Shown here piece by piece: positions 1 to 60,288 of a stretch of DNA of 60,288 nucleotides. The translations under genes and the position numbers were made by a program. The stretch spans positions 1 through 60,288 of the forward strand of contig SYGP01000004.1 of the NCBI GenBank assembly GCA_005799495.1, written 5' to 3'. Each line of letters starts with the position of its first letter. The first letter of the stretch is position 1. Origin of the DNA: Planctomycetia bacterium (GTDB lineage Bacteria > Planctomycetota > Phycisphaerae > Phycisphaerales > SM1A02). Under the pieces are notes generated by a model. The model did no database searches. It was given only the letters and a program-made list of their open reading frames with translations, and was not told the DNA's origin.

Positions 1-456
1 AGTTGGAACACGATCCAAGGGTTCCTCTCGCAGACGGGTATGCGTCTGCCGACGGAAGCGGAGTGGGAGTACGCATGCCGAGGAGGCACGACAACGGCGT
101 TCCACGGCTGGCCAGCGAACCCAAGCGGGACGAACGATGACAGCCAAGTTGGGAACATTGCTTGGTCCTACGCGAACTCAGGTGACCAAACCCGCCCAGT
201 GGGCGGCAAGGCAGCCAACGGCTTCGGCCTGCACGACATGGGGGGGAATGTGTGGGAGTGGGTGAACGACTGGTACGGCGGCTACAGCGCTGACGCGCAG
301 ACGAACCCGCAGGGGCCGTCGTCTGGCTCGAACCGCGTGTGTCGCGGCGGCTCGTATGACTACCTCACGCACTTCGTGCGTTCCTCCTACCGCATCAGCT
401 ACACGCCTGGCAGCTTGGGCAGCAGCCTCGGGTTCCGCGCCTTGAGGGCCCCCTGA
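1..456 (+). CDS. Formylglycine-generating enzyme (SUMF1/FGE-sulfatase) family protein, C-terminal part
   Basis: The open frame enters from the left edge and ends in TGA, giving the last ~151 residues of a longer protein. The sequence shows the C-terminal half of the FGE-sulfatase fold: MRLPTEAEWEYACRGG, then NVWEWVNDWYG, then CRGGSYD, ending in a GFRALR segment. In the family these motifs belong to sulfatase-activating enzymes and to many paralogues of other function, such as ergothioneine- or kinase-linked proteins and secreted planctomycete proteins. Only the C-terminal part is visible, so the active-site cysteine pair and any signal peptide cannot be judged. Family assignment is firm; the substrate is unknown. 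Confidence 0.88.
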   Translation, partial: SWNTIQGFLSQTGMRLPTEAEWEYACRGGTTTAFHGWPANPSGTNDDSQVGNIAWSYANSGDQTRPVGGKAANGFGLHDMGGNVWEWVNDWYGGYSADAQTNPQGPSSGSNRVCRGGSYDYLTHFVRSSYRISYTPGSLGSSLGFRALRAP

Positions 457-677
457 ATTCCCTTTCCACTCTTTCCTCTTCCATTTACGCTCTCTTTTCT
501 TTTTCCGAGGACCAACCTGATTTCCACGGTCAACCGCACGATTGTCGCGGCGTGACCGAAGCACACTCGCGGCGCGCGGGTCCTGCCGCAAGGCAGGGGC
601 CGCGCGCCGCCGTTTTTGTGCTTGGGTCCGCTTGGGCAGCGCGCTACCCAAGCGGTCGAAGGCCGCTGGCGTGCGCT
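457..677. other. Intergenic stretch with two inverted repeats
   Basis: No gene is visible here. The first ~50 bases after the FGE-like stop are strongly pyrimidine-rich (C/T tract about 460-507). A small hairpin, CCTGCC-GCAA-GGCAGG, lies at 582..597, and a near-perfect 28-bp palindrome at 628..655. Neither has a T-run on its 3' side in either direction, so a canonical intrinsic terminator is not supported. The two flanking genes converge on this stretch. Confidence 0.6.
628..655. repeat. 28-bp near-perfect palindrome downstream of the phosphodiesterase gene
   Basis: CCGCTTGGG at 628..636 is the exact reverse complement of CCCAAGCGG at 647..655. The ten bases between contain self-complementary AGCGCGCT, so 13 of 14 half-site positions match. 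It starts 22 bp beyond the stop codon of the minus-strand gene. It could act as a transcript-end hairpin or a protein-binding site; no poly-T follows. Confidence 0.65.
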
Positions 678-2741
678 CTACCGATTCGAGAGCGCTGCCG
701 CGAGCGCTGCGGAGTCGTATGGCAGCGGGGGCCCTGCAAATGTCTCGCGCTTCTGTCGGATCGCCTGCGCTGAAGTGCGGAGGGCGTCTGCGTCCGCTGC
801 CTTGCCGCGCGCTGCCGCGACGGCGGCTGCGCTCTCGTGGCACGCGAGGTGGTTCTTGTCGAACTGCATGCCGAGTTCGAAGCTGCGCGCTGCGTTCTCG
901 AGGTCGCCCGCGAATGCGAGTGCGGTGCCGAGAATCCAATGCGCGGTGGGGATCGCCTGCGTGATTTCCATGGCGTCGAGCGCGCACTGCGCAGATGCTT
1001 CCCAGTTGCGCTTTCCAAGTTGTGCCTCGGCAGCCAGCAGCAGCGTTGCTGGAGACTTGCCGGAAGTGCTGGTCATCCGCTGCGCGGTGGCGATCGCGGC
1101 GTCGTGCATGCCGGCATGGAGTTGCAGGCGTGCGAGTTGCGGCAGGAGCGTGGCGTCTTGGCGGGCGGCTGGCTCTGCTTGGAGCAGGATGCGCGTGCCG
1201 CCGGATGCGTTGCCGCTGTCGATGTGCGCGCGCGCGAGCAGGAGTTGGAGTTCGGTGTCGGTTGGATGGGCGGTGCAGGCGCGTTCAAGAAGTTGGACCG
1301 CGTCATCGAATGTGCCTGATGCGACGAGGGCCGAGGCGAGGCAGGTGATGTAACGCCGCTCGTCGGGGCGCGCAGCGATGAGTGAGCGCAGGTGCGGCAA
1401 TGCGGTGCGTGGCTTGCCGACCGAGAGGAGATGGACACCGAGATTGAACGCGCTCTCGCGGCGGACGAGTTCGATCTGGTCCTTGGCGGAGGCGGGCAGG
1501 GCTGCCATGTAGCCGAGATCGACGAGGTGCTGCACGGCGTCGGCTGCCTCGAAAGGGTCTTGGCGTGCGTCGGGGGGATGGAGTCCTGCGTCGCCGTCGC
1601 GTTGTTCCCAGGATGGGATACGTTCGGGGACTTGGCAGGTGAGGATTTCCACGATCGCGCGCCCGCCGAAGTCTGCAGCGGTCGGGAGGTTCAGCAGCGT
1701 GAGCGCTGTTGGAGCGATGTCGAGGATCGAGGCGGCGATGGTGTTCGCCTTCGGCTTGATGCCGGGGCCCGACGCGACGAGGATGCCGAGTGGGCGATGC
1801 CAACTTGCTTCCTTTTCCATGCGGCGCTCGGGGGGCAGGTCGGCAAGCATCGGTCGATGCGCGCCGCTGTGGAACCCGTGATCGCTGCAGAGGATCACTG
1901 TCGTGTCGGCGCCTGCGGTGTCGAGCAGTCGCCCGAGCGCCGCGTCATGCCATCGGTAGACGGCGTTCATGACTTGTCCGAAGTGACGGAGGTCTTGGTC
2001 GCTGACATGCTTCATGCGCGGCGGTCGGTACTGCATGAAGAGGTGCCCGACCGTGTCGATGGTTTCGAAGAACACCATCGCGAGGTCCCACGGTTGTGCT
2101 GACATTGCTGCGCGCGCGGCGGCGTCGATGCTTGCGGCGACGGCCATCAGTTTGGCGAGTGACTGCACGCGCTCGTCGCCGTGCATCGTGGGCTGCGCTT
2201 TCGGCAGGATGTCCTTCAGGTGCGCGGCGAGGAAGTCCGCGCGCCCGACGCGCGCCGCCGCGATGGCATCGGCCAGCGTCGGCGGGTGAACGCAGTCGCG
2301 TGCGATCGGCCATTCCGCGCCGCGAACGCCGGGATCGCCTTCGAGCAGCAGGTTGCTGGTGATCGAGCCCTGGATTGGTTCGGCGGGATGGCTGGCGTAC
2401 CAGCCGGTGACCTGCGCGTGCAGTCCCGACTGCGACGCGATGTTCCACAGGGCCTTGACCCGTCGGCTCGTGCTGGATGCGACGCGGAGCCCGCTGCCGT
2501 CGGGTTTCGGTTCAACGAAGTTCAGGATGCCATGCAGGTCTGGGGTGCGCCCCGTGGCGATGGAAGTCCACAGGAGTGGGCTCAGTTTCGGCTCGAGGGT
2601 GGCGAGATCGCTTCGGATGCCAGCATCGATCAGCCGCTTGAGGTTTGGCATTTCGCCGGCGGCGAGGAGCGGGTCGATGATCTGCCAATCGGCGGCATCC
2701 CAACCGACGATCAGCAGGCGCTTGGCTGCGCGGTCCGACAT
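678..2741 (-). CDS. Alkaline-phosphatase superfamily (type I phosphodiesterase/nucleotide pyrophosphatase-like) protein with C-terminal TPRs
   Basis: 687 aa. The N-terminal ~400 residues have the metal-dependent phosphodiesterase fold: an early GWDAADW segment with metal-binding Asp, MPNLKRLID, the nucleophile region LWTSIATGRTP, and the distal CSDHGF and HxP segments. The remaining ~280 residues are Ala/Leu-rich helical repeats of TPR type. No signal peptide or membrane segment is visible, so the protein is probably cytoplasmic, which is unusual for this superfamily. The start at 2741 was chosen because the fold begins at once (MSDRAAKRLLIVGWD) and TACACT lies 7 nt upstream; the longer reading frame adds an Arg-rich, unfamily-like 49 residues. 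Diverges from the gene at 2798. The substrate cannot be told from sequence. Confidence 0.86.
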   Translation of the reverse strand: MSDRAAKRLLIVGWDAADWQIIDPLLAAGEMPNLKRLIDAGIRSDLATLEPKLSPLLWTSIATGRTPDLHGILNFVEPKPDGSGLRVASSTSRRVKALWNIASQSGLHAQVTGWYASHPAEPIQGSITSNLLLEGDPGVRGAEWPIARDCVHPPTLADAIAAARVGRADFLAAHLKDILPKAQPTMHGDERVQSLAKLMAVAASIDAAARAAMSAQPWDLAMVFFETIDTVGHLFMQYRPPRMKHVSDQDLRHFGQVMNAVYRWHDAALGRLLDTAGADTTVILCSDHGFHSGAHRPMLADLPPERRMEKEASWHRPLGILVASGPGIKPKANTIAASILDIAPTALTLLNLPTAADFGGRAIVEILTCQVPERIPSWEQRDGDAGLHPPDARQDPFEAADAVQHLVDLGYMAALPASAKDQIELVRRESAFNLGVHLLSVGKPRTALPHLRSLIAARPDERRYITCLASALVASGTFDDAVQLLERACTAHPTDTELQLLLARAHIDSGNASGGTRILLQAEPAARQDATLLPQLARLQLHAGMHDAAIATAQRMTSTSGKSPATLLLAAEAQLGKRNWEASAQCALDAMEITQAIPTAHWILGTALAFAGDLENAARSFELGMQFDKNHLACHESAAAVAAARGKAADADALRTSAQAIRQKRETFAGPPLPYDSAALAAALSNR

Positions 2742-2748
2742 GGATTCG

Positions 2749-2754
2749 AGTGTA
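2749..2754 (-). promoter_or_regulatory. -10 hexamer TACACT, leaderless spacing
   Basis: On the minus strand TACACT ends 7 nt before the ATG at 2741, so transcription would start at or next to the A of ATG. No good -35 is visible. It belongs to the TANNNT pattern seen at many first genes in this window. Confidence 0.55.
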
Positions 2755-2783
2755 AGCCGTGCGAGTCGGCGGCGCGCTGCGCG

Positions 2784-2789
2784 TAGTCT
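2784..2789 (+). promoter_or_regulatory. -10 hexamer TAGTCT, leaderless spacing
   Basis: TAGTCT ends 8 nt before the ATG at 2798. It forms a divergent promoter pair with the element at 2749..2754. Confidence 0.5.
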
Positions 2790-2797
2790 GTTGCGGA

Positions 2798-3880
2798 ATG
2801 CTGCTGCCCGTGCTGATCGCCGCGACCGCGCTCCTTGCTCCGCAGGCTGCGCAGGCTCCGCAGGCTGCGCCGTCAACATCCGCTGCACTGCCAGGCGATC
2901 TGCCCGCGTGCATGCAGTCGATCGACCGTGACTGGATCAAGCAGTGTCCGCGAACGCTGCGCGAGTTCGCGCGCACTCGCACCTGGATTCCGAGCGAGAC
3001 TGCGATGGCTGAACTGCAGCGCGTGCAGCCGACGGTCGAGGCGCTCTGCCGATCGCTGCGTGAGCCATGTCCCTGGACGGGCGATCCGCTGTCGATGGTG
3101 CTTGATGGCAAGACCATCGAGAACTGGGCGACGCTGCTCGACGCGGACAGTCGGCGGCTTGAACGATTCAATGAACGCGCCGCTGCGTTCGACCGCATCG
3201 TGGCGATGATCGATCTTGCGGGAGTCGTCGGGTCGGTGCCGCGCGCTGATTTCCAGCGCGCTGCGGTCCGCCTGCAGTCTGCGGCGGGTCGACGGCTCAC
3301 CGCGTTCCTGCCGCTGTTTGGCGATGCGGCGATGGCGGCGCGCGCGCGCGACGCGCTGCTTGCGTGCCGCAAGGCGCAAGATCAGGCGTTGGCGGCGTGC
3401 ATCGCGACGGAGCGGGCGCGGTGGATCGCGCGCCCCGCCGATCGAGTGCGTGCGGGCGCAACGGGTGCGGAGCTGCTTGCGGCTGCGCGTCTGGAACCCT
3501 CAGCCGCGATCCTGAAGTCGAACGAGTATCCGCTCGCACGGCTGAAGGGCGATGCCCTGCTGGTGGAACTGCGCACGGGCGATGCATACTTCGATGCGCT
3601 GGATCTGGCGTGGCGCGCTCCCAATGGCGCGGCACTGATCAGTGAGTTGCAGCGGCGCGCCGACCGCGGGGAGTTCGGCGCCTGGGTCGCAGCCGCGCGC
3701 CCGGATTTCCTGATGGTGCGGAGCGACCTCGACCGCGCGCGGACACCCTTCGATGCACTCGTCGATCTCGCGCGCGTTCAGGCAGCGGGCGGTTCATCGC
3801 CGCCGCCGGGCGATGTCGATGACGAGCCGCCGCCGAACGAAGATCGACAGCGCAAGTCGCCGCGCAAAGTGAAGCGCTGA
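2798..3880 (+). CDS. Secreted protein of unknown function
   Basis: 360 aa. I do not recognise the family. The first ~20 residues (MLLPVLIAATALLAPQAAQA) look like a signal peptide with an AxA-type end, followed by a Pro/Ala linker and then a soluble, largely helical, Arg/Ala-rich body with several Cys residues. The C-terminus is a charged low-complexity tail rich in Pro, Asp and Lys/Arg. The start at 2798 gives the signal peptide and has TAGTCT 8 nt upstream; an in-frame GTG at 2759 would put an odd Cys/Arg-rich extension ahead of the hydrophobic core. It ends 10 bp from the convergent metallophosphoesterase gene. Probably periplasmic. Confidence 0.7.
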   Translation: MLLPVLIAATALLAPQAAQAPQAAPSTSAALPGDLPACMQSIDRDWIKQCPRTLREFARTRTWIPSETAMAELQRVQPTVEALCRSLREPCPWTGDPLSMVLDGKTIENWATLLDADSRRLERFNERAAAFDRIVAMIDLAGVVGSVPRADFQRAAVRLQSAAGRRLTAFLPLFGDAAMAARARDALLACRKAQDQALAACIATERARWIARPADRVRAGATGAELLAAARLEPSAAILKSNEYPLARLKGDALLVELRTGDAYFDALDLAWRAPNGAALISELQRRADRGEFGAWVAAARPDFLMVRSDLDRARTPFDALVDLARVQAAGGSSPPPGDVDDEPPPNEDRQRKSPRKVKR

Positions 3881-3890
3881 CGAGGCGCGT

Positions 3891-4895
3891 TCAGCTGCGC
3901 ACCGTCCACCCGTAGGGGACATAGCGGTGCTCGAATGTGCCATCATCGAAGAGGTCGATGAGTCCATAGCCCTCGGGCACCCCTTGATGGATCCCCTTCC
4001 ACCATGCGCCACTGACGGCGCCGTCGCAGATGTAGGCAACGCCATCGGTCGAGCAGTGGTCGAGCAGATGTTGATGCCCCGAGAGACACAGCTTCACTCC
4101 CTCCTTCGAGAAGAGTTCGTGCAGCGTGTCGCCGTCGGTGTGCATGGATGCCGCGTTGATGGAGGTGTCCTGCCCGCGCTTCTCGATTGCACGCGGCTTC
4201 CCGTAGGTGATCGCGGTCAGGCTGAGGATCGGGATGTGCGAGAGCACGAGCACGGGTGATCCCTTGGGACGATTGCTGAGGTCCTTCTTCAGCCAATCGA
4301 GTTGCTCATCATCGATGTACGCACAGTAGGAGTCGCCCTTCGGCTGAACGCCGTCGAGGATGACGAAGTGCCACCCTGCCTGATCGAATGAGTAGTAGCG
4401 CCCCGGCAGCGCGAAAAGTTCCGTGGCGTACTTCTTGCCCCAGTCTGGTTCCTGTCCCGTCGTGCCGCTCTTCGATCGATGCCAACCGAAGATGTCATGA
4501 TTGCCGATCGCATGCCGAACGGGGATGGCGCAGTTGGCGCTCCAAGTGTCGCTGAAGAGGCGACGCAGTTCGGCGGCGCGGCTCGCCTTCGCCTCGAACA
4601 CATCCATCACCGTGTCACCGCCGACGAGCATCAGGTCGGGTGCAGGCTGCTGCTGCGCGATGTGCTTGAGGCACTGCGTGAGCCCCGCGTCCGCGCCTCG
4701 CTCTGGTTGGACATGGATGTCCGTGAGATGCGCGCAGCGGAGCACGCGGCGCCGCGCCGCTGGCTGGGCGGGCGTCGAGGTTGGCGTTCCCTGCAGTGGC
4801 AGCAGGATCTTCGGCGAACCGCTCGCGAACGCCAGCGGGGCAGCGAGCAGCGAAGTGGCGGCGGCGAGGAAGGAGCGGCGGTGCAGCGGTGTCAT
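3891..4895 (-). CDS. Tat-exported calcineurin-like metallophosphoesterase
   Basis: 334 aa. The N-terminus has a twin-arginine signal, RRSFLAAATSLLAAPLAFA, so the protein should be folded and metal-loaded before export. The five metallophosphoesterase blocks are in order: LTDIH (DxH), GGDTVMD (GD), GNHD, a single His in SHIP, and GHQH near residue 260. It should hydrolyse phosphomono- or diesters in the periplasm with a two-metal centre; the substrate is unknown. Its ATG overlaps the TGA of the DUF72 gene by 4 bp (ATGA), so the two are co-transcribed and probably translationally coupled. Confidence 0.9.
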   Translation of the reverse strand: MTPLHRRSFLAAATSLLAAPLAFASGSPKILLPLQGTPTSTPAQPAARRRVLRCAHLTDIHVQPERGADAGLTQCLKHIAQQQPAPDLMLVGGDTVMDVFEAKASRAAELRRLFSDTWSANCAIPVRHAIGNHDIFGWHRSKSGTTGQEPDWGKKYATELFALPGRYYSFDQAGWHFVILDGVQPKGDSYCAYIDDEQLDWLKKDLSNRPKGSPVLVLSHIPILSLTAITYGKPRAIEKRGQDTSINAASMHTDGDTLHELFSKEGVKLCLSGHQHLLDHCSTDGVAYICDGAVSGAWWKGIHQGVPEGYGLIDLFDDGTFEHRYVPYGWTVRS

Positions 4896-5959
4896 GGGGT
4901 GTTCTCCTGTGGTGCCGGGCTGAAAGGGATCGCGGGTGGTTCGATGGAAGCGCGCGGATCGACGATGAGCTGGGCGAGGCGCTGCGCCGACAAGGGGGCG
5001 GATCCTTCCGCCTTGTTGTTGATGATCACGAACGCGCTGCGCATCTCGCCCGCCGCGTCGGCACAGAGTCGCGCGAACTGTGCGCGGCTCGACGGGTCCT
5101 CGTCCACGATGGCACCGAACGGTGCGTAACGATCGACCGCACCTTCGTAGGTGTGATCGGAATGGAGCATCCAGCGTGCAACGATCGCGCGCTGCGTTGC
5201 GGGTTCCACCAGGCGCGCTTGCTGCAGCGGCTGGTGCTGCGATGGATGCGCGTTGAAGCAGTGGACCGCGCCCGTATCACGCAGCATCGCCGCCCACGAT
5301 GCGCGCATGAGCGCACGGTCGCGTGCTTCGACCGCGTAGAGCAACCCGCTCGGCAGTTGCCCGAGGAACGCACCCAATCGTCGGATGAACGCCTCCGCCT
5401 CGGCGGCCCCGCGAAGTCCCATCGGCGAGAGTTGGAAGAGCAGCGGTCCAAGGCGATCGCCCAGCCCGGTGGCGGCAGGCGCGATCACCTGTTCGGTCGC
5501 GTACGCGGCATCGAACAGGAGTGATGGGCTGCCGCCGAAGACTTCCTTCGCGCCCGCGGGCCGTGTGATGGCTTCATGCGCCTTGACGAGGAAGCGGAAG
5601 TGCGGGGGCACTTGTGCCGCCATGCGTTCGAACGCCGAGGCATCGATCGGGCGGTAATAGGTGCGGTCGATGCCGACGCAGCGCAGCAGCGGATGGCATG
5701 CGTAGGCGCGAAGTCCGCTGCGCGCGAGCGTCGATTCCTCCTCGCGGTCGCGCCAGACGATGCCGCGCCAGCCAGGGAAACTCCAACTGCTCGTTCCGAG
5801 GTGGATGCAAGGATGCAGGGCGCGCGCCAGTTCGACACACGCTGACGGATGCGCGGCGGGCGCAGGTTCGGTGCGTGCGCGGGCGCTCGCGGCGAGCGAC
5901 TCGTCGGCATCGGGACCGAAGAGACTGGGCTGCGCTGGATCGCTGCGCCGTCGCGGCAT
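4892..5959 (-). CDS. DUF72 (YecE-like) TIM-barrel protein
   Basis: 355 aa. After a charged ~60-residue N-terminal extension the DUF72 barrel begins with HLGTSSWSFPGWRG, then YYRPIDASAFERMA, then FRFLVKAHEAITRP, and later LLFQLSP and VEARDR segments. DUF72 proteins are widespread TIM-barrel-like proteins of unknown biochemical role. The start at 5959 is preferred over the ATG two codons upstream (5965) because TAAACT lies exactly 7 nt upstream, matching the leaderless pattern of this genome. First gene of a two-gene unit with the metallophosphoesterase. Confidence 0.87.
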   Translation of the reverse strand: MPRRRSDPAQPSLFGPDADESLAASARARTEPAPAAHPSACVELARALHPCIHLGTSSWSFPGWRGIVWRDREEESTLARSGLRAYACHPLLRCVGIDRTYYRPIDASAFERMAAQVPPHFRFLVKAHEAITRPAGAKEVFGGSPSLLFDAAYATEQVIAPAATGLGDRLGPLLFQLSPMGLRGAAEAEAFIRRLGAFLGQLPSGLLYAVEARDRALMRASWAAMLRDTGAVHCFNAHPSQHQPLQQARLVEPATQRAIVARWMLHSDHTYEGAVDRYAPFGAIVDEDPSSRAQFARLCADAAGEMRSAFVIINNKAEGSAPLSAQRLAQLIVDPRASIEPPAIPFSPAPQENTP

Positions 5960-5966
5960 GGCCATC

Positions 5967-5972
5967 AGTTTA
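5967..5972 (-). promoter_or_regulatory. -10 hexamer TAAACT, leaderless spacing
   Basis: Minus-strand TAAACT ends 7 nt before ATG 5959. The AGGAGG just beyond it reads on the plus strand and cannot serve this gene as a ribosome-binding site. Confidence 0.55.
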
Positions 5973-5996
5973 GGAGGATCCGTCGTTGGAATTCGT

Positions 5997-6350
5997 TCAG
6001 GCGGGAGCGCTGACGCCCCGGAACATGAAGAACGCCGCCGCGGCAAGGCAGACGCTGGCGTACAGGAAGTCCATCGTGAGACGCTCCTTCATGTACCAGG
6101 TCGCGAACGCAGCGAAGACCACCATGGTGATGATCTCCTGCGCCACCTTGAGCTGCGCCAGTGTCATCATGCCGAATCCGATTCGGTTGGCGGGAACCTG
6201 AAGGCAGTACTCCAGCAGCGCAACGCCCCACGATGCCAGGATGGCTATCCAGAGGGGCTTTCCCTTCATGTCGCGCAGATGCCCGTACCAGGCGTAGGTC
6301 ATGAACACATTCGAGGCAACAAGGAGCGCGATGGTGATGAGCAGCGTCAC
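5997..6350 (-). CDS. DUF486/DMT-family small membrane protein
   Basis: 117 aa with four hydrophobic segments: about 3-20 (LLITIALLVASNVFMTYAW), 37-54, 66-85 and 92-110. The YAWYGHL and LAQLKVAQEIITMVVFA segments are typical of DUF486, a short relative of the drug/metabolite transporter fold. I chose GTG at 6350 because GGAGG sits 7 nt before it and the product then has the family's usual length of ~115 aa. The longer reading frame (ATG 6434) adds a Ser/Pro tail and runs into the padR promoter. Inner-membrane location is clear; transport activity is not established for the family. Confidence 0.85.
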   Translation of the reverse strand: MTLLITIALLVASNVFMTYAWYGHLRDMKGKPLWIAILASWGVALLEYCLQVPANRIGFGMMTLAQLKVAQEIITMVVFAAFATWYMKERLTMDFLYASVCLAAAAFFMFRGVSAPA

Positions 6351-6427
6351 AGGAAGACCTCCGTACGGCAGCGAGAAAGTCGGGGGAGGGTAGGGCGGAG
6401 CACTGGAGCTGGAGCGGCCGCTTGTGC

Positions 6428-6458
6428 TTGACATCCAGTACTGTGTTAGGTACAGTAC
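6428..6458 (+). promoter_or_regulatory. padR promoter with overlapping operator-like inverted repeat
   Basis: TTGACA (6428..6433) and TACAGT (6451..6456) are separated by exactly 17 bp, a near-consensus sigma-70 promoter. A perfect inverted repeat, GTACTGT (6438..6444) and ACAGTAC (6452..6458) around 7 bp, covers the spacer and the -10. PadR-family repressors bind such dyads, so autorepression is the simplest reading. Confidence 0.75.
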
Positions 6459-6487
6459 CGTGTGTGGCAGTTCACCTGAGCAACAAG

Positions 6488-6829
6488 ATGGAGCGCGACC
6501 TCAGCGTGGGGACGGCTTGGCTGGTCGTCCTCGCGGTCATTGCCAAGTCGGACGAGCCGATTCACGGCTATGAGATCGGTCGTCGCTTGTCTGACGAGGC
6601 TCCCACGGGGCTGTCATTCAAGCAGGGCACCCTGTACCCCATGCTGCGCGCGATGGAGTCGGAGGGTTTGGTTCGCAGTTCGCTGACTCCCTCGACGGAG
6701 GGTCCTGCGCGGAAGTGCTATGTCCTGACTGCCGAAGGTCGCCGCGTGCTCGCTGCCTGGGTCAACACTTGGCGCTGCGCAAGCCGCTGGCTCAATCGCA
6801 TCATTGGAGGCTCCCATGCAACCGAGTGA
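6488..6829 (+). CDS. PadR-family transcriptional regulator
   Basis: 113 aa. The winged-helix signature is complete: HGYEIGRRL, then FKQGTLYPMLRAMESEGLV, then the wing with KCYVLTAEGRRVL. The start at 6488 (MERDLSVGTAW) matches the family; it lies ~30 bp after the -10 box, so this mRNA has a short leader. The gene overlaps the next one by 14 bp and heads a four-gene ABC transporter unit. PadR proteins usually repress adjacent transporter genes and release DNA on binding a small molecule. The operator-like dyad in its own promoter supports autorepression; the ligand is unknown. Confidence 0.92.
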   Translation: MERDLSVGTAWLVVLAVIAKSDEPIHGYEIGRRLSDEAPTGLSFKQGTLYPMLRAMESEGLVRSSLTPSTEGPARKCYVLTAEGRRVLAAWVNTWRCASRWLNRIIGGSHATE

Positions 6830-7862
6830 TCCCGAGAATCGACATGCAGTGATCAGTGCGTACCTCGCGCAGCTCAGCGCCGAACTGGCTGATTGCGATG
6901 CTGCGCTTCGTCATGACGCGCTCATCGATGCAGAAGTGCACCTCCGCGCTGCCGTGCAGGCAGGTGCATCGCCGCAGCGCGCAATCGACGACTTTGGATC
7001 GCCCGAGGAAGTCGCGCGGGCGTTCCGCGAGGTGGAGGGCGCTCCACCGGTGCCGGTCACGACTGGGACGGTGCCTGCCACTGCAGATGCTCCAGCGACA
7101 TGCCATTCCGCGGCGCCCCATTCGACAGGCGCCGCGGGCGCGGATGCCCGCGGTCCTGCTCGTCCGCGAGGGTTCGCAGCGCTCCCCATCGTTGGGGTCT
7201 GGGCGCGTCCGACGGCTTGGGGTGCGCTGCTGTACTTCGGCATCGTCGGGTTCGCGCTCGCGATGGCGTACTTCGTGTGGAGCATCACCATCGGCTCCAT
7301 TGCGTTCGGGTTGCTGCCCACGCTGCTCGGACTGCCGCTCTTCGTTGCGCTACTCGGTAGTGCGCGAGCGCTGTGCCTGTTCGAGGGGCGAGTCGTGGAA
7401 TCCCTCTTGGGCGTTCGCATGCCGCGCCGCACGCAGCCCATGGAAGTTGCGAATGACATCGGATTCTGGCAGCGCATTTGGTGCTGGCTTCGCGATACAC
7501 GAAGTTGGCTATCGCTCGCGTATCTCATCGGAAACTTTCCCGTGAGCGTTGCCGCGTTCGCCGCCACCGTCACGCTCGTTGCTTTCGGCACCTCGTTGCT
7601 CATCACGCCGGTTGTCTCGCTGCTCGGGTACCCCATGATGACATTCGAGATTGGCAACGCGCCGCTGTCGATGGCTGCCGGTATCGCAGTCCTGACCGCA
7701 ACGCTTTGGTTCGTCACTGCGCTTGGCTGGGTGTACGGACATGTTGTGCAGGCGATCCAAGTCGCGCGGCCCGAGCCGATTCGTCGACACAAGACTCCTC
7801 CGTTCAATCCAACCCCATCACTTCAACCCAACGAAGGAACCGTCCATGCTGCACATCACTGA
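6816..7862 (+). CDS. HAAS-like plus putative sensor-domain membrane protein
   Basis: 348 aa. Residues ~10-75 are a soluble helical segment of the HAAS/DUF1700 kind (AYLAQLSAELADCD, then DAEVHLRAAV, then AIDDFGSPEEVARAF). A Pro/Ala/Thr linker follows, then a membrane part with about four hydrophobic segments around residues 130-175, 225-260 and 280-310, resembling the putative sensor domain family. GGAGG 5 nt before ATG 6816 fixes the start and lies inside padR. HAAS/DUF1700 proteins are repeatedly found beside padR-like regulators and ABC genes and are thought to sense or relay membrane signals; this is inference here. Overlaps the ABC ATPase gene by 17 bp. Confidence 0.75.
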   Translation: MQPSDPENRHAVISAYLAQLSAELADCDAALRHDALIDAEVHLRAAVQAGASPQRAIDDFGSPEEVARAFREVEGAPPVPVTTGTVPATADAPATCHSAAPHSTGAAGADARGPARPRGFAALPIVGVWARPTAWGALLYFGIVGFALAMAYFVWSITIGSIAFGLLPTLLGLPLFVALLGSARALCLFEGRVVESLLGVRMPRRTQPMEVANDIGFWQRIWCWLRDTRSWLSLAYLIGNFPVSVAAFAATVTLVAFGTSLLITPVVSLLGYPMMTFEIGNAPLSMAAGIAVLTATLWFVTALGWVYGHVVQAIQVARPEPIRRHKTPPFNPTPSLQPNEGTVHAAHH

Positions 7863-8760
7863 CCTCGTCAAGATCTATCCAGGGCCCGTGGCTGCGCTGA
7901 AGGGCGTGTCGCTCGACATCCCCGAGGGATTGTTCGGACTGCTCGGTCCCAACGGCGCTGGAAAGTCGACGCTCATGAACATCCTCGCTGGACTCCTCGA
8001 GCCGACGGGCGGCAGCGTGACGCTCGACGGCATCGACATCGTGAAGGACCCGCGTGCGGTGTGGGCGCGCCTTGGCTACCTGCCGCAGGACTTCGGGTTC
8101 TATCCATCGCTCAGTGGCGCGCAGATGCTCGACTTCCTGCTGCGGCTGAAGGGGGTCGAGGCGCCGCAGGGTCGCAAGGCGTTGGTGGCCGAGCTTCTCG
8201 AGCGCGTGAACCTCGCGCACGCGGCGAAGCGCAAGGTCCGCACCTACTCCGGCGGCATGCGGCAACGGCTCGGCATTGCGCAGGCAATCGCAGGGAATCC
8301 GCGGCTGGTGATCGTCGACGAGCCAACCGCGGGCCTCGACCCGGAAGAGCGCCAGCGCTTCTATCGGATCCTCGCCGAACTCGGCCGCGACCGCATCGTG
8401 CTTCTGTCGACTCACATCGTCGAGGACATCGCCACGCTGTGCCCGCGCTTCGCGGTGATCCGCGATGGCCGCTGCGTGACGAGCGGCGGCACATCGGACG
8501 CGCGGCGGCGCCTCGAGGGACGCGTCTTCGAGGGGATCGTCTCGCCGGAGGAGCTCGAGCGCGTCCGCGCCACACACCGCGTGACGCAGGCGGTGCTCGT
8601 CGAGGGCTCGCTCTTCCGAACGCGCCTGCAGGGGGAGCCGGGATCGCAGCCGGCCGGCTTCGTGCCGGTGCCGCCGACGCTCGAGGATGTGTACTTCGGC
8701 GTGATGGACGAGAGCCGCGCCTCGGACGCCGCGCGCGCCGGCGCCGCCACCGCCGCCTGA
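7846..8760 (+). CDS. ABC transporter ATP-binding protein
   Basis: 304 aa. Walker A is GPNGAGKS at residues 34-41, the signature YSGGMRQRLG begins at 134, and Walker B is LVIVDEP with Asp158-Glu159, followed by a D-loop GLDPEE and the switch His in LSTHIVED. The C-terminal ~80 residues after the NBD are typical of ABC-2 exporter ATPases. It starts 17 bp inside the preceding gene, with AAGGA upstream, and is followed by the permease-peptidase gene, which must be its membrane partner. It powers export or a conformational cycle of that partner; the substrate is unknown. Confidence 0.95.
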   Translation: MLHITDLVKIYPGPVAALKGVSLDIPEGLFGLLGPNGAGKSTLMNILAGLLEPTGGSVTLDGIDIVKDPRAVWARLGYLPQDFGFYPSLSGAQMLDFLLRLKGVEAPQGRKALVAELLERVNLAHAAKRKVRTYSGGMRQRLGIAQAIAGNPRLVIVDEPTAGLDPEERQRFYRILAELGRDRIVLLSTHIVEDIATLCPRFAVIRDGRCVTSGGTSDARRRLEGRVFEGIVSPEELERVRATHRVTQAVLVEGSLFRTRLQGEPGSQPAGFVPVPPTLEDVYFGVMDESRASDAARAGAATAA

Positions 8761-8779
8761 CCCACGGAGCGCCCACACC

Positions 8780-11700
8780 ATGCGACGCGCACTCACCCTT
8801 GCCTTCCTCGAGCTCCGCTCCGCCTGGCGACGTCCGTCGGTGTGGATGCTCCTGGCCATCCTCCTCTTCCTCAACTGGGGCTTCTCCGCTGGCAGCCTGC
8901 GGATCGGCGCGGGCAGCAGCGTGGCCGGCGGCGACCGCGCGTTCCTGAACAGTGAGTTCAACCTCGCATTCATGGACATGCTGGTGTTCGCGCTGTTTTG
9001 GGTGTTCTTCGTGTGCACCGCGTTCGGTAACGCCGCCAGTGAGGACGATTCGCTGCGGGTCATTCCGATCGTGGGCAGCACCGGTCTCACGCCGCGCGAG
9101 TATGTGGCGGGTCGGTGGCTGGGCATCGCGGGCACCTATGTGGCGATCATGGCCGCAAACCTGCTGCTGCAGGTGGCGTTCTTCCAGTTGTACCCCGTGG
9201 AGGAGCCGGACAAGATGCGCGGCGCCTTCGAGCTGATGAACTACCTGCGGCCGATGGCGCTCTTCGTCGCGCTGCCGGTGTTGTCGCTTGGCGCCATCGC
9301 CTTCGCTGTCGGGGCACTCACCCGTCAAACGGTGCTGGTGTTCGCGCTGCCAGTGGCGATCCTCGTTGGAAGCTTCTTCCTCTGGAGTTTCGCGCCGAGC
9401 TGGCTGCCTTCGTGGGCCGACCGCGCGCTGCAGATGGTGGACCTCGCCGGGTTCCGCTGGCTGAACGAGACACACCTGAAGGTGGACCGCGGTGTGGCGT
9501 TCTACAACACGCAGCCGATTCCGCTCGATGGGTGGATCATCGGGCAGCGGATCGGACTGGTGGCGATTGGCATTGGCGCGCTGGTCGTCGCGGCACGCCG
9601 CGAGGAGCGTCGCTGGCGCGCGCCGTACGCCGTGGACGCCGCCGCACGCACCGCGATCATCGCCGCAGCCGACCGCGCCCGTCGCGTGCAGGATCAGGCG
9701 ACCGCGCCGAATCGGCCCATGGCGGCGCTCGGCATGCGGCAGGCGCCGCGCGACATGCGCAGCGCGGCCTCCGCGGCGGTGGACACCTTCCGCGCGGAGG
9801 CGCGCGAGCTGCGCCGCTCGCCTGGGCTGTTGATCTTCGTGCCGCTGATCGCGCTTCAGTGCGCGGGGTTCTTGCTCGTCCCCGGCGCCTTCGACACGCC
9901 GAACCTGGTTTCAGCCGGCAACTTCGCCGCGGAGTCCTACAACACGGTGACGCTGCTCTCTCTTCTGATGGTGCTCTACTACTTCACCGAGAGCCTCGCA
10001 CGCGATGACCGCGTGCGCATCGGTGCGATCGTCGGCGCGAGCCCCGCACCGACGGCGGCGCTCGTGGTGGGCAAGATGCTCGCGTGCGCCATGACCGTGG
10101 TGCTGACAGTGCTCGGCGCCGTGTGGTCCACGCTCGCCGTTGCAAGCATCGTGCAGGCCGTCCAGACTGGCATCGTGCTTCCGCCCTCGCTCGTGCCGTT
10201 CGCGCTCGCTTGGGCGGCGCTGCTCTCTGGCACGCTCTTCGCGTGGATGTGCTTCCTGACGCTCTCGTGGAGCCTCTTCCGCAACCGCTGGGCCAACTAT
10301 GTGCTCGGACTTGCCGCGCTGATCGTGACGGGCTGGTGCGTGACGCGCGGTTGGATGAACTGGGTCTTCAACTGGCATCTGTGGAACGGCATGCAGTGGA
10401 CGGACTTCGAGTTGTTGCCGCTCGACCGCGGGGCACTGCTCCTGAACCGCATGCTGTGGATTCTGCTTGGGCTGGTGATGCTGCACGCCGCGCTTGAGTG
10501 GTGGCGGCGGCGCACGCCAGATGCGCAGGGCATCACGACGCGACTCCAACCCGCGCGCGCGTGGAAGCGTGCGGCGCGCCTGCTCGTCTTCGGTGCGCCC
10601 GCGATCGTCTGCGCTACTGCGCTGGCGCTGATGGTGCGCAGCGGTCCATCGGGCGGGCCCGCGGAGCGGCTGCAGCGCGACTACTTCGTTGCCAACGACC
10701 GCACCTGGCGCGATGTCCCTCAGCCGCTCATCACGGGCGCCGAACTCGACCTGACGGTTGACCCTGATGCGGGCACCATTGCAGTCACGGGAACTTATGT
10801 GCTGACCAACCGCACGGAGAGCCCGATGCGCCAGTTCGCGGTCACGCCGAACACCACCTTCTCCGATCTTGCCTTCACCTTCGAGGGCGAGGAGTGGGAC
10901 GATGCGAAAGCGGCGAAGGAACGAAAGTTGAGTCCGTGGGTGCAGCGCGTTTCCAACCGCGCTGGACTGTGGGTCTTTACGCCGAAGGAGCCGATCGCGC
11001 CAGGCGCGAGCGTCGAGCTCGGCTTTCGCCATCTGGCACCCGGGCGCGGCACGCAGCGGAACCCCGCCGGCGCCGGCGAGTTCATCGTCCGCAGCGCCGT
11101 GCTCCTCAACAGCTTCGGTCCGAGCTTCCTGCCGATGATGGGCTTCGTCGACGGCGTGGGACAAGATCCAGAACGCACGCCAGAACCGAAGCGAGCCGCA
11201 CCCGATGACTGGAAGAAGGTGACGAAGACCGCGTTTGGAACGGGAGGCGAAACAACGATGAAGGCCGTGGTCCGCGTGCCCGCCGAGTTCCGCGCCAACA
11301 TGCCGGGTATCTGCACCGAGGACACGATCGCCGATGGCGTTCGCACCATGCGGTGGGAGTCCGATCATCCGATCATGGCGATGAACCTCGCCGCTGGGCG
11401 ATGGGAAGAGTCGCGTGGCAAGAACACGGTGATCTGGCACCTGCCGCAGCACGGGTTCAATGTGCCGGCGATGCTCGAGGCGCTCGACGGCGCGCACGAG
11501 TGGTATTCGAAGTGGTTCTATCAGTATCCATGGAAGGAACTGCGGATCAGCGAATTCCCCGCGCTCGCGGGCTACGCGCAGGGCTTCCCCACCAACATCG
11601 TCTTCAGCGAGGGGATCGGCTTCATGTCGAAGCCCACGCCCGAACAGGACACGCCGTTCATGGTGACCGCGCATGAGGCAGCGCACCAGTGGTGGGGCAA

Positions 11701-12511
11701 CATCCTGCGGCCAGGTGATGGACCTGGCGGCAACATCCTGAGTGAAGGCATGGCGCACTGGTCCACGGCGAGGCTGATGCGACAGTTGCGCGGCGAGCGC
11801 GCGCGCATGGCGTTCATGCGTCAGATCGAATTCATCTATGGCAACAGCCGCAGCGCAGACGATGAGCGGCCGATGGTGGAGATCGACGGCGCGCGCAGCG
11901 GCGACGGGACAGTCACCTATGACAAGGGCGGCTGGGTGTTCTGGATGCTGATGGAACACATGGGTGAGGAACGCATGAACGCGGGTGTTCGCGCGTTCAT
12001 CGAAAAGTTCCTGCATGGCCCTGATTTCCCGCTGCTGCAGGATTTCGTCGAGGCGATGCGCCCGCACGCGCCTGATGCCGCGGCGTACGACGCGTTCGTG
12101 CAGCAGTGGTTCTTCGATGTGGTGGTTCCCGAGTTCAAGGTCGAGCTGGTGGAGGCGCAGTCGCCCCTTGCGCCAGGCGATCCATGGCGCACACGCGTGC
12201 GAGTTCGAAACACGGGAACGGGTCGCGTTGCTGTCGATATCGCCGTGGTCAATGGCGAGGAGCGTTGGCCTGAGTCGACGATCGTTCAAACACCCGAGGA
12301 ACGCGCTGCCGCAGCCATGCAAAGATCGGAGTATCAGGATGCGCGTGTGTCGTTGATCCTGACGGCAGGCGAAACAGGTGAGGTGGACGTCGAGAGCGAC
12401 TTCGAGCCGAAGGAAGTCGTCGTTGACCCTGATGTCCGCGTGTTGATGCTGAATCGAAGGTCGGCGCGCGCGGATGTGCCACCGAAGCCCACTGAGGTCG
12501 CGGCGCAGTGA
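8780..12511 (+). CDS. ABC-2 permease fused to an M1-family (gluzincin) metallopeptidase
   Basis: 1243 aa. Roughly residues 1-630 hold two sets of transmembrane helices in an ABC-2 permease arrangement (first helix at ~15-35, further sets at ~65-270 and ~345-600). The remaining ~600 residues are an M1 aminopeptidase-like ectodomain. Zinc site: HEAAHQWWG, His965-Glu966 and His969, with the third ligand Glu989 in LSEG, one residue further than the usual x18 spacing. The GAMEN exopeptidase motif is not visible; AGYAQGFPTN occupies that region. Such permease/M1 fusions are known in bacteria but their role is unsettled. The neighbouring ATPase, PadR and HAAS genes form one operon with it. Confidence 0.92.
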   Translation: MRRALTLAFLELRSAWRRPSVWMLLAILLFLNWGFSAGSLRIGAGSSVAGGDRAFLNSEFNLAFMDMLVFALFWVFFVCTAFGNAASEDDSLRVIPIVGSTGLTPREYVAGRWLGIAGTYVAIMAANLLLQVAFFQLYPVEEPDKMRGAFELMNYLRPMALFVALPVLSLGAIAFAVGALTRQTVLVFALPVAILVGSFFLWSFAPSWLPSWADRALQMVDLAGFRWLNETHLKVDRGVAFYNTQPIPLDGWIIGQRIGLVAIGIGALVVAARREERRWRAPYAVDAAARTAIIAAADRARRVQDQATAPNRPMAALGMRQAPRDMRSAASAAVDTFRAEARELRRSPGLLIFVPLIALQCAGFLLVPGAFDTPNLVSAGNFAAESYNTVTLLSLLMVLYYFTESLARDDRVRIGAIVGASPAPTAALVVGKMLACAMTVVLTVLGAVWSTLAVASIVQAVQTGIVLPPSLVPFALAWAALLSGTLFAWMCFLTLSWSLFRNRWANYVLGLAALIVTGWCVTRGWMNWVFNWHLWNGMQWTDFELLPLDRGALLLNRMLWILLGLVMLHAALEWWRRRTPDAQGITTRLQPARAWKRAARLLVFGAPAIVCATALALMVRSGPSGGPAERLQRDYFVANDRTWRDVPQPLITGAELDLTVDPDAGTIAVTGTYVLTNRTESPMRQFAVTPNTTFSDLAFTFEGEEWDDAKAAKERKLSPWVQRVSNRAGLWVFTPKEPIAPGASVELGFRHLAPGRGTQRNPAGAGEFIVRSAVLLNSFGPSFLPMMGFVDGVGQDPERTPEPKRAAPDDWKKVTKTAFGTGGETTMKAVVRVPAEFRANMPGICTEDTIADGVRTMRWESDHPIMAMNLAAGRWEESRGKNTVIWHLPQHGFNVPAMLEALDGAHEWYSKWFYQYPWKELRISEFPALAGYAQGFPTNIVFSEGIGFMSKPTPEQDTPFMVTAHEAAHQWWGNILRPGDGPGGNILSEGMAHWSTARLMRQLRGERARMAFMRQIEFIYGNSRSADDERPMVEIDGARSGDGTVTYDKGGWVFWMLMEHMGEERMNAGVRAFIEKFLHGPDFPLLQDFVEAMRPHAPDAAAYDAFVQQWFFDVVVPEFKVELVEAQSPLAPGDPWRTRVRVRNTGTGRVAVDIAVVNGEERWPESTIVQTPEERAAAAMQRSEYQDARVSLILTAGETGEVDVESDFEPKEVVVDPDVRVLMLNRRSARADVPPKPTEVAAQ

Positions 12512-12724
12512 CGGGTCGCCGGGGGGCGTTGGGTTGGTTATCGCTCCATCGTGCCGAGTCGCAAAGAGGTATTGTGCATCCCGTGCAATCTGCTACCCTT
12601 GGCGGCTCAGGGTTGGACTGTCCAACCCTCTCAAGGTTTGCGCCTGCGCTTCGAAGTCGGCTGCGTCATTTTCCGTAACGGTTTTCGCTGAGCTCGCGCG
12701 TTTCAAGAAAGTGACGTATCTCTT
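12512..12724 (+). promoter_or_regulatory. Promoter and ~119-nt leader of the RRM gene
   Basis: No gene is seen in these 213 bp. A plausible promoter is TTGTGC (12572..12577), 16 bp, then extended -10 TGC-TACCCT (12594..12599). Transcription would begin near 12606, giving a leader of about 119 nt that opens with a perfect palindrome at 12609..12629. Long structured leaders are common for RNA-binding and cold-shock-type genes, which suggests post-transcriptional control. No Shine-Dalgarno is obvious before ATG 12725. Confidence 0.45.
12609..12629. repeat. Perfect 21-bp palindrome upstream of the RRM gene
   Basis: AGGGTTGGAC at 12609..12618 is mirrored exactly by GTCCAACCCT at 12620..12629 around one T. 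The stem has 10 bp, but with a 1-nt centre an RNA hairpin would have to open 1-2 pairs. No T-run follows, so it is not a terminator. It may be a dimeric operator or a 5'-end RNA structure. Confidence 0.75.
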
Positions 12725-13090
12725 ATGAAGCTGTATGTTGGAAACTTGCCGTTCAAGACCACGCAGGAGGCGCTCGCTGCGCACTTCGGCCAGTACGGAC
12801 CCGTGACCGAGGTGTTCATCGCTACCGACCGTGAAACCGGTCGTTCGCGCGGATTCGCCTTCGTCACCATGGGTGACGACGAAGGGGCAAAGAAGGCCAT
12901 CGAGGATTCGAATGGCAAGGCGTTTGAAGGTCGCAACCTCACCGTGAACGAAGCTCGTCCGCCCGCATCGGGTGGTTCGCGCGGCGGATTCGGTGGCGGT
13001 GGTGGCGGTGGTGGTCGCGGTGGCTACGGTGGCGGCGGCGGCGGTGGCCGCGGCGGCTACGGTGGCGGCGGTGGCCGCGATCGTTACTGA
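12725..13090 (+). CDS. RNA-binding protein: one RRM with a Gly-rich tail
   Basis: 121 aa. RNP2 is LYVGNL (residues 3-8) and RNP1 is RGFAFVTM (42-49), the two strands that stack on single-stranded RNA. Residues ~80-121 are a Gly/Arg/Tyr-rich tail of [10 protein letters not shown] type. This is the layout of the Rbp proteins of cyanobacteria and of RRM proteins in many planctomycetes and other bacteria, where several are cold-inducible and act on RNA structure. The gene stands alone with a long leader and its own terminator, suggesting independent, probably stress-linked, control. Confidence 0.93.
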
Positions 13091-13135
13091 TCCGACTCAC
13101 TCGAATCATTTCGATCGATCAACGACGAATCGTCG

Positions 13136-13170
13136 AAGACCCGCTGCTCATGCAGCGGGTCTTTTCTTTT
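13136..13170 (+). terminator. Intrinsic terminator after the RRM gene
   Basis: GACCCGCTGC (13138..13147) and GCAGCGGGTC (13152..13161) form a perfect 10-bp stem with a TCAT loop, immediately followed by TTTTCTTTT. AA before the stem can pair with the first Ts. It is the only textbook intrinsic terminator I find in the window. Confidence 0.93.
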
Positions 13171-13218
13171 CCCCGCTTCCCGTTCTCAGAAGTTGGCGGG
13201 CGCTTGTCGGCCCGCCGG

Positions 13219-15174
13219 TCAACGCGGAATGCTTGGCGTTTTCGGTGCGCGTCCCGATCCAGAGGAACGCGATCGCCCGCTGCCCGACCCCGAGTTTCCG
13301 CTGCCTCTCCCCGAATCATCCGCGCCGATCGCGCGTCGTGTGCTCTCGGTCGGCTGCAGCGTGCTTGCCTGCGATACACCCAGTTTGCGCTGCCCGGGTG
13401 GCAGGTAGCGCTGACGGTTCTGGAGCGCTTCCTCAGGGGAGACTTTCAGCAGTCGGAGCGAGAGATCCTGCGCCTTCGCGATGTCTTCCTTTGTCATCTT
13501 GCCGCGCAGCTGGTTGCGTTCATGCGCAGCCGATGGATTGCCCGCACTCGCCGAGAGATTCAGCCACGCGTACGCCGCAATCATGTCATAGGGGACACCT
13601 GCGCCGCGTCGATACATCTGCCCGAGGAAGAACTGCGCCCAGTCCAATCCCTGCTCGGATGCATCGAGGTAGAGCTGCGCGGCGACCGCATCGTTCTGCG
13701 GCAAACCATCACCACGCTCGTAGAGCACGCCGAGCTGCAACTTGGCATGCGGGACACCCTGTTCGGCAGCTGCGCGGTACCAGGCGGCAGCCTCGAGATC
13801 GCTCTCGGGCAGTCCCTGCCCATGGTCGTAGCGCCAACCGAGGACATAACACGCATCGGGCAGTCCTTGCTCCGCGGCCGAACGGTACAGCGCATTGCAC
13901 TGGGCACTGTCCGCCGTCACGCCGCTGCCGAACTCATACATGCGCGCCAGTTCGTACTGCGCATCCGCGAGCCCTGCATCCGAGGCCTTGCTGAACCACG
14001 CTGCCGCTTCGCGCGGATTCTGTTGAACGCCCTCGCCCGCGAGCAGCAGCCGACCGAGCATCAGCTGCGCATCCGGATCGCCACGCTCTGCTGCTCCGAG
14101 GAAGAGTTTCGCTGCTGCCTGTGGATCGCGAGCAACGCCATCGCCAGCGGACTGCAGCATGCCCAGCGAGACGCTCGCCACCACCGAACCCTGCGCCGAT
14201 GCCATGGCATAGAGCGCTGCCGCGCGCACAGGATCGCGCGCCACTTGGTCCCCATCGTCGTACATCCTCGCCGCAAGCAACTGCGCCACGGGCGATCCCT
14301 TCGCTGCGGCGCGCTCGAGCCAGGCGATTGCCTCGGACGCATCTGTCTTCACGCCCACTCCGTCGCGCAGCGCGAGCGCAAGCGACACCTGTGCATCGGT
14401 GAGGTCCCCATCCGCCGCGAGTCGGAACCAAACGACTGCCTCGCCTGCATCCAGTGCGCAGCCGCGTCCTTCGATGAGGAACTGTCCCAGCCGATGCTGC
14501 GCGATCGCATCACCGCGCTCTGCCGCCATGCGCATCCATCGCGCAGCTTCACCATCATTCGAGGATCCGATCGCCCCTTCCGAAAGCAGCATCCCAAGCC
14601 GTCGAGCCGCGAGCGCGGGGTCTGCGTTCACGCCTTTCTCGAGCCACCCGCGCGCGGCAGCCGTGTCCTTTGCGGTACCGATGCCGTCCGCGAGGCGAAG
14701 GCCAAATCGCAGAGCCCCTTCGACGCTGCCAGCCTCGGCCGCGAGTCGGTACCAGCGGGTGGCATCCACTTCATCCGTGGAAACGCCATTGCCACGCGCG
14801 ACGATGCCAGCAAGTTCCAGCGCGCAATCCGCATCGCCGAGCTGCGCCGCTTCGCCAAGCCAGCGCTGCAGCGCGACGCGATTGGGCTGCCTGCCGTTCC
14901 AACCGCTGCGGTGAAGCGCAATGAGTCGGTGTATCGCACCAAGATTGCGTCCCTCTGCGGCGCGTTCGTACAAGGTCACCGCGGCATCGATGTTGGGAGG
15001 ACCGTTGGTGCCGTCCTCCTGAGCCTGCGCCTGCGCGAACAAGTCCGAGGGCGCAGGGGGGGCGGGCTTCGAACACCCGTGCAGCGTCGAAAGGACGGTG
15101 CAAACAAGCGTTGTTGTGAGCGCGGCTGCGGAAAGGCCGGCGCGGAGCGAGGAGATGGGGGATGCTCCACCCAT
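13219..15174 (-). CDS. Sel1-like repeat lipoprotein
   Basis: 651 aa. A hydrophobic N-terminus ends in LHGC (Cys34), a plausible though imperfect lipobox, so the protein is probably membrane-anchored outside the cytoplasm. From about residue 70 to 570 it is built of ~36-residue Sel1 repeats (AxxxG...A...LGxxxxxG). These form TPR-like superhelices used for protein binding. The C-terminal ~70 residues are a Ser/Gly/Arg-rich disordered tail. The start at 15174 was chosen over ATG 15210 because TACCAT lies exactly 7 nt upstream and the signal sequence then begins close to the N-terminus. A scaffold role is likely; the partner is unknown. Confidence 0.88.
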   Translation of the reverse strand: MGGASPISSLRAGLSAAALTTTLVCTVLSTLHGCSKPAPPAPSDLFAQAQAQEDGTNGPPNIDAAVTLYERAAEGRNLGAIHRLIALHRSGWNGRQPNRVALQRWLGEAAQLGDADCALELAGIVARGNGVSTDEVDATRWYRLAAEAGSVEGALRFGLRLADGIGTAKDTAAARGWLEKGVNADPALAARRLGMLLSEGAIGSSNDGEAARWMRMAAERGDAIAQHRLGQFLIEGRGCALDAGEAVVWFRLAADGDLTDAQVSLALALRDGVGVKTDASEAIAWLERAAAKGSPVAQLLAARMYDDGDQVARDPVRAAALYAMASAQGSVVASVSLGMLQSAGDGVARDPQAAAKLFLGAAERGDPDAQLMLGRLLLAGEGVQQNPREAAAWFSKASDAGLADAQYELARMYEFGSGVTADSAQCNALYRSAAEQGLPDACYVLGWRYDHGQGLPESDLEAAAWYRAAAEQGVPHAKLQLGVLYERGDGLPQNDAVAAQLYLDASEQGLDWAQFFLGQMYRRGAGVPYDMIAAYAWLNLSASAGNPSAAHERNQLRGKMTKEDIAKAQDLSLRLLKVSPEEALQNRQRYLPPGQRKLGVSQASTLQPTESTRRAIGADDSGRGSGNSGSGSGRSRSSGSGRAPKTPSIPR

Positions 15175-15181
15175 GTCATGG

Positions 15182-15187
15182 ATGGTA
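15182..15187 (-). promoter_or_regulatory. -10 hexamer TACCAT, leaderless spacing
   Basis: Minus-strand TACCAT ends 7 nt before ATG 15174, inside the 50-bp gap after the kup stop codon. Confidence 0.5.
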
Positions 15188-15224
15188 GTCGGGTCTGTGC
15201 GCTCGTCCAACCTCGGGCGCGCTC

Positions 15225-17177
15225 TCAGATGTCCACTTGCACGCCGAGTTCGATCAGGCGACCCGGCGGGATCGAGAAGTAGAGCGGGTTGCTTGAACTG
15301 ATCTGGCCAAGCGTGCAGAACAGCCGCTTCTGGAAACCGGGCATGGCCGATCGACCGCGAGGTGACAGGATGGTTCGTCCGAGGAAATAGGTGGTGCTGC
15401 CCTCGTGTGTCTCGAGTCCGCGGTCGCTCGCGAGTCGCATCAGTCGCGGGACATCTGCGGACTGCAGGAATCCGTTCTTTGCGGCAACGGTCCAGAAACC
15501 ATCGGTCTGCTGTGCGACTTCCACTTGATCCTCCGGATCAACGAACGGCACGGCAACCGTCTGCACGGTCATGATGACGACCTGCTCGTGCAGCACCTTG
15601 TTGTGCTTGATGTGGTGCAGCAGCGTGGGAGGGACACCGACTTGCTGTTGAGTCAGGAAGACGGCCGTGCCGGAGACGCGAGGGAGTGGGTGCGTTTGCA
15701 GACTGTTGACGAGGTGGGTGAAGTCCAGCGTCTGCCGTGCGTAGCGTTCCACCATGACCTGTCGCCCGCGAATCCATGTAAAGATGATGTAGCAGGTCGT
15801 CGCAGCAATGAGCAGCGTGAACCAGCCGCCGTTTGGGATCTTGAAGGTGTTGGCGAGGATGAAGCACAGGTCGAGCGTGAAGAACACCCCGAGGAAGGCG
15901 GCCACACGAATTGGACCCCATCCCCTGTGGCGGTACATCAGCACGGCGAAGAGCAATCCGACGAGTCCCATGTTGAGCGCCACGGCGAGACCGTACGCAC
16001 TCGCGAGCCGCTCCGATGACTGGAACACCAGCACGACGAGGCAGACGAGCACGACGGCGATGCCGTTCATCAGAGGCACATACACCTGCGAGCCATGCTC
16101 GGAGGTATGGATGACCCGAAGTCGCGGCATCAGCCCGAGTTGGATGGCGGCATGCGTGAGCGAGAACATTCCCGTGATGATCGCTTGGCTGGCGATGATC
16201 GCCGCGGCGGTCGCCAGTATCACCATGGGGCCGATGCCCCACTCGGGCACCAGTTGGAAGAATGGATTCACGATGGCATCGGGGTTCCGCAGCAGCAGCG
16301 CACCTTGGCCGAGATAGTTCAGCAGCAGCCCAGGCATGACGACGAAGTACCACGCGGTTGCAATCGTTCGCCGCCCGAAGTGACCGAGGTCTGCATAGAG
16401 CGCCTCGCCACCCGTGATGCACAGCATCACTGCGCTGACGATGGTGATGGCTGAGGCGAACGATCCTTGGAAGACATCGATGATGTGGAGCGGGTTCAGC
16501 GCTTCGAGGATCTGCGGCGTCTCGATCACGCTGCGCACGCCGAGCACACCGAGGGTCAGGAACCACAGCAGCATGACGGGTCCGAACAGGAAGCCGATGA
16601 ACGCAGTGCCCTTGCGTTGGATGACGAAGAGCCCGATCAGCACGACGAGCGCCATCAACATGATCAACTCGGTCGAGAAGAGTGGCTCGGAACGCTGCTC
16701 GGAGGGTTGGAGTTCCTTCAGTCCCTCGAGCGCGGAGAGCACGCTGATGGCGGGGGTGATCAGACCGTCGGCATACAGCAGTGCCGCGCCGACGATGCCG
16801 ATCCCGAACCAGAGCCTCGGCAGTCCGAAGACGCTGCCTTCCTGACGGGTCGGCAGCAGCGCGAGCAGTGCGAAGTTGCCGCCTTCGCCTCGGTTGTCCG
16901 CACGCAGGACGAACATCACATACTTGACGCTGATGATGAGGATGAGCGTCCAGAAGAAAATGCTGATGAGCCCATACACCATCGGCTGCGAGACGGCATC
17001 CGCGCTGACGGATGTCTGGCCGTGCAGCAGGAAGCCGGCGCGAAGTGCATACAAGGGGCTGGTGCCGATGTCCCCGAAGACGATGCCGATTGCGGCGATG
17101 ACAACCCCGGCCTTCAACTTTGCGGCGGCGCTGGTGTGCCCTTCCGTGGGCGATACTGGGGATTCGGATGCACTCAT
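15225..17177 (-). CDS. kup: Kup-type potassium uptake permease
   Basis: 650 aa, close to the ~620-aa family norm. The N-terminus carries the family signature GIVFGDIGTSPLYAL, followed by about twelve transmembrane segments up to residue ~460, including ALLYADGLITPAISVLSALEG and GGEALYADLGHFG, which are strongly conserved in Kup. A hydrophilic C-terminal domain of ~180 residues follows. It imports K+ coupled to protons and matters when Trk or Kdp capacity is low. No regulatory partner lies nearby. A minus-strand TACAAT at 17231..17236 would give a ~50-nt leader. Confidence 0.96.
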   Translation of the reverse strand: MSASESPVSPTEGHTSAAAKLKAGVVIAAIGIVFGDIGTSPLYALRAGFLLHGQTSVSADAVSQPMVYGLISIFFWTLILIISVKYVMFVLRADNRGEGGNFALLALLPTRQEGSVFGLPRLWFGIGIVGAALLYADGLITPAISVLSALEGLKELQPSEQRSEPLFSTELIMLMALVVLIGLFVIQRKGTAFIGFLFGPVMLLWFLTLGVLGVRSVIETPQILEALNPLHIIDVFQGSFASAITIVSAVMLCITGGEALYADLGHFGRRTIATAWYFVVMPGLLLNYLGQGALLLRNPDAIVNPFFQLVPEWGIGPMVILATAAAIIASQAIITGMFSLTHAAIQLGLMPRLRVIHTSEHGSQVYVPLMNGIAVVLVCLVVLVFQSSERLASAYGLAVALNMGLVGLLFAVLMYRHRGWGPIRVAAFLGVFFTLDLCFILANTFKIPNGGWFTLLIAATTCYIIFTWIRGRQVMVERYARQTLDFTHLVNSLQTHPLPRVSGTAVFLTQQQVGVPPTLLHHIKHNKVLHEQVVIMTVQTVAVPFVDPEDQVEVAQQTDGFWTVAAKNGFLQSADVPRLMRLASDRGLETHEGSTTYFLGRTILSPRGRSAMPGFQKRLFCTLGQISSSNPLYFSIPPGRLIELGVQVDI

Positions 17178-17230
17178 GCGTCTGGGCAGGTTGGCCGTTC
17201 ACGAAGGACCACCCAAGCGCCCACCGACGG

Positions 17231-17236
17231 ATTGTA
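17231..17236 (-). promoter_or_regulatory. Candidate -10 box TACAAT for kup
   Basis: Minus-strand TACAAT is one base from TATAAT and lies 53 bp before the kup ATG. The -35 region is poor. kup lacks a hexamer at the 6-8 nt leaderless position, so this is the best alternative in the 96-bp divergent gap. Confidence 0.35.
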
Positions 17237-17273
17237 ATCGCTGCCAAGGCCTCTCGCGTCGAGGGGGACTTTC

Positions 17274-18692
17274 GTGTCCACTGCGCGGATGACCATTTCA
17301 CGACGCGACTTCGTGCTGGCTTCACTCGCCGCTCCAGTTTCCTTCAAGGCAGTCACGCGCCTTTCGCGGCAGCGTCCGATGCAGAACAGCAAACTTCGCG
17401 TGGTGAAGATCGGGTGTGGCGGGATGGGCAACGATGACCTGCGCGCCGTGGCGTCGCACCCGATGGTCGAGATCGTCGCACTCTGCGATGTGGATCGCCG
17501 CAGTCTCGATGACTTTCGGCTTGGCACGAAGGACAAGGAAGGCAAGGCAGTGCCGCCGAAGTTCCCGAAGGCGAAGGGGTTCGCCGACTGGCGAGAGATG
17601 TTTTCCATGATGGAGAAGGACTTTGATGCGGTCGTCGTGAGTACGCCCGATCACATGCACGCGGCAATCTCGATGGCGGCGATGAACATGGGCAAGCATG
17701 TGTATTGCCAGAAGCCGCTCGCGCATGGCGCTTGGGAGAATCGGCGGCTCGCGGAAGTGGCTGCGACGAAGCCGAACATCGTGACGCAGATGGGAACGCA
17801 GCGCATCGCCACGAAGTGGCGGCGCTACGGCGCAAAGCTCATGCGCGACGGCGTCGTGGGTCGAGTCAGTGACCTCTATGCGTGGACGAATCGTCCCGCT
17901 GGATGGTGGCCACAGGGTGGCGATCGCCCGCAAGGCAGCGATCCGATCCCAGAGTGGCTTTCATGGGATTTGTTCCTCGGCGTGTCGCCGGAGCGTCCGT
18001 ACAAGGACGGCTACACACCCTTCAACTGGCGCGGCACGATCGATTGGGGAACGGGCGCGTTCGGCGACATGGGCTGCCACATGCTCGATGTGCCGTTCTA
18101 CGAACTGGAGTTGGGAATGCCGCGTTCGGTCCGCTGCGATCCAGAGAAGGCGACGAGCGATCAGTACCCAGAGCGCGAGACAGTCGTCGTGACCTACGCG
18201 GCCGGTCCCAAGACGGGAGCGAATGGATTGAAGCTGCACTGGTTCGATGGCGGACGATTCCCTGATTTCAAGGCGCTTGGTCTTCCGGATGGGTGGGAAG
18301 GCGGCAAGGCGGCAGAGGAAGTGGTGAAGGGCGATGGCGGCGTGATCGCCGTCGGCGAGAAGGGGGTGCTGTGGTTCCCGATCGAGCATGCCTGGTCTCG
18401 TGTGTTTGTCGATGGCAAGCCAGTGGAAATGACCCCCGAGGACTTGGGTGCGTCGAACCACTGGCACGACTGGGTGGATGCCTGCCTGACTGGAAAGAAG
18501 GATGCGTGCGTCTCGCGCTTCGAGAAGGCCGGTCGACTGTGCGAGAGTCTCTCCATCGGCGCAGTCAGCGCGCTCGACCCGGGCAAGGAACTGATGTTCG
18601 ACTCGACGCACTGTGCATTCACGAACAGTCCCGTCGCAAGCCGGATGCTGCGGCGAGCGCCGCGCAGTGGCTGGGGAGTCGCAAACCTCTAG
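17274..18692 (+). CDS. Tat-exported Gfo/Idh/MocA-family oxidoreductase
   Basis: 472 aa. A twin-arginine signal (SRRDFVLASLAAPVSF) precedes a Rossmann domain with GCGGMGNDDL near residue 48 and VALCDVD. The active-site loop is YCQKPLAHGAW, with Gln where the family usually has Glu-Lys-Pro. The C-terminal sheet domain contains GAFGDMGCHMLDVP. Exported members of this family are abundant in planctomycetes and act on sugars or glycosides with NAD(P). GTG at 17274 has GAGGGGG 6-7 nt upstream; ATG 17289 has none, but both give a Tat signal. Stop codons of this gene and the next overlap tail to tail by 3-4 bp. Confidence 0.9.
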   Translation: MSTARMTISRRDFVLASLAAPVSFKAVTRLSRQRPMQNSKLRVVKIGCGGMGNDDLRAVASHPMVEIVALCDVDRRSLDDFRLGTKDKEGKAVPPKFPKAKGFADWREMFSMMEKDFDAVVVSTPDHMHAAISMAAMNMGKHVYCQKPLAHGAWENRRLAEVAATKPNIVTQMGTQRIATKWRRYGAKLMRDGVVGRVSDLYAWTNRPAGWWPQGGDRPQGSDPIPEWLSWDLFLGVSPERPYKDGYTPFNWRGTIDWGTGAFGDMGCHMLDVPFYELELGMPRSVRCDPEKATSDQYPERETVVVTYAAGPKTGANGLKLHWFDGGRFPDFKALGLPDGWEGGKAAEEVVKGDGGVIAVGEKGVLWFPIEHAWSRVFVDGKPVEMTPEDLGASNHWHDWVDACLTGKKDACVSRFEKAGRLCESLSIGAVSALDPGKELMFDSTHCAFTNSPVASRMLRRAPRSGWGVANL

Positions 18693-21148
18693 CCTCCGTT
18701 GCCGCGGTAGCCGATCGCGCAGAGAACCGTCAGGGTCTGGGCGATGCTGCTGCCACGATTGAGGCGAATGACGGCAATCGGCGTGAGTGATGCGAAGTGC
18801 GGCGAGAGATCGCGCAGCGCCCCATCGACTTGATCGCTCGTCACGAAGAGCAGTGCGTCGCGGCCGATGAGGTCGCGGTCTCGGTGCAGCCATCCAAACT
18901 GCCGAGCGTCGCTGCTGAGGCACGCCACATCGATGCTTGTGCCGTGCAGCGCCGTGGCCAGCTTGCCCGCATCGCGCCAGCTCGTCGCTGCCGCAAAGAA
19001 CCGCTCACGCGCAACACCCTCGTCGCCGCAGCGCACAAGGATGTCCGCATCCAACTCCGGCAGCGGGGGCTGCGGATCGACTTCGCGCGGTGGGCGCGTG
19101 ACCTTCGGCGGCTTGCGCTCCCAGGTGGACGGCTCGGGCGCGGGTGGCGCGAGCACATCGCGCACGGGCGGAAGCGCCGCCAACGCCGTCGGCATGTCGT
19201 CGTTGCACGGGGCATCCGCTCCGAGCGTGTACACCGCAGGCGGCGGCACGAACGGCGACTGATGGGCTGCGAGTGCTGCGCGTTCTCCCGCTCGCCGAAT
19301 GACGAAAGTCCGGACGGCGTTCCAAGGCAGTGCTTCCAGCGTTGGATCCTTGAAGCTCGCAGCAGATGGAACGTTGCGCTGCACCCATCCCGTCGACGCC
19401 TGGGAGACGCCGATCGGAACGACCGCGAGAACAGCGACGACCGAGAACGCCAGCCAGTTGCGCACAAGCGCGCGATTGCCATGGGCGAGTTCGTGCGCCG
19501 TCGCAAGACCGAGCAGCGGGAACGCAAACAGGTATCCAATCGCGGGCCAGTGCGGGAGCCCCTTGGGACTCCATGCCGCGATCACGAGAAATGTGGCGAC
19601 GGGCACGAGCGTCATGCATGCAAAGAACCACATCGAACGCGCCGTGGCATCCGCGGCTGGACCGCGCCGCAGAGCCTTCGCCACCTCGAACAGAAGCGGC
19701 GCCCAGATCCACGGGAGGAGGATTCCCGCCTGCGCTCCGAGTGATTCCAGCACGCGAAATGGATGGAAGCCGCCATCCGTCGCCGCGCGCGCCCCTTGAA
19801 AGCGGAAGGATGCCCAGTCGTTCATGGCATTCCAGATCAGCACCGGACTGATCACCGCAATCGCAGTTGCCGCTCCGATCCACGGCGCAGGATGGCGAAG
19901 GAGTCCGCGTCCTTCTCGAGTCGTCATCAGGAACAGCAGCACGCCCAACCCTGCCAGAGCGGCTTGGTACTTCGCGAGTCCTGCAGCTCCGAGCGCAGCA
20001 CCCGCGACGATCCATGTGATCCATGCGTTCCACGGTCGGACGCCATCGATCTGGATTGCACCCAGCACGCCGCCGCGCGCGAGCGCCCACGCCATGACCA
20101 TCAGCGCGGCAAGCAGCGGCCCGTCGGGCAGCGCCCAACCGCCCAGGGCCACTGTGAAGAGCGCTGACACATTCAGCAGCACCGCCGTCCATGCACCAGC
20201 CTGCGGCGAAAACAGAAGTCGTGCCGTGCGCCATGCCATCCATGTGGTGAAGGCGAACAGCAGGATGAAGGGGAGTCGAATCCAAATGGGCTCCACGGGA
20301 CCGTTGCCGCACAGCGCGAGACCGGCGCGCGTGAGCAGGTAGACGAGCGGCGGATGATCGAACCCCGAGAGCGTGACGGATCGGCACGCGCCAACTTCAT
20401 AGGCCTCGTCGATGCCAAGCGGCAGCCACACGCCCACGAGCACGCGCAGCAGCGAACCCACCAGGATGGCGGTCCATGCGATCGCGGTCGGCGATCGCGG
20501 CCAGCCCGCATGCATCGCTCGCGGCACCGAAGGCGGATGCACCTTCCACCAGACCCACAGCGCGGTCATCACACAGCCTGCACCGAGCATCCATCCAGCG
20601 ATCACATCGGTCAGGTAGTGCGCTTCGAGCACAATGCGAGTGGCAGCGACCGCTACCCCCACGATCATGATGGGCCATCGCAGCCGTGGGAACCAGATGG
20701 CAAGCACGAGCGAAGCCGCCGCAGCGGTCGTTGCATGTCCGCTTGGGAAGGACGCCTTCACCCATCCCTTCTCGAACCATTCGAATCCAGTGAGGTCGCC
20801 CGAGATGAATGCCGCTGGACGCCAGCGTCCGAACACGATCTTCAGTGCATTCGCGATTCCGCCGGACACGGCGACCGTGACACCGAGCAGGAATGCCCAA
20901 CGCGCCAGATTGTCCCGTCCCGTGCGCCAGCCGTAGACGAACAGCACAACCGATGGCACGATGATCCACTGCCCTTCGCCGAACTCGGTCAGGACCTTTG
21001 CCAGATCGTGAACCACCCATGGCAGGCTCGCGCCGAAGAGTGCGATCTCGTGATCAATGAAGAACAGGAGCGCGAGCGCGCCGAGCCCCATCAGCGCCGC
21101 GTGCGCGACTCGGCGCAGCGACGGCATCTGCGGTGGACTGCCGATCAT
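18689..21148 (-). CDS. PAP2 phosphatase fused to an ArnT/PMT-like (GT39/GT83) glycosyltransferase
   Basis: 819 aa. Residues ~15-210 form a membrane PAP2 phosphatase with the three catalytic blocks KIVFGRWRP (103-111), PSGH (135-138) and R172...H178...D182. Residues ~225-640 form a polyprenol-phosphate-sugar-using glycosyltransferase: GIDEAYE near 251 with the catalytic acidic residues, FDHPPLVYLL, and about ten more membrane helices. A ~180-residue soluble tail follows. The two activities suit recycling or use of an undecaprenyl-(pyro)phosphate carrier during transfer of a sugar to lipid or protein outside the membrane. ATG 21148 overlaps the MFS stop codon (ATGA), so both belong to one unit. 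Confidence 0.88.
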   Translation of the reverse strand: MIGSPPQMPSLRRVAHAALMGLGALALLFFIDHEIALFGASLPWVVHDLAKVLTEFGEGQWIIVPSVVLFVYGWRTGRDNLARWAFLLGVTVAVSGGIANALKIVFGRWRPAAFISGDLTGFEWFEKGWVKASFPSGHATTAAAASLVLAIWFPRLRWPIMIVGVAVAATRIVLEAHYLTDVIAGWMLGAGCVMTALWVWWKVHPPSVPRAMHAGWPRSPTAIAWTAILVGSLLRVLVGVWLPLGIDEAYEVGACRSVTLSGFDHPPLVYLLTRAGLALCGNGPVEPIWIRLPFILLFAFTTWMAWRTARLLFSPQAGAWTAVLLNVSALFTVALGGWALPDGPLLAALMVMAWALARGGVLGAIQIDGVRPWNAWITWIVAGAALGAAGLAKYQAALAGLGVLLFLMTTREGRGLLRHPAPWIGAATAIAVISPVLIWNAMNDWASFRFQGARAATDGGFHPFRVLESLGAQAGILLPWIWAPLLFEVAKALRRGPAADATARSMWFFACMTLVPVATFLVIAAWSPKGLPHWPAIGYLFAFPLLGLATAHELAHGNRALVRNWLAFSVVAVLAVVPIGVSQASTGWVQRNVPSAASFKDPTLEALPWNAVRTFVIRRAGERAALAAHQSPFVPPPAVYTLGADAPCNDDMPTALAALPPVRDVLAPPAPEPSTWERKPPKVTRPPREVDPQPPLPELDADILVRCGDEGVARERFFAAATSWRDAGKLATALHGTSIDVACLSSDARQFGWLHRDRDLIGRDALLFVTSDQVDGALRDLSPHFASLTPIAVIRLNRGSSIAQTLTVLCAIGYRGNGG

Positions 21149-22365
21149 CGACGCCCCCACAGCGGCAGCCAGGCGAGGGCCGACAGCAGCATCGCGGCTG
21201 GGATGAGCGCCATCGCCCACTCCCAACCCCACGATGAGTCAGCGATGCGCCCGATGATCACGGGGCTTGGTACATCGCCGAAGGCATGGATCGCCAGCAC
21301 ATTCGCGCCCACGGCAAATGCGCGCAGGTCCGCAGGCACCGCGTTCACCAAGACCGCGTTCACGGGTCCCTGCGATGCGAAAGCCAATGTCGCTGCAAGG
21401 AAGAGGACCGTCATGACGAGCACCGTGTCCGTACAGTACAGAGCCGCAGCCGTCAGCGGCGTTGCCGCGAGCATGCAGGTGCCGCACAGCATCAGGCACG
21501 CGCGCGAACCGCCACCGAGTGCGCGCGCTGCAGCGCCGCCGCCGAGCGTGCCGAGCAGTCCAGCTGCGACGATGATGATGCCGAAGGACGCGGACGCATC
21601 GACGGCGCTCCAGCCGCGGACCGTGGTGAGGTAGTGCGGCATCCACACGGCAAGCGCGCCAAAGGCAAAGGTGAATGCCGTGAGACCAATCGTGGCGGAC
21701 CGAAAGTCCGCGCTCGAAAGCACCGTGCGCAGCGCTGCCGCACGTGCGCCCTTCGATGGGGGGACGGCAGACTCCTGTTCGCTCGCGTCCGGCGGCTCAC
21801 GCAGACGCAGGCAGAGAAACGCGAGCAACAGTCCTGGAACGCCGCCGGCGATGAACACCGAACGCCATCCCCAGTGCTGCGACAACATGCCAGACGCGAT
21901 GTAACTCAGTGCAGTGCCGATCGGGATCGCCGCGTAGAAGATGCTGAGTGCCGACGCGCGGCGCTGCGGCGTGTAATGGCCAGCGATCAGTGCAGGCCCA
22001 AGCGTGGAGTACGCCGCTTCGCCGATGCCGACGAGCGCGCGCAGCAGCAGCAGTTGCAACAGCGTGTGCACGAACCCGCTCGCGAGCGTGGCCGCACTCC
22101 ACACGAAGATGCCCGCCGCGAGCAACAATGGACGGCTCGCTCGCCGCGCCGCAAGTCCAAAGGCCGGGGCGGCAACCATGTAGACCAGCAAGAACGCGCT
22201 CGTGAGGAACCCGATCTCCGTCTGCGAGGCACCGAGTGACTGCTGCAGCGGCGCCACGATCCCGGCGAGCAGGTAGCGGTCGAGGTAGTTGAGCAGATTG
22301 AGCGCCGTCAGCAGCGCGAGCGTGCCGCTCGCCCCATGCAGGAACCTGCTTGCTGGCGCTGCCAT
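21145..22365 (-). CDS. Major facilitator superfamily transporter (Spinster-like)
   Basis: 406 aa with twelve predicted transmembrane segments. The first helix carries NLLNYLDRYLLAGI, typical of the Spinster/Spns branch, followed by EIGFLTSAFLLVYMVAAPAFG and the loop 2-3 motif GLAARRASRP, then ALVGIGEAAYSTLGP in helix 4. Spns-type carriers move lipids or organic acids; the cargo here is unknown. The start at 22365 puts helix 1 at residues ~13-35. Translationally coupled to the PAP2-glycosyltransferase gene, hinting at a lipid or lipid-linked substrate, which is inference. Confidence 0.9.
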   Translation of the reverse strand: MAAPASRFLHGASGTLALLTALNLLNYLDRYLLAGIVAPLQQSLGASQTEIGFLTSAFLLVYMVAAPAFGLAARRASRPLLLAAGIFVWSAATLASGFVHTLLQLLLLRALVGIGEAAYSTLGPALIAGHYTPQRRASALSIFYAAIPIGTALSYIASGMLSQHWGWRSVFIAGGVPGLLLAFLCLRLREPPDASEQESAVPPSKGARAAALRTVLSSADFRSATIGLTAFTFAFGALAVWMPHYLTTVRGWSAVDASASFGIIIVAAGLLGTLGGGAAARALGGGSRACLMLCGTCMLAATPLTAAALYCTDTVLVMTVLFLAATLAFASQGPVNAVLVNAVPADLRAFAVGANVLAIHAFGDVPSPVIIGRIADSSWGWEWAMALIPAAMLLSALAWLPLWGRR

Positions 22366-22497
22366 TGGTGCGGCGTGGTACCGCAACGGCCGTCGCTGCA
22401 CAAGCGCGGCGCCGGTCGGCGTTCGGGGACGGTAGTCTCCCGCCCTGCCGTCCACCGGATCCACGACCTCATCCATCCTCCAAAGGAAAAACGACCC

Positions 22498-23040
22498 ATG
22501 AAACGATTTGCCCTCCTCACCGCCCTTGCCTTGGCACTTGTTGGTTGCGCCTCAGGGCCCAAGACCGACGAGCAGAAGAAGGACCTGGGCACCGAAGTGC
22601 GTGCTGCGATCGAGCGGCTCAAGGTTCGTGATCCAAGCATCGACAAGTTCTTCGCCAAGTCGTCGGGCTACGTCGTGCTGCCGTCGGTCGGCAAGGGTGG
22701 CATCATCTTCGGTGGAGCCGCCGGCGACGGCGAGGTCTTCGCCAACGGGCGTTCCATCGGATACTGCTCGATGAATCAGGGATCCATCGGCGCGACGCTC
22801 GGCGGGCAGGTCTTCGACGAGTTCATCTTCTTCAAGGATGAGGCCGCGCTGAAGCAGTTCACCTCGGGGACCTTCCAGTTCGCTGCGCAGGCTTCTGCGG
22901 TGATGGCAACATCCGGTGCAGGTGCGGCGAACGACTATCAGAACGGGGTTGCAGTCTTCATCGGGAGCAGCACGGGCGCCATGCTCGATGCATCGATCGG
23001 CGGACAGAAGTTCGACTACCACGCAGGATCCACCCCATGA
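22498..23040 (+). CDS. SYLF (Ysc84-like) domain lipoprotein
   Basis: 180 aa. The N-terminus MKRFALLTALALALVGC is a lipoprotein signal with lipobox LVGC (Cys17). The rest matches the SYLF/DUF500 domain: FFAKSSGYVVLPSVGKGG, then GAAGDGEVF, SMNQGSIGATLGGQ and GVAVFIGSSTGAMLDASIGGQKF. SYLF domains bind membrane phosphoinositides in eukaryotes; bacterial ones are envelope proteins of uncertain role. AAAGGA 10 nt before ATG 22498 marks the start. A TAGTCT hexamer ~58 bp upstream may be its -10. Overlaps the DUF1080 gene by 4 bp. Confidence 0.9.
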   Translation: MKRFALLTALALALVGCASGPKTDEQKKDLGTEVRAAIERLKVRDPSIDKFFAKSSGYVVLPSVGKGGIIFGGAAGDGEVFANGRSIGYCSMNQGSIGATLGGQVFDEFIFFKDEAALKQFTSGTFQFAAQASAVMATSGAGAANDYQNGVAVFIGSSTGAMLDASIGGQKFDYHAGSTP

Positions 23041-23855
23041 CGGGCGGTCGACTGACCCGGAGAGCGTGGTCGTCCCGCGGCGGTGCGCTCGCTGCGCTGC
23101 TTGCGCTCGGCTGTGCCGCGCTCGCGGGTGGATGGATGCAGTCCCAGCAGCGTTCGTTCCGCTGGGATGTCCACGACATGAAGCGCCCGCAGCCGCCTGT
23201 CGTCCAGACAGGCGCAGCGTGCACGATGACGCCGCCGAGCGATGCGATCGTGCTCTTCGGCGGCGGCGACACATCGAAGTGGGTCAAGGCGGGCTCGGCA
23301 TCACCGATCGAGTGGAAGGCAGAGGGCGGCGTGCTCACGATCGTGCCTCGCTCGGGCGACATCGCAACGCGCGATTCGTTCGGCGACTGCCAGTTCCACA
23401 TCGAGTGGATGGTCCCTGCCGACCTCAAGTGCGATGGGCAGAAGGGCTGCAACAGCGGCATCTTCTTCCTGTCGCGCTACGAGCTGCAAATCCTCAACTC
23501 GTCGGGCAATGTGACCTATGTGGACGGCATGGCAGGGTCGATGTACGGGCAGCATCCACCGCTCGTGAACGCCTGCCGTCCGCAGGGCGAGTGGAATGTG
23601 TACGACGTCGTGTTCCGAGGACCGCGTTTCGATGCGGCGGCGGGCATCGTGCGAACCGCGTCAATGACGGTGCTGTTGAACGGCGTGCTGGTGCAGGAGA
23701 ATGCCGAAGTGCTCGGTGAGACTGCCCACATGCGGCGCGCTTCGTACACGCCGCACGCTGAAAGCGCGCCGATCAAGTTGCAGGATCACGGCGATGCGCT
23801 GCAGTTCCGCAACATCTGGGTGCGGCCGCTCGGCGCACCCGCCGTGGCTGAATGA
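23037..23855 (+). CDS. DUF1080 (3-keto-disaccharide hydrolase fold) exported protein
   Basis: 272 aa. Residues 1-~32 are a signal sequence with a possible lipobox LALGC (Cys26). The body is the concanavalin-like DUF1080 fold: LFGGGDTSKWVKAG, GVLTIVPRSGDI, FGDCQFHIEWMVP, GNSGIFF-like CNSGIFFLSRYELQILNS, the product-binding region around GSMYGQHPP, then GEWNVYDVVFRGP and a final LQDHGDALQFRNIWVRPL. Some members hydrolyse 3-keto-glucosides; most are untested. ATGA overlap with the SYLF lipoprotein gene ties the two in expression. Confidence 0.9.
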   Translation: MTGGRLTRRAWSSRGGALAALLALGCAALAGGWMQSQQRSFRWDVHDMKRPQPPVVQTGAACTMTPPSDAIVLFGGGDTSKWVKAGSASPIEWKAEGGVLTIVPRSGDIATRDSFGDCQFHIEWMVPADLKCDGQKGCNSGIFFLSRYELQILNSSGNVTYVDGMAGSMYGQHPPLVNACRPQGEWNVYDVVFRGPRFDAAAGIVRTASMTVLLNGVLVQENAEVLGETAHMRRASYTPHAESAPIKLQDHGDALQFRNIWVRPLGAPAVAE

Positions 23856-23916
23856 CCGACTGAACCGATCGGATCGACCAAACCGACCGGACCGATCGGA
23901 CCGATCGCGCGCGCGT
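23856..23916. repeat. Degenerate GACCGATCG-type direct repeats between convergent genes
   Basis: The 61-bp gap between the DUF1080 and sthA stop codons is almost entirely made of short units related to ACCGATCGG. The 8-bp palindrome CCGATCGG occurs twice (in 23876-23885 and 23891-23901), with further CCGA/TCGG halves and a CGCGCGCG run. Several hairpins are possible on either strand, so it may end both converging transcripts; no T-run is present. Confidence 0.6.
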
Positions 23917-25341
23917 TCACGCGATCGTGTTGTTGAGCAGGTTGTTGTTCGCGTTGTAGGCCGCCACCTTGTAGCACTCGGCATAGGTGGGGTAGTTGAA
24001 GACATTGGTGAGGAAGAAGTCGAGCCCGCCCTTCAATCGGATCACCGCCTGCCCGATGTGGACCAGTTCCGTCGCATTCGATCCGATGATGTGCACGCCG
24101 AGCAGTTGGCGCGTCTCGCGGTGGAAGATCAGCTTGAGGAATCCATCCGCGGTTTCCGCGATCTTTCCCCGCGCGATCTCGTTGTAGCGCGCAACGCCGA
24201 TCTCGTACGGGACCTTCTCCTTCGTGAGTGCCTGCTCGGTCGCGCCTGCGCTGCTCATCTCTGGGATGCTGTAGATGCCGAGCGGATAGTCCTGCCCCAT
24301 CGGCGGCGCGGGTTCGCCGAACATGTGGCACGCGGCGAGGCGCCCTTGCGCCGCGCTCGTCGCCGCAAGCGCGGGGAAGCCGATGAGATCGCCCGCCGCA
24401 TACACGCTCTTCACGCTGGTCTCGTACTGCTCGTTCACGCTGATGCGACCGCGCGAGTCTGCGGCGAGACCAATGGCATCGAGGTGCAGCCCCTCCGTGC
24501 AGCCTTGGCGCCCCGCGGAGATGAGCGCGACATCCGCCGTCATGCGCTTGCCGCTCTCGAGTTCCACCAAGACGCGCCGCGGACGCTCGTCGATGCACGC
24601 AATGCGGACGACCGCCTCGCCACAGCGGAAGATCACATCCTGCAGCCGCATGTCATGGATCATCTCGTCGATCGTCTCGGTGTCCATGAAGGAGATGGGG
24701 CGTTCTGCCCGCTCGATCAGCGTCACCTTCGTGCCGAGTGTGGCAAAGAACGATGCATACTCCACGCCGATCACGCCGCCACCCACCACGATCATGGTGC
24801 GGGGGATTTCGCGGAGCGCAAGCACGCGGTCGCTCGTGAGCACGATGGGATTCTCGTCACTCGAATGATCGGGGCACGAGGTGGGGATCACCGGGCGCGT
24901 TCCCGTGGCAAGCAGGGTGAACGCGGTCGTCACGCGACGGTCGCCCTCGGGGCTGTCGACGGCAAGTGTGTGCGTGTCGATGAACGACCCGAAGCCCGCG
25001 AGGATGCGCACCTCGTTGCGAAGCAAGTTCTGGCGGATGAGCTGCTGTTCTTCATTGATGACGCCGCTGACGCGGTCGATCAGCATCGGCATGGTCAGGC
25101 GAATCGGATCGGCCCCGGCTGCTTCGAGTGACTTGCGCACCGTGCCGCGCTGCAGGCTCACCACTGCCTCGCGAAAGGTCTTGGAGGGCAGCGTCCCCAA
25201 GTGCACCGAAACCCCACCCACGCCGCGCCGAAGCTCGATCATCGCCACGCGCTTGCCGAGTTTCGCCGCTTGGATCGCGGCAGCCTGACCCGCAGGTCCG
25301 CTGCCCACGACAGTCAAGTCGAACTCATATGCGTCGCTCAT
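23917..25341 (-). CDS. sthA: Soluble pyridine nucleotide transhydrogenase (SthA-type flavoprotein)
   Basis: 474 aa, the size of SthA. The FAD-binding GSGPAG lies at 13-18. The segment where dihydrolipoamide dehydrogenases carry the CxxxxC disulfide reads VSVHLGTLPSK (44-54), with no Cys at all, as expected for a transhydrogenase rather than a disulfide reductase; even the first Cys kept in E. coli SthA is Ser here. The NAD site (GGGVIGVEYASFF) and the C-terminal dimerisation domain are present. It exchanges hydride between NADPH and NAD+. Start at 25341 is supported by TATGCT 6 nt upstream. Diverges from the flavin reductase gene. Confidence 0.9.
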   Translation of the reverse strand: MSDAYEFDLTVVGSGPAGQAAAIQAAKLGKRVAMIELRRGVGGVSVHLGTLPSKTFREAVVSLQRGTVRKSLEAAGADPIRLTMPMLIDRVSGVINEEQQLIRQNLLRNEVRILAGFGSFIDTHTLAVDSPEGDRRVTTAFTLLATGTRPVIPTSCPDHSSDENPIVLTSDRVLALREIPRTMIVVGGGVIGVEYASFFATLGTKVTLIERAERPISFMDTETIDEMIHDMRLQDVIFRCGEAVVRIACIDERPRRVLVELESGKRMTADVALISAGRQGCTEGLHLDAIGLAADSRGRISVNEQYETSVKSVYAAGDLIGFPALAATSAAQGRLAACHMFGEPAPPMGQDYPLGIYSIPEMSSAGATEQALTKEKVPYEIGVARYNEIARGKIAETADGFLKLIFHRETRQLLGVHIIGSNATELVHIGQAVIRLKGGLDFFLTNVFNYPTYAECYKVAAYNANNNLLNNTIA

Positions 25342-25347
25342 GGGGGC

Positions 25348-25353
25348 AGCATA
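25348..25353 (-). promoter_or_regulatory. -10 hexamer TATGCT, leaderless spacing (sthA)
   Basis: Minus-strand TATGCT ends 6 nt before ATG 25341. It is paired with the divergent element at 25369..25374. Confidence 0.55.
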
Positions 25354-25368
25354 GGAGCGCCTCGGCGA

Positions 25369-25374
25369 TACCGT
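25369..25374 (+). promoter_or_regulatory. -10 hexamer TACCGT, leaderless spacing
   Basis: TACCGT ends 7 nt before ATG 25382. It favours ATG over the in-frame GTG at 25373, which overlaps the hexamer itself. Confidence 0.45.
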
Positions 25375-25381
25375 GGTCGCC

Positions 25382-26047
25382 ATGCATTTCACACCCAGTG
25401 ACGAGTCGATCGCTGCCTGCTATCGCCTGCTGATCGGCGTGATTGTCCCGCGTCCGATCGCCGTGGTCGGCACATGTTCGGCGCATGGGCAGGTCAATCT
25501 CGCGCCGTTCTCCTTCTTCACGGGGATTGGATCGCGCCCGATGTCGCTCCTGTTCTGTCCAGTGAACAACCGCGACGGCAGCGAGAAGGACTCGCTTGGG
25601 AACGCAAAACCGCAGGCAGAAGGCGGGCAGGGCGAGTTCACCGTCAGCGTCTGCACCGAGTCCATCGTGCGCCGAGTCGCCGCTGCTGCGGAGCCACTGC
25701 CGTTTGGCGAGAGCGAGTTCGCGTTCGCGGGATTGAACGAGCGCCGGAGCGTTGCGGTTGCGCCACCGTCGGTGGCGGAGAGTCCTGCGGTCTTCGAGTG
25801 TCGCACGCGGCAGGTCGTACGGCTTGCGCCGGGGCAGGCTGGGGGCGGCAACATTGTGATTGGCGAGGTCGTTCATGCCTGGATCGACGATGCCCTGATG
25901 GTCCACGGTGCCGTCGATCCACAGCGACTTCGTGCGGTGGCACGCATGGGCGGCGATTCGTGGGCAACGACGCGCGAACGATTTGACCTTGCGATGGGGC
26001 GCGAGGCATTGCAGGCGCGTCCGCCTCTCGACTTCGGGGTGGTGTGA
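25382..26047 (+). CDS. Flavin reductase-like (FMN-binding split-barrel) protein
   Basis: 221 aa. Early residues LIGVIVPRPIAVVGT, then VNLAPFSFFTGIGSRPMSLLFCP, are the classic N-terminal FMN-contact segments of flavin-reductase-domain proteins; a GEFTVSVCTE segment and GNIVIGEVVHAW follow in order. Members bind FMN and reduce flavin or act as flavin-dependent oxidoreductases using NAD(P)H. It diverges from sthA across a 40-bp gap, so both redox genes may respond together. Substrate not evident. Confidence 0.88.
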   Translation: MHFTPSDESIAACYRLLIGVIVPRPIAVVGTCSAHGQVNLAPFSFFTGIGSRPMSLLFCPVNNRDGSEKDSLGNAKPQAEGGQGEFTVSVCTESIVRRVAAAAEPLPFGESEFAFAGLNERRSVAVAPPSVAESPAVFECRTRQVVRLAPGQAGGGNIVIGEVVHAWIDDALMVHGAVDPQRLRAVARMGGDSWATTRERFDLAMGREALQARPPLDFGVV

Positions 26048-26132
26048 TCGTTACCCTACAGACTCCATGCCGCCACGACCGAAGCGCCGCAGTTCCGTGA
26101 CGAGGGGCAAGTCCAGAACCCAGGAGAAAAAC

Positions 26133-26492
26133 ATGCCAACCACCAAGTCCGCACCGAAGAAGCGATTGAAGAAGGGGAAGTCGACCGACACAGGTCGCAA
26201 GGTCAAGGCGAAGACGCGGACAACGCTGAAGGCCGCAGTCAAGCGGCCACGCACCAAGGCGCCAAGTGCCACTGCGAGAAAGGGCGTGCTGGCGGGCAAG
26301 GCGCGTTCCTCCAGCATCGTCGAAACATCACCGCTCACATGGTCGTCCGACAAGGCGGGGCCAACCTTCGACCAGATCCAGTTGGCTGCCTACCACGGAT
26401 GGCTGCAGAACGGCGGCACCGAGTTCGACAATTGGGTTGCTGCCGAAAGCGAACTCAAGCGGAAGTCATCGGGGGATTCGAGGGGAGCCTGA
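26133..26492 (+). CDS. Lys/Arg-rich protein with a DUF2934-like C-terminal segment
   Basis: 119 aa. Residues 1-~65 are a lysine-, arginine-, threonine- and alanine-rich tail resembling histone H1/Hc1-like sequences, with KKRLKKGK and repeated KxxT/KAP units. Residues ~80-115 contain QIQLAAYHGWLQNGGTEFDN and WVAAESELKRK, the short helical pattern of DUF2934 proteins. AGGAG 6 nt before ATG 26133 fixes the start; an ATG at 26067 in the same frame would extend the basic tail by 22 residues. Nucleic-acid binding is likely from charge alone. Between the flavin reductase and a DUF1080 lipoprotein gene in the same direction. Confidence 0.72.
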   Translation: MPTTKSAPKKRLKKGKSTDTGRKVKAKTRTTLKAAVKRPRTKAPSATARKGVLAGKARSSSIVETSPLTWSSDKAGPTFDQIQLAAYHGWLQNGGTEFDNWVAAESELKRKSSGDSRGA

Positions 26493-26495
26493 TCG

Positions 26496-27155
26496 GTGCC
26501 ACGACACACATTCATTGCGGCTTTCGCGATCGCCGGCGCGGCATGGATGCTGCTCTCCTGCGGGGCGCCCAAGGACATCCCGCCGAGCGAGCGCCGCCAT
26601 GTCGAACTGTTCAACGGGAGTGATCTCACGAATTGGAAAGTCTTTCCCGCGGACGCGCCGCCGGAAACATGGACTGTTCGCGACGGCGTTCTTGTCTGTG
26701 TTGGGCAGCCGATCGGCTACTTGCGCACGGAGCGCAAGTACACGAGTTTCGAGCTCGATTTCGAGTGGCGGTTCGATCCGACGAAGGGCGGCGGCAACTC
26801 AGGCGTGCTCATGCGTGTGCAGTACCCCGACAAGGTGTGGCCGAGGTCGATCGAAGCGCAGCTGCAGAGCGGCAGCGCTGGAGACATCTGGAACATCGAA
26901 GAGTTCCCACTCAGCGCGAACCGAGACCGCACCAAGGGACGGCACACCACGAAGGCCCATCCGTCGAACGAGAAGCCGCTCGGCGAGTGGAATCAGTATT
27001 CCATTCGGCTCGTCGACGAGAACCTGCAGTTGAAGGTGAACGGGCTGGTGCAGAACACCGCGACGCGCTGCGAAGTGGTGGAGGGCTGGATCGCCCTGCA
27101 GTCGGAGGGAGCGCACATCGAGTTCCGCAACATCAAGCTGCGGCCGCTGCCGTAG
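26496..27155 (+). CDS. DUF1080 lipoprotein
   Basis: 219 aa. Signal peptide with lipobox LLSC (Cys22), then a DUF1080 fold: VELFNGSDLTNWKVF, TWTVRDGVLVC, YTSFELDFEWRF, GGGNSGVLMRVQYPDKVWPRSIE, then GEWNQYSIRLVDENLQLKVN and the closing EFRNIKLRPL. This second copy is closer to the family consensus than the one at 23037 (about 27 kb-scale paralogues on either side of sthA). Members include 3-keto-disaccharide hydrolases, so attack on oxidised sugars outside the cell is possible. GTG start with AGGGGAG ~8 nt upstream. Confidence 0.91.
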   Translation: MPRHTFIAAFAIAGAAWMLLSCGAPKDIPPSERRHVELFNGSDLTNWKVFPADAPPETWTVRDGVLVCVGQPIGYLRTERKYTSFELDFEWRFDPTKGGGNSGVLMRVQYPDKVWPRSIEAQLQSGSAGDIWNIEEFPLSANRDRTKGRHTTKAHPSNEKPLGEWNQYSIRLVDENLQLKVNGLVQNTATRCEVVEGWIALQSEGAHIEFRNIKLRPLP

Positions 27156-27172
27156 TCAGCTCATCACGCTCC

Positions 27173-28270
27173 TCAGCCCTTCGTGCGATTGAATTCGCGC
27201 ATGAACGCGACAAGCGCTTCGACCGCGGGCAGCGGGCACGAGTTGTACATCGACGCGCGAATGCCGCCTGCCTCGCGGTGGCCCGCAAGCCCATCCATGC
27301 CCTCCGTCGCGGCGTCCTTCCAGAATCGCTCGTCAAGTTGCGCGGTCGGCAGGCGAAACGAGGCGTTGATCACCGATCGGCATGCCGACTGCGCGAGGAA
27401 TCTGTAGAACCCGCCCGACGCATCGATCGCCTCCCGCACCAGACGCGCGCGAGTCTGGGCGCGGCGTTCCATTTCGGCAACGCCACCCTCGCGGAGCATC
27501 CACTGGCACATGCGCCACAGCGTGTGGATCGCGAAGGTCGGCGGCGTGTTGATCCGGCTGCCGGCGCGGGCGTGGGCGGCGTAGGAGAACATGGACGGCA
27601 GCTTCCGCGGTGCGCGCTCCAACAGGTCGCGCCGAACGATGATGACCGACATTCCCGCAACACCGAGGTTCTTCTGGCCCGACGCATACACCATGCCATG
27701 CGCAGACCAATCCACGGGCCGTGAGAAGATCTCGCTGCTCGCATCGTTGATCAGCACTGCGCCCTCGGCGCACCGCGGCGGTCCGTGGTACTGCGTGCCA
27801 TGCACCGTGTTGTTGGAGCAGTAGTGCATGTACGCCGCGCCCGCGGTCGGTGGACACTCCGCATCACTCGGTACATGGTCGTACCGGCAGCGTTTGCCTT
27901 CAAAGGGAACCACGATCTGCGCCGCTGGCACGGCATCGCGTCCCTCGACGATCGCCTTCGCGGTCCAGATGTCCGTATCGGGATAGTCAGCCACGCCGCC
28001 ATCGGGCAGCAGGTTGAGGGGAATCAGCGCGAACTGCAATGTCGCACCACCCGGGACGAACAGGATCTCATGCGAATCGGGAATTCCGCCGAGCCGTCGA
28101 CAGGAGTCCAGCGCTCCAGACAGCACGCGGTCGAACGGCGGCTGCCGATGCGAGTGCTCGAGGATGCCGATGCCCGTTCCCTCGAGATCGAGCAGATCAT
28201 CGCCCAGTTCCCGCAGCACGGGCTCGGGCATGGCGGCAGGACCTGCAGAGAAGTTCCAGATGCGTCCCAT
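27173..28270 (-). CDS. serC: Phosphoserine aminotransferase
   Basis: 365 aa, standard for SerC. The PLP lysine is Lys200 in YASGQKNLGVAGM; the N-terminus NFSAGPAAMPEPVL and FVPGGATLQF are family hallmarks, and the C-terminus has REAGGIRASMYN. It converts 3-phosphohydroxypyruvate and glutamate to O-phosphoserine and 2-oxoglutarate. It is the last gene of a unit with serA (12-bp gap) and a DUF1015 gene, an arrangement seen in several bacterial phyla. No serB is visible here. Confidence 0.95.
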   Translation of the reverse strand: MGRIWNFSAGPAAMPEPVLRELGDDLLDLEGTGIGILEHSHRQPPFDRVLSGALDSCRRLGGIPDSHEILFVPGGATLQFALIPLNLLPDGGVADYPDTDIWTAKAIVEGRDAVPAAQIVVPFEGKRCRYDHVPSDAECPPTAGAAYMHYCSNNTVHGTQYHGPPRCAEGAVLINDASSEIFSRPVDWSAHGMVYASGQKNLGVAGMSVIIVRRDLLERAPRKLPSMFSYAAHARAGSRINTPPTFAIHTLWRMCQWMLREGGVAEMERRAQTRARLVREAIDASGGFYRFLAQSACRSVINASFRLPTAQLDERFWKDAATEGMDGLAGHREAGGIRASMYNSCPLPAVEALVAFMREFNRTKG

Positions 28271-28282
28271 TGTCGGGGATCT

Positions 28283-29548
28283 TCAGTCGTGCGTGCCGCG
28301 ACGAATCGACTGCACATGGACACCCAGCACATGCGGCGCTTCGCGGATCTGTCGCATCGTGCGTTCCGTGGGCAACTCGTTCAAGTGGATGCGTGCGATC
28401 GCGGCTTGCCCGCCTTCGCAGATGACATTCTCCATCTCCTCCACATTGATGCTCGCCTGTCCGAGCACATCGAAGATGCCGACGAGGACGCCCGGGCGGT
28501 TCAGGTGCCGGACATGGATCAGCGTCGTTGCGCTGCTGACCGACGCGCGGTTTGCGCAGCTGGGCACCGTTCCCGTTTCGAGCCATTGCCGCACGACGCG
28601 AACGACATCCTGGTCGATCGACTCCCGTGCCTGGGCCGTGTGAGCGCCCGCATCGAGCGTGGCAATCACGCCGGGTTCCTTGAGCAGTTCGGCAAACGGC
28701 AACGCGGGGCTCGAAAGTCCCTCGGCCGAGTGCAGGTCGAGTCCCGCGCGAATGCCCTTGGTTCGGCAGGCATTCAGCAGCGCACGCTCGTTCACGACGC
28801 TGCCCAGGCTCGTGTTGACGATCGAGCACCCGGGGCGCAGCGCTTGGAAGAACTTGTCGCCGAGCAGGCCTTCGGATTCCTCGTTGCCGGTCACGCTGAC
28901 GCTGACCACATCGGAAAGCTTCGCCAGGTTGACCAGGTTCGCGCAGTAATCGATGCCGAGCGCGTTGCAGCGCGCTTCGGTGATGTGCTGGCTCCACGCG
29001 ACCACATGCATGCCGAATGCAATGCCGCGCCGCGCGACTTCCTGCCCGACTTGACCGAGCCCGACCACGCCGAGCGTCCGTCCAAAGAGCCCAAGCGCTT
29101 CGCGGCCTCCTTCGCTGACCCGTCCCGCCCGCGCACGCTCGGCCGCGTTCATCAGATTTCGGTCACATGCCAAGATCAGGGCCCAGGCAAGTTCTGCGAC
29201 GGCTGCCGCGGTGCGTCCGGGGCAGTGCGCCACGAAGATGCCGCGGTTGCTTGCTGCTTCGCGGTCGATGCTGCCGATGGTCGGTCCGGTGCCGATCACC
29301 AAGGCGAGTCGCTCGGAGGCACAGAGCACGCGTTCGTCCACCACCGCATCCCGTGTGACGAGGATGTCCGGCTCGATGTCGCGGACTGCATCGGGCAGGG
29401 TCGTGCCCGAAAGCAGCGGATTCTGGATCGCATCGCAGCCCGCCCCGCGGAGTCCCTCGAGCGCATGAGTGCTCAGGTGGTCCACGACCAGCACGCGCGA
29501 AGCCATCGCCAGTGGCGTGGCGAACACGGTCGGCTCCTGCTCACTCAT
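28283..29548 (-). CDS. serA: D-3-phosphoglycerate dehydrogenase-like protein with ACT domain, atypical active site
   Basis: 421 aa. A D-2-hydroxyacid dehydrogenase core (Rossmann GLGQVGQE at 163-170) is followed by an ACT domain (about 342-415, HLNRPGVLVGIFDVLGQASI). Position next to serC argues for 3-phosphoglycerate dehydrogenase. However, the catalytic Arg of the N-x-S-R-G motif is Leu248 (NTSLG) and the catalytic His of TPHxGxxT is Asp299 (TLDAGAHT); only Glu276 of the Arg-Glu-His triad is kept. A divergent PGDH-like branch with altered His is known in other phyla, so the protein may still work, by a different arrangement. Start at 29548 overlaps the DUF1015 stop (ATGA). Confidence 0.85.
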   Translation of the reverse strand: MSEQEPTVFATPLAMASRVLVVDHLSTHALEGLRGAGCDAIQNPLLSGTTLPDAVRDIEPDILVTRDAVVDERVLCASERLALVIGTGPTIGSIDREAASNRGIFVAHCPGRTAAAVAELAWALILACDRNLMNAAERARAGRVSEGGREALGLFGRTLGVVGLGQVGQEVARRGIAFGMHVVAWSQHITEARCNALGIDYCANLVNLAKLSDVVSVSVTGNEESEGLLGDKFFQALRPGCSIVNTSLGSVVNERALLNACRTKGIRAGLDLHSAEGLSSPALPFAELLKEPGVIATLDAGAHTAQARESIDQDVVRVVRQWLETGTVPSCANRASVSSATTLIHVRHLNRPGVLVGIFDVLGQASINVEEMENVICEGGQAAIARIHLNELPTERTMRQIREAPHVLGVHVQSIRRGTHD

Positions 29549-30813
29549 GATTGCAATGTTAGCGGTGCATCCATCGCAGGAGAGCAGGCGTGCGACGAGA
29601 AGGTGTGCAGGAAGAGCCCACTTCGGATCTTCGGATGGAACCAGGTGGACTTCGGCGGCATGATCAGCCCCGCACCTGCAACGGTCAACAGTTCGTCGAT
29701 GGATGTGGGGTGCATCGCGAACGCAATGTCCGCGCTGCCATTCTCCACATGCGCGGCCAGTTCCTGCGGTGTGCATCCGCCCACGAACGCCAGGCGCGTG
29801 TCCGTGCGCTCATCGGTGATGCCGAGGATTGGCGCGAGAACGGTGCGCGAGAGGCGCACGACATCGAGCCGATCGGTCGGCAGGTCACCGCTCTCGCGCG
29901 GCAGGCGCAGCCGCCACCAGGATCGGTTCAGGTAGATCGTGACTTCGCCCTTCGCGCGCGGCGTCGGGCCGTCACTTTCGTCCACCGCATCGAGGACCCC
30001 CACATCGCCGAGCGCGCGTTCCACCTGCTCCACGGTCTGCCCAGGAGCGAGCCGAACCAAGCGGTGGTAGGGGAGGATGAGCAACTCTTCCGCGGGGTAG
30101 ATCACCGCAGGAAATCGCCCCAGTTCAGTTCGGTCGATGCCGTCACGGCCATCGGCGAGCGCTGCAGCCGCACGCGCTGCAGCCGCGCTCCTGTGATGAC
30201 CGTCCGCGATGAAGATCCGCGGTACATCGCGAAACAGCGCGCGGTACGCATCGACGGATGTTGCGGCCCACAGCGTGTGGATCACCTTGTCCGGCGCGCT
30301 GAAATGAAAGAGCGGTCGGTGATTCATGTCGCGCGACAGCTGCGCTTGAAAGTCCTCGAGCCCTGCAACGGTCAGGAACACGGGTTCGGAGTGCGCGCCG
30401 AGAGCGATCATGTGATCGGTACGGTCCTGCTCCTTGTCGGGGCGGGTCAGTTCATGTCGGGCAATGGTGCCGCTGAGGTAGTCCGCGACATCCACACAGC
30501 ACACCAATCCGCTCTGCGTGCGTCCCTTTTCCGCCTGTCGGTAGATGAAGAAGTTCTCCCTTTGCTCACGCACCATGCAGCGGCTTGCAATCAGGGCGCG
30601 CAGGTTGTCCAGTCCCTTGGCGTACACGCTGGGCGAGTGCGGGTCTTGGTCCGCGCCAAAGTCAACCTCGGGGCGCACGACGCGCATGAAACTGTGGGGG
30701 TTCTTCGCCCAGTCCGCGGCGGCAGCGTGGTCCACGACGTCATAGGGCGGGCATGCCACCTGCGAAACGCGATTTGCAGCGGCGCGAATAGCCAAAAATG
30801 GGTGAACGCGCAT
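29545..30813 (-). CDS. DUF1015 family protein
   Basis: 422 aa. The family is recognised by MRVHPFLAIRAA, ACPPYDVVDHAAA, NPHSFMRVVRPE, FIYRQ, then DGHHRSAAA and the C-terminal FVGGCTP and MPPKSTWFHPK segments. DUF1015 (COG4198) proteins have no settled function, but they are often encoded with serA and serC, as here, implying a role tied to phosphoserine metabolism. TACACT lies 10 nt before the ATG at 30813. First gene of the DUF1015-serA-serC operon. Confidence 0.92.
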   Translation of the reverse strand: MRVHPFLAIRAAANRVSQVACPPYDVVDHAAAADWAKNPHSFMRVVRPEVDFGADQDPHSPSVYAKGLDNLRALIASRCMVREQRENFFIYRQAEKGRTQSGLVCCVDVADYLSGTIARHELTRPDKEQDRTDHMIALGAHSEPVFLTVAGLEDFQAQLSRDMNHRPLFHFSAPDKVIHTLWAATSVDAYRALFRDVPRIFIADGHHRSAAAARAAAALADGRDGIDRTELGRFPAVIYPAEELLILPYHRLVRLAPGQTVEQVERALGDVGVLDAVDESDGPTPRAKGEVTIYLNRSWWRLRLPRESGDLPTDRLDVVRLSRTVLAPILGITDERTDTRLAFVGGCTPQELAAHVENGSADIAFAMHPTSIDELLTVAGAGLIMPPKSTWFHPKIRSGLFLHTFSSHACSPAMDAPLTLQS

Positions 30814-30898
30814 GCGGAGCGAAAGTGTATCGGACCTGCTGCCGCAGAATCTCGAAGTCCGCTGAAGCGAGTGCCTGCAACGGCCGAATGCCAACCTC

Positions 30899-31645
30899 AT
30901 GGACCGCAACAGTTGCATCGCAGTGCTTGTGCGCCTCATTGAGGCAAAGGAGGGAGAGGGTCCAGGGCACTGCCACCGAGTGGCGTCGCTCGCTGCGTCG
31001 CTCGCCGCGCATGTCGGACTCGATCAGGGCCAGGTCGAGGCTGTACGAATCACGGCGATGATTCATGACTTGGGGAAGCTGACCATTCCAGACGAAATCC
31101 TCTTCAAGCCGAGCCGACTCAGCGAAGATGAGTTCGCGGTCATTCGGCGCCATCCAGAGACTGGTGCGCGGTTGCTCGGCGCGTTTGATGAACTGCACTT
31201 TGCTCGAGCCGGCGTTCGAAGCCACCACGAGAGGTGGGATGGTCAGGGCTATCCCGATCGTCTGCAACGAGATGCGATTCCGTTGGCATCGCGCATCATC
31301 GCCATTGCCGACAGCTTCGATGCGATCTGTTCCGATCGACCGTACGCGCGTCGGCGTTCATCACGCAACGCAGTCGATGAAGTACTGCGGTGCGCAGGTT
31401 CTCAGTTCGACCCGGAACTCGCGGTTCACTTCGCCGATCTCTGGCAGCAGGATGTTGCGCTCCAACGGTGGGGCGACCTCGAGAGGGAAAGAACTTCGGT
31501 TGGGAGTGGACAGTGTGAAGATTCGTGCTATTCTCCTGACTGTAGTGGCGACGGATTGCCATGGGGGCGTCCGAGAGCGCAAGGGTGCAAGGAGAACGCA
31601 CATGCTCGAGAGATCAGCACAGCTTGTGTCACTTTTGGCGCGTAG
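30899..31645 (+). CDS. HD-GYP domain protein (putative cyclic-di-GMP phosphodiesterase)
   Basis: 248 aa. A nearly free-standing HD-GYP domain: the first metal His in GHCHRVASLA, HD at 56-57 (MIHDLGK), RRHPETGARLL, and HHERWDGQGYP at 109-119, then IIAIADSFDAIC. All expected metal and GYP residues are present, so hydrolysis of c-di-GMP is plausible. No receiver or membrane domain precedes it. The last ~55 residues look non-conserved and Cys/Gly-rich, and the final 44 bp overlap the next gene in another frame. Confidence 0.9.
   Translation: MDRNSCIAVLVRLIEAKEGEGPGHCHRVASLAASLAAHVGLDQGQVEAVRITAMIHDLGKLTIPDEILFKPSRLSEDEFAVIRRHPETGARLLGAFDELHFARAGVRSHHERWDGQGYPDRLQRDAIPLASRIIAIADSFDAICSDRPYARRRSSRNAVDEVLRCAGSQFDPELAVHFADLWQQDVALQRWGDLERERTSVGSGQCEDSCYSPDCSGDGLPWGRPRAQGCKENAHAREISTACVTFGA
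31507..31534 (+). promoter_or_regulatory. Candidate promoter inside the HD-GYP gene
   Basis: TGGACA (31507..31512), a 16-bp spacer and an extended -10, TGC-TATTCT (31529..31534), precede the small sigma-4-like gene. Transcription would begin ~60 bp before its ATG, allowing expression apart from the HD-GYP gene. Confidence 0.4.
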
Positions 31646-31865
31646 TTTGAGCGGTTTTGAGCGACTGGTCGTGGAACTTCACTTCGTCGACAAGATGCCG
31701 ACGAACGAGATCTCAGAAGTCCTTGAGGTGGGTCAGGACGAGGTGGAGTCCGCCCTCGATGGCATCCGAGCCCGCGTCAGCGCGGTGCGAGGTGCCGTGG
31801 TCAAGGCACTTTGCACGTCTCACGCAGAGGACAGCGCGCTTGTCAGCGTCGGTGGGGCGCAGTAA
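31602..31865 (+). CDS. Small sigma-70 region 4-like HTH protein
   Basis: 87 aa. Residues ~15-60 follow the pattern of sigma-70 region 4: SGFERLVVELHFVDKMPTNE, then ISEVLEVGQDEVESALDGIRARV. There is no region 2, so it cannot be a complete sigma factor; it could bind DNA or RNA polymerase as a stand-alone HTH. AAGGAG ~8 nt before ATG 31602 supports the start. The gene overlaps the 3' end of the HD-GYP gene by 44 bp, unusually long for this compact but mostly 4-bp-overlap genome, suggesting linked expression. Confidence 0.7.
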   Translation: MLERSAQLVSLLARSLSGFERLVVELHFVDKMPTNEISEVLEVGQDEVESALDGIRARVSAVRGAVVKALCTSHAEDSALVSVGGAQ

Positions 31866-31887
31866 CTGGATCCAGCAACCCACATCG

Positions 31888-32934
31888 TCAGTTCGACCAG
31901 GCACCGAGCAGTTCTGTCAGGTCGCTGCCGTTCACCGCACCGTCGCCATTGATGTCGCCGGTGTTGCCGCTGCCGTTGCTGCCCCACCCAGACAGGAGAA
32001 TTGTCAGGTCGGTGCCGCCCACCGATCCATCACAGTCGATGTCGGCCAAAACACAGGTCGGCCCGGTCTGGACCGTTAGCGTCAGGGACGCGGGGCGCGC
32101 CTGGCCGGCCTGGATGAGCGGGTTCTCCTTCGCATAGAACACCGGGAAGTTGCCGCCCTGCTGCTGCACGAAGGTGAGACTGCTGACCACCAAGAACACG
32201 CGCCCTCGGTTCAAGCCATCCCGCAGGTAGGACTGAATCTGTGGCTGGGATACCGACACCGAAAAGCTCATCGTCGCGCGCAGCGGGATCAGTTCGCCGG
32301 GGGCGAGATCGCTGATCTGCCCAGTGGCAAATCGAAGCGGATCGAAGCCGACCCGCGGGTTGTTGGAAACATCGATCGGCGCACCTGCCTCGTCGAAACT
32401 GAGGGCGAATGCGTTGCGCACTCCCGAGGCCAGCGGATTGGGTGGTGTCGAGTACGGGGAGTTCTCCACGAAGTTGATCGCGCTGAAACCGTTGCGGAAG
32501 CCGCAGCCGAAGAGTTCGATCGGCTGTCCCGCATCGGAGTCTTCGACGAACGCGGGATCGGTCGGTGCGCGAAAGGTCTGCCACGCATCGGGCGTCGGGT
32601 CGTAGGCCACGATGCGGTCGTTGGCGAACTCGACAGTGAGGACTGCGCTCGACACCGAATAGTTTTCGCTGCCCAATCCGCCGGGCACGATGGGCGCGGT
32701 GTCGAATGCGATGATGAACTGCCCATCGCGGCTGTCGAACTGCGGCGATGCCGGGTCCGATCCGAAAGTGGAGATTGTCTGCCGAGCCCCCGGTGTTGCG
32801 TTGAATGGGTACATCCAGCGGTCGAGCGCGGGTGCTTGCCATGAGCCCACGATGGATTCTGCTCGCGCTTCGGACGGGAAGCCGAGGACGGTCAGCGGAC
32901 AGGCAAGGATCACACTCCACGAAATCAAGCGCAT
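31888..32934 (-). CDS. Secreted protein with C-terminal dockerin-like EF-hand pair
   Basis: 348 aa. Signal peptide ends near ARA|ES (residue 25). The ~260-residue middle is a beta-rich domain I do not recognise. The C-terminal ~55 residues hold two calcium-loop repeats, DIDCDGSVGGTDL and DINGDGAVNGSDL, each followed by LxxLLxxW, as in type I dockerins. This tail type is very common on secreted proteins of Phycisphaerales. TTGGAG 6 nt before ATG 32934 supports the start. It may anchor the protein to another surface component; no cohesin is seen. Diverges from the pseudopilin gene by 42 bp. Confidence 0.85.
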   Translation of the reverse strand: MRLISWSVILACPLTVLGFPSEARAESIVGSWQAPALDRWMYPFNATPGARQTISTFGSDPASPQFDSRDGQFIIAFDTAPIVPGGLGSENYSVSSAVLTVEFANDRIVAYDPTPDAWQTFRAPTDPAFVEDSDAGQPIELFGCGFRNGFSAINFVENSPYSTPPNPLASGVRNAFALSFDEAGAPIDVSNNPRVGFDPLRFATGQISDLAPGELIPLRATMSFSVSVSQPQIQSYLRDGLNRGRVFLVVSSLTFVQQQGGNFPVFYAKENPLIQAGQARPASLTLTVQTGPTCVLADIDCDGSVGGTDLTILLSGWGSNGSGNTGDINGDGAVNGSDLTELLGAWSN

Positions 32935-32976
32935 AGGATTCTCCAAGGCGACTACTGTTCTGTTGCTTCGATCAAC

Positions 32977-33927
32977 ATGCAAACAGTAGGCGCCCAATCA
33001 GTGAAAGTTCAAGGCAAGCCAATCGCAGCGGCATCATCGCCACGCCCCACTCCTGTGCCGTCGGCGACGGGAAACGGACAGCCTGCGTCACGATTTCGTG
33101 GTTTCACCATCGTGGAATTGCTCGCAGTGGTCGGTGTCATCGTGTTGCTCGTTGCGCTCTCCGCATCTGCGGTCACGGCGGTCCAGCGAACTGCTCGGCA
33201 GGCAACGGAACTCGCCGCGCTGCGTGGCGCAGTGCAGGGTTGGACGGGCTACTCACTCGACAATGGGGGTGCGCTGATCCCCGGGTTCCTCCCGGGACTG
33301 CCGGCGTATCAGCGATCGGGCGAGTTGATTCCAACGCAGACTTACGGCGGCGGTGCGAACATTGCCGCGCGTTGGCCGTGGCGACTGTCGCCGTACCTCG
33401 GCGGTGACATGCGCGCGCTCTTCGCGGGTCCGCAAGCCGACATGTGGTCCAAGTTGGAGAACGGCGATCCCGAGCAACTGCTGTACTTCGCGAGCCTCTA
33501 CCCGTCGTTTGGGATGAACTCGACCTGGGTCGGTGGCGACAGCGAGCGACTTGGGTTCTTGCCTGGGACCCTGCAGAACGGGCAGCCGAACCCGCTCGCC
33601 AACTTCTATGTGCGTCGACTTGCCATGGTGCGCAACCCTGCGCGCCTGGTCGTCTTCGCATCGAGCCGTACCAACGCAACGGTGGACGGCGGTGTTGCCG
33701 AGGGCTACTTCCGCCTCGAGAGCCCGATGTTCATGCAGCCGCAGTGGCAGGAGCGTTACGACGCGGAGGTACCTGCATCGTTCGGCAATGTCAGCGCGCG
33801 GTACCGCGACGAAGCGTGCGTTGGAACGATCGATGGTGCGGTGGAGGCGGTGGGGGTGAACGCCCTTCGCGACATGCGCCGCTGGGCCGATCAGGCGGAC
33901 CGCGTTGATTGGCGTCTGCAGCCCTGA
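32977..33927 (+). CDS. Type IV pilin/pseudopilin-like protein
   Basis: 316 aa. The class III signal RG|FTIVELLAVVGVIVLLVAL has the GFTxxE N-methylation motif (cleavage before Phe, Glu+5) and a single long helix. The rest is a soluble domain of ~240 residues with an LDNGGALIPGFLPG-like start, as in the many prepilin-like proteins of planctomycetes. The leader before the cleavage site is ~42 residues with this start, longer than usual; a GTG at 33055 would give a leader of ~15. The product is probably assembled by, or processed like, a type II secretion or pilus component. Confidence 0.85.
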   Translation: MQTVGAQSVKVQGKPIAAASSPRPTPVPSATGNGQPASRFRGFTIVELLAVVGVIVLLVALSASAVTAVQRTARQATELAALRGAVQGWTGYSLDNGGALIPGFLPGLPAYQRSGELIPTQTYGGGANIAARWPWRLSPYLGGDMRALFAGPQADMWSKLENGDPEQLLYFASLYPSFGMNSTWVGGDSERLGFLPGTLQNGQPNPLANFYVRRLAMVRNPARLVVFASSRTNATVDGGVAEGYFRLESPMFMQPQWQERYDAEVPASFGNVSARYRDEACVGTIDGAVEAVGVNALRDMRRWADQADRVDWRLQP

Positions 33928-33939
33928 CCCTCGTCAGCG

Positions 33940-35919
33940 CTACTCCTCGCTCTCGCGCAGCTTCGCAAGAACGGTGAAGTCCTCGAGTGTGGTCGTGTCC
34001 TGCCGCGATTCGCGCCCCGACGCGATGTCGCGGAGCAGGCGGCGCATGATCTTTCCGGACCGAGTCTTCGGCAGCAGCGTGGTGAAGCGGATCATGTCGG
34101 GCCGTGCGATCGCGCCGATCTCCCGTGCGACATGTTCCTGCAGTTCGCGCTTCAGCTGTGCGCCCGCCGTCGCGGCAAAGTCGGCACCGAGTGTCACGAA
34201 CGCGGCGATTCCCGTTCCCTTGATTTCATGCGGCATGCCGACCACGGCGGCTTCCACCACGGCGGGATGGGACACAAGCGCGCTCTCCACCTCCATCGTG
34301 CCGAGCCGATGTCCGCTGACATTGATTACATCATCGATTCGACCCATGATCCAGAAGTAGCCGCGCTCATCGCGCCGTGCCCCATCGCCCGCGACATACA
34401 TCCCGGGCACCTTGGTCCAGTAGGTTTCGATGAACCGTGCGCGGTCGCCGTGGATGCCGCGCAGCATCGAGGGCCATGGCTTGCGAATCACGAGCAGGCC
34501 GCCCGCGTTCGCCGGAAGTTCTTCGCCGCGTTCGTTCACGATGGCGGCATCGATGCCGAACATCGGCAGCGTGCAGGACCCCGGCACGGTCGGCGTTGCG
34601 CCGGGCAGCGGCGTGATGATGTGCCCGCCTGTTTCGGTCTGCCACATCGTGTCGACGATCGGGCAGCGTGAAGAGCCGATCGTGCGGTGGTACCACATCC
34701 ACGCTTCAGGGTTGATGGGTTCGCCCACGGAGCCGAGGACGAGCAGGCTCGACAGATCGTGCCGCTGCGGATGCGCATCGCCCCACTTCATGAACGAGCG
34801 GATCGCCGTTGGCGCGGTGTAGAAGTGCGTGACGCGGTGGCGCTCGACGATCGACCAGAAGCGATCCTCGGCAGGGAAGTTCGGCGCCCCTTCGTACATC
34901 ACCGTCGGCACGCGGTTGGGCAGCAGCCCGTACACGATGTAGGAGTGTCCCGTGATCCACCCGAGATCCGCCGTGCAGAAATACACCTGGCCGCGCCCCG
35001 GCACGAGGTTGAATGTGAGCCGCGCCGTATGCGCGGTGAAGATCATGTACCCGCCCGTCGTGTGCACGATGCCCTTGGGCTTGCCCGTCGAACCACTCGT
35101 ATACAGCAAGAAAAGTGGGTGTTCCGACTCCACCGCGTCGCACGGGCAGTCGTGCGATTGCGCGCTCACGCACTCATGCCACCACACATCGCGCGTCGGG
35201 TGCATCGCGACTTCCTTCGCGGTGCGGCGAAGCACGAGCACATGTCGCACTTCGGGCAGTCGCGTGCACGCTTCATCGACATTCGCCTTCAGCGGAACCA
35301 CCTGCCCGCGCCGCCAGGCACCATCGCAGGTGATGATGATCTCGCTCTGCGCATCGAGGACGCGGTCCACGATCGCATTCGGTGCGAAGCCACCGAAGAT
35401 CACGGAGTGCGGCGCGCCGATGCGGGCGCACGCCAGCACGGCGATCGCCAGTTCGGGCACCATGCCCATGTAGATGGTCACCACATCACCGCGCTTCACG
35501 CCGAGAGACCGCAGCGCGTTCGCGACGCGGGATGTCTCACGCTGCAGGTCGCGGTAGGTGAGTCGACGCACCTCCGGATCAGGTGAACAGGGTTCGCCCT
35601 CCCAGATGATGGCCACCTCATCACCGAATCCCGCTTCGACCTGACGGTCCACGCAGTTGAAGCATGCGTTGGTCCGCCCTCCCGAAAACCACTTCGCGTC
35701 CGGTGCGTTCCATTCCAAGACCCGTTGCCAGGGTTGCATCCAATGGAAGCCTCGCGCCACTTCACCCCAATATCCCTCGGGGTCCTGCAACGAACGCGCA
35801 TGTTCTGCACGGTACGCATCCATGCTGGGCACATGCATCGTCCCGATCGTCGTGCGGAAGTGTTCGCTCGGCTCGAACACACGGTTCTCCTGAAGAATGC
35901 TGGTGATGGCATCACTCAT
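33940..35919 (-). CDS. acs: Acetyl-CoA synthetase
   Basis: 659 aa, the family norm. The adenylation motif LLYTSGSTGKPKG, the W-x-x-E-T segment MWQTETGGHI, the hinge/DRYWxxG-equivalent region DERGYFWIMGRIDD, and the C-terminal PKTRSGKIMRR with the lysine that is reversibly acetylated in known Acs enzymes are all present. It forms acetyl-CoA from acetate, ATP and CoA via acetyl-AMP. ATG 35919 is preferred to 35925 because TAGCCT lies exactly 7 nt upstream. Diverges from an ABC exporter gene. Confidence 0.96.
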   Translation of the reverse strand: MSDAITSILQENRVFEPSEHFRTTIGTMHVPSMDAYRAEHARSLQDPEGYWGEVARGFHWMQPWQRVLEWNAPDAKWFSGGRTNACFNCVDRQVEAGFGDEVAIIWEGEPCSPDPEVRRLTYRDLQRETSRVANALRSLGVKRGDVVTIYMGMVPELAIAVLACARIGAPHSVIFGGFAPNAIVDRVLDAQSEIIITCDGAWRRGQVVPLKANVDEACTRLPEVRHVLVLRRTAKEVAMHPTRDVWWHECVSAQSHDCPCDAVESEHPLFLLYTSGSTGKPKGIVHTTGGYMIFTAHTARLTFNLVPGRGQVYFCTADLGWITGHSYIVYGLLPNRVPTVMYEGAPNFPAEDRFWSIVERHRVTHFYTAPTAIRSFMKWGDAHPQRHDLSSLLVLGSVGEPINPEAWMWYHRTIGSSRCPIVDTMWQTETGGHIITPLPGATPTVPGSCTLPMFGIDAAIVNERGEELPANAGGLLVIRKPWPSMLRGIHGDRARFIETYWTKVPGMYVAGDGARRDERGYFWIMGRIDDVINVSGHRLGTMEVESALVSHPAVVEAAVVGMPHEIKGTGIAAFVTLGADFAATAGAQLKRELQEHVAREIGAIARPDMIRFTTLLPKTRSGKIMRRLLRDIASGRESRQDTTTLEDFTVLAKLRESEE

Positions 35920-35926
35920 GCGCATC

Positions 35927-35932
35927 AGGCTA
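35927..35932 (-). promoter_or_regulatory. -10 hexamer TAGCCT, leaderless spacing (acs)
   Basis: Minus-strand TAGCCT ends 7 nt before ATG 35919. It decides between two in-frame ATGs six bases apart. Confidence 0.5.
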
Positions 35933-35957
35933 TCGCCGAGTTTTCGAGAGACATCCG

Positions 35958-35963
35958 TAGGAT
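35958..35963 (+). promoter_or_regulatory. -10 hexamer TAGGAT, leaderless spacing
   Basis: TAGGAT ends 6 nt before GTG 35970, the start of the ABC ATPase gene. Confidence 0.5.
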
Positions 35964-35969
35964 GTCGGG

Positions 35970-36707
35970 GTGCTGACGCTGCGCGAAGTATCCAAGAGCT
36001 ATGGAACGCTGCGCGCTGTCGATCGAGTCTCCCTTCGGGTGGCGGCGGGCGAGGTGGTCGGTCTGCTCGGCCCCAACGGTGCGGGCAAGTCCACGACGGT
36101 TGCTCTGGTGACGGGGCTGATGCGACCCGACTCGGGAAGCGTGACGATCGGCGCCTCGGGCGATCCCTCGCGTGCCGCGGTGCGACAGGCCATCGGATTC
36201 GCGCCACAGGAACTGGCGCTGTACGACATGCTGACCGCGACCGAAACGGTCACGCTGTTTGCAAGGCTCTACGGCGCTTTCCGCAGCCGCCGTCAGGTGT
36301 TGGAGGCGCTCGACACGGTTGGCCTTGCGACGCGTGCCGATGAGCGGGTCGGGAGTTACTCGGGCGGCATGAAGCGGCGACTGAATCTCGCCCTGGCTCT
36401 CGTGCATGAGCCGCCGATCCTGGTGCTCGATGAGCCGACGGCTGGCGTGGACCCTCAGTCGCGTGCTCATGTCCGCGGCATCATCCGTGCTCGCGCTGCG
36501 TCGGGATGTGCCGTCCTGCTGACGACGCACGACATGGAAGAAGCGGAGAAGTTGAGCGACCGCATTGCGCTCATGGATCGCGGGACGATCCAAGCGGAGG
36601 GAACCGTGGAGGAACTGGTGGCGATCCACGGCGCGGGAAGCAGCCGTGCGGCGCGCGGACTCGAGAGCGTCTTGCTGAAGTTGACGGGTCGGGAGCTGCG
36701 CGAATGA
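35970..36707 (+). CDS. ABC transporter ATP-binding protein
   Basis: 245 aa. Walker A GPNGAGKST at 34-42, signature YSGGMKRRLN, Walker B LVLDEPTAGVDP and the switch His in LLTTHDMEEAEKL are complete. The close similarity to ABC-2 exporter ATPases fits the permease gene that overlaps its stop codon (ATGA at 36704..36707). Start is GTG with a leaderless-type -10 in front. Together they form a two-gene exporter of unknown cargo. Confidence 0.95.
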   Translation: MLTLREVSKSYGTLRAVDRVSLRVAAGEVVGLLGPNGAGKSTTVALVTGLMRPDSGSVTIGASGDPSRAAVRQAIGFAPQELALYDMLTATETVTLFARLYGAFRSRRQVLEALDTVGLATRADERVGSYSGGMKRRLNLALALVHEPPILVLDEPTAGVDPQSRAHVRGIIRARAASGCAVLLTTHDMEEAEKLSDRIALMDRGTIQAEGTVEELVAIHGAGSSRAARGLESVLLKLTGRELRE

Positions 36708-38026
36708 CGGCTTCGCTGCTCGCCCTTGTGGGGAAAGACCTGCGCCTCCTGCTGCGCGATCGCAGTGCGTTCGTGTTCACGCTGGTGTTTCCGTTGGTGA
36801 TTGCCGTGCTGTTTGGGATGGTGTTCGGGCGGATGGCAGCGCCTGGTCCGATCACGATCGCACTCGTTCACGAAGGCAGCGGACCGCTTGCCGATTCATT
36901 CATCGGCGCGCTGCAGGCGGACCCCGCGTTGCAGGTGGATCGTGTGGCAGGACGGGAGGAAGCGATCGCGCGCGTCCAATCGGCGCGTTGCTGCGCGGTT
37001 GTGATCGTGCCCGAGGAGTTCGATCGGGCTGCGGAGGCGCTGCTCACGGGCGGGTCGATGCCGATCGAGCTGCTCGGCGACCCGAGCCGTTCTGCGGAAC
37101 TTGGATTGCTGCAGGGGAAGTTGATGGAGGTTGGATTCGTCCAGTTCATGCTCAGCGTGGGTGACAGCGCGCGCCTGCAGCGGCAGACGACGCTGCTGCG
37201 GGCGTTGCCCGCATCAGACATGGGAACAAGCGAGGCCGAACGCGCTGCGATCCTCGATCTGCTGGCCGCGGCGCAGCGGCTCGCAGAGGCGCGCGAAGAA
37301 CGCGCGCAGCGTCGTGCCGGGAAACAGATCACTGGCGACGCTGCGGATGCGTTCCCGCGGCTGAGTGCGTTCCGTCCCGTGCGCGTCACGCAGCGTGCGG
37401 TGGTGGATGATCCCGCACGACCCCCATCCAGCTTCGCCGTGACATTCCCGCAAGGGGTGGTCTGGGGTCTTGCGGGGTGTGTGATGGCGTTTGTGACGAG
37501 CCTCTCGGTGGAACGCAATCGCGGGACGCTTCGGCGCCTGTGCGCGGCGCCGCTGTCGATGCACATGGTGCTCGCGAGCAAGGCGATTGCCTGCTTCTGC
37601 ATGGCCCTGCTGATGCAGATCATGCTGATGGTGCTCGCCGTGACGGCCTTCGGTGTGCGACCTGTGCAACCTGCGCTGCTGTTGCCGGCCATGGCTGCCA
37701 TCGCGGTCGCGTTCACGATGGTGGCGATGGCGGTGGCGTCGCTGTTTCAGAGCCTCGGTGGCAGCGAGGGCGCGGGGCGTTCCGTGATTCTCATCCTCGC
37801 CCTTCTCGGCGGTGGATCGGTGCCGCTCGTGTTCATGCCGCCCGCACTCGCATCGGCCAGTGCTGTCAGTCCGTTTCGGTGGGCGATTGCGGCGCTGGAA
37901 GGTCCGCTGTGGCGCGGCGGATCCATGCAATCCCAACTCACGGCGATCGGGGCGGTCCTCCTCGTGGCGGTGATCGCCGGGGTGATCGCGTGGGGCGCGC
38001 TGAGCCTGCGCCGCGCATCCGCGTGA
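36704..38026 (+). CDS. ABC-2 type transporter permease
   Basis: 440 aa. One transmembrane helix near residues 22-42 (FVFTLVFPLVIAVLFGMVFG) is followed by a ~200-residue extracytoplasmic domain and then about five helices from residue ~245 to the C-terminus (GVVWGLAGCVMAFVTSL, CFCMALLMQIMLMVLAV, and others). This is the NodJ/YhhJ-like ABC-2 layout with a large loop. The helical, Arg/Glu/Ala-rich stretch in the loop (about 180-215) may be a coiled coil. Coupled to the ATPase gene; it converges on alaS. Confidence 0.93.
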   Translation: MTASLLALVGKDLRLLLRDRSAFVFTLVFPLVIAVLFGMVFGRMAAPGPITIALVHEGSGPLADSFIGALQADPALQVDRVAGREEAIARVQSARCCAVVIVPEEFDRAAEALLTGGSMPIELLGDPSRSAELGLLQGKLMEVGFVQFMLSVGDSARLQRQTTLLRALPASDMGTSEAERAAILDLLAAAQRLAEAREERAQRRAGKQITGDAADAFPRLSAFRPVRVTQRAVVDDPARPPSSFAVTFPQGVVWGLAGCVMAFVTSLSVERNRGTLRRLCAAPLSMHMVLASKAIACFCMALLMQIMLMVLAVTAFGVRPVQPALLLPAMAAIAVAFTMVAMAVASLFQSLGGSEGAGRSVILILALLGGGSVPLVFMPPALASASAVSPFRWAIAALEGPLWRGGSMQSQLTAIGAVLLVAVIAGVIAWGALSLRRASA

Positions 38027-38035
38027 TGGAATGGA

Positions 38036-40873
38036 TCAACGGTTCGCCGCGAACGCGCGCGCGGCATCGACGGCGTCACCCACCTTCGTGACATCCTTCC
38101 CGCCTGCCTGCGCCGTGTCGGGCTTTCCGCCGCCCGATCCACCGCATGCCTGTGCAGTCGTCCGAACCCAATCGCCCGCCTTCAGTCCCTTCGCGATCGC
38201 CCACGCGGGGCTCGTGGCCGCGATGGCAACCTTTCCCGATTCGGCGTCGGGGCTGAGCAGCAGGATCGGCGTCTCGGGCAGCTGCGCGCGCGACGAATCG
38301 AGCGCAGCCATCAGTGCGGCTGCATCTGCACCGCGGATCACGGCCACGAGCGGGCGGCGCGAATCACCCACCCCATGCGCCTCCGTGAGCGCGCGGACCT
38401 GCGTCACTGCTTCATCGCGCGTGGAGCCCTCTGTCTTGCGGCGCGCATCCTTCGTCCGATCGCGGAGCGCATCGAGTCGAGGCACGATCGCGTGTCGCGC
38501 GCACAATCCGATGGTGAGCGCAGTCTCTGCGCGAACGATCTCCGCAGCTTCCGTCATCAGCGCATCGCCCTCAAGGCGCATCGCCGCTTCGACACGCTCG
38601 GCAAACTGGCGCGCCGCCTCCGCCGCCGCATTCGCAGCGCTCCCTGTGAGTCCAAAGCAGCGGCGTACGCCCGCCGATGACGCGCTCTCCGAAAGCAGTA
38701 CGAACGACTTCGCACCCCCCGTCGACGCGAGGTGCGTTCCGCCGCAGAACTCGATCGACAGTGACCCCCAACGCGGATCGTTCGGAGCGCGATCGAGTTC
38801 GGCAATGGCGGCGCCGATGCTGACGACGCGCACGGGATCCGGGTAGCGCTCGCCGAAGACGGCGCGAACGCCCGTGATCGTCTTGGCGTGGGCGAGCGGG
38901 AGCGTGCCGATCGATACGGGCAAGTCCGCGGCGATTGCCGCGTTCACCTGCCGCTCCACGTGCTGCGCGTCGTCCGCGGAAAGCGCCCGGGACGATGCGA
39001 AGTCAAAGCGCAATCGATCGGCTGCGACGAGCGATCCGCGCTGCTGCACGTCTTCGCCAATCACGTTCCGCAGCGCGAGATTCAGCAAGTGCGTGGCGGT
39101 GTGATTCGCTCGGATGCGCTCCCGCCGTTCATGATGCAGCATGATTTCCGCGTCGCTGTCGACACGCACCGTGCCGTGCGCGACGCGACCGATGTGCAGC
39201 ACAAAGTCGCCGAACCGCTGGACATCACGGACCTCGAAGTGACCCGCGGTACCGCCGTGTTCGCCTCTGGCAGCCGATGTTCGAATGTCGCCCTCATCCG
39301 CCTCTTGGCCGCCGCTCTCGGCGAAGAAGCAAGTGCGATCGAGCACGATGCCGCCCGAGTGTCCGGCCTCGAGCGAGTCGCGGAAGTGCTTGCCATCCCA
39401 CACTGCGCGAATGCGTGCACGCATGGGATGACCGAGATCGCGCGCGGAATCGTCGGTCGCATGAATGTGCATCGCCGCAAGCTTCGCCAGCGCGTCGGGA
39501 GGCAGTTCCATGCGCGCCTGGTCCTGCGATCCCGCACGGCTGGTTTCGCGGGCGCGCTCCATCAGCGTCTCGTAGCCCGCGACATCCACCCGCAGGCCGC
39601 GCTCGGCCGCCATGACCTCGGTCAGATCGACAGGGAACCCCCAGGTGTCATGCAAGCGGAACGCATCGTCGGCGGAGATCGTGCCGCTCCCCGAGTGCTG
39701 TGCGCGCGTGGCGGACTCGTCGAACAGCGCGATGCCGCGTCCGAGCGTCTTGCCGAAGAGTTCCTCTTCTGCGCGGATCGTCTGGGCAGCCTTCTCAGCA
39801 CCCGCGGCGATCTCGGGAAACGCATCACCGAGCGTTTCCACCACGGCGGGTACCAACAGGTGCACGAACGGCCGTTCCATGCCGAGCGTCTGACGCCCAT
39901 GCCGCGCGGCACGGCGAAGAATGCGCCGCAGCACATAGTTGCGGCCATCGCTGCCGGGTCCCGCGCCATCACAGGCTGCCGCAGTCAGGCAGCGCACATG
40001 ATCGGCGATGATTCGATACGCGATGTCCGTGGGATCGGTCAGTGACGCGCTGTAGGGGCGTGCTCCCGTCGTGCGCGAAATCGCATCGAAGATCGGACTC
40101 CACAGATCGGTGTCATAGTTCGAACGCTTGCCTTGAATGACACTCACCAATCGTTCGAGTCCCATGCCCGTATCGACATGCTTTGCGGGCAGCGGCTTCA
40201 GCGTGCCATCACCCTCGCGGTTGAACTGAATGAACACGTGGTTCCAGATCTCGAGCACATCGGGATCGCCGCTGTTGACGAGCTTCGCCGCATCGCGTCC
40301 ACCGATTCGATCGAAGTGGATCTCGGAGCAAGGCCCGCATGGACCTGTTTCGCCCATCTCCCAGAAGTTGTCCTTCATCGATCCGGGCAGCACGCGGTCC
40401 GCGGGCAAGTGTGCACACCAGAGTTCGCGCGCCTCCTCGTCGGGCTCGAGCCCGGCGCCCTTGTTCCCGCCGAAATAGGTTGCATACAGGCGATCCTTCG
40501 GCAGCCCGTACACCTCCGTCAGGAGTTCCCAGCCCCAGTGGATCGACTCTCGCTTGAAGTAATCGCCGAACGACCAGTTGCCGAGCATCTCGAAGAATGT
40601 GTGGTGATAGACTTCCTTGCCGACATCCTCCAGATCGTTGTGCATGCCGCCGGCTCGGAAGCACTTCTGAGAGTTGACTGCGCGCGTGAACGGGCGGGAA
40701 CCGCGTCCGAGGAAGACATCCTTGAACTGGTTCATGCCCGCGTTCGTGAAGAGCAGCGTGGGATCGTCAAAGGGCACGACGGCGCTGCCAGGGGCGAAGG
40801 TGTGCCCCGCCTTCTTGCGGAAGAAGTCGATGAACGCGGACCTGATTTCAACTGCGCGTCGAGGCTGTGACAT
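38036..40873 (-). CDS. alaS: Alanyl-tRNA synthetase
   Basis: 945 aa, slightly longer than the ~875-aa norm. Class II motifs near the N-terminus (FTNAGMNQFKDVFLG, RAVNSQKCFRAGG, FFEMLGNWSFGDYFK) form the aminoacylation site. The editing domain has the HTATHLL metal site and CGGTHLASTG. The C-terminal domain ends in CGGSGGGKPDTAQAGGKD, characteristic of AlaS. It charges tRNA-Ala and clears Ser/Gly errors. Start at 40873 (MSQPRRAVEIRSAF) matches the family. TATCCT sits 13 nt upstream, a slightly longer spacing than in other first genes here. Confidence 0.97.
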   Translation of the reverse strand: MSQPRRAVEIRSAFIDFFRKKAGHTFAPGSAVVPFDDPTLLFTNAGMNQFKDVFLGRGSRPFTRAVNSQKCFRAGGMHNDLEDVGKEVYHHTFFEMLGNWSFGDYFKRESIHWGWELLTEVYGLPKDRLYATYFGGNKGAGLEPDEEARELWCAHLPADRVLPGSMKDNFWEMGETGPCGPCSEIHFDRIGGRDAAKLVNSGDPDVLEIWNHVFIQFNREGDGTLKPLPAKHVDTGMGLERLVSVIQGKRSNYDTDLWSPIFDAISRTTGARPYSASLTDPTDIAYRIIADHVRCLTAAACDGAGPGSDGRNYVLRRILRRAARHGRQTLGMERPFVHLLVPAVVETLGDAFPEIAAGAEKAAQTIRAEEELFGKTLGRGIALFDESATRAQHSGSGTISADDAFRLHDTWGFPVDLTEVMAAERGLRVDVAGYETLMERARETSRAGSQDQARMELPPDALAKLAAMHIHATDDSARDLGHPMRARIRAVWDGKHFRDSLEAGHSGGIVLDRTCFFAESGGQEADEGDIRTSAARGEHGGTAGHFEVRDVQRFGDFVLHIGRVAHGTVRVDSDAEIMLHHERRERIRANHTATHLLNLALRNVIGEDVQQRGSLVAADRLRFDFASSRALSADDAQHVERQVNAAIAADLPVSIGTLPLAHAKTITGVRAVFGERYPDPVRVVSIGAAIAELDRAPNDPRWGSLSIEFCGGTHLASTGGAKSFVLLSESASSAGVRRCFGLTGSAANAAAEAARQFAERVEAAMRLEGDALMTEAAEIVRAETALTIGLCARHAIVPRLDALRDRTKDARRKTEGSTRDEAVTQVRALTEAHGVGDSRRPLVAVIRGADAAALMAALDSSRAQLPETPILLLSPDAESGKVAIAATSPAWAIAKGLKAGDWVRTTAQACGGSGGGKPDTAQAGGKDVTKVGDAVDAARAFAANR

Positions 40874-40909
40874 GGCGAGAGCGGGGAGGATACGCCGCGG
40901 AGCAGTCCC

Positions 40910-40915
40910 TACCAT
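40910..40915 (+). promoter_or_regulatory. -10 hexamer TACCAT, leaderless spacing (tpiA)
   Basis: TACCAT ends 7 nt before ATG 40923, in the 49-bp divergent gap between alaS and tpiA. Confidence 0.5.
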
Positions 40916-40922
40916 CTCGGGG

Positions 40923-41696
40923 ATGCGGCGTCCCTTCATCGGCGGCAACTGGAAGATGAACACCGATCTCGCAAGTGCACAGATGCTTGCGCATGCGATC
41001 GTGGAGGGCACATCCGCGGAGTGGGCCGGGGATCTCGTGGTCTTTCCTCCTTTCCCGTACCTGCTGCCTGTTGCGGAGGCGATCGTCGGCTCGCCTGTTG
41101 CGCTCGGGGCGCAGGATCTGTCGAGCGAGGTGAACGGTGCGCGGACGGGAGAAGTCAGTGCGGAGATGCTGCGCGATGTGGGCGCTTCGTGGGTGATCAT
41201 CGGTCACTCCGAGCGCCGTCACAAGATCGGCGAACGCGATGCGTTGATTGCGGACAAGCTTTCCATGGCGCTCGGCAGCGGACTTCGTGCCGTGTTGTGC
41301 GTGGGCGAGACGCGTGAAGAGCGCGATGCAGGCAAGGCGCACGACGTCATCGCCGCGCAGTTGCGTTCAGCGCTCGCTGCGATCGATGCGGCCGCGATGG
41401 TCGATGTCGTGATCGCCTACGAGCCAGTTTGGGCGATTGGCACGGGCATCACGGCGCAACCAGCGGATGCGGGCGAGGCGCACCGCGAGATTCGTTCTGC
41501 GCTTGCGGCACGCTATGATGCGCGGCTCGCTTCTGGCGTCCGCGTGGTGTATGGCGGGTCGCTGGTGCCGGCCACCGCGAAGTCGATTTTCGCGGTGGAC
41601 GGCGTGGATGGTGGGCTTGTTGGCGGCGCGTCCTTGAAGGCGCCCGACTTCCTGGCCCTGTGCGCCGCGGCGACGGTCGGAGTTGCAGCCAGCTGA
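40923..41696 (+). CDS. tpiA: Triosephosphate isomerase
   Basis: 257 aa. Catalytic residues are Lys11 (GGNWKMN), His95 (IIGHSERR) and Glu167 (AYEPVWAIGTG); the phosphate-binding VYGGSLVP loop is near the C-terminus. It interconverts dihydroxyacetone phosphate and glyceraldehyde 3-phosphate. First gene of a tight run tpiA-secG-yicC-PDZ (gaps of 21 and 19 bp, then an 11-bp overlap). tpiA-secG adjacency is frequent in bacteria. Confidence 0.97.
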   Translation: MRRPFIGGNWKMNTDLASAQMLAHAIVEGTSAEWAGDLVVFPPFPYLLPVAEAIVGSPVALGAQDLSSEVNGARTGEVSAEMLRDVGASWVIIGHSERRHKIGERDALIADKLSMALGSGLRAVLCVGETREERDAGKAHDVIAAQLRSALAAIDAAAMVDVVIAYEPVWAIGTGITAQPADAGEAHREIRSALAARYDARLASGVRVVYGGSLVPATAKSIFAVDGVDGGLVGGASLKAPDFLALCAAATVGVAAS

Positions 41697-41717
41697 GACT
41701 GGCCGAGGAACGCATCC

Positions 41718-42194
41718 ATGGGATTCTGGTTCAACTTGCTCACCTTCCTGTTCGCCGCCTCGAGCGTCATCTTGGTGCTCATCATTTTGGTGCAACGCCC
41801 CCAGGGCGGTGGACTTGCCCAAGCATTCGGCGGTGCAGGTGGAGGTGCGACGGATACCGCGTTCGGTGGTCGCACTGGCGATGTCCTGACCTATCTCACT
41901 CTCGGTGCTTTCTCCATTTATCTCGTGATTGCCATTGCGCTGAATGTGATGGACAACCCATCGGCGGAGCCGCCGGTCGTGGAGCCTGCCGTGCAGGTGT
42001 CAGAGACGGGCACCAATCTTTTGCAGCCAGCCGCCACGCCCGCAGATTCGAGTACTGCAACTGGTACTGGCGTGCCAGTCGATGTGAACGCAACCCCCGC
42101 GGTGGACCAGCCGCTTGTGGCGCCAGCGCCCGCGCCAGCACCAGCGCCCGCGCCAGCACCAGCGCCAGCGCCCGCGCCAGCACCGAATCCCTGA
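41718..42194 (+). CDS. secG: Preprotein translocase subunit SecG with an Ala-Pro tail
   Basis: 158 aa. Two transmembrane segments (about 5-25 and 58-77) flank the conserved cytoplasmic loop LVQRPQGGGLAQAFGG. SecG assists SecYEG protein export at the inner membrane. The usual length is ~75-110 aa; here ~80 further residues form a Pro/Ala/Thr-rich tail ending in (PA)n, encoded by 6- and 12-bp repeats. The tail would be periplasmic. GAGGAA lies before ATG 41718. Confidence 0.93.
   Translation: MGFWFNLLTFLFAASSVILVLIILVQRPQGGGLAQAFGGAGGGATDTAFGGRTGDVLTYLTLGAFSIYLVIAIALNVMDNPSAEPPVVEPAVQVSETGTNLLQPAATPADSSTATGTGVPVDVNATPAVDQPLVAPAPAPAPAPAPAPAPAPAPAPNP
42120..42185 (+). repeat. Tandem Ala-Pro codon repeat at the 3' end of secG
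   Basis: Units of CCAGCGCCCGCG and CCAGCACCAGCGCCCGCG alternate about five times, encoding an uninterrupted Ala-Pro run. Slippage or unequal recombination could change the tail length without a frameshift, because every unit is a multiple of 6 bp. Confidence 0.75.
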
Positions 42195-42213
42195 CCGCCG
42201 GGAGGACACGCCA

Positions 42214-43098
42214 ATGATCCGCTCGATGACCGGTTTCGGAGTCGCGCGCGGTGAAGTCGACGGCGTTCCCGTCGAGGCCGAGGTTCGATCCGTCAACAAT
42301 CGACACTTCAAGTGCACGCTTCGCATTCCCGAGGAACTTTCGGCACTCGAGGGCGATGTGGAGGCTGCATGCACGCGGCGGCTCGCACGCGGCAGCGTTC
42401 TCGTCACGCTGCGCATCGTTGCGTCGGCCGCGCGCCGCGGTGCGCGCATCGACGGTGAGGTCCTCAACAGCTACATCGCGCAGCTGACGCAGATGCTCGG
42501 CTCCGAGGAGGCGCGAAAGGTGGACCGCGGTCAACTTCTGTCGCTGCCGGGCGTGGTGGTGGAGGATGGTGGAGAGGTCTTCCTCGAGCACTTGCGCCCG
42601 ACCGTGCTGCGGCTGGTCGATGAGGCGTGCCACCGGGTGCTCGAGACCCGCGCTCGCGAGGGGGAGACGATCCGCACGCATCTCGTCGAGTGTGCCAAGA
42701 CGCTGCGCGCGCGCACGATGGCGATTCAGTCGCGCGCGCCGAGGGTGGTCGAGGCCTACCAAACGCGATTGCGCCAACGCATGGATGCCATGCTGAAAGA
42801 GGTTGGCAAGAGCGTCGAACCATCGGACCTGCTTCGTGAAGTCGCGATCTTCGCCGAGCGGTCCGACATCGCGGAGGAGTTGGTTCGGCTTGCTGGGCAC
42901 ATCGATCAACTCGAACGGCTTCTGGATCCCTCCAACGGCGAACCCGTGGGGCGACCGATCGACTTCCTTGCGCAGGAGCTTCTGCGCGAGGCGAACACGA
43001 TCGCGAGCAAGTCGGCGGATGTCGAGACTGCCCAGCAGGTCGTCGACATCAAGACCGCCATCGACCGCATCAAGGAGCAGGCGCAGAATGTCGAATGA
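42214..43098 (+). CDS. yicC: YicC/YloC-family endoribonuclease
   Basis: 294 aa. The N-terminus MIRSMTGFGVARGE and EVRSVNNRHFK, and the C-terminal GRPIDFLAQELLREANTIAS with SKSADVETAQQVVDIKTAIDRIKEQAQNVE-type ending, are diagnostic. YicC-family proteins are RNases that cleave specific RNAs, for example the RyhB sRNA in E. coli. GGAGG 8 nt before ATG 42214 supports the start. Overlaps the PDZ gene by 11 bp. Confidence 0.94.
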   Translation: MIRSMTGFGVARGEVDGVPVEAEVRSVNNRHFKCTLRIPEELSALEGDVEAACTRRLARGSVLVTLRIVASAARRGARIDGEVLNSYIAQLTQMLGSEEARKVDRGQLLSLPGVVVEDGGEVFLEHLRPTVLRLVDEACHRVLETRAREGETIRTHLVECAKTLRARTMAIQSRAPRVVEAYQTRLRQRMDAMLKEVGKSVEPSDLLREVAIFAERSDIAEELVRLAGHIDQLERLLDPSNGEPVGRPIDFLAQELLREANTIASKSADVETAQQVVDIKTAIDRIKEQAQNVE

Positions 43099-44062
43099 TG
43101 CCGAGCCGCTGCGGCGCGGTTCGCGCGTCGCGCCCTCTTTGCAATGTCGAAGCGTGCCAGTCGCGGCCGCGCTTCTTGCCGCGATGGGTTCCACCGCGCT
43201 CGCATGGACCAGTCAGGATGCCCTGCGCGATGCCCAAGGGGGGAACATGCGAAAGGTTCCCGTGAAGCCAGCGGTCCAGCAGCCGCAAGCGTGGCGGGGC
43301 GATGTGATGGGGCAGCCCGTCACGCCGGCTCCCGAGGTGCTTCGCCTGTGGTCGCCAGAAGTGCTCTCGTCCGTGAAAGTATCGGGGAAGGTTCGGGCTG
43401 CGGTTGCCGCCCTGGACTCCTCGGTGTTCAACGAGCGCAGTGAGGCGAGCCGCGTTCTGACGGACGCATCCGTGGCGCCGGAGCAACTCTTCGCCGTGCT
43501 CGACCGCGAGACACTCAGTACGGAACAGCGTGAGCGCCTGCTTGGCGTCGTGCGCGAGAAGGTGATTGCCCTGCCTCGCGGTGCGCTGGGGATCCGAATG
43601 CAACCGAGTGGTGATCCGCAGCGACCTGGTGTCGAGATCATCATGCTGCTTCCCGGCATGCCTGCAAGCACGGTGCTGAAGGTGGGCGACCGCATCGAAG
43701 AGATCGATGGAAAGCCCATCACCAACTCCAATGATCTGGTGGACCTCATCCAGTCGCGCTTGCCGGGGGAGAGCGTGAAGCTCCGCGTGGCGCGCCCGGA
43801 GCGTGATGAGCGCGGGCGACCGAAACTCGATGGTCAAGGGGGCTTCGTCGAGCAGCGCATGCATGTCGATATGCAACTGACGACTGCAGCCGATTTGGAC
43901 AAGTTCGAGGGGCAGTTTCCGTCGATGTCTCGGAGTCTCGTCTTGGAGCGGCGCCTGCTCGCCCTGCAGCAGGCGGAGGAGCGATTTGCCCCCAAGCCGA
44001 TCGCAGTCCTCAGGCGCGGCGGCGAAATGCCCAACGAGCCCGACGTGCCGGGCGCACCGTGA
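43088..44062 (+). CDS. PDZ-domain protein, probably exported
   Basis: 324 aa. A hydrophobic stretch at residues ~24-40 (VPVAAALLAAMGSTALAW) after a basic N-terminus looks like a signal peptide. Residues ~168-255 form a PDZ domain of the HtrA/DegS type: GALGIRMQP, GVEIIMLLPGMPASTVLKVG, DRIEEIDGKPI and a final beta strand. There is no protease domain, so it probably binds C-terminal peptides or acts as an adaptor. Last gene of the tpiA-secG-yicC unit, overlapping yicC by 11 bp. A hairpin without T-run (GGCGCAT/ATGCGCC, 44081..44100) follows. Confidence 0.85.
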   Translation: MSNDAEPLRRGSRVAPSLQCRSVPVAAALLAAMGSTALAWTSQDALRDAQGGNMRKVPVKPAVQQPQAWRGDVMGQPVTPAPEVLRLWSPEVLSSVKVSGKVRAAVAALDSSVFNERSEASRVLTDASVAPEQLFAVLDRETLSTEQRERLLGVVREKVIALPRGALGIRMQPSGDPQRPGVEIIMLLPGMPASTVLKVGDRIEEIDGKPITNSNDLVDLIQSRLPGESVKLRVARPERDERGRPKLDGQGGFVEQRMHVDMQLTTAADLDKFEGQFPSMSRSLVLERRLLALQQAEERFAPKPIAVLRRGGEMPNEPDVPGAP

Positions 44063-44120
44063 TGGTGGCGCGCAGGGCAGGGCGCATGCAGGAATGCGCC
44101 GATGCAAACAGGTCGGTCGT

Positions 44121-44747
44121 TCAGTTCGCGGCAGCCGCGGGTTGGTTGAAGTGCGCGTCCTGAACGGGCACGACGACTTCGAGGACGCGCATGAAGACCT
44201 GCGCTGGTGAACCCACCGCATCGATGTTCACCACGATCGATGAGTGATAGAAGTCAAGGACTGGGTGTGTTTCCTGGTGATAGACCTCGAAGCGGTGGCG
44301 AATGACCTTGTCATCCGCGTCATCCATCCTGTTTTCCTTGAGTGCGCGGCGCCGCATCCGTTGCATCATCGCTTCTTCATCGCCGCAGGAGAGGTGAATG
44401 ACCTTGAGGACATCCAGGGACTTGTGCAGCGCCTTTGCCTGCGCGACATTGCGTGGGATGCCATCGAGCACCAGCAGATCCTGCTTTGGTTTGAACAGGC
44501 TGAGCACCGTCTGCGCGTGCATGTTCTGCCGCCACATTTCAATCGTCAGCTCATCGGGGACGAGTTCGCCTCGCGAGGAGTAGGCGAGGAACTGTTTGCC
44601 AAGCTCGCTCGTCATGTCGAGCGATCGGAACACATCGCCGCACGCGAGATGAAAGAAGCCGGGAATCCTGCCGAGGATCTTGCCCTGTGTTCCCTTGCCG
44701 ACGCCAGGTGCGCCAAAGAGCAACACGGACTTGTAGCGGTCGGTCAT
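44121..44747 (-). CDS. adk: Adenylate kinase-family nucleoside monophosphate kinase
   Basis: 208 aa. P-loop GAPGVGKGT at 12-20; then LACGDVFRS and SRGELVPDEL of the NMP-binding region, and DGIPRNVAQA, the counterpart of DGFPRT. RRRALKENRMDDADDKVIRHRFEVYHQET is the short LID and following helix, with no zinc-finger Cys. It converts AMP and ATP to 2 ADP. The C-terminal ~30 residues (HSSIVVNIDAVG...) continue the family's last strand and helix. GGAG before ATG 44747 gives a leadered start; a TACCAT ~22 nt upstream may be the -10. Confidence 0.9.
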   Translation of the reverse strand: MTDRYKSVLLFGAPGVGKGTQGKILGRIPGFFHLACGDVFRSLDMTSELGKQFLAYSSRGELVPDELTIEMWRQNMHAQTVLSLFKPKQDLLVLDGIPRNVAQAKALHKSLDVLKVIHLSCGDEEAMMQRMRRRALKENRMDDADDKVIRHRFEVYHQETHPVLDFYHSSIVVNIDAVGSPAQVFMRVLEVVVPVQDAHFNQPAAAAN

Positions 44748-44844
44748 GGGGGAATCTCCTTCACGCTCGATGGTAACCCACGAAGGATGCGATGCAGGCG
44801 CGCGCTCCGCCCACCAAGGCGCGCCCCCGACGGCACGATCCGCG

Positions 44845-44850
44845 TAGTCT
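44845..44850 (+). promoter_or_regulatory. -10 hexamer TAGTCT, leaderless spacing (recJ)
   Basis: TAGTCT ends 7 nt before ATG 44858. The same hexamer is used at 2784. Confidence 0.5.
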
Positions 44851-44857
44851 CCCTTCC

Positions 44858-46606
44858 ATGCAAGGTTGGCTGAAGCGGTGGATTCTGCCCGAGGGTCCAG
44901 CGGATCGGCCAACGCGGGGCACACTCGTGCAGCGTGTCGCTGCAGCGCGCGGGATCGCTGCCGATGCGCTTGCTGGATTCACGGCGCCCACCTTCGATCA
45001 GTTGAAGCCACCCGGCGATCTCTTTGGTGCGGTCGAAGTCGGAGGGAGACTTTCCGCTGCCGTGCGCGCGGGCAAACGCATCGCGATCTTCGGCGACTAC
45101 GACGCGGACGGCATGTGCGCGGCCGCGATCTTGGTGCACCTGATCCGTCACGTGCAGGGTGGTCAGGCGCCGCGCGTGTTCATCCCGCAACGCGCGACGG
45201 AGGGATACGGGCTTTCGATGGAGTCGGTCCGTCAGCTCGCGGTCGACGGCGCGCAGGTACTCGTGAGCGTGGACTGCGGGATCACGGCGCTCGACGAGGT
45301 TGCCTTGGCGCGAGATCTGGGAGTTGAGGTGCTCATCACGGATCACCATGCCATGCGGAGTGATGGTCGATTGCCCAATGCACACGCGATCGCACATCCC
45401 GCATTCGGTGGTGGAGATGGAACGCTCTGCGGGGCCGCAGTCGCATGGAAAGTGGGGCTGGCATTCTGCCGCGCGTGGTGCGGTACCGATCATGTGACTC
45501 CGGAACTGCGTGAACTTCTCGTCGAAACGCTTGCGCTCGCGGCATTCGGGACGGTGGCGGACATCGTGCCGCTCGTCGGCGAGAACCGTGTCATCACCAG
45601 ACTTGGCATGGCGCGGATCGCGCGCAGTGGCTTGCCCGGGCTGCGCGCACTCGCAGAGCAGGCAGGGATCGGGCCGAAGGACCGCGTGGACAGTGAGCGA
45701 ATTTCCTTCGGCCTCGCACCGATCTTGAACGCCTGCGGTCGACTCGGGAGCGCGATGGACGGCATGCAACTTCTTGCACTGCCGCACACGGTCGATGGAA
45801 CGGATGCATCCCACGAACGCGAGGCTGTGCAGTGGGTGCAGCGATTTGCCGCGCTGAATGAGCGGCGCAAGGCGGAAGAGCGAGAGATCTTCGAGCAAGC
45901 CCTCGAACGGCAGGAGGAGGGGCTGGGCGCGGCACGCGGAGCATGCGTGCTGGCGGATCCGATGTGGTCGCGTGGCATCGTGGGTACCGCCTGTGCGCGG
46001 CTCGCCGATCGCCTGCATGTTCCAGTGGTGCTCATGCAATCGGGCGGAGGGACGGCACATGGCTCCGCGCGAAGCATCGACGGGTACTCGATCCTGGGCG
46101 GACTGGAAGCGTGTGCCGAGCATCTGGAACGCTTCGGCGGGCATGCAGCTGCCGCTGGTGTCGCCGTTGCTGAGGGAAATGTGACCGCATTCCGTGAGGC
46201 ACTGTCTGCGCACGCCGCCGCACACCGCCCACCGAACGCAGGTCCATCGGTGCGCGCGGATGTGAAGCTCGTGGGAGGTGACATTTCGGCGGAGTCGTTC
46301 GCGGCGGTGCAGGCGCTCGGTCCGTTTGGTCGTGGATTCCCATCGCCGACCGTCTGGGCGCAGGATGCCGTCATCACTTCCACGCCGCGCGTCTTCGGCA
46401 AGGACCGTGACCACATCAGTTTCTTCGTGCGTCTCGGCGACCTGCCGACGGCAGAACTCTCCTGCATCTGGTGGCGGCAAGCCTCGCAGTCGCCGAGGCT
46501 GACGCGTGGGCTTGGCGTTCAGATCATCGGTTCGCCGCAGGTGGATTCGTGGAGTGGGCGCCATCGCCCTGCGCTGCAGGTGGCGGATGTCGCAGACTGC
46601 GCGTGA
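44858..46606 (+). CDS. recJ: Single-stranded-DNA-specific exonuclease RecJ
   Basis: 582 aa, the usual size. DHH-family motifs: FGDYDADGM (Asp80, Asp82, Asp84 region), VSVDCGIT, ITDHHAM (DHH 162-164), then the DHHA1 part with GGHAAAAGV and a C-terminal OB-like domain. It degrades ssDNA 5' to 3' in RecF-pathway recombination, base-excision and mismatch repair. Start at 44858 is supported by a leaderless-type hexamer. It diverges from adk (110 bp) and converges on the pyrophosphorylase gene. Confidence 0.96.
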   Translation: MQGWLKRWILPEGPADRPTRGTLVQRVAAARGIAADALAGFTAPTFDQLKPPGDLFGAVEVGGRLSAAVRAGKRIAIFGDYDADGMCAAAILVHLIRHVQGGQAPRVFIPQRATEGYGLSMESVRQLAVDGAQVLVSVDCGITALDEVALARDLGVEVLITDHHAMRSDGRLPNAHAIAHPAFGGGDGTLCGAAVAWKVGLAFCRAWCGTDHVTPELRELLVETLALAAFGTVADIVPLVGENRVITRLGMARIARSGLPGLRALAEQAGIGPKDRVDSERISFGLAPILNACGRLGSAMDGMQLLALPHTVDGTDASHEREAVQWVQRFAALNERRKAEEREIFEQALERQEEGLGAARGACVLADPMWSRGIVGTACARLADRLHVPVVLMQSGGGTAHGSARSIDGYSILGGLEACAEHLERFGGHAAAAGVAVAEGNVTAFREALSAHAAAHRPPNAGPSVRADVKLVGGDISAESFAAVQALGPFGRGFPSPTVWAQDAVITSTPRVFGKDRDHISFFVRLGDLPTAELSCIWWRQASQSPRLTRGLGVQIIGSPQVDSWSGRHRPALQVADVADCA

Positions 46607-46624
46607 TCGGGCGTCTGCACAGAA

Positions 46625-48058
46625 TCAGAGTGTGAGGCGTTCTCCGGCGCCCACCTGCGCGGGAAGCGAGGTGCACTTCGCAAGCGCTGCAGCATCGAGC
46701 GCGGTGCGGGGCGAAAGCTCGATCTCGGCGAGGCAGCGACCCGTCGCGGCATCGCGCGCAACCTGCACACCACAGGCCTCGAGCCAGCGTGCGGCGCGTT
46801 CCGTCTGCAGAGCGTTGCTCGTGGCGGGGGAGTCGTCGCCGACCGCATTCTTGATCGGTGCAAACTCCTCGACTCGCGTGGTCTGTGCAACCAGCGCGCG
46901 CTGCGCTGCAGGCACCGTATCGAAGATGAACGACTCCATCTTGATCGCGTTCGGTTCCGTCGGCACGGTGTGAACGCCCGTCTCGGGATCGATGCACGGC
47001 ACCTTCTTCCGCGCACGGTGCAGGGGCAGGCCATGTCCCTCACGAACAAGCCGTTGCAGGAATGGAACGCCAAAGACATGCACGGCAATCGAACCTGCAC
47101 GGTGGAGCAGCGCGCCGTCTGCATCGCACAGCTCGGTCATCTCACGCGGCATGTCGCTGTACTCCATCACGAAGCGCGAGCCGCCGCGCTGACAGAACAC
47201 GCCCACCTTCTCGGCGGCGGATGCCTTGGCGACCACCTTGCTCGACACCTCCGCCGAACTCTCGGGGTGGGCATGGTGGAGACCGATGAACAGTGCATCG
47301 ATGGGTTTGCACAGCGGATTGTCCACTTGAAAGTAAGAGAGCGTGTCGATGCCCTCGCGTGCGAGTCGATCGAGCCATCCACCCTGATCGAGTGCGCGCA
47401 GCGCGCCTCCGTGCCCATCGGGATTGAGGGCGATTGCGCCCTCGCTCGCAAGCAGCACGCGCCCATGCCAGTCGAGCGATGGCAGCGTTCCCTGCATGAT
47501 CAGGTGAACGCTCCCCGCACCGAGTCCGAACCAGTCATGGGCTGCGAAGAAGCGGCCCGTTTCCGCATGGTTCAGGGGGCTCGTCATGATGAGCCACGGA
47601 ATCCGTGCGGACCAGCGCGCGCGCGCAGCGCCGATCGACTCGGCGAAGACCTCGAAGAGCGACTTCCGCAGGATTGGCGTGGCGGGGAAGGTGCCCTTGG
47701 GTGAGTCGGAGCCGAGGCGCGTTCCCTGACCGCCCGCCACCGTGAACGCCGCCACACGATTGGCCGCGATCACGGCGGATCCTTCTCGCACGAAACGCTC
47801 CGAATCCACCTGGTCCATCACGACTGGAGTCACGGGCAGGATGCCGTGTGCATCCTGCTTCGCGTCCGCGCTGCGGTCGGCGAATGCGCGCTGCAGCATC
47901 TCCAGTGGAAGCGCATCGATCTCGTCGAGCAGCCCGCTGCGTGCCGCATCGTTCAGGCGATCCCAGAAGTGCAGCAGGTGCTGTTGCCCGTATGCGCGAA
48001 GGCGCTCGGCGGCAGCGCTGCGGCGTTCGTCGAGTGATGGTTGCTGCGCTGTCGCCAC
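46625..48058 (-). CDS. UDP-sugar pyrophosphorylase (UDP-GlcNAc/UDP-Glc type, UAP family)
   Basis: 477 aa. The nucleotide-binding loop VAGGQGTRLGSDSPKGTFP matches eukaryote-type UAP1/UDPGP enzymes rather than bacterial GlmU or GalU. Later blocks MTSPLNHAETGRFF, LNPDGHGGALRAL, YFQVDNPLCKPID and SVHVFGVPFL-like IAVHVFGVPFLQR are also family-typical. It forms UDP-N-acetylhexosamine or UDP-glucose from UTP and the sugar 1-phosphate; which sugar cannot be decided. GTG start, 26 bp after phoU on the same strand with no promoter between, so co-transcribed with phoU. Confidence 0.9.
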   Translation of the reverse strand: MATAQQPSLDERRSAAAERLRAYGQQHLLHFWDRLNDAARSGLLDEIDALPLEMLQRAFADRSADAKQDAHGILPVTPVVMDQVDSERFVREGSAVIAANRVAAFTVAGGQGTRLGSDSPKGTFPATPILRKSLFEVFAESIGAARARWSARIPWLIMTSPLNHAETGRFFAAHDWFGLGAGSVHLIMQGTLPSLDWHGRVLLASEGAIALNPDGHGGALRALDQGGWLDRLAREGIDTLSYFQVDNPLCKPIDALFIGLHHAHPESSAEVSSKVVAKASAAEKVGVFCQRGGSRFVMEYSDMPREMTELCDADGALLHRAGSIAVHVFGVPFLQRLVREGHGLPLHRARKKVPCIDPETGVHTVPTEPNAIKMESFIFDTVPAAQRALVAQTTRVEEFAPIKNAVGDDSPATSNALQTERAARWLEACGVQVARDAATGRCLAEIELSPRTALDAAALAKCTSLPAQVGAGERLTL

Positions 48059-48084
48059 GGCAGAGGAGTCTTCACCCGAGGTGG

Positions 48085-48768
48085 CTACTGCACCTTCGGA
48101 ACAGTGGGGGCCGACCAGCCTTCGGGTCGGTGGCGCACGATCTTCCCTGTCCGCAGGTAGATCGTCTGCTCACAGATGTTCGTGCAGTGATCTGCGATGC
48201 GTTCCATGTTTCGCGCTGCCGTGGTGATGCGAAAGGCGAAGTGAACGCTGATGCTGCCGAGCGCGACCTGCTCCTGCGCTTGCAGCAGCAGTTCGTTTCG
48301 GAAGCGATCGACGGTGTCGTCAAAGAGGAGCACTTGGCGAGCCAGTTCAGGGTCGTTGTCCACCAACGCGCGGTGGCTGTCGCGCAGCATCCCGAGCACA
48401 CTGTTCGCCATCACGCGGAAAGTGGGTGGCATGGACTCTGCAGGCTTCAGATGCCCGACGACCTGTTCCGCGATGTTGACGCCGCAGTCGGCAATGCGTT
48501 CGAGTTCGTTGTTGACTTTGACCAGTGTCAGCACTTCACGGATGGCGTGCTCATCGGTCTGTCCCATCGCAAGGATCGGGATCGACTGCCGCTCAATCGC
48601 CACATCCACCGTGTCGATTTCATCGTCCAGGGCGATGACCTGCGCTGCCTTCATCTCGTTGTGATCGAAGTACGCCTCGACCGCCAGTGTGACAAGCCGC
48701 AGCACACTGCCACCTTGTGCGGCCAGCAGGCACGTGAGTTCCATGAGCTTCGACTCGAACGATGCCAT
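48085..48768 (-). CDS. phoU: PhoU-family phosphate regulator
   Basis: 227 aa with two three-helix PhoU repeats, each holding a metal-binding E/DxxxD-type core: ERIADCGVNIAEQV (about residue 90) and ERIADHCTNICEQT (about 191). PhoU restrains the PhoR-PhoB system through the Pst transporter and affects polyphosphate. No pst genes are nearby, but ppk1 is ~4 kb away. TATCCT 6 nt upstream of ATG 48768 overlaps the pdxJ -10. Confidence 0.95.
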   Translation of the reverse strand: MASFESKLMELTCLLAAQGGSVLRLVTLAVEAYFDHNEMKAAQVIALDDEIDTVDVAIERQSIPILAMGQTDEHAIREVLTLVKVNNELERIADCGVNIAEQVVGHLKPAESMPPTFRVMANSVLGMLRDSHRALVDNDPELARQVLLFDDTVDRFRNELLLQAQEQVALGSISVHFAFRITTAARNMERIADHCTNICEQTIYLRTGKIVRHRPEGWSAPTVPKVQ

Positions 48769-48773
48769 CGTCC

Positions 48774-48780
48774 TAGGATA
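48774..48780. promoter_or_regulatory. Shared symmetric -10 element for phoU and pdxJ
   Basis: Reading right, TAGGAT (48774..48779) ends 6 nt before GTG 48786. Reading left, TATCCT (48775..48780) ends 6 nt before ATG 48768. The two hexamers share five base pairs within the palindrome TCCTAGGA, and the start codons are only 17 bp apart, so one element appears to serve both genes. Confidence 0.6.
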
Positions 48781-48785
48781 ACCCC

Positions 48786-49517
48786 GTGGCGAGATTGAGC
48801 GTCAACATTGATCATGTCGCGACCATTCGTCAGGCGCGTCGTACATGGGAGCCCGATCCGGTCTTCGCCGCAGCGGAGGCCGTGGCGGGTGGTGCCCACG
48901 GCATCACCGTGCATCTGCGCGAGGATCGCCGCCATGTTCAAGATGCGGATGTGGAACGCCTTCGCGCATCGCTGACGGTTCCCCTGAACTTGGAGATGGC
49001 GCCGACGGCCGCCATGGTGGCCATCGCGCTCGCCACGCGTCCCGAAACGGTCATGCTCGTACCCGAGGGGCGCAACGAAGTGACCACGGAAGGGGGGCTC
49101 GATGTGTTCGGGCTGCAGGAGCGGCTCCGAGCCGTGATCGATCCGCTGCGCGGTGCGGGCATCCCCGTGAGCGTGTTCATCGATGCCGAGGAGCGGCAGG
49201 TTGCGGCAGCAGCCCAGCTCGGCGTTGCGATTTGCGAGGTGCACACAGGTCCCTACGCCCACGCGTTCCACGATGAGGGGAAACTCGGTCCGCGTGCGAC
49301 CGCCGCGCTGCGCGATGTGCAGCGAACGGGGGATCAGATCATTGCGGCAGGCATGCGATTCAACGCGGGGCATGCGCTTCACCTGGAAAATGTCGCGCCG
49401 ATCGCGCGCTGTCCCGGGGTGTGGGAACTGCACATCGGTCACGCCATCATCAGCCGCGCTGTGTTTGTCGGGCTGCGCGCAGCGGTCGCCGAGATGCGCG
49501 AGTGCTGCGCGGACTGA
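48786..49517 (+). CDS. pdxJ: Pyridoxine 5'-phosphate synthase
   Basis: 243 aa. The N-terminus LSVNIDHVATIRQARRTWEPDP is diagnostic, followed by GITVHLREDRRHV, NLEMAPT, VPEGRNEVTTEGGLDV and GHALHLENV. It condenses 1-deoxyxylulose 5-phosphate with 3-amino-2-oxopropyl phosphate to make PNP, the DXP-dependent vitamin B6 route. SerC, also in this window, is needed in that route in gammaproteobacteria. GTG start with a leaderless-type hexamer. Confidence 0.97.
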   Translation: MARLSVNIDHVATIRQARRTWEPDPVFAAAEAVAGGAHGITVHLREDRRHVQDADVERLRASLTVPLNLEMAPTAAMVAIALATRPETVMLVPEGRNEVTTEGGLDVFGLQERLRAVIDPLRGAGIPVSVFIDAEERQVAAAAQLGVAICEVHTGPYAHAFHDEGKLGPRATAALRDVQRTGDQIIAAGMRFNAGHALHLENVAPIARCPGVWELHIGHAIISRAVFVGLRAAVAEMRECCAD

Positions 49518-49528
49518 ACGGCGCGGCG

Positions 49529-50095
49529 TCACCCCGCCCGAGCCGGGGTGCTCTCGACCACTCGGTGCACGGTGGGCTGCACGGAACAATCGATTTCTGC
49601 CATGAAGAACCCGCCTCGGTGGCGCTGCACATTGGGCCACATGACCATCTTGTCGGCATCAGGTATCGGAAGGTCTGCGACCTCCGCTTCGGGAACCCAG
49701 CGGAGTTCGCCCTCATCAAACGACATCCGCGTCACCAACTCGTGGTCGATCGCGTTCGTGGACTCGAAGAGGAAGATCAGCCAATGATGTTCGCCGAGGT
49801 AGGCGCGCTCGGAGATGATGCCCATCAGCCGGAGATCATCAGGCTGCAGCAGCACACCGGCTTCCTCGAATGTCTCACGCCGAGCGCATTCATGGGGTGA
49901 TTCACCTCGCTGCACTTCGATCTTCCCGCCGATCGCGGAGAAGCGGCCAATGTTCGGCGGCTTGCGCCGATGCAGCATCAACAGGCGCCCAGAAGCATCG
50001 AACAGGTACACCAGGACCGCGATGCGAAAGGGCAGTTCGGGCCAGTCCAGCAGCCGCTCGGTCGGATTGGGCTGAACACGGTCTGCACCGCTCAT
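49529..50095 (-). CDS. Nudix hydrolase
   Basis: 188 aa. The Nudix helix is ESPHECARRETFEEAGV (catalytic REtfEEaGv intact), but the preceding loop, GGKIEVQRGE, has two extra residues compared with the usual G-x5-E spacing. MLHRRKPPNIGRF and the YLFDASGRLLML strand resemble MutT/8-oxo-dGTP-type enzymes (NUDT1-like). It should hydrolyse a nucleoside diphosphate-X compound; the substrate is not determined. ATG 50095 overlaps the dapA stop (ATGA). Confidence 0.88.
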   Translation of the reverse strand: MSGADRVQPNPTERLLDWPELPFRIAVLVYLFDASGRLLMLHRRKPPNIGRFSAIGGKIEVQRGESPHECARRETFEEAGVLLQPDDLRLMGIISERAYLGEHHWLIFLFESTNAIDHELVTRMSFDEGELRWVPEAEVADLPIPDADKMVMWPNVQRHRGGFFMAEIDCSVQPTVHRVVESTPARAG

Positions 50096-51021
50096 GCGCG
50101 CGCCTCGACAGCTGCCGTCCGAAGTGGCGTGGCATCCACGGCGTGCAGATTCGCCACGCTCAGCAGCCGCGCAATCTCACTGCGTGTGGCATCCGATGCC
50201 GGCGCCAGTGGCAGACGCACCGCACCACTGTCGCGCCCCAGCTGATGCAGCGCTGCCTTCAGCGGGACGGGATTCACATCGAGCGAAAGCAGTCCGCGCG
50301 CGAGCGGATAGAGGGCATCGTGGAGACGCCGCATCTCGTGCAGCGAACCCTCGGCGATCGCAGCGCACAATGCCGCCACACGATCGGGCACCAGATTGGA
50401 TACCACACTGACGACGCCCTCCGCACCCACGGCGGCGAACGATGCAGTCAGGGAATCGTCGCCCGAGAGGATCGAGATGCCGCAGCGACGGCGAATATCG
50501 CTGGCGGAATCCATGGAACCCGTCGCTTCCTTGATCGCCACGATATTGGGATGCACACTCAGGCGTGCCACTGTTTCGGGTGTGATCGTCACAGCCGAGC
50601 GGCCTGGGATGTTGTAGAGCATGATGGGCAGCGGGCAGCTCTCGGCGATCATCATGAAGTGGCGATAGAGACCCTCCTGCGATGGCTTGTTGTAGTAGGG
50701 AGCGACTTGCAGCGAAGCGTCCGCACCGAGCCGATGCGCAAGACGATGCAAATGGATGGCGTGTGCGGTGGAGTTGCTGCCGGCGCCAGCGATGACTTGC
50801 AAGCCGAGGGGCCTGCCGATGCGAACGGCGCACTCCACCACCGATTCGTGCTCCGCTTCGGAGAGTGTCGGTGCCTCGCCCGTGGTGCCGCAGGGGACGA
50901 TCCCGCGCACACCACCTGCTGCTTGGAACTTCACCTGCTGTTCGAGTCGCGCAAGATCGATCCGCACGCCGTCGGCGCTGAAGGGTGTGACAAGAGCAGT
51001 GAATGCACCAAAGAAGTTCAT
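50092..51021 (-). CDS. dapA: 4-hydroxy-tetrahydrodipicolinate synthase
   Basis: 309 aa. Schiff-base Lys164 (VAIKEAT), Tyr136 (YNIPGR) and the Thr46-Thr47 pair (CGTTGEAPTL) are in place. It condenses pyruvate with aspartate semialdehyde, the first committed step to diaminopimelate and lysine. TAGCAT exactly 7 nt before ATG 51021 suggests its own leaderless promoter in the 35-bp gap after the phosphohexomutase gene. Coupled to the Nudix gene downstream. Confidence 0.95.
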   Translation of the reverse strand: MNFFGAFTALVTPFSADGVRIDLARLEQQVKFQAAGGVRGIVPCGTTGEAPTLSEAEHESVVECAVRIGRPLGLQVIAGAGSNSTAHAIHLHRLAHRLGADASLQVAPYYNKPSQEGLYRHFMMIAESCPLPIMLYNIPGRSAVTITPETVARLSVHPNIVAIKEATGSMDSASDIRRRCGISILSGDDSLTASFAAVGAEGVVSVVSNLVPDRVAALCAAIAEGSLHEMRRLHDALYPLARGLLSLDVNPVPLKAALHQLGRDSGAVRLPLAPASDATRSEIARLLSVANLHAVDATPLRTAAVEARA

Positions 51022-51028
51022 GCGATCG

Positions 51029-51034
51029 ATGCTA
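51029..51034 (-). promoter_or_regulatory. -10 hexamer TAGCAT, leaderless spacing (dapA)
   Basis: Minus-strand TAGCAT ends 7 nt before ATG 51021. Confidence 0.5.
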
Positions 51035-51056
51035 CGACAGGAAGGACATCGGCCGA

Positions 51057-52472
51057 TCAGCAGCCCGCCGAAAGTCCCGCAGCAGCCGAACACTCCGCCG
51101 CGAGCGCGTTGGCATCTTGTGCAGAGGCCGCTTCTGCAATGAGTCGGATGATCGGCTCCGTGTTGGATGCACGCAGGTGAACCCACCCCATGGGAAGGTC
51201 GATGCGAATGCCATCTGCATCGTCGATGCGCGCATCGGCGCGCCCACAGAAGTGCGTGCGGACTCGCGCAAGTGCAGGCGCGACCGCAGCCTGACCGCCC
51301 ACCGACGCCAGGTCCATCTTTCGCTTGATCATCGCATAGCGAGGCAGACCCTCGACGATCGTTGCGATCGGAGTGCCCTCATGCGCAAGCAGTTCCAGCG
51401 TGAGCGCCATGGCCGAGAGTGAATCGCGGACCCAGCACACGCGCGGCCAGATCAGTCCGCCGTTGCCTTCACCACCGATGATGCCATCATGGGCGCGCAG
51501 TCCGCCAACCACATTCGCTTCACCGACGGCGGTGCGCCACACGCGCGAGTCGGGAAAGCGTGCCGCGACATCGTCGATCATCCGGCTCGTCGAAAGGTTG
51601 GTCGCGAGCGAACCCCTTCCATGCCGCTGCAGCATGCGTAGCGCACAGAGCACCAGTGTGTATTCCTCACCGATGTACCGACCAGCGCCATCCACCATCG
51701 CCAAGCGGTCTGCGTCGGGGTCCTGTGCAAACCCAACGACTGCGCGACCATCACGCCGAACCGCATCACAGAGATCGCCGAGGTTTTCCGCAATCGGTTC
51801 CGGCGTATGGGCGAACGAACCTGTTCGCTCCGCATTCAGGTGCAGCAGATCACATCCAAGTTCGCGCAGCAGCAGTCCGCCGGAGCGCGCGCCGCCGCCA
51901 TTCACGCTGTCGAGCACCACGCGGAATCGCGCGGCGCGGATGCGGTCGACATCCACGAGCCCCAGCACGCGCGCGACATGCGTTTCGTCGGCATGACCCT
52001 GCAGCGATCGAACGCCACGCCGCGCGGCTGGCGGGTGCACGTCACCTGCGCGGAAGGTCGCAATCACCTTCGCGGCCTCTGCTGCCGGCAGTGCAAGACC
52101 GTCGGCGTTCAGCGTCTTCAGCCCGTTCCACTGGATGGGATTGTGGCTCGCTGTCACGGCGATGCCGCCAACAGCCTGCGTGTGCCCGATCATCAGCCCG
52201 ACTGTTGGCGTTGCCACGGAGCCGATGTCGATCACATCGAATCCACACTCTTGCAGTCCATCGGCAGCGGCAATCGCGAGTGCACCGCCCGAACCCCGCC
52301 CATCATTGCCGAGCACCATCCGGGGCGCGGAAGCGCCTGCCGCACGCTTCGAGTTCGCACGCACATGCTCCGCGAACGCACGGGCAAATCGCCGCGCCAC
52401 ATCTTCGGTCATCGAGGCGCCCACAATGCCACGCGCGCCAGACACGGAAAGCATGAGCGGTGCATCGTTCAT
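51057..52472 (-). CDS. Phosphohexomutase (phosphoglucosamine/phosphomannomutase family)
   Basis: 471 aa. The four family sites are present: TASHNP with phosphoserine Ser109, the metal loop DPDADRLAM, the sugar-binding GEGNGG and the phosphate-binding RASNTEP. It moves phosphate between C6 and C1 of a hexose phosphate. GlmM is the likely essential role in peptidoglycan or glycan precursor supply, and the UDP-sugar pyrophosphorylase at 46625 would use its product, but ManB/Pgm activity cannot be excluded. TAGATT 7 nt before ATG 52472 supports the start. Confidence 0.93.
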   Translation of the reverse strand: MNDAPLMLSVSGARGIVGASMTEDVARRFARAFAEHVRANSKRAAGASAPRMVLGNDGRGSGGALAIAAADGLQECGFDVIDIGSVATPTVGLMIGHTQAVGGIAVTASHNPIQWNGLKTLNADGLALPAAEAAKVIATFRAGDVHPPAARRGVRSLQGHADETHVARVLGLVDVDRIRAARFRVVLDSVNGGGARSGGLLLRELGCDLLHLNAERTGSFAHTPEPIAENLGDLCDAVRRDGRAVVGFAQDPDADRLAMVDGAGRYIGEEYTLVLCALRMLQRHGRGSLATNLSTSRMIDDVAARFPDSRVWRTAVGEANVVGGLRAHDGIIGGEGNGGLIWPRVCWVRDSLSAMALTLELLAHEGTPIATIVEGLPRYAMIKRKMDLASVGGQAAVAPALARVRTHFCGRADARIDDADGIRIDLPMGWVHLRASNTEPIIRLIAEAASAQDANALAAECSAAAGLSAGC

Positions 52473-52479
52473 TCTGCGC

Positions 52480-52485
52480 AATCTA
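52480..52485 (-). promoter_or_regulatory. -10 hexamer TAGATT, leaderless spacing
   Basis: Minus-strand TAGATT ends 7 nt before ATG 52472; the same hexamer and spacing recur at 55604. Confidence 0.5.
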
Positions 52486-52541
52486 TCGGGCAAGACTTCG
52501 CTAGTGGGCTTTCGTTGTGCGGACTTTCAACCCCGCCTCCC

Positions 52542-52547
52542 TATACT
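52542..52547 (+). promoter_or_regulatory. -10 hexamer TATACT, leaderless spacing
   Basis: TATACT, one base from TATAAT, ends exactly 7 nt before ATG 52555, so the mRNA should begin at the start codon. This is the strongest hexamer of the set. Confidence 0.6.
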
Positions 52548-52554
52548 CGGATTC

Positions 52555-52941
52555 ATGTTCGAACTGGAGGTCCGGCGGATCTTTTCGGCGGCGCACGCGC
52601 TGCTCTTGCGCGGTGAGCGCGAGGTGCTGCATGGGCACGATTGGCAGGTGGATCTCACCGTGGCAACAGACCACCTCGACGCGGACGAACTTGCTTTCGA
52701 CTTTCACCGACTCGAGCAGACTCTCGATGAAGTCCTGCAGCCCTTTCAATCCGCCAACCTGAACGAAACGCCCCCCTTTGATCGCATCAACCCAAGCGCG
52801 GAAGCGGTCGCGCGCCATGTGGCGCAGCAAGTCGAGCGCCGACTGCCCGAGAGCGTTCGCGTCCATGCGGTTCGGGTCACCGAGGCACCTGGCTGCGCGG
52901 CGCGCTTCATTCCGTGCGTGGTGGAGGCACCCTGCCGATGA
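52555..52941 (+). CDS. 6-pyruvoyl-tetrahydropterin synthase/QueD-like protein lacking the catalytic Cys
   Basis: 128 aa. The zinc ligands are His14 (FSAAH) and His26/His28 (HGHDW), and the family's FDFHRLE, NPSAEAVA and C-terminal Glu (VTEAPG) are present. The catalytic Cys, four residues before HGH in QueD (CxxxHGH), is Arg22 here, flanked by Glu21 and Glu23. So normal 6-carboxytetrahydropterin synthase chemistry is doubtful; Glu-for-Cys variants (PTPS-III) act on pterins in other organisms. Its TGA overlaps the ppk1 ATG. Confidence 0.82.
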   Translation: MFELEVRRIFSAAHALLLRGEREVLHGHDWQVDLTVATDHLDADELAFDFHRLEQTLDEVLQPFQSANLNETPPFDRINPSAEAVARHVAQQVERRLPESVRVHAVRVTEAPGCAARFIPCVVEAPCR

Positions 52942-55172
52942 GCTCCGAACCCAATCGTGATCCGGCGGCCGATGCGGCGACAGCAGGCTCGCCCGCGGAT
53001 CCAAAGCGATTCATCAACCGCGACCAGTCGTGGGTGGAGTTCAACGCTCGCGTGCTTCAGATGTGCGACGATCGGAAGGTGCCTCTGCTGGAACGCGTGC
53101 GCTTTCTTTCGATCTACTCGCGCAACCTCGATGAGTTCTACATGAAGCGCGTGGGCGCGCTGCGGCACGACATGGAGGAGGGCGTGTCGGCGGGCGTGTT
53201 CGGCGGGATCAGCCCTGCGCAACTCCTGCACGCCGTTCGGACGCGCGTTCTGGAACTGGACTGCCAGCAGGCCAAGATCTACCGCGAGACGCTGCTCCCT
53301 GAGCTGCGATCGGCGGGAATCCATGTCGTCGGCTGGGCGGACCTGACCGAAGGCGAGCGCGCCGAGACGCAGGCATGGTTTCGCCGCAATGTCTTCCCGA
53401 TCCTGACGCCACTGGCTGTCGATCCAGGGCATCGGTTCCCGTTCATCTCCAACATGAGTGTTTCACTGGGACTGGTGGTGCGGCGACCCGGGGAACCCGA
53501 GACATTGTTTGCGCGGGTGAAGATCCCCGAGTCGCCGTCGAGATTGTTTGAGCTTCGTGGAGGCGGCAGGTTCATCCCCGTACAGGAGATCATCGAGCAT
53601 CACCTCGAGGAACTCTTCCCTGGCATGGAGATCCTGCAGGTCCTTCCCTTCAGGATCACGCGCGATGCGGAGATCGAACCAGAGCGGGATGCGGCGGACG
53701 ATCTGCTTGTTTCTGTGGAGCAGAAGCTGAAGGAGCGGAAGTTCGCGCGAGTCGTTCGTCTCGAAGTCGCTGGAGGTGCGAGCCCACGCATCGTTCGATT
53801 CTTGATGGAGGAACTGAATCTCGGTGCCGAGGACATCTACGAGACGATGGGCCTGATCGACTACGGCATCCTCGATGCCATCGCCGATCTCGATCGCGCG
53901 GAACTGCGCTTCCCACGCTGGGTTCCGCTGCCGCCCGTGGACCTGCCGACCGAGGGTGGCGCGAGCATCTTTTCCGAGATTCGCCGCGGCGACATCCTCG
54001 TGCACCATCCGTACCAGAGCTTCGAACTCAGCGTGGAGCGCTTCATCGCTGCGGCAGCGGACGATCCAAAGGTGCTGTGCATCAAGCAGTCCCTCTACCG
54101 CACGAGTGGCGACAGTCCGTTCATCGCAAGTCTCATTCGCGCAGCCGAGTCCGGAAAGCAGGTGGCAGTCCTTGTGGAGCTGCGTGCACGCTTTGATGAG
54201 GCGCGCAACATCGAATGGGCGCGGAAGCTGGAGAATGCGGGCGTGCATGTCGCCTATGGCGTCATTGGGCTCAAGACCCACACCAAGACGGCTCTGGTGG
54301 TGCGGCGTGAAACGGATGGCATTCGCTGCTACGGTCATGTGGGAACGGGCAACTACAACTCGCGTACGGCGCGGCTGTATGAAGACATCGGACTGCTCAC
54401 GACGGATCCGATGATCACCGAAGATCTCGTCGATCTCTTCAATTACATGACGGGACGATCGCGCCAAACGACCTTCCACAAGTTGCTCATCGCGCCGATC
54501 AACATGAAGCGGCGTTATCTCGAACTCATCGAGCGCGAGATCGAGTTTGCGCGCGCGGGCAAACCCGCTCGCATCATTGCGAAGATGAATCAGTTGGAGG
54601 ACCGAGGCGTGATGGACGCGCTGTACCGCGCCAGTCAAGCGGGGGTGTCCATCGACCTGATCGTGCGAGGATTCTGCTGCCTTCGTCCGCAGGTGCCTGG
54701 GGTATCGGAACGCATCCGAGTACGGTCCATTCTTGGGCGCTTTCTCGAGCACAGTCGCATTTTCTGGTTCGGCGCCGGCAAGGAGAACCCGCTCGATGGC
54801 GATTTCTTCATCGGCAGCGCCGACTGGATGTACCGCAACCTGCAGACTCGCGTGGAAGCCTCCACGCCGATTGAGCGTCCCGAGCATCGGCGCACGCTGT
54901 GGACTGTCCTAGAGTATTCGCTGCAGGATGTCGCGCAGTCCTGGGAACTGTGCGCCGATGGTTCCTACACGCGGCTGCAGGATGACTCGCTGTCCGCGGA
55001 CGATCCGCGCAGGCTTGGCGTCCATGCGCGCCTGATGGCTGATGCGCTTGCGGTCGCCTCACGAGGGAGCAGCGCAGCCCAGGGAGATCTCACTGTCGGT
55101 CGACTGCAGGAGCCTCTGCCCCCGGAGTCGAAGAAGTCCCAGAGCCGGAAAAACCGACGTCCGGTCGGCTGA
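52938..55172 (+). CDS. ppk1: Polyphosphate kinase 1
   Basis: 744 aa. The N-terminal RFINRDQSWVEFNARVL and NLDEFYMKRVG, the LLVHHPYQSFE-like ILVHHPYQSFELSVERFI segment, the phospho-acceptor His448 in IGLKTHTKTAL, and GTGNYNSRTARLYEDIGLLT are all diagnostic. It polymerises the gamma-phosphate of ATP into polyphosphate. ATGA overlap with the QueD-like gene couples the two. Its last 83 bp overlap, in antisense, the lipoprotein gene at 55090. The C-terminal ~55 residues are charged and not conserved. Confidence 0.97.
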   Translation: MSSEPNRDPAADAATAGSPADPKRFINRDQSWVEFNARVLQMCDDRKVPLLERVRFLSIYSRNLDEFYMKRVGALRHDMEEGVSAGVFGGISPAQLLHAVRTRVLELDCQQAKIYRETLLPELRSAGIHVVGWADLTEGERAETQAWFRRNVFPILTPLAVDPGHRFPFISNMSVSLGLVVRRPGEPETLFARVKIPESPSRLFELRGGGRFIPVQEIIEHHLEELFPGMEILQVLPFRITRDAEIEPERDAADDLLVSVEQKLKERKFARVVRLEVAGGASPRIVRFLMEELNLGAEDIYETMGLIDYGILDAIADLDRAELRFPRWVPLPPVDLPTEGGASIFSEIRRGDILVHHPYQSFELSVERFIAAAADDPKVLCIKQSLYRTSGDSPFIASLIRAAESGKQVAVLVELRARFDEARNIEWARKLENAGVHVAYGVIGLKTHTKTALVVRRETDGIRCYGHVGTGNYNSRTARLYEDIGLLTTDPMITEDLVDLFNYMTGRSRQTTFHKLLIAPINMKRRYLELIEREIEFARAGKPARIIAKMNQLEDRGVMDALYRASQAGVSIDLIVRGFCCLRPQVPGVSERIRVRSILGRFLEHSRIFWFGAGKENPLDGDFFIGSADWMYRNLQTRVEASTPIERPEHRRTLWTVLEYSLQDVAQSWELCADGSYTRLQDDSLSADDPRRLGVHARLMADALAVASRGSSAAQGDLTVGRLQEPLPPESKKSQSRKNRRPVG

Positions 55173-55596
55173 CGCCCAGATCAAAGAGTGTTTCCGCGAG
55201 TTGTCCGGGCAGCAGGTAGCTGAGCGATCCGTTCACCCGCCAGGACAGCGGCATCGCATCCGTCACCGATGCCGGGGTTGCGTCGGCGAGCGGAGTTGTC
55301 GCAGCGGCATGTGGGATCACGACCGGCAGGCGTTCAAGGGTGATGGAACGCGCTGGCAGGGTTCTCGTGGCAATCCACTCCGTGCTCCAGGATCCCGTCG
55401 GCGTCGAGACGGAATAGGTCCAGCGGTCCAGGACGAGAGGAATCGTGTTCGGGTTTCGCAGTTCGACTCGCATCGCGAACTCGTCGGCAGCGCCGCCCGT
55501 CGACACGCGATCAAGCGCCAAGATGCGCACCTCTGGAGATGTCGTGCATCCCGTCACCACGGACAGGACCAGCAGGACACATGCACGGATTCCCAT
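55090..55596 (-). CDS. Lipoprotein with LEA14/WHy-like domain
   Basis: 168 aa. Signal peptide with lipobox VTGC (Cys17). Residues ~25-115 (DEFAMRVELRNPNTIPLVLD, then RWTYSVST) follow the pattern of LEA type 2/WHy-domain proteins, which are small beta-sandwiches linked to desiccation and stress. The C-terminus is Gly/Ser/Pro-rich. ATG 55596 is preferred over the in-frame ATG 55605 because TAGATT lies exactly 7 nt upstream. The gene's 3' end overlaps ppk1 by 83 bp on the opposite strand. Confidence 0.72.
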   Translation of the reverse strand: MGIRACVLLVLSVVTGCTTSPEVRILALDRVSTGGAADEFAMRVELRNPNTIPLVLDRWTYSVSTPTGSWSTEWIATRTLPARSITLERLPVVIPHAAATTPLADATPASVTDAMPLSWRVNGSLSYLLPGQLAETLFDLGVSRPDVGFSGSGTSSTPGAEAPAVDRQ

Positions 55597-55603
55597 GACG
55601 GTC

Positions 55604-55609
55604 AATCTA
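55604..55609 (-). promoter_or_regulatory. -10 hexamer TAGATT, leaderless spacing
   Basis: Minus-strand TAGATT ends 7 nt before ATG 55596, 16 bp from the opposing element at 55626. Confidence 0.5.
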
Positions 55610-55625
55610 CGCGCTGCCGCGCCTC

Positions 55626-55631
55626 TACGAT
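55626..55631 (+). promoter_or_regulatory. -10 hexamer TACGAT, leaderless spacing
   Basis: TACGAT ends 6 nt before ATG 55638. Confidence 0.45.
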
Positions 55632-55637
55632 GCTGCG

Positions 55638-58600
55638 ATGCAACAGGCGTTGCCGACGCTGCTTTGGCTGCGGATTCTCAGTGTGATTGCTGCTGCGGTC
55701 GTGTGCGTTCCCTCGCACGCGCAGGAGTTCGCGGTCGTGGTTGTCGATGACTCGCCCACGGCGGAGCAGATGCTCGAGCAGGCCCAGGATCAGGCGCAGG
55801 GGAATCCAGACGAGTCCGCGCGGCTGATCGCACGCGTTCTCGACGAGTTCGGACGACGCCTCGTCCATGTGGACGGAAGGACAGATCAGTTCTGCGACGC
55901 GCGCGCGCGATGCGAGTCGTTCCTGCTCGCCGAGCCACGAGTCTTGGAGGAGTTTCGCTCCGCACATTCGAGTGATGCCCAGCGCCAATTGGACGCTGGA
56001 CTCATTCGCTCTGTGTACGACACTCGGCTGTGGACCACGGCTGGTCTCGCCGCCGCGATGCGGCTCGCGCAGGATGCCATCGACTCCGCCCGCTTTGCAC
56101 AGGCACAGGCATTCCTGCAATCCGTGGCGAGTCACCCCGATTTCGCAACCGTAGATCGAGCAGTGTTCATCACTCTCCGCGCGCTTGCTGCCGCAGGACT
56201 TGGCGACCGTGAACGCGCCATGCGCATCGCGGGTGAACTGCAAGCGATCGATGGTCCATCGACGCGCGCGGTGGCAGAGCGCTTGTCGGCAGTCATCGCG
56301 GCGTTCCCGCCTGCCGAGAGTGCGCCGATCAACCCGCTGATTGCTGGTCCGTTTGGCATGGTGGCGGCGAACGCCGTGCGCCTGTGGAGCGATCCGCTCG
56401 AAAACTCCATCGCTGCGCGACTGCGTGACCTCGTGGAGGGCGGGATTCAGTCTGATCCGATTCCCGATTCCCTTTCGAGTGGGCGTCTGCTCGTTTCCAT
56501 GCCCACCATCGCGGGCTCGACGGTTCTGGTCAATGAGGGCTACGTGCTGCGCGCCTACGACGCCTTTTCGATGGAGCCGCGCTGGTACCAGTTCATCGGT
56601 GCGGCCAATGCGCCCCGCAGCGACTCGCAGGTGGGCGATCTGCAGATCGTGACCGTCGCTGGTGATCGAGTGCTCGCGCTTTCAGGACATGCGCTGGGCA
56701 ATGAGAGGTCGGGTGGGGGAAGGTTGGTCTGTGTCGAATTGATGACTGGGCGGCGCTTGTGGGAGTTTGGATTGGACCGCATCGCCACCGAGTACGGGCT
56801 GAATGACACATTCCTCTCTGGTGCGCCAACGGTCGTGGGAGATACGGTCGTGCTCATGGGGCGAAAGGTCACATCGCGCCTCGAGACCGTCTCATCGGCA
56901 ATCGGCGTTGATCTTCGCTCGGGATTGGTCCGCTGGGTCGCGCCCGTCGGTGTTGCCCCGGGCATCCGCGCCGCATCCGCCCGTCCGTACACGACTCCCG
57001 CAGCCGCAGGAAACACGGTGTTCGTTTCGAGCGGTGCCGGTGCGGTCGCATGCCTCGATGCGGTGGATGGTCGTGTGCGATGGGTTCGGCGTGATCCCGT
57101 GCCCATCCGCGACATGCTGCTCGATGTCTCTCCGTGGGAGATGGGCGGTCCGATCCTCACCGAGCGTGGGGTTGTGGTGATTGCACCGGGCAGTCAGCGA
57201 CTCCAACTCCTCGATGCGGCAACGGGTGATGAGATCGACAGTGTGCCGATCGGACGCGGGACCGTCCTCGATGTGGTGCGGTGCGTGATCGCGGATCGCA
57301 CGGGAACTCGGCTCTTCCTCATCGGGGATTCGGTCGCCGCCGTCGATGTGAATGATCTCCGCCGTCCGCTCTGGCGCTTCCGCGACGAGAGTGACGAGGG
57401 TGCGCTGTTGATGGCCACCGCGCGGTCGCCGATTCGTGGTCGCGCGCAGGTCGGATGGCTTCCAGACGGTCGGACCGCGCTGGTGGTCCCCCTTGCCGGA
57501 GGCAGCGTTCTGCTCGATGCCTCGAACGGCTCGCGCCTGTTGACGCTGCCCATCCGCGGACCTGCGCTCGTCACGATCCGAGACGGCATCGTGACGGCGG
57601 TCGGGAATGAGTCCATTGAAGTGCTGATGGACCCGACGCGAGCCCGCAGCATTCTCACGGACTCGATCGCGCGCAGCCCGACTGACTCGGATGCGCTGCT
57701 CGGGTTGGTCGAGTTCGCGCTTCGGAACAAGGATGTCGATGCGCTGCGGCTCGCGACGCACGCCACGTCTGCCGCGATCGCAGGTGTGGGCGACCAGCCG
57801 GAACGCCGTTCGCAGCTCATCCAGTCCTTCATCGATGCGGCTCGCAGCGGCCTGCTCGGGCGCGAGGGGACCGACGCGCTCTTTGCTCAGTTGGCCGCAT
57901 CGCAGTGCGCGCCATCGGACCGTGCACTTGTCGTACTCGCGCAGGGTGACTGGCTGGAGCAGTCGGGGCGCATCGATGCCGCGGTCGCCGCATGGCGGCA
58001 GGTGCTGACATCCACGGACATGTCGAGAGCGATGGTGGTTGCGCAAGGGGAAGATGGCGCGCTTCGAATCGCGAGCTGGCATGCAGTTCTCACGCGCCTG
58101 CGCGAGGTGATTCGCCGAAGCGGTCCGATCCGTGAGACGACGCCGATGCCCACGAGGGGATCGGCTGCCGAGTTGACCGCCTGGGCCGCTGCGCAATCGG
58201 GCACCGTGGAGTCGGCGCGCGCGTGGCTGGAGGCCGCGCGCCTGCAGATTGGCGGCGGCGAAACGGCTGTCGCCGCTGCATCGTGTCTGAGCGCCTTGGA
58301 GGCATCGATCCTGTGCGGACAACCGGACGCGCTGCTGAAGACTCTGCGTGCTGCGCTCGAACTGTTGGCCTCTGCGGATCTGCACGTGGCTCGCGCGCAA
58401 GCGGTCGACCGCGTTCGATGTTGCGGCGTCATGCCGACTGATTGGGATGCCGCCGCGGAACTTCGTCCCGTTCCCGAGTGGGCGCGGTGGATCGTCGATG
58501 GGATGCCTCGCCCCGAGTCCGCATCTGCGGACTCGTCACGCGGCGCTGGACCGGAAGCGGTTGTGCTCCGCGGCAAGCTCGTTCCCACGGGCATCGGGCA

Positions 58601-59774
58601 CGATCAGAGTTCACTGCATGGGCAAGCATTCCTTCAGGACGAACGCGCGCTGGTTTGTGTGGAGGGACCCGCACTGACCGAACGGTGGTCCCTCGAAATG
58701 TCTTCCGAGGCAACCTTCGTGATTCCGTCGGGGGAGGGCGCGATCATCATTGAGCAGCCCGAGCGCGGTGTCTGCGCGCTGCGGCGCGTCGACGGAGATG
58801 GCTCCGTGATGTGGGGCATCGACAACGTGGAACTGTTCATCGCTCCAGAGCGTCCCCTGACCGGTGCGGGACTGCACCCGATCATGCATGGAACGCGCGA
58901 TCTGATCGTGACGCGATATGACGGATGGATGGGCAGCATCAGCATCTCGGATGGCAGATTGCTTTGGTCGCGCGACATTGGACTTGGCGAAGTGTTCGCA
59001 CTCGATGCAACGGAGGCAACGATTGCGGTCGTTGGCATGGTCGAGGCACCGGCCTCGAGCCAATCATTGATCTTCCTGTGTGACCGACAGACCGGTGAGC
59101 GATTGAGTGAGCTTGGAGTTGTGGATGACCAGATTCGATGGGTACGCGCCGCGAGCCCTGGGACGGTCCTGTTCGGATCCCTTCGTGGCATGGCCCGTTG
59201 GGATGCATTCGGTCCCCTTGGTGGAATCGCCTGGCAGTCGACTGCTGCCCGCGTGCGTGCCACGGGCAGCTGTCAGGTTCTTGGGCCCGTGTGCATCACG
59301 ACCGACGTCCTGGATCGCACGGTCCCCACGGATTGGAACACGGGGCGTCCGAAGACGGACCGGTTTTCTCCGCCGAGCGGAGTGAGAGTGCGTGAACCGC
59401 TCCGGCGTTGGATGCGATCGGGCGATCTGATCATCTCGTGGAACGCGGATGGAGTCGCTCTGTTTGGGCTTGATGGATCGCTGCGGGGACTCTCTGCCCT
59501 GCATGGTGAACGCATGCTCGATGGTGTCGTACCGCAGTCATCGGCGCTGCTGGGCATTGAGCAGGTGGGGCGCGCAGCGGCGGCTCGCGGGATGGGTGCA
59601 CCTGGAACATCGCAGGTCCTTCTGCATCGGCTGGGGTGGAGCGAAGGCGCGCGCCTGCTCGGCCCTGCATTCGAAGTGGATTTCGTTCAGGGGAAACTGG
59701 ACCGTGCGGCTGCGCTCGATGGATGGCTGTTGCTGGGCGGTCCTCAATCCACCGTCGCGGTTTCGCTGCCATAA
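55638..59774 (+). CDS. Large exported protein with PQQ-like beta-propeller repeats and helical repeats
   Basis: 1378 aa. Residues 1-~28 are a signal peptide ending SHAQ. Two PQQ-type propeller regions, about 270-640 and 960-1370, show repeated short blocks such as GDTVVLMG, DLRSGLVRWVAP, NTVFVSSGAGAVACLDAVDG and RVRWVRR in the first and DGRLLWSRDIGLGEVFALDA in the second. Between and before them are Ala-rich helical repeats resembling TPRs. The layout recalls BamB-like scaffolds and secreted quinoprotein-like proteins; no metal or PQQ-binding enzyme residues are evident, so it is probably a protein-binding scaffold outside the cytoplasm. Confidence 0.85.
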   Translation: MQQALPTLLWLRILSVIAAAVVCVPSHAQEFAVVVVDDSPTAEQMLEQAQDQAQGNPDESARLIARVLDEFGRRLVHVDGRTDQFCDARARCESFLLAEPRVLEEFRSAHSSDAQRQLDAGLIRSVYDTRLWTTAGLAAAMRLAQDAIDSARFAQAQAFLQSVASHPDFATVDRAVFITLRALAAAGLGDRERAMRIAGELQAIDGPSTRAVAERLSAVIAAFPPAESAPINPLIAGPFGMVAANAVRLWSDPLENSIAARLRDLVEGGIQSDPIPDSLSSGRLLVSMPTIAGSTVLVNEGYVLRAYDAFSMEPRWYQFIGAANAPRSDSQVGDLQIVTVAGDRVLALSGHALGNERSGGGRLVCVELMTGRRLWEFGLDRIATEYGLNDTFLSGAPTVVGDTVVLMGRKVTSRLETVSSAIGVDLRSGLVRWVAPVGVAPGIRAASARPYTTPAAAGNTVFVSSGAGAVACLDAVDGRVRWVRRDPVPIRDMLLDVSPWEMGGPILTERGVVVIAPGSQRLQLLDAATGDEIDSVPIGRGTVLDVVRCVIADRTGTRLFLIGDSVAAVDVNDLRRPLWRFRDESDEGALLMATARSPIRGRAQVGWLPDGRTALVVPLAGGSVLLDASNGSRLLTLPIRGPALVTIRDGIVTAVGNESIEVLMDPTRARSILTDSIARSPTDSDALLGLVEFALRNKDVDALRLATHATSAAIAGVGDQPERRSQLIQSFIDAARSGLLGREGTDALFAQLAASQCAPSDRALVVLAQGDWLEQSGRIDAAVAAWRQVLTSTDMSRAMVVAQGEDGALRIASWHAVLTRLREVIRRSGPIRETTPMPTRGSAAELTAWAAAQSGTVESARAWLEAARLQIGGGETAVAAASCLSALEASILCGQPDALLKTLRAALELLASADLHVARAQAVDRVRCCGVMPTDWDAAAELRPVPEWARWIVDGMPRPESASADSSRGAGPEAVVLRGKLVPTGIGHDQSSLHGQAFLQDERALVCVEGPALTERWSLEMSSEATFVIPSGEGAIIIEQPERGVCALRRVDGDGSVMWGIDNVELFIAPERPLTGAGLHPIMHGTRDLIVTRYDGWMGSISISDGRLLWSRDIGLGEVFALDATEATIAVVGMVEAPASSQSLIFLCDRQTGERLSELGVVDDQIRWVRAASPGTVLFGSLRGMARWDAFGPLGGIAWQSTAARVRATGSCQVLGPVCITTDVLDRTVPTDWNTGRPKTDRFSPPSGVRVREPLRRWMRSGDLIISWNADGVALFGLDGSLRGLSALHGERMLDGVVPQSSALLGIEQVGRAAAARGMGAPGTSQVLLHRLGWSEGARLLGPAFEVDFVQGKLDRAAALDGWLLLGGPQSTVAVSLP

Positions 59775-59781
59775 ATCGCAG

Positions 59782-59810
59782 TTGACACAGTGCGGTCGGG
59801 CGGGGATATT
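59782..59810 (+). promoter_or_regulatory. Candidate sigma-70 promoter of the acidic-protein gene
   Basis: A perfect TTGACA (59782..59787), a 17-bp spacer and GATATT (59805..59810), start near 59817. The short gap (59775..59840) before the next start codon holds nothing else visible. Confidence 0.5.
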
Positions 59811-59840
59811 CCCGCGTCGTCGCGCCGACGCTCCCCAAGC

Positions 59841-60288
59841 ATGATTGTGAATCCCATCGTGAATCCCCCGAGTCCTCTGGCTGGTCTTCTGGCTGCCTCC
59901 CGCTGCGCTCCTCTCTCTGCAATGGAACGCTCTCGATCGATGTCGTTTCCGCTCCCGATGGCGTACGACGAGGAGGAGGAGAACGAGGAGGACTTCGATC
60001 TCGAGGAAGAGGATGACTTTGAGGATGAGGAGTTCGGCGATGAGGATGGCTTTGGCGAGGACGAGGATGGATCGAAGCCGAAGCAGGATCCCAACGCGGA
60101 GGAAGACGAGGAAGAAGACGATGACTTTGGTGACGAGGAGGACCTCGAGCCTCAGTCGCTCCCGAACGAGGAGCTTGAAGAGGCTGACGAGGAGGATGAT
60201 GAGGAGGAAGAACGCGTTGGCGGCGGGCGTAGCAGTGGTTCGGACGATGAGGATGACGACGATGACGACGACGACGATGACGACGACG
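59841..60288 (+). CDS. Extremely acidic low-complexity protein, N-terminal part
   Basis: The frame stays open to the right edge. Possible ATGs are 59841, 59922, 59940 and 59958; none has a clear ribosome-binding site. After MAYDEEEENEEDFDL the product is almost only Glu and Asp, with Phe and Gly spaced between, a short basic-polar break around GGGRSSGSDD, and an Asp run up to the edge. I do not recognise a family. Similar acidic tails occur in RNA-polymerase delta-like, histone-chaperone-like and calcium-binding proteins. The C-terminus, which may hold the folded part, is not in view. Confidence 0.6.
   Translation, partial: MIVNPIVNPPSPLAGLLAASRCAPLSAMERSRSMSFPLPMAYDEEEENEEDFDLEEEDDFEDEEFGDEDGFGEDEDGSKPKQDPNAEEDEEEDDDFGDEEDLEPQSLPNEELEEADEEDDEEEERVGGGRSSGSDDEDDDDDDDDDDDD

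Follow-up and report, generated by a model that had tools for sequence, protein, structure and literature searches.

The serine operon

The window, by which we mean the whole analysed stretch of 60,288 nucleotides (contig SYGP01000004.1, positions 1 to 60,288), contains three adjoining genes read from the minus strand. The middle one, serA2, encodes a homologue of PGDH. The features of the operon are as follows.

29545..30813, minus strand: DUF1015 protein (422 aa), the stop of which overlaps the start of serA2 by 4 bp (ATGA)
28283..29548, minus strand: serA2, operon-encoded PGDH homologue (421 aa), a 2-hydroxyacid dehydrogenase core with a C-terminal ACT domain, without the catalytic Arg and His
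29045..29062, minus strand: Rossmann motif GLGQVG of serA2, residues 163-168, glycines invariant in 18/18 orthologues of the genus
28286..28528, minus strand: ACT domain of serA2, about residues 341-421, with His348, Asn350 and Asn368 at E. coli His344, Asn346 and Asn364
27173..28270, minus strand: serC, phosphoserine transaminase, 12 bp downstream of serA2

The N-terminus of the DUF1015 protein was picked by homology. SerC scores above the cut-off of one family model (NF003764, 381.7 bits against 253) and below that of another (TIGR01364, 382 against 443.6), and it retains the sequence ASGQKNLG, which we take to contain the PLP lysine. The initial annotation saw serA2 as part of an operon with serC and a DUF1015 gene, and the order DUF1015-serA2-serC was indeed found throughout the genus: all 17 loci that extend far enough have DUF1015 upstream, and 18/18 have serC downstream. 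Of the 17 genus loci showing both genes, 13 allow the 4-bp ATGA overlap, and in the other four the nearest start is 9-10 bp past the stop. We also read 80 loci of serA2 relatives, taken from named records and mostly from planctomycete MAGs. DUF1015 and serC were on the same strand as the serA2 relative in 52 of them, while 11 had DUF1015 only, 4 had serC only, one had a DUF1015 gene on the opposite strand, and 12, the most distant relatives included, had neither in the flanks covered. One genome of the same genus (G001, 92% complete) gave no matches to serA2, serC or DUF1015 and has a canonical SerA; the absence could be an assembly gap or a true loss.

Other genes close by in the window encode an HD-domain protein (HD_5, 30899-31645), a protein with a 3-keto-disaccharide hydrolase domain (26496-27155) and a pyridine nucleotide-disulphide oxidoreductase (23917-25392).

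Domains and fold of serA2

Both 2-hydroxyacid dehydrogenase domains of serA2 exceed their Pfam cut-offs, and the ACT domain gives a weak match of 19.3 bits, under the cut-off of 27. The AlphaFold2 model (mean pLDDT 86.1, pTM 0.68) superposes on human PHGDH (7dkm) with a Z of 32.6 and an rmsd of 2.1 over 304 residues, and on E. coli PGDH (1yba) with a Z of 30.9 and an rmsd of 8.2 over 370 residues, the latter match running through residues 12-407 and including most of the ACT domain. The architecture is that of a type II PGDH, with a substrate domain, a Rossmann domain with GxGxxG, and an ACT domain at the C-terminal end. His344, Asn346 and Asn364 are described as the residues of the E. coli SerA ACT domain that contact serine (PMC6300728), and their counterparts H348, N350 and N368 are each present in 18/18 genus sequences, as well as in 14/14 other His-less rows outside the genus. 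An intact Rossmann site and an ACT domain, as first described, are thus both there, even if the latter is below the Pfam cut-off.

Loss of the active site

Three codons of serA2 correspond to the catalytic triad.

28805..28807, minus strand: codon 248 (Leu), by alignment at the position of the catalytic Arg (E. coli Arg240), in the motif NTSLGSVV
28721..28723, minus strand: codon 276 (Glu), at the position of the catalytic Glu, kept in the window and lost in 14/18 genus orthologues
28652..28654, minus strand: codon 299 (Asp), by alignment at the position of the catalytic His (E. coli His292), in the motif ATLDAGAHT

We take Glu276 to correspond to E. coli Glu269. The initial annotation had placed Leu248 and Asp299 at the catalytic Arg and His by eye. 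In HMMER alignments with the PGDHs of M. tuberculosis, P. horikoshii and E. coli the placement stands: the Arg loop reads NTSLG against NASRG, NAARG or NTSRG of the known enzymes, the His loop reads ATLDAGAHT against LTPHIGGST or VTPHLGAST, and neither loop is gapped, the gaps between the loops being of single residues. A shifted loop that would restore Arg or His is thereby ruled out. A sequencing error or frameshift is ruled out as well, because the loss is common to the 17 other orthologues of the genus, with Arg248 in 0/18 and His299 in 0/18.

The replacing residues differ between sister species. Among the 18 genus sequences, one of them partial, position 248 is L in 15, P in two and E in one; position 276 is A in eight, E in four, V in three, D in two and S in one; position 299 is Q in 12, D in four, and R and T in one each. 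The earlier statement that only Glu276 is kept is therefore right for the window genome and does not hold for the lineage, where Glu is found in 4/18. With replacements that vary in this way, the genus sequences share no substitute set of catalytic residues at the triad positions.

The substrate phosphate of PGDH is described as held by an Arg-Ser motif, an Arg of β4-α4, a Lys or Arg of the partner subunit, and a Gln of α5 (PMC6303947). In the 68 alignment rows classed as 'rest' these positions (66, 67, 86, 146 and 308) are almost uniform, with R in 68, S in 65, R in 68, K in 66 plus R in two, and Q in 67. The window protein keeps Arg66 and has D, G, E and R at the other four. Across the genus Arg66 is largely retained (R14, K2, Q1; 14/17), Arg86 is kept in 0/17 (C12, G4, A1), Lys146 in 0/18 (E6, P4, Q3, D2, and one each of R, S and G), and Gln308 in 0/18 (R16, C2). 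Neither the triad (L248/E276/D299) nor the phosphate-site residues are thus those of a catalytically competent PGDH.

The window protein also scores far below the cut-offs of two curated PGDH equivalog models (136.5 against 404 and 194.5 against 454). This proves little, because 6/6 triad-complete operon SerAs fail too, with higher scores (209-214 against 404 and 287-309 against 454), and we dropped these scores as a sign of catalytic loss.

Selection on serA2

Nei-Gojobori estimates of omega for nine pairs within the window's genus, the only group they cover, are rough, with some dS values above 1, and gave 0.059-0.110 for serA2, 0.033-0.102 for serC and 0.074-0.120 for DUF1015. No genus orthologue of serA2 has an internal stop codon, and one is split by a contig end. 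Of the columns that are invariant in triad-complete rows, the genus retains the largest fraction in the ACT region (0.96), followed by the Rossmann core (0.92), the linker (0.91) and the N-terminal parts (0.81-0.83), and the smallest in the active-site loops (0.57). What was found is an orthologous clade with a consistent loss of catalytic residues under purifying selection, as would be expected of a pseudoenzyme.

A canonical SerA in the same genomes

Three proteins of the window genome (G000, 2.36 Mb, 97.8% complete) match the NAD-binding domain of the superfamily over its whole length, and six further matches are partial or weak. A search for another serA, as proposed with the first description of the locus, led to contig 21, where a canonical SerA of 406 aa, here called SerA1, has the full triad (ARGS, DVFPDEP, TPHIGGST); of the two curated PGDH models, it clears the cut-off of one (542.9 bits, cut-off 404) and falls short of that of the other (251.1 bits, cut-off 454). 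Contig 17 encodes a paralogue of 357 aa that has the triad too and looks too short to hold an ACT domain. Canonical SerA is present in 19/19 genomes of the genus, in 36/61 genomes of the relatives search (the window's own included) and in 138/181 genomes of the family. SerA1 retains its own ACT serine residues in all 30 loci read.

All 45 serA2 rows with triad loss come from genomes with SerA1, compared with 54 of the 83 triad-complete rows (row-level Fisher p = 8e-7). Counted by genus the figures are 6/6 and 19/34 (p = 0.067), and the tree holds only one independent pair, so a link of triad loss to SerA1 is no more than suggestive.

In a genome of genus g60 (G186) canonical SerA also occurs in fused form: L254 179-2170 encodes a 663-aa protein in which a SerB-like HAD phosphatase is joined to an ACT-bearing SerA. 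A similar fusion is suggested in genera g17, g48 and g53 by neighbouring matches in reading frames of comparable length.

States of serA2 in the family

The family has 147 genomes with serA2, and in the 128 where it was read several states of the active site were observed. Genus g60 (13 rows) keeps the triad and has lost Arg66 and Arg86, as well as the basic residue at 146 in 12/13; the protein may here have changed its substrate rather than be a dead enzyme. The flanks read in g60 loci such as L151 and L170 showed no serC. Genus g55 (13 rows) has Ser in place of the catalytic Arg. Genus g18 (9 rows) keeps Arg, with Glu replaced by Ala and His by Gly, and g2 (2 rows), g62 (1) and g6 (2) are likewise without the catalytic His. 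Genera g42, g47 and g49 have Gln for Glu and retain Arg and His; this was not counted as a loss, because Gln occurs at the same place in active formate dehydrogenases, according to PMC6303947.

An IQ-TREE phylogeny was made from 56 rows, without the triad columns and those next to them; g6 was left out as a long branch. All 15 His-less rows form one clade in it (support 100/99), which requires a single change, compared with three changes for Arg and four for Glu (Q counted as E); the bootstrap had yet to converge completely (correlation 0.988). The same clade was recovered, with an SH-aLRT of 99, in a quick tree that included g6 and comprised 89 rows. Since the His-less clade is nested among triad-complete operon SerAs, the loss is derived, and it happened once, in an ancestor of five genera. 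The partial states are parallel and not one series, since genera g55 and g60 group together as a sister branch.

The loop that separates NAD from NADP enzymes (residues 185-189, 128 rows) reads WSR in most serA2 rows, triad-complete or not. Ser is found in 61/68 and Arg in 65/68 of the 'rest' rows, and in the genus Ser in 18/18 and Arg in 15/18, the window protein having Gln. At this place the characterised SERA enzymes are described as having Asp, and many NADP-type GHRA enzymes the sequence [ST]R[ST]X[RK] (PMC6303947). WSR instead of the NAD-specific Asp implies that the operon PGDHs may be of the NADP type.

The DUF1015 protein

The model of the DUF1015 protein (pLDDT 93.1) was compared with solved structures using Foldseek, and 9/9 matches at E<=0.001 were SerK, its P. 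furiosus relative or SbnI. The Z scores to this set were 11.1-13.3, and the next structure, sulfiredoxin, reached 4.9. A sequence search of the PDB gave no matches up to E = 10, so the likeness to SerK is one of fold only. On this model the protein is predicted to have the fold of the free-serine kinases SerK and SbnI.

Among 181 genomes of the family, 108 had a strong DUF1015 match, 58 had a SerB-like HAD protein and none had both (Fisher 1e-33, kinship not corrected for). Fifteen had neither, four of them with a weak DUF1015 match, and 17 of the 58 genomes with the SerB-like protein also retain a weak one. A strong match here means E<=1e-60, a line set after the E-values had been seen, the other 21 matches being at 6.5e-23 or weaker; SerB-like means a TIGR00338 match at E<=1e-10, and all 58 are under the cut-off of that model. 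The relatives search, whose 61 genomes overlap the 181, gave the same picture, with DUF1015 in 53, the SerB-like protein in five, both in none and neither in three. The exclusion is not universal, as two control genomes outside the phylum, Bacteroides ihuae and Methanosarcina acetivorans, match both.

In genera g18, g55, g60, g48 and g6, where most genomes have SerB-like matches, 37/37 loci have upstream of serA2 an ORF in which none of the four DUF1015 motifs searched for (PPYD, HExTR, ADGHHR, PPKSTWF) is present. This ORF was chosen mechanically as the longest on the same strand, and two further loci had no such ORF. Eight that were inspected (L031, L151, L156, L165, L170, L191, L192, L245) are diverged and often shortened, and look like relics of DUF1015 beside serA2. 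Four were compared with Pfam: two pass the DUF1015 cut-off, one is below it and one has no match.

The fold and the exclusion of SerB-like proteins together make DUF1015 a candidate for the final, missing reaction of serine synthesis: an enzyme of this fold that turned phosphoserine into serine would complete the operon. The direction can only be expected from the operon, since SerK is described as a kinase that uses ADP (PMC5120207). Many bacteria with SerA and SerC are reported to lack a known phosphoserine phosphatase (450 gut genomes in PMC9026213), and DUF1015 makes this problem testable. This by-product of the analysis may matter more than the finding on serA2 itself.

A possible role for a probably redundant PGDH

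Loss of catalysis in serA2 is strongly supported, and the protein very probably has no PGDH activity. With the active site lost, the ACT domain kept and a normal copy elsewhere, serA2 probably senses or regulates rather than catalyses. The initial annotation had offered two options, that the chemistry uses other residues, or that the active enzyme is elsewhere and this protein is regulatory. The canonical SerA of all 19 genus genomes agrees with an active enzyme elsewhere, and a regulatory role is what we infer and favour; chemistry with other residues is disfavoured because the replacements vary among sister species.

The best explanation, which we consider fairly probable, is that serA2 of this freshwater planctomycete group is a PGDH that was made redundant and then retained as a serine-sensing pseudoenzyme. 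A regulatory role is suggested by the invariant serine-binding residues of the ACT domain together with the purifying selection, and serine binding would be the best candidate for what the protein does without catalysis. The same residues are equally invariant in the triad-complete relatives, so conservation alone does not show a new role, and since SerA1 keeps its own ACT serine residues there is no obvious need for a regulator in trans.

We propose the following course of events. The ancestor would have been a PGDH with an ACT domain, encoded in a serine operon of the form DUF1015-serA-serC and presumably active. In a lineage that had a canonical SerA1 of the E. coli type as well, the operon copy would have lost the residues that bind 3-phosphoglycerate as well as the Arg, Glu and His residues, and would then have been held by purifying selection with the PGDH fold, the dinucleotide-binding motif and the serine-binding ACT site intact. 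Most likely it would serve as a serine sensor or scaffold, in which the binding of serine, and perhaps of NAD(P)H, alters the closure of the domains. The change in closure would act on a partner, which might be SerC, the SerK-like DUF1015 protein or SerA1. It might even be that the whole serine operon moved from catalysis to sensing, with serA2 as the serine-sensing pseudoenzyme, a motif-less DUF1015 kept beside it in the SerB-type genera, and both displaced enzymes forming a regulatory complex, a thought that we offer tentatively and with considerable doubt.

An explanation that we regard as unlikely is that serA2 became a new enzyme, with its pocket rebuilt for another reaction through His108, His273, Cys194 and Asp312. 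These columns are fixed, or nearly so, in the genus and other in the triad-complete relatives: H108 is found in 17/17 (N in 79/81 triad-complete rows), H273 in 18/18 (F, Y or W in the triad-complete), C194 in 18/18 (A in 80/81) and D312 in 17/18, and H108 is present also in 12/14 of the other His-less rows. The protein also retains its dinucleotide motif, and in type IIIK PGDH His is reported to be replaceable by Lys with activity kept (PMC6303947). However, the newly fixed columns are scattered over the protein, and the classic catalytic positions vary among sister species; P and E at the position of Arg, among other variable residues, imply that the anchoring of the substrate is not conserved.

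We also think it quite improbable that serA2 is a purely structural subunit or scaffold that holds SerC and DUF1015, or SerA1, without sensing any ligand. The purifying selection, which is like that on the operon neighbours, would be accounted for, and so would the motif-less DUF1015-like ORFs that stay by serA2 in g18, g55, g60, g48 and g6, as if the pair were kept for a non-catalytic purpose, but the invariant serine-contact residues and GxGxxG of the genus exceed what a scaffold needs.

That serA2 is still a weakly active PGDH or keto-acid reductase, transferring hydride without the usual acid-base residues, would agree with the intact fold and cofactor motif and with Arg66 of the substrate loop in 14 of 17 rows, but is very unlikely given the joint loss of Arg248, His299, Arg86, Lys146 and Gln308 beside a complete canonical SerA. 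Finally, a relic in slow decay, kept by translational coupling between two needed genes, is hardly credible and was rejected on omega even though the possible ATGA overlap is conserved in 13 of 17 loci, since coupling requires an open frame, which the overlap with DUF1015 could hold, and not a conserved protein, whereas omega is 0.06-0.11 as in serC and DUF1015, the ACT and Rossmann columns are kept, and the loss of His is single and ancestral to five genera.

Comparison with known systems

The DUF1015 protein resembles SerK and SbnI, the only strong PDB matches of its model, also in its neighbourhood of serine genes; the serK genes of Desulfurococcales are described as adjoining those of PGDH and an aminotransferase (PMC5120207). 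It differs from them in sequence (about 14% identity over 225 residues), in length (about 420 residues compared with 240) and in the expected direction of the reaction, which in the operon would run from phosphoserine to serine. A 'DU1015' fusion is named among the proteins tested in a 2025 survey of the ParB-CTPase fold (PMC12704722), which means that DUF1015 had already been connected with this fold. We found no publication linking DUF1015 with serine in the open-access literature.

serA2 is like the type II PGDH of E. coli (1PSD/1YBA) in domain order, ungapped catalytic loops, fold and the serine-contact residues of the ACT domain, and unlike it in the replaced catalytic Arg and His, the changed phosphate-site residues and the βB-αD loop, where Asp has given way to a sequence of the WSR/WSQ type. 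Type IIIK PGDH (Entamoeba type; 4NJO) is also a SerA relative with His replaced, and is without the Glu. It is reported to keep Arg, to use Lys as the acid-base residue and to be active (PMC6303947). In contrast, serA2 has lost Arg, and has L, P or E at 248 and Q, D, R or T at 299 in the genus; Lys at position 299 is found in 0/18, which rules out the Lys-for-His chemistry.

Members of the 2-hydroxyacid dehydrogenase superfamily without catalytic residues are on record. One is Arabidopsis CTBP/ANGUSTIFOLIA (AN), and in subfamily X4 (1QP8) about half of the members are described as having lost the catalytic His and Glu (PMC6303947). serA2 and AN both lack the catalytic residues, AN being a plant protein from the sister clade of CtBP. 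To our knowledge the AN branch has no ACT domain. X4 is a different subfamily from that of serA2, and its His is given as replaced by Trp in the same source. With AN and half of X4 without catalytic residues, the kind of protein that serA2 represents is already known. Our searches of the open-access literature did not turn up this pseudo-PGDH, and what is new, as far as the literature was searched, is a bacterial operon PGDH pseudoenzyme with a serine-type ACT domain that has triad-complete relatives and intermediates in one family. As a rule, an enzyme that has given up catalysis and kept its allosteric domain is observed only once the change is complete. In this bacterial family several states can be seen next to one another, triad-complete, with loss of the phosphate site (g60), with loss of Arg (g55) and with loss of Glu and His (g18), and the genus of the window represents the state without two or three of the triad residues.
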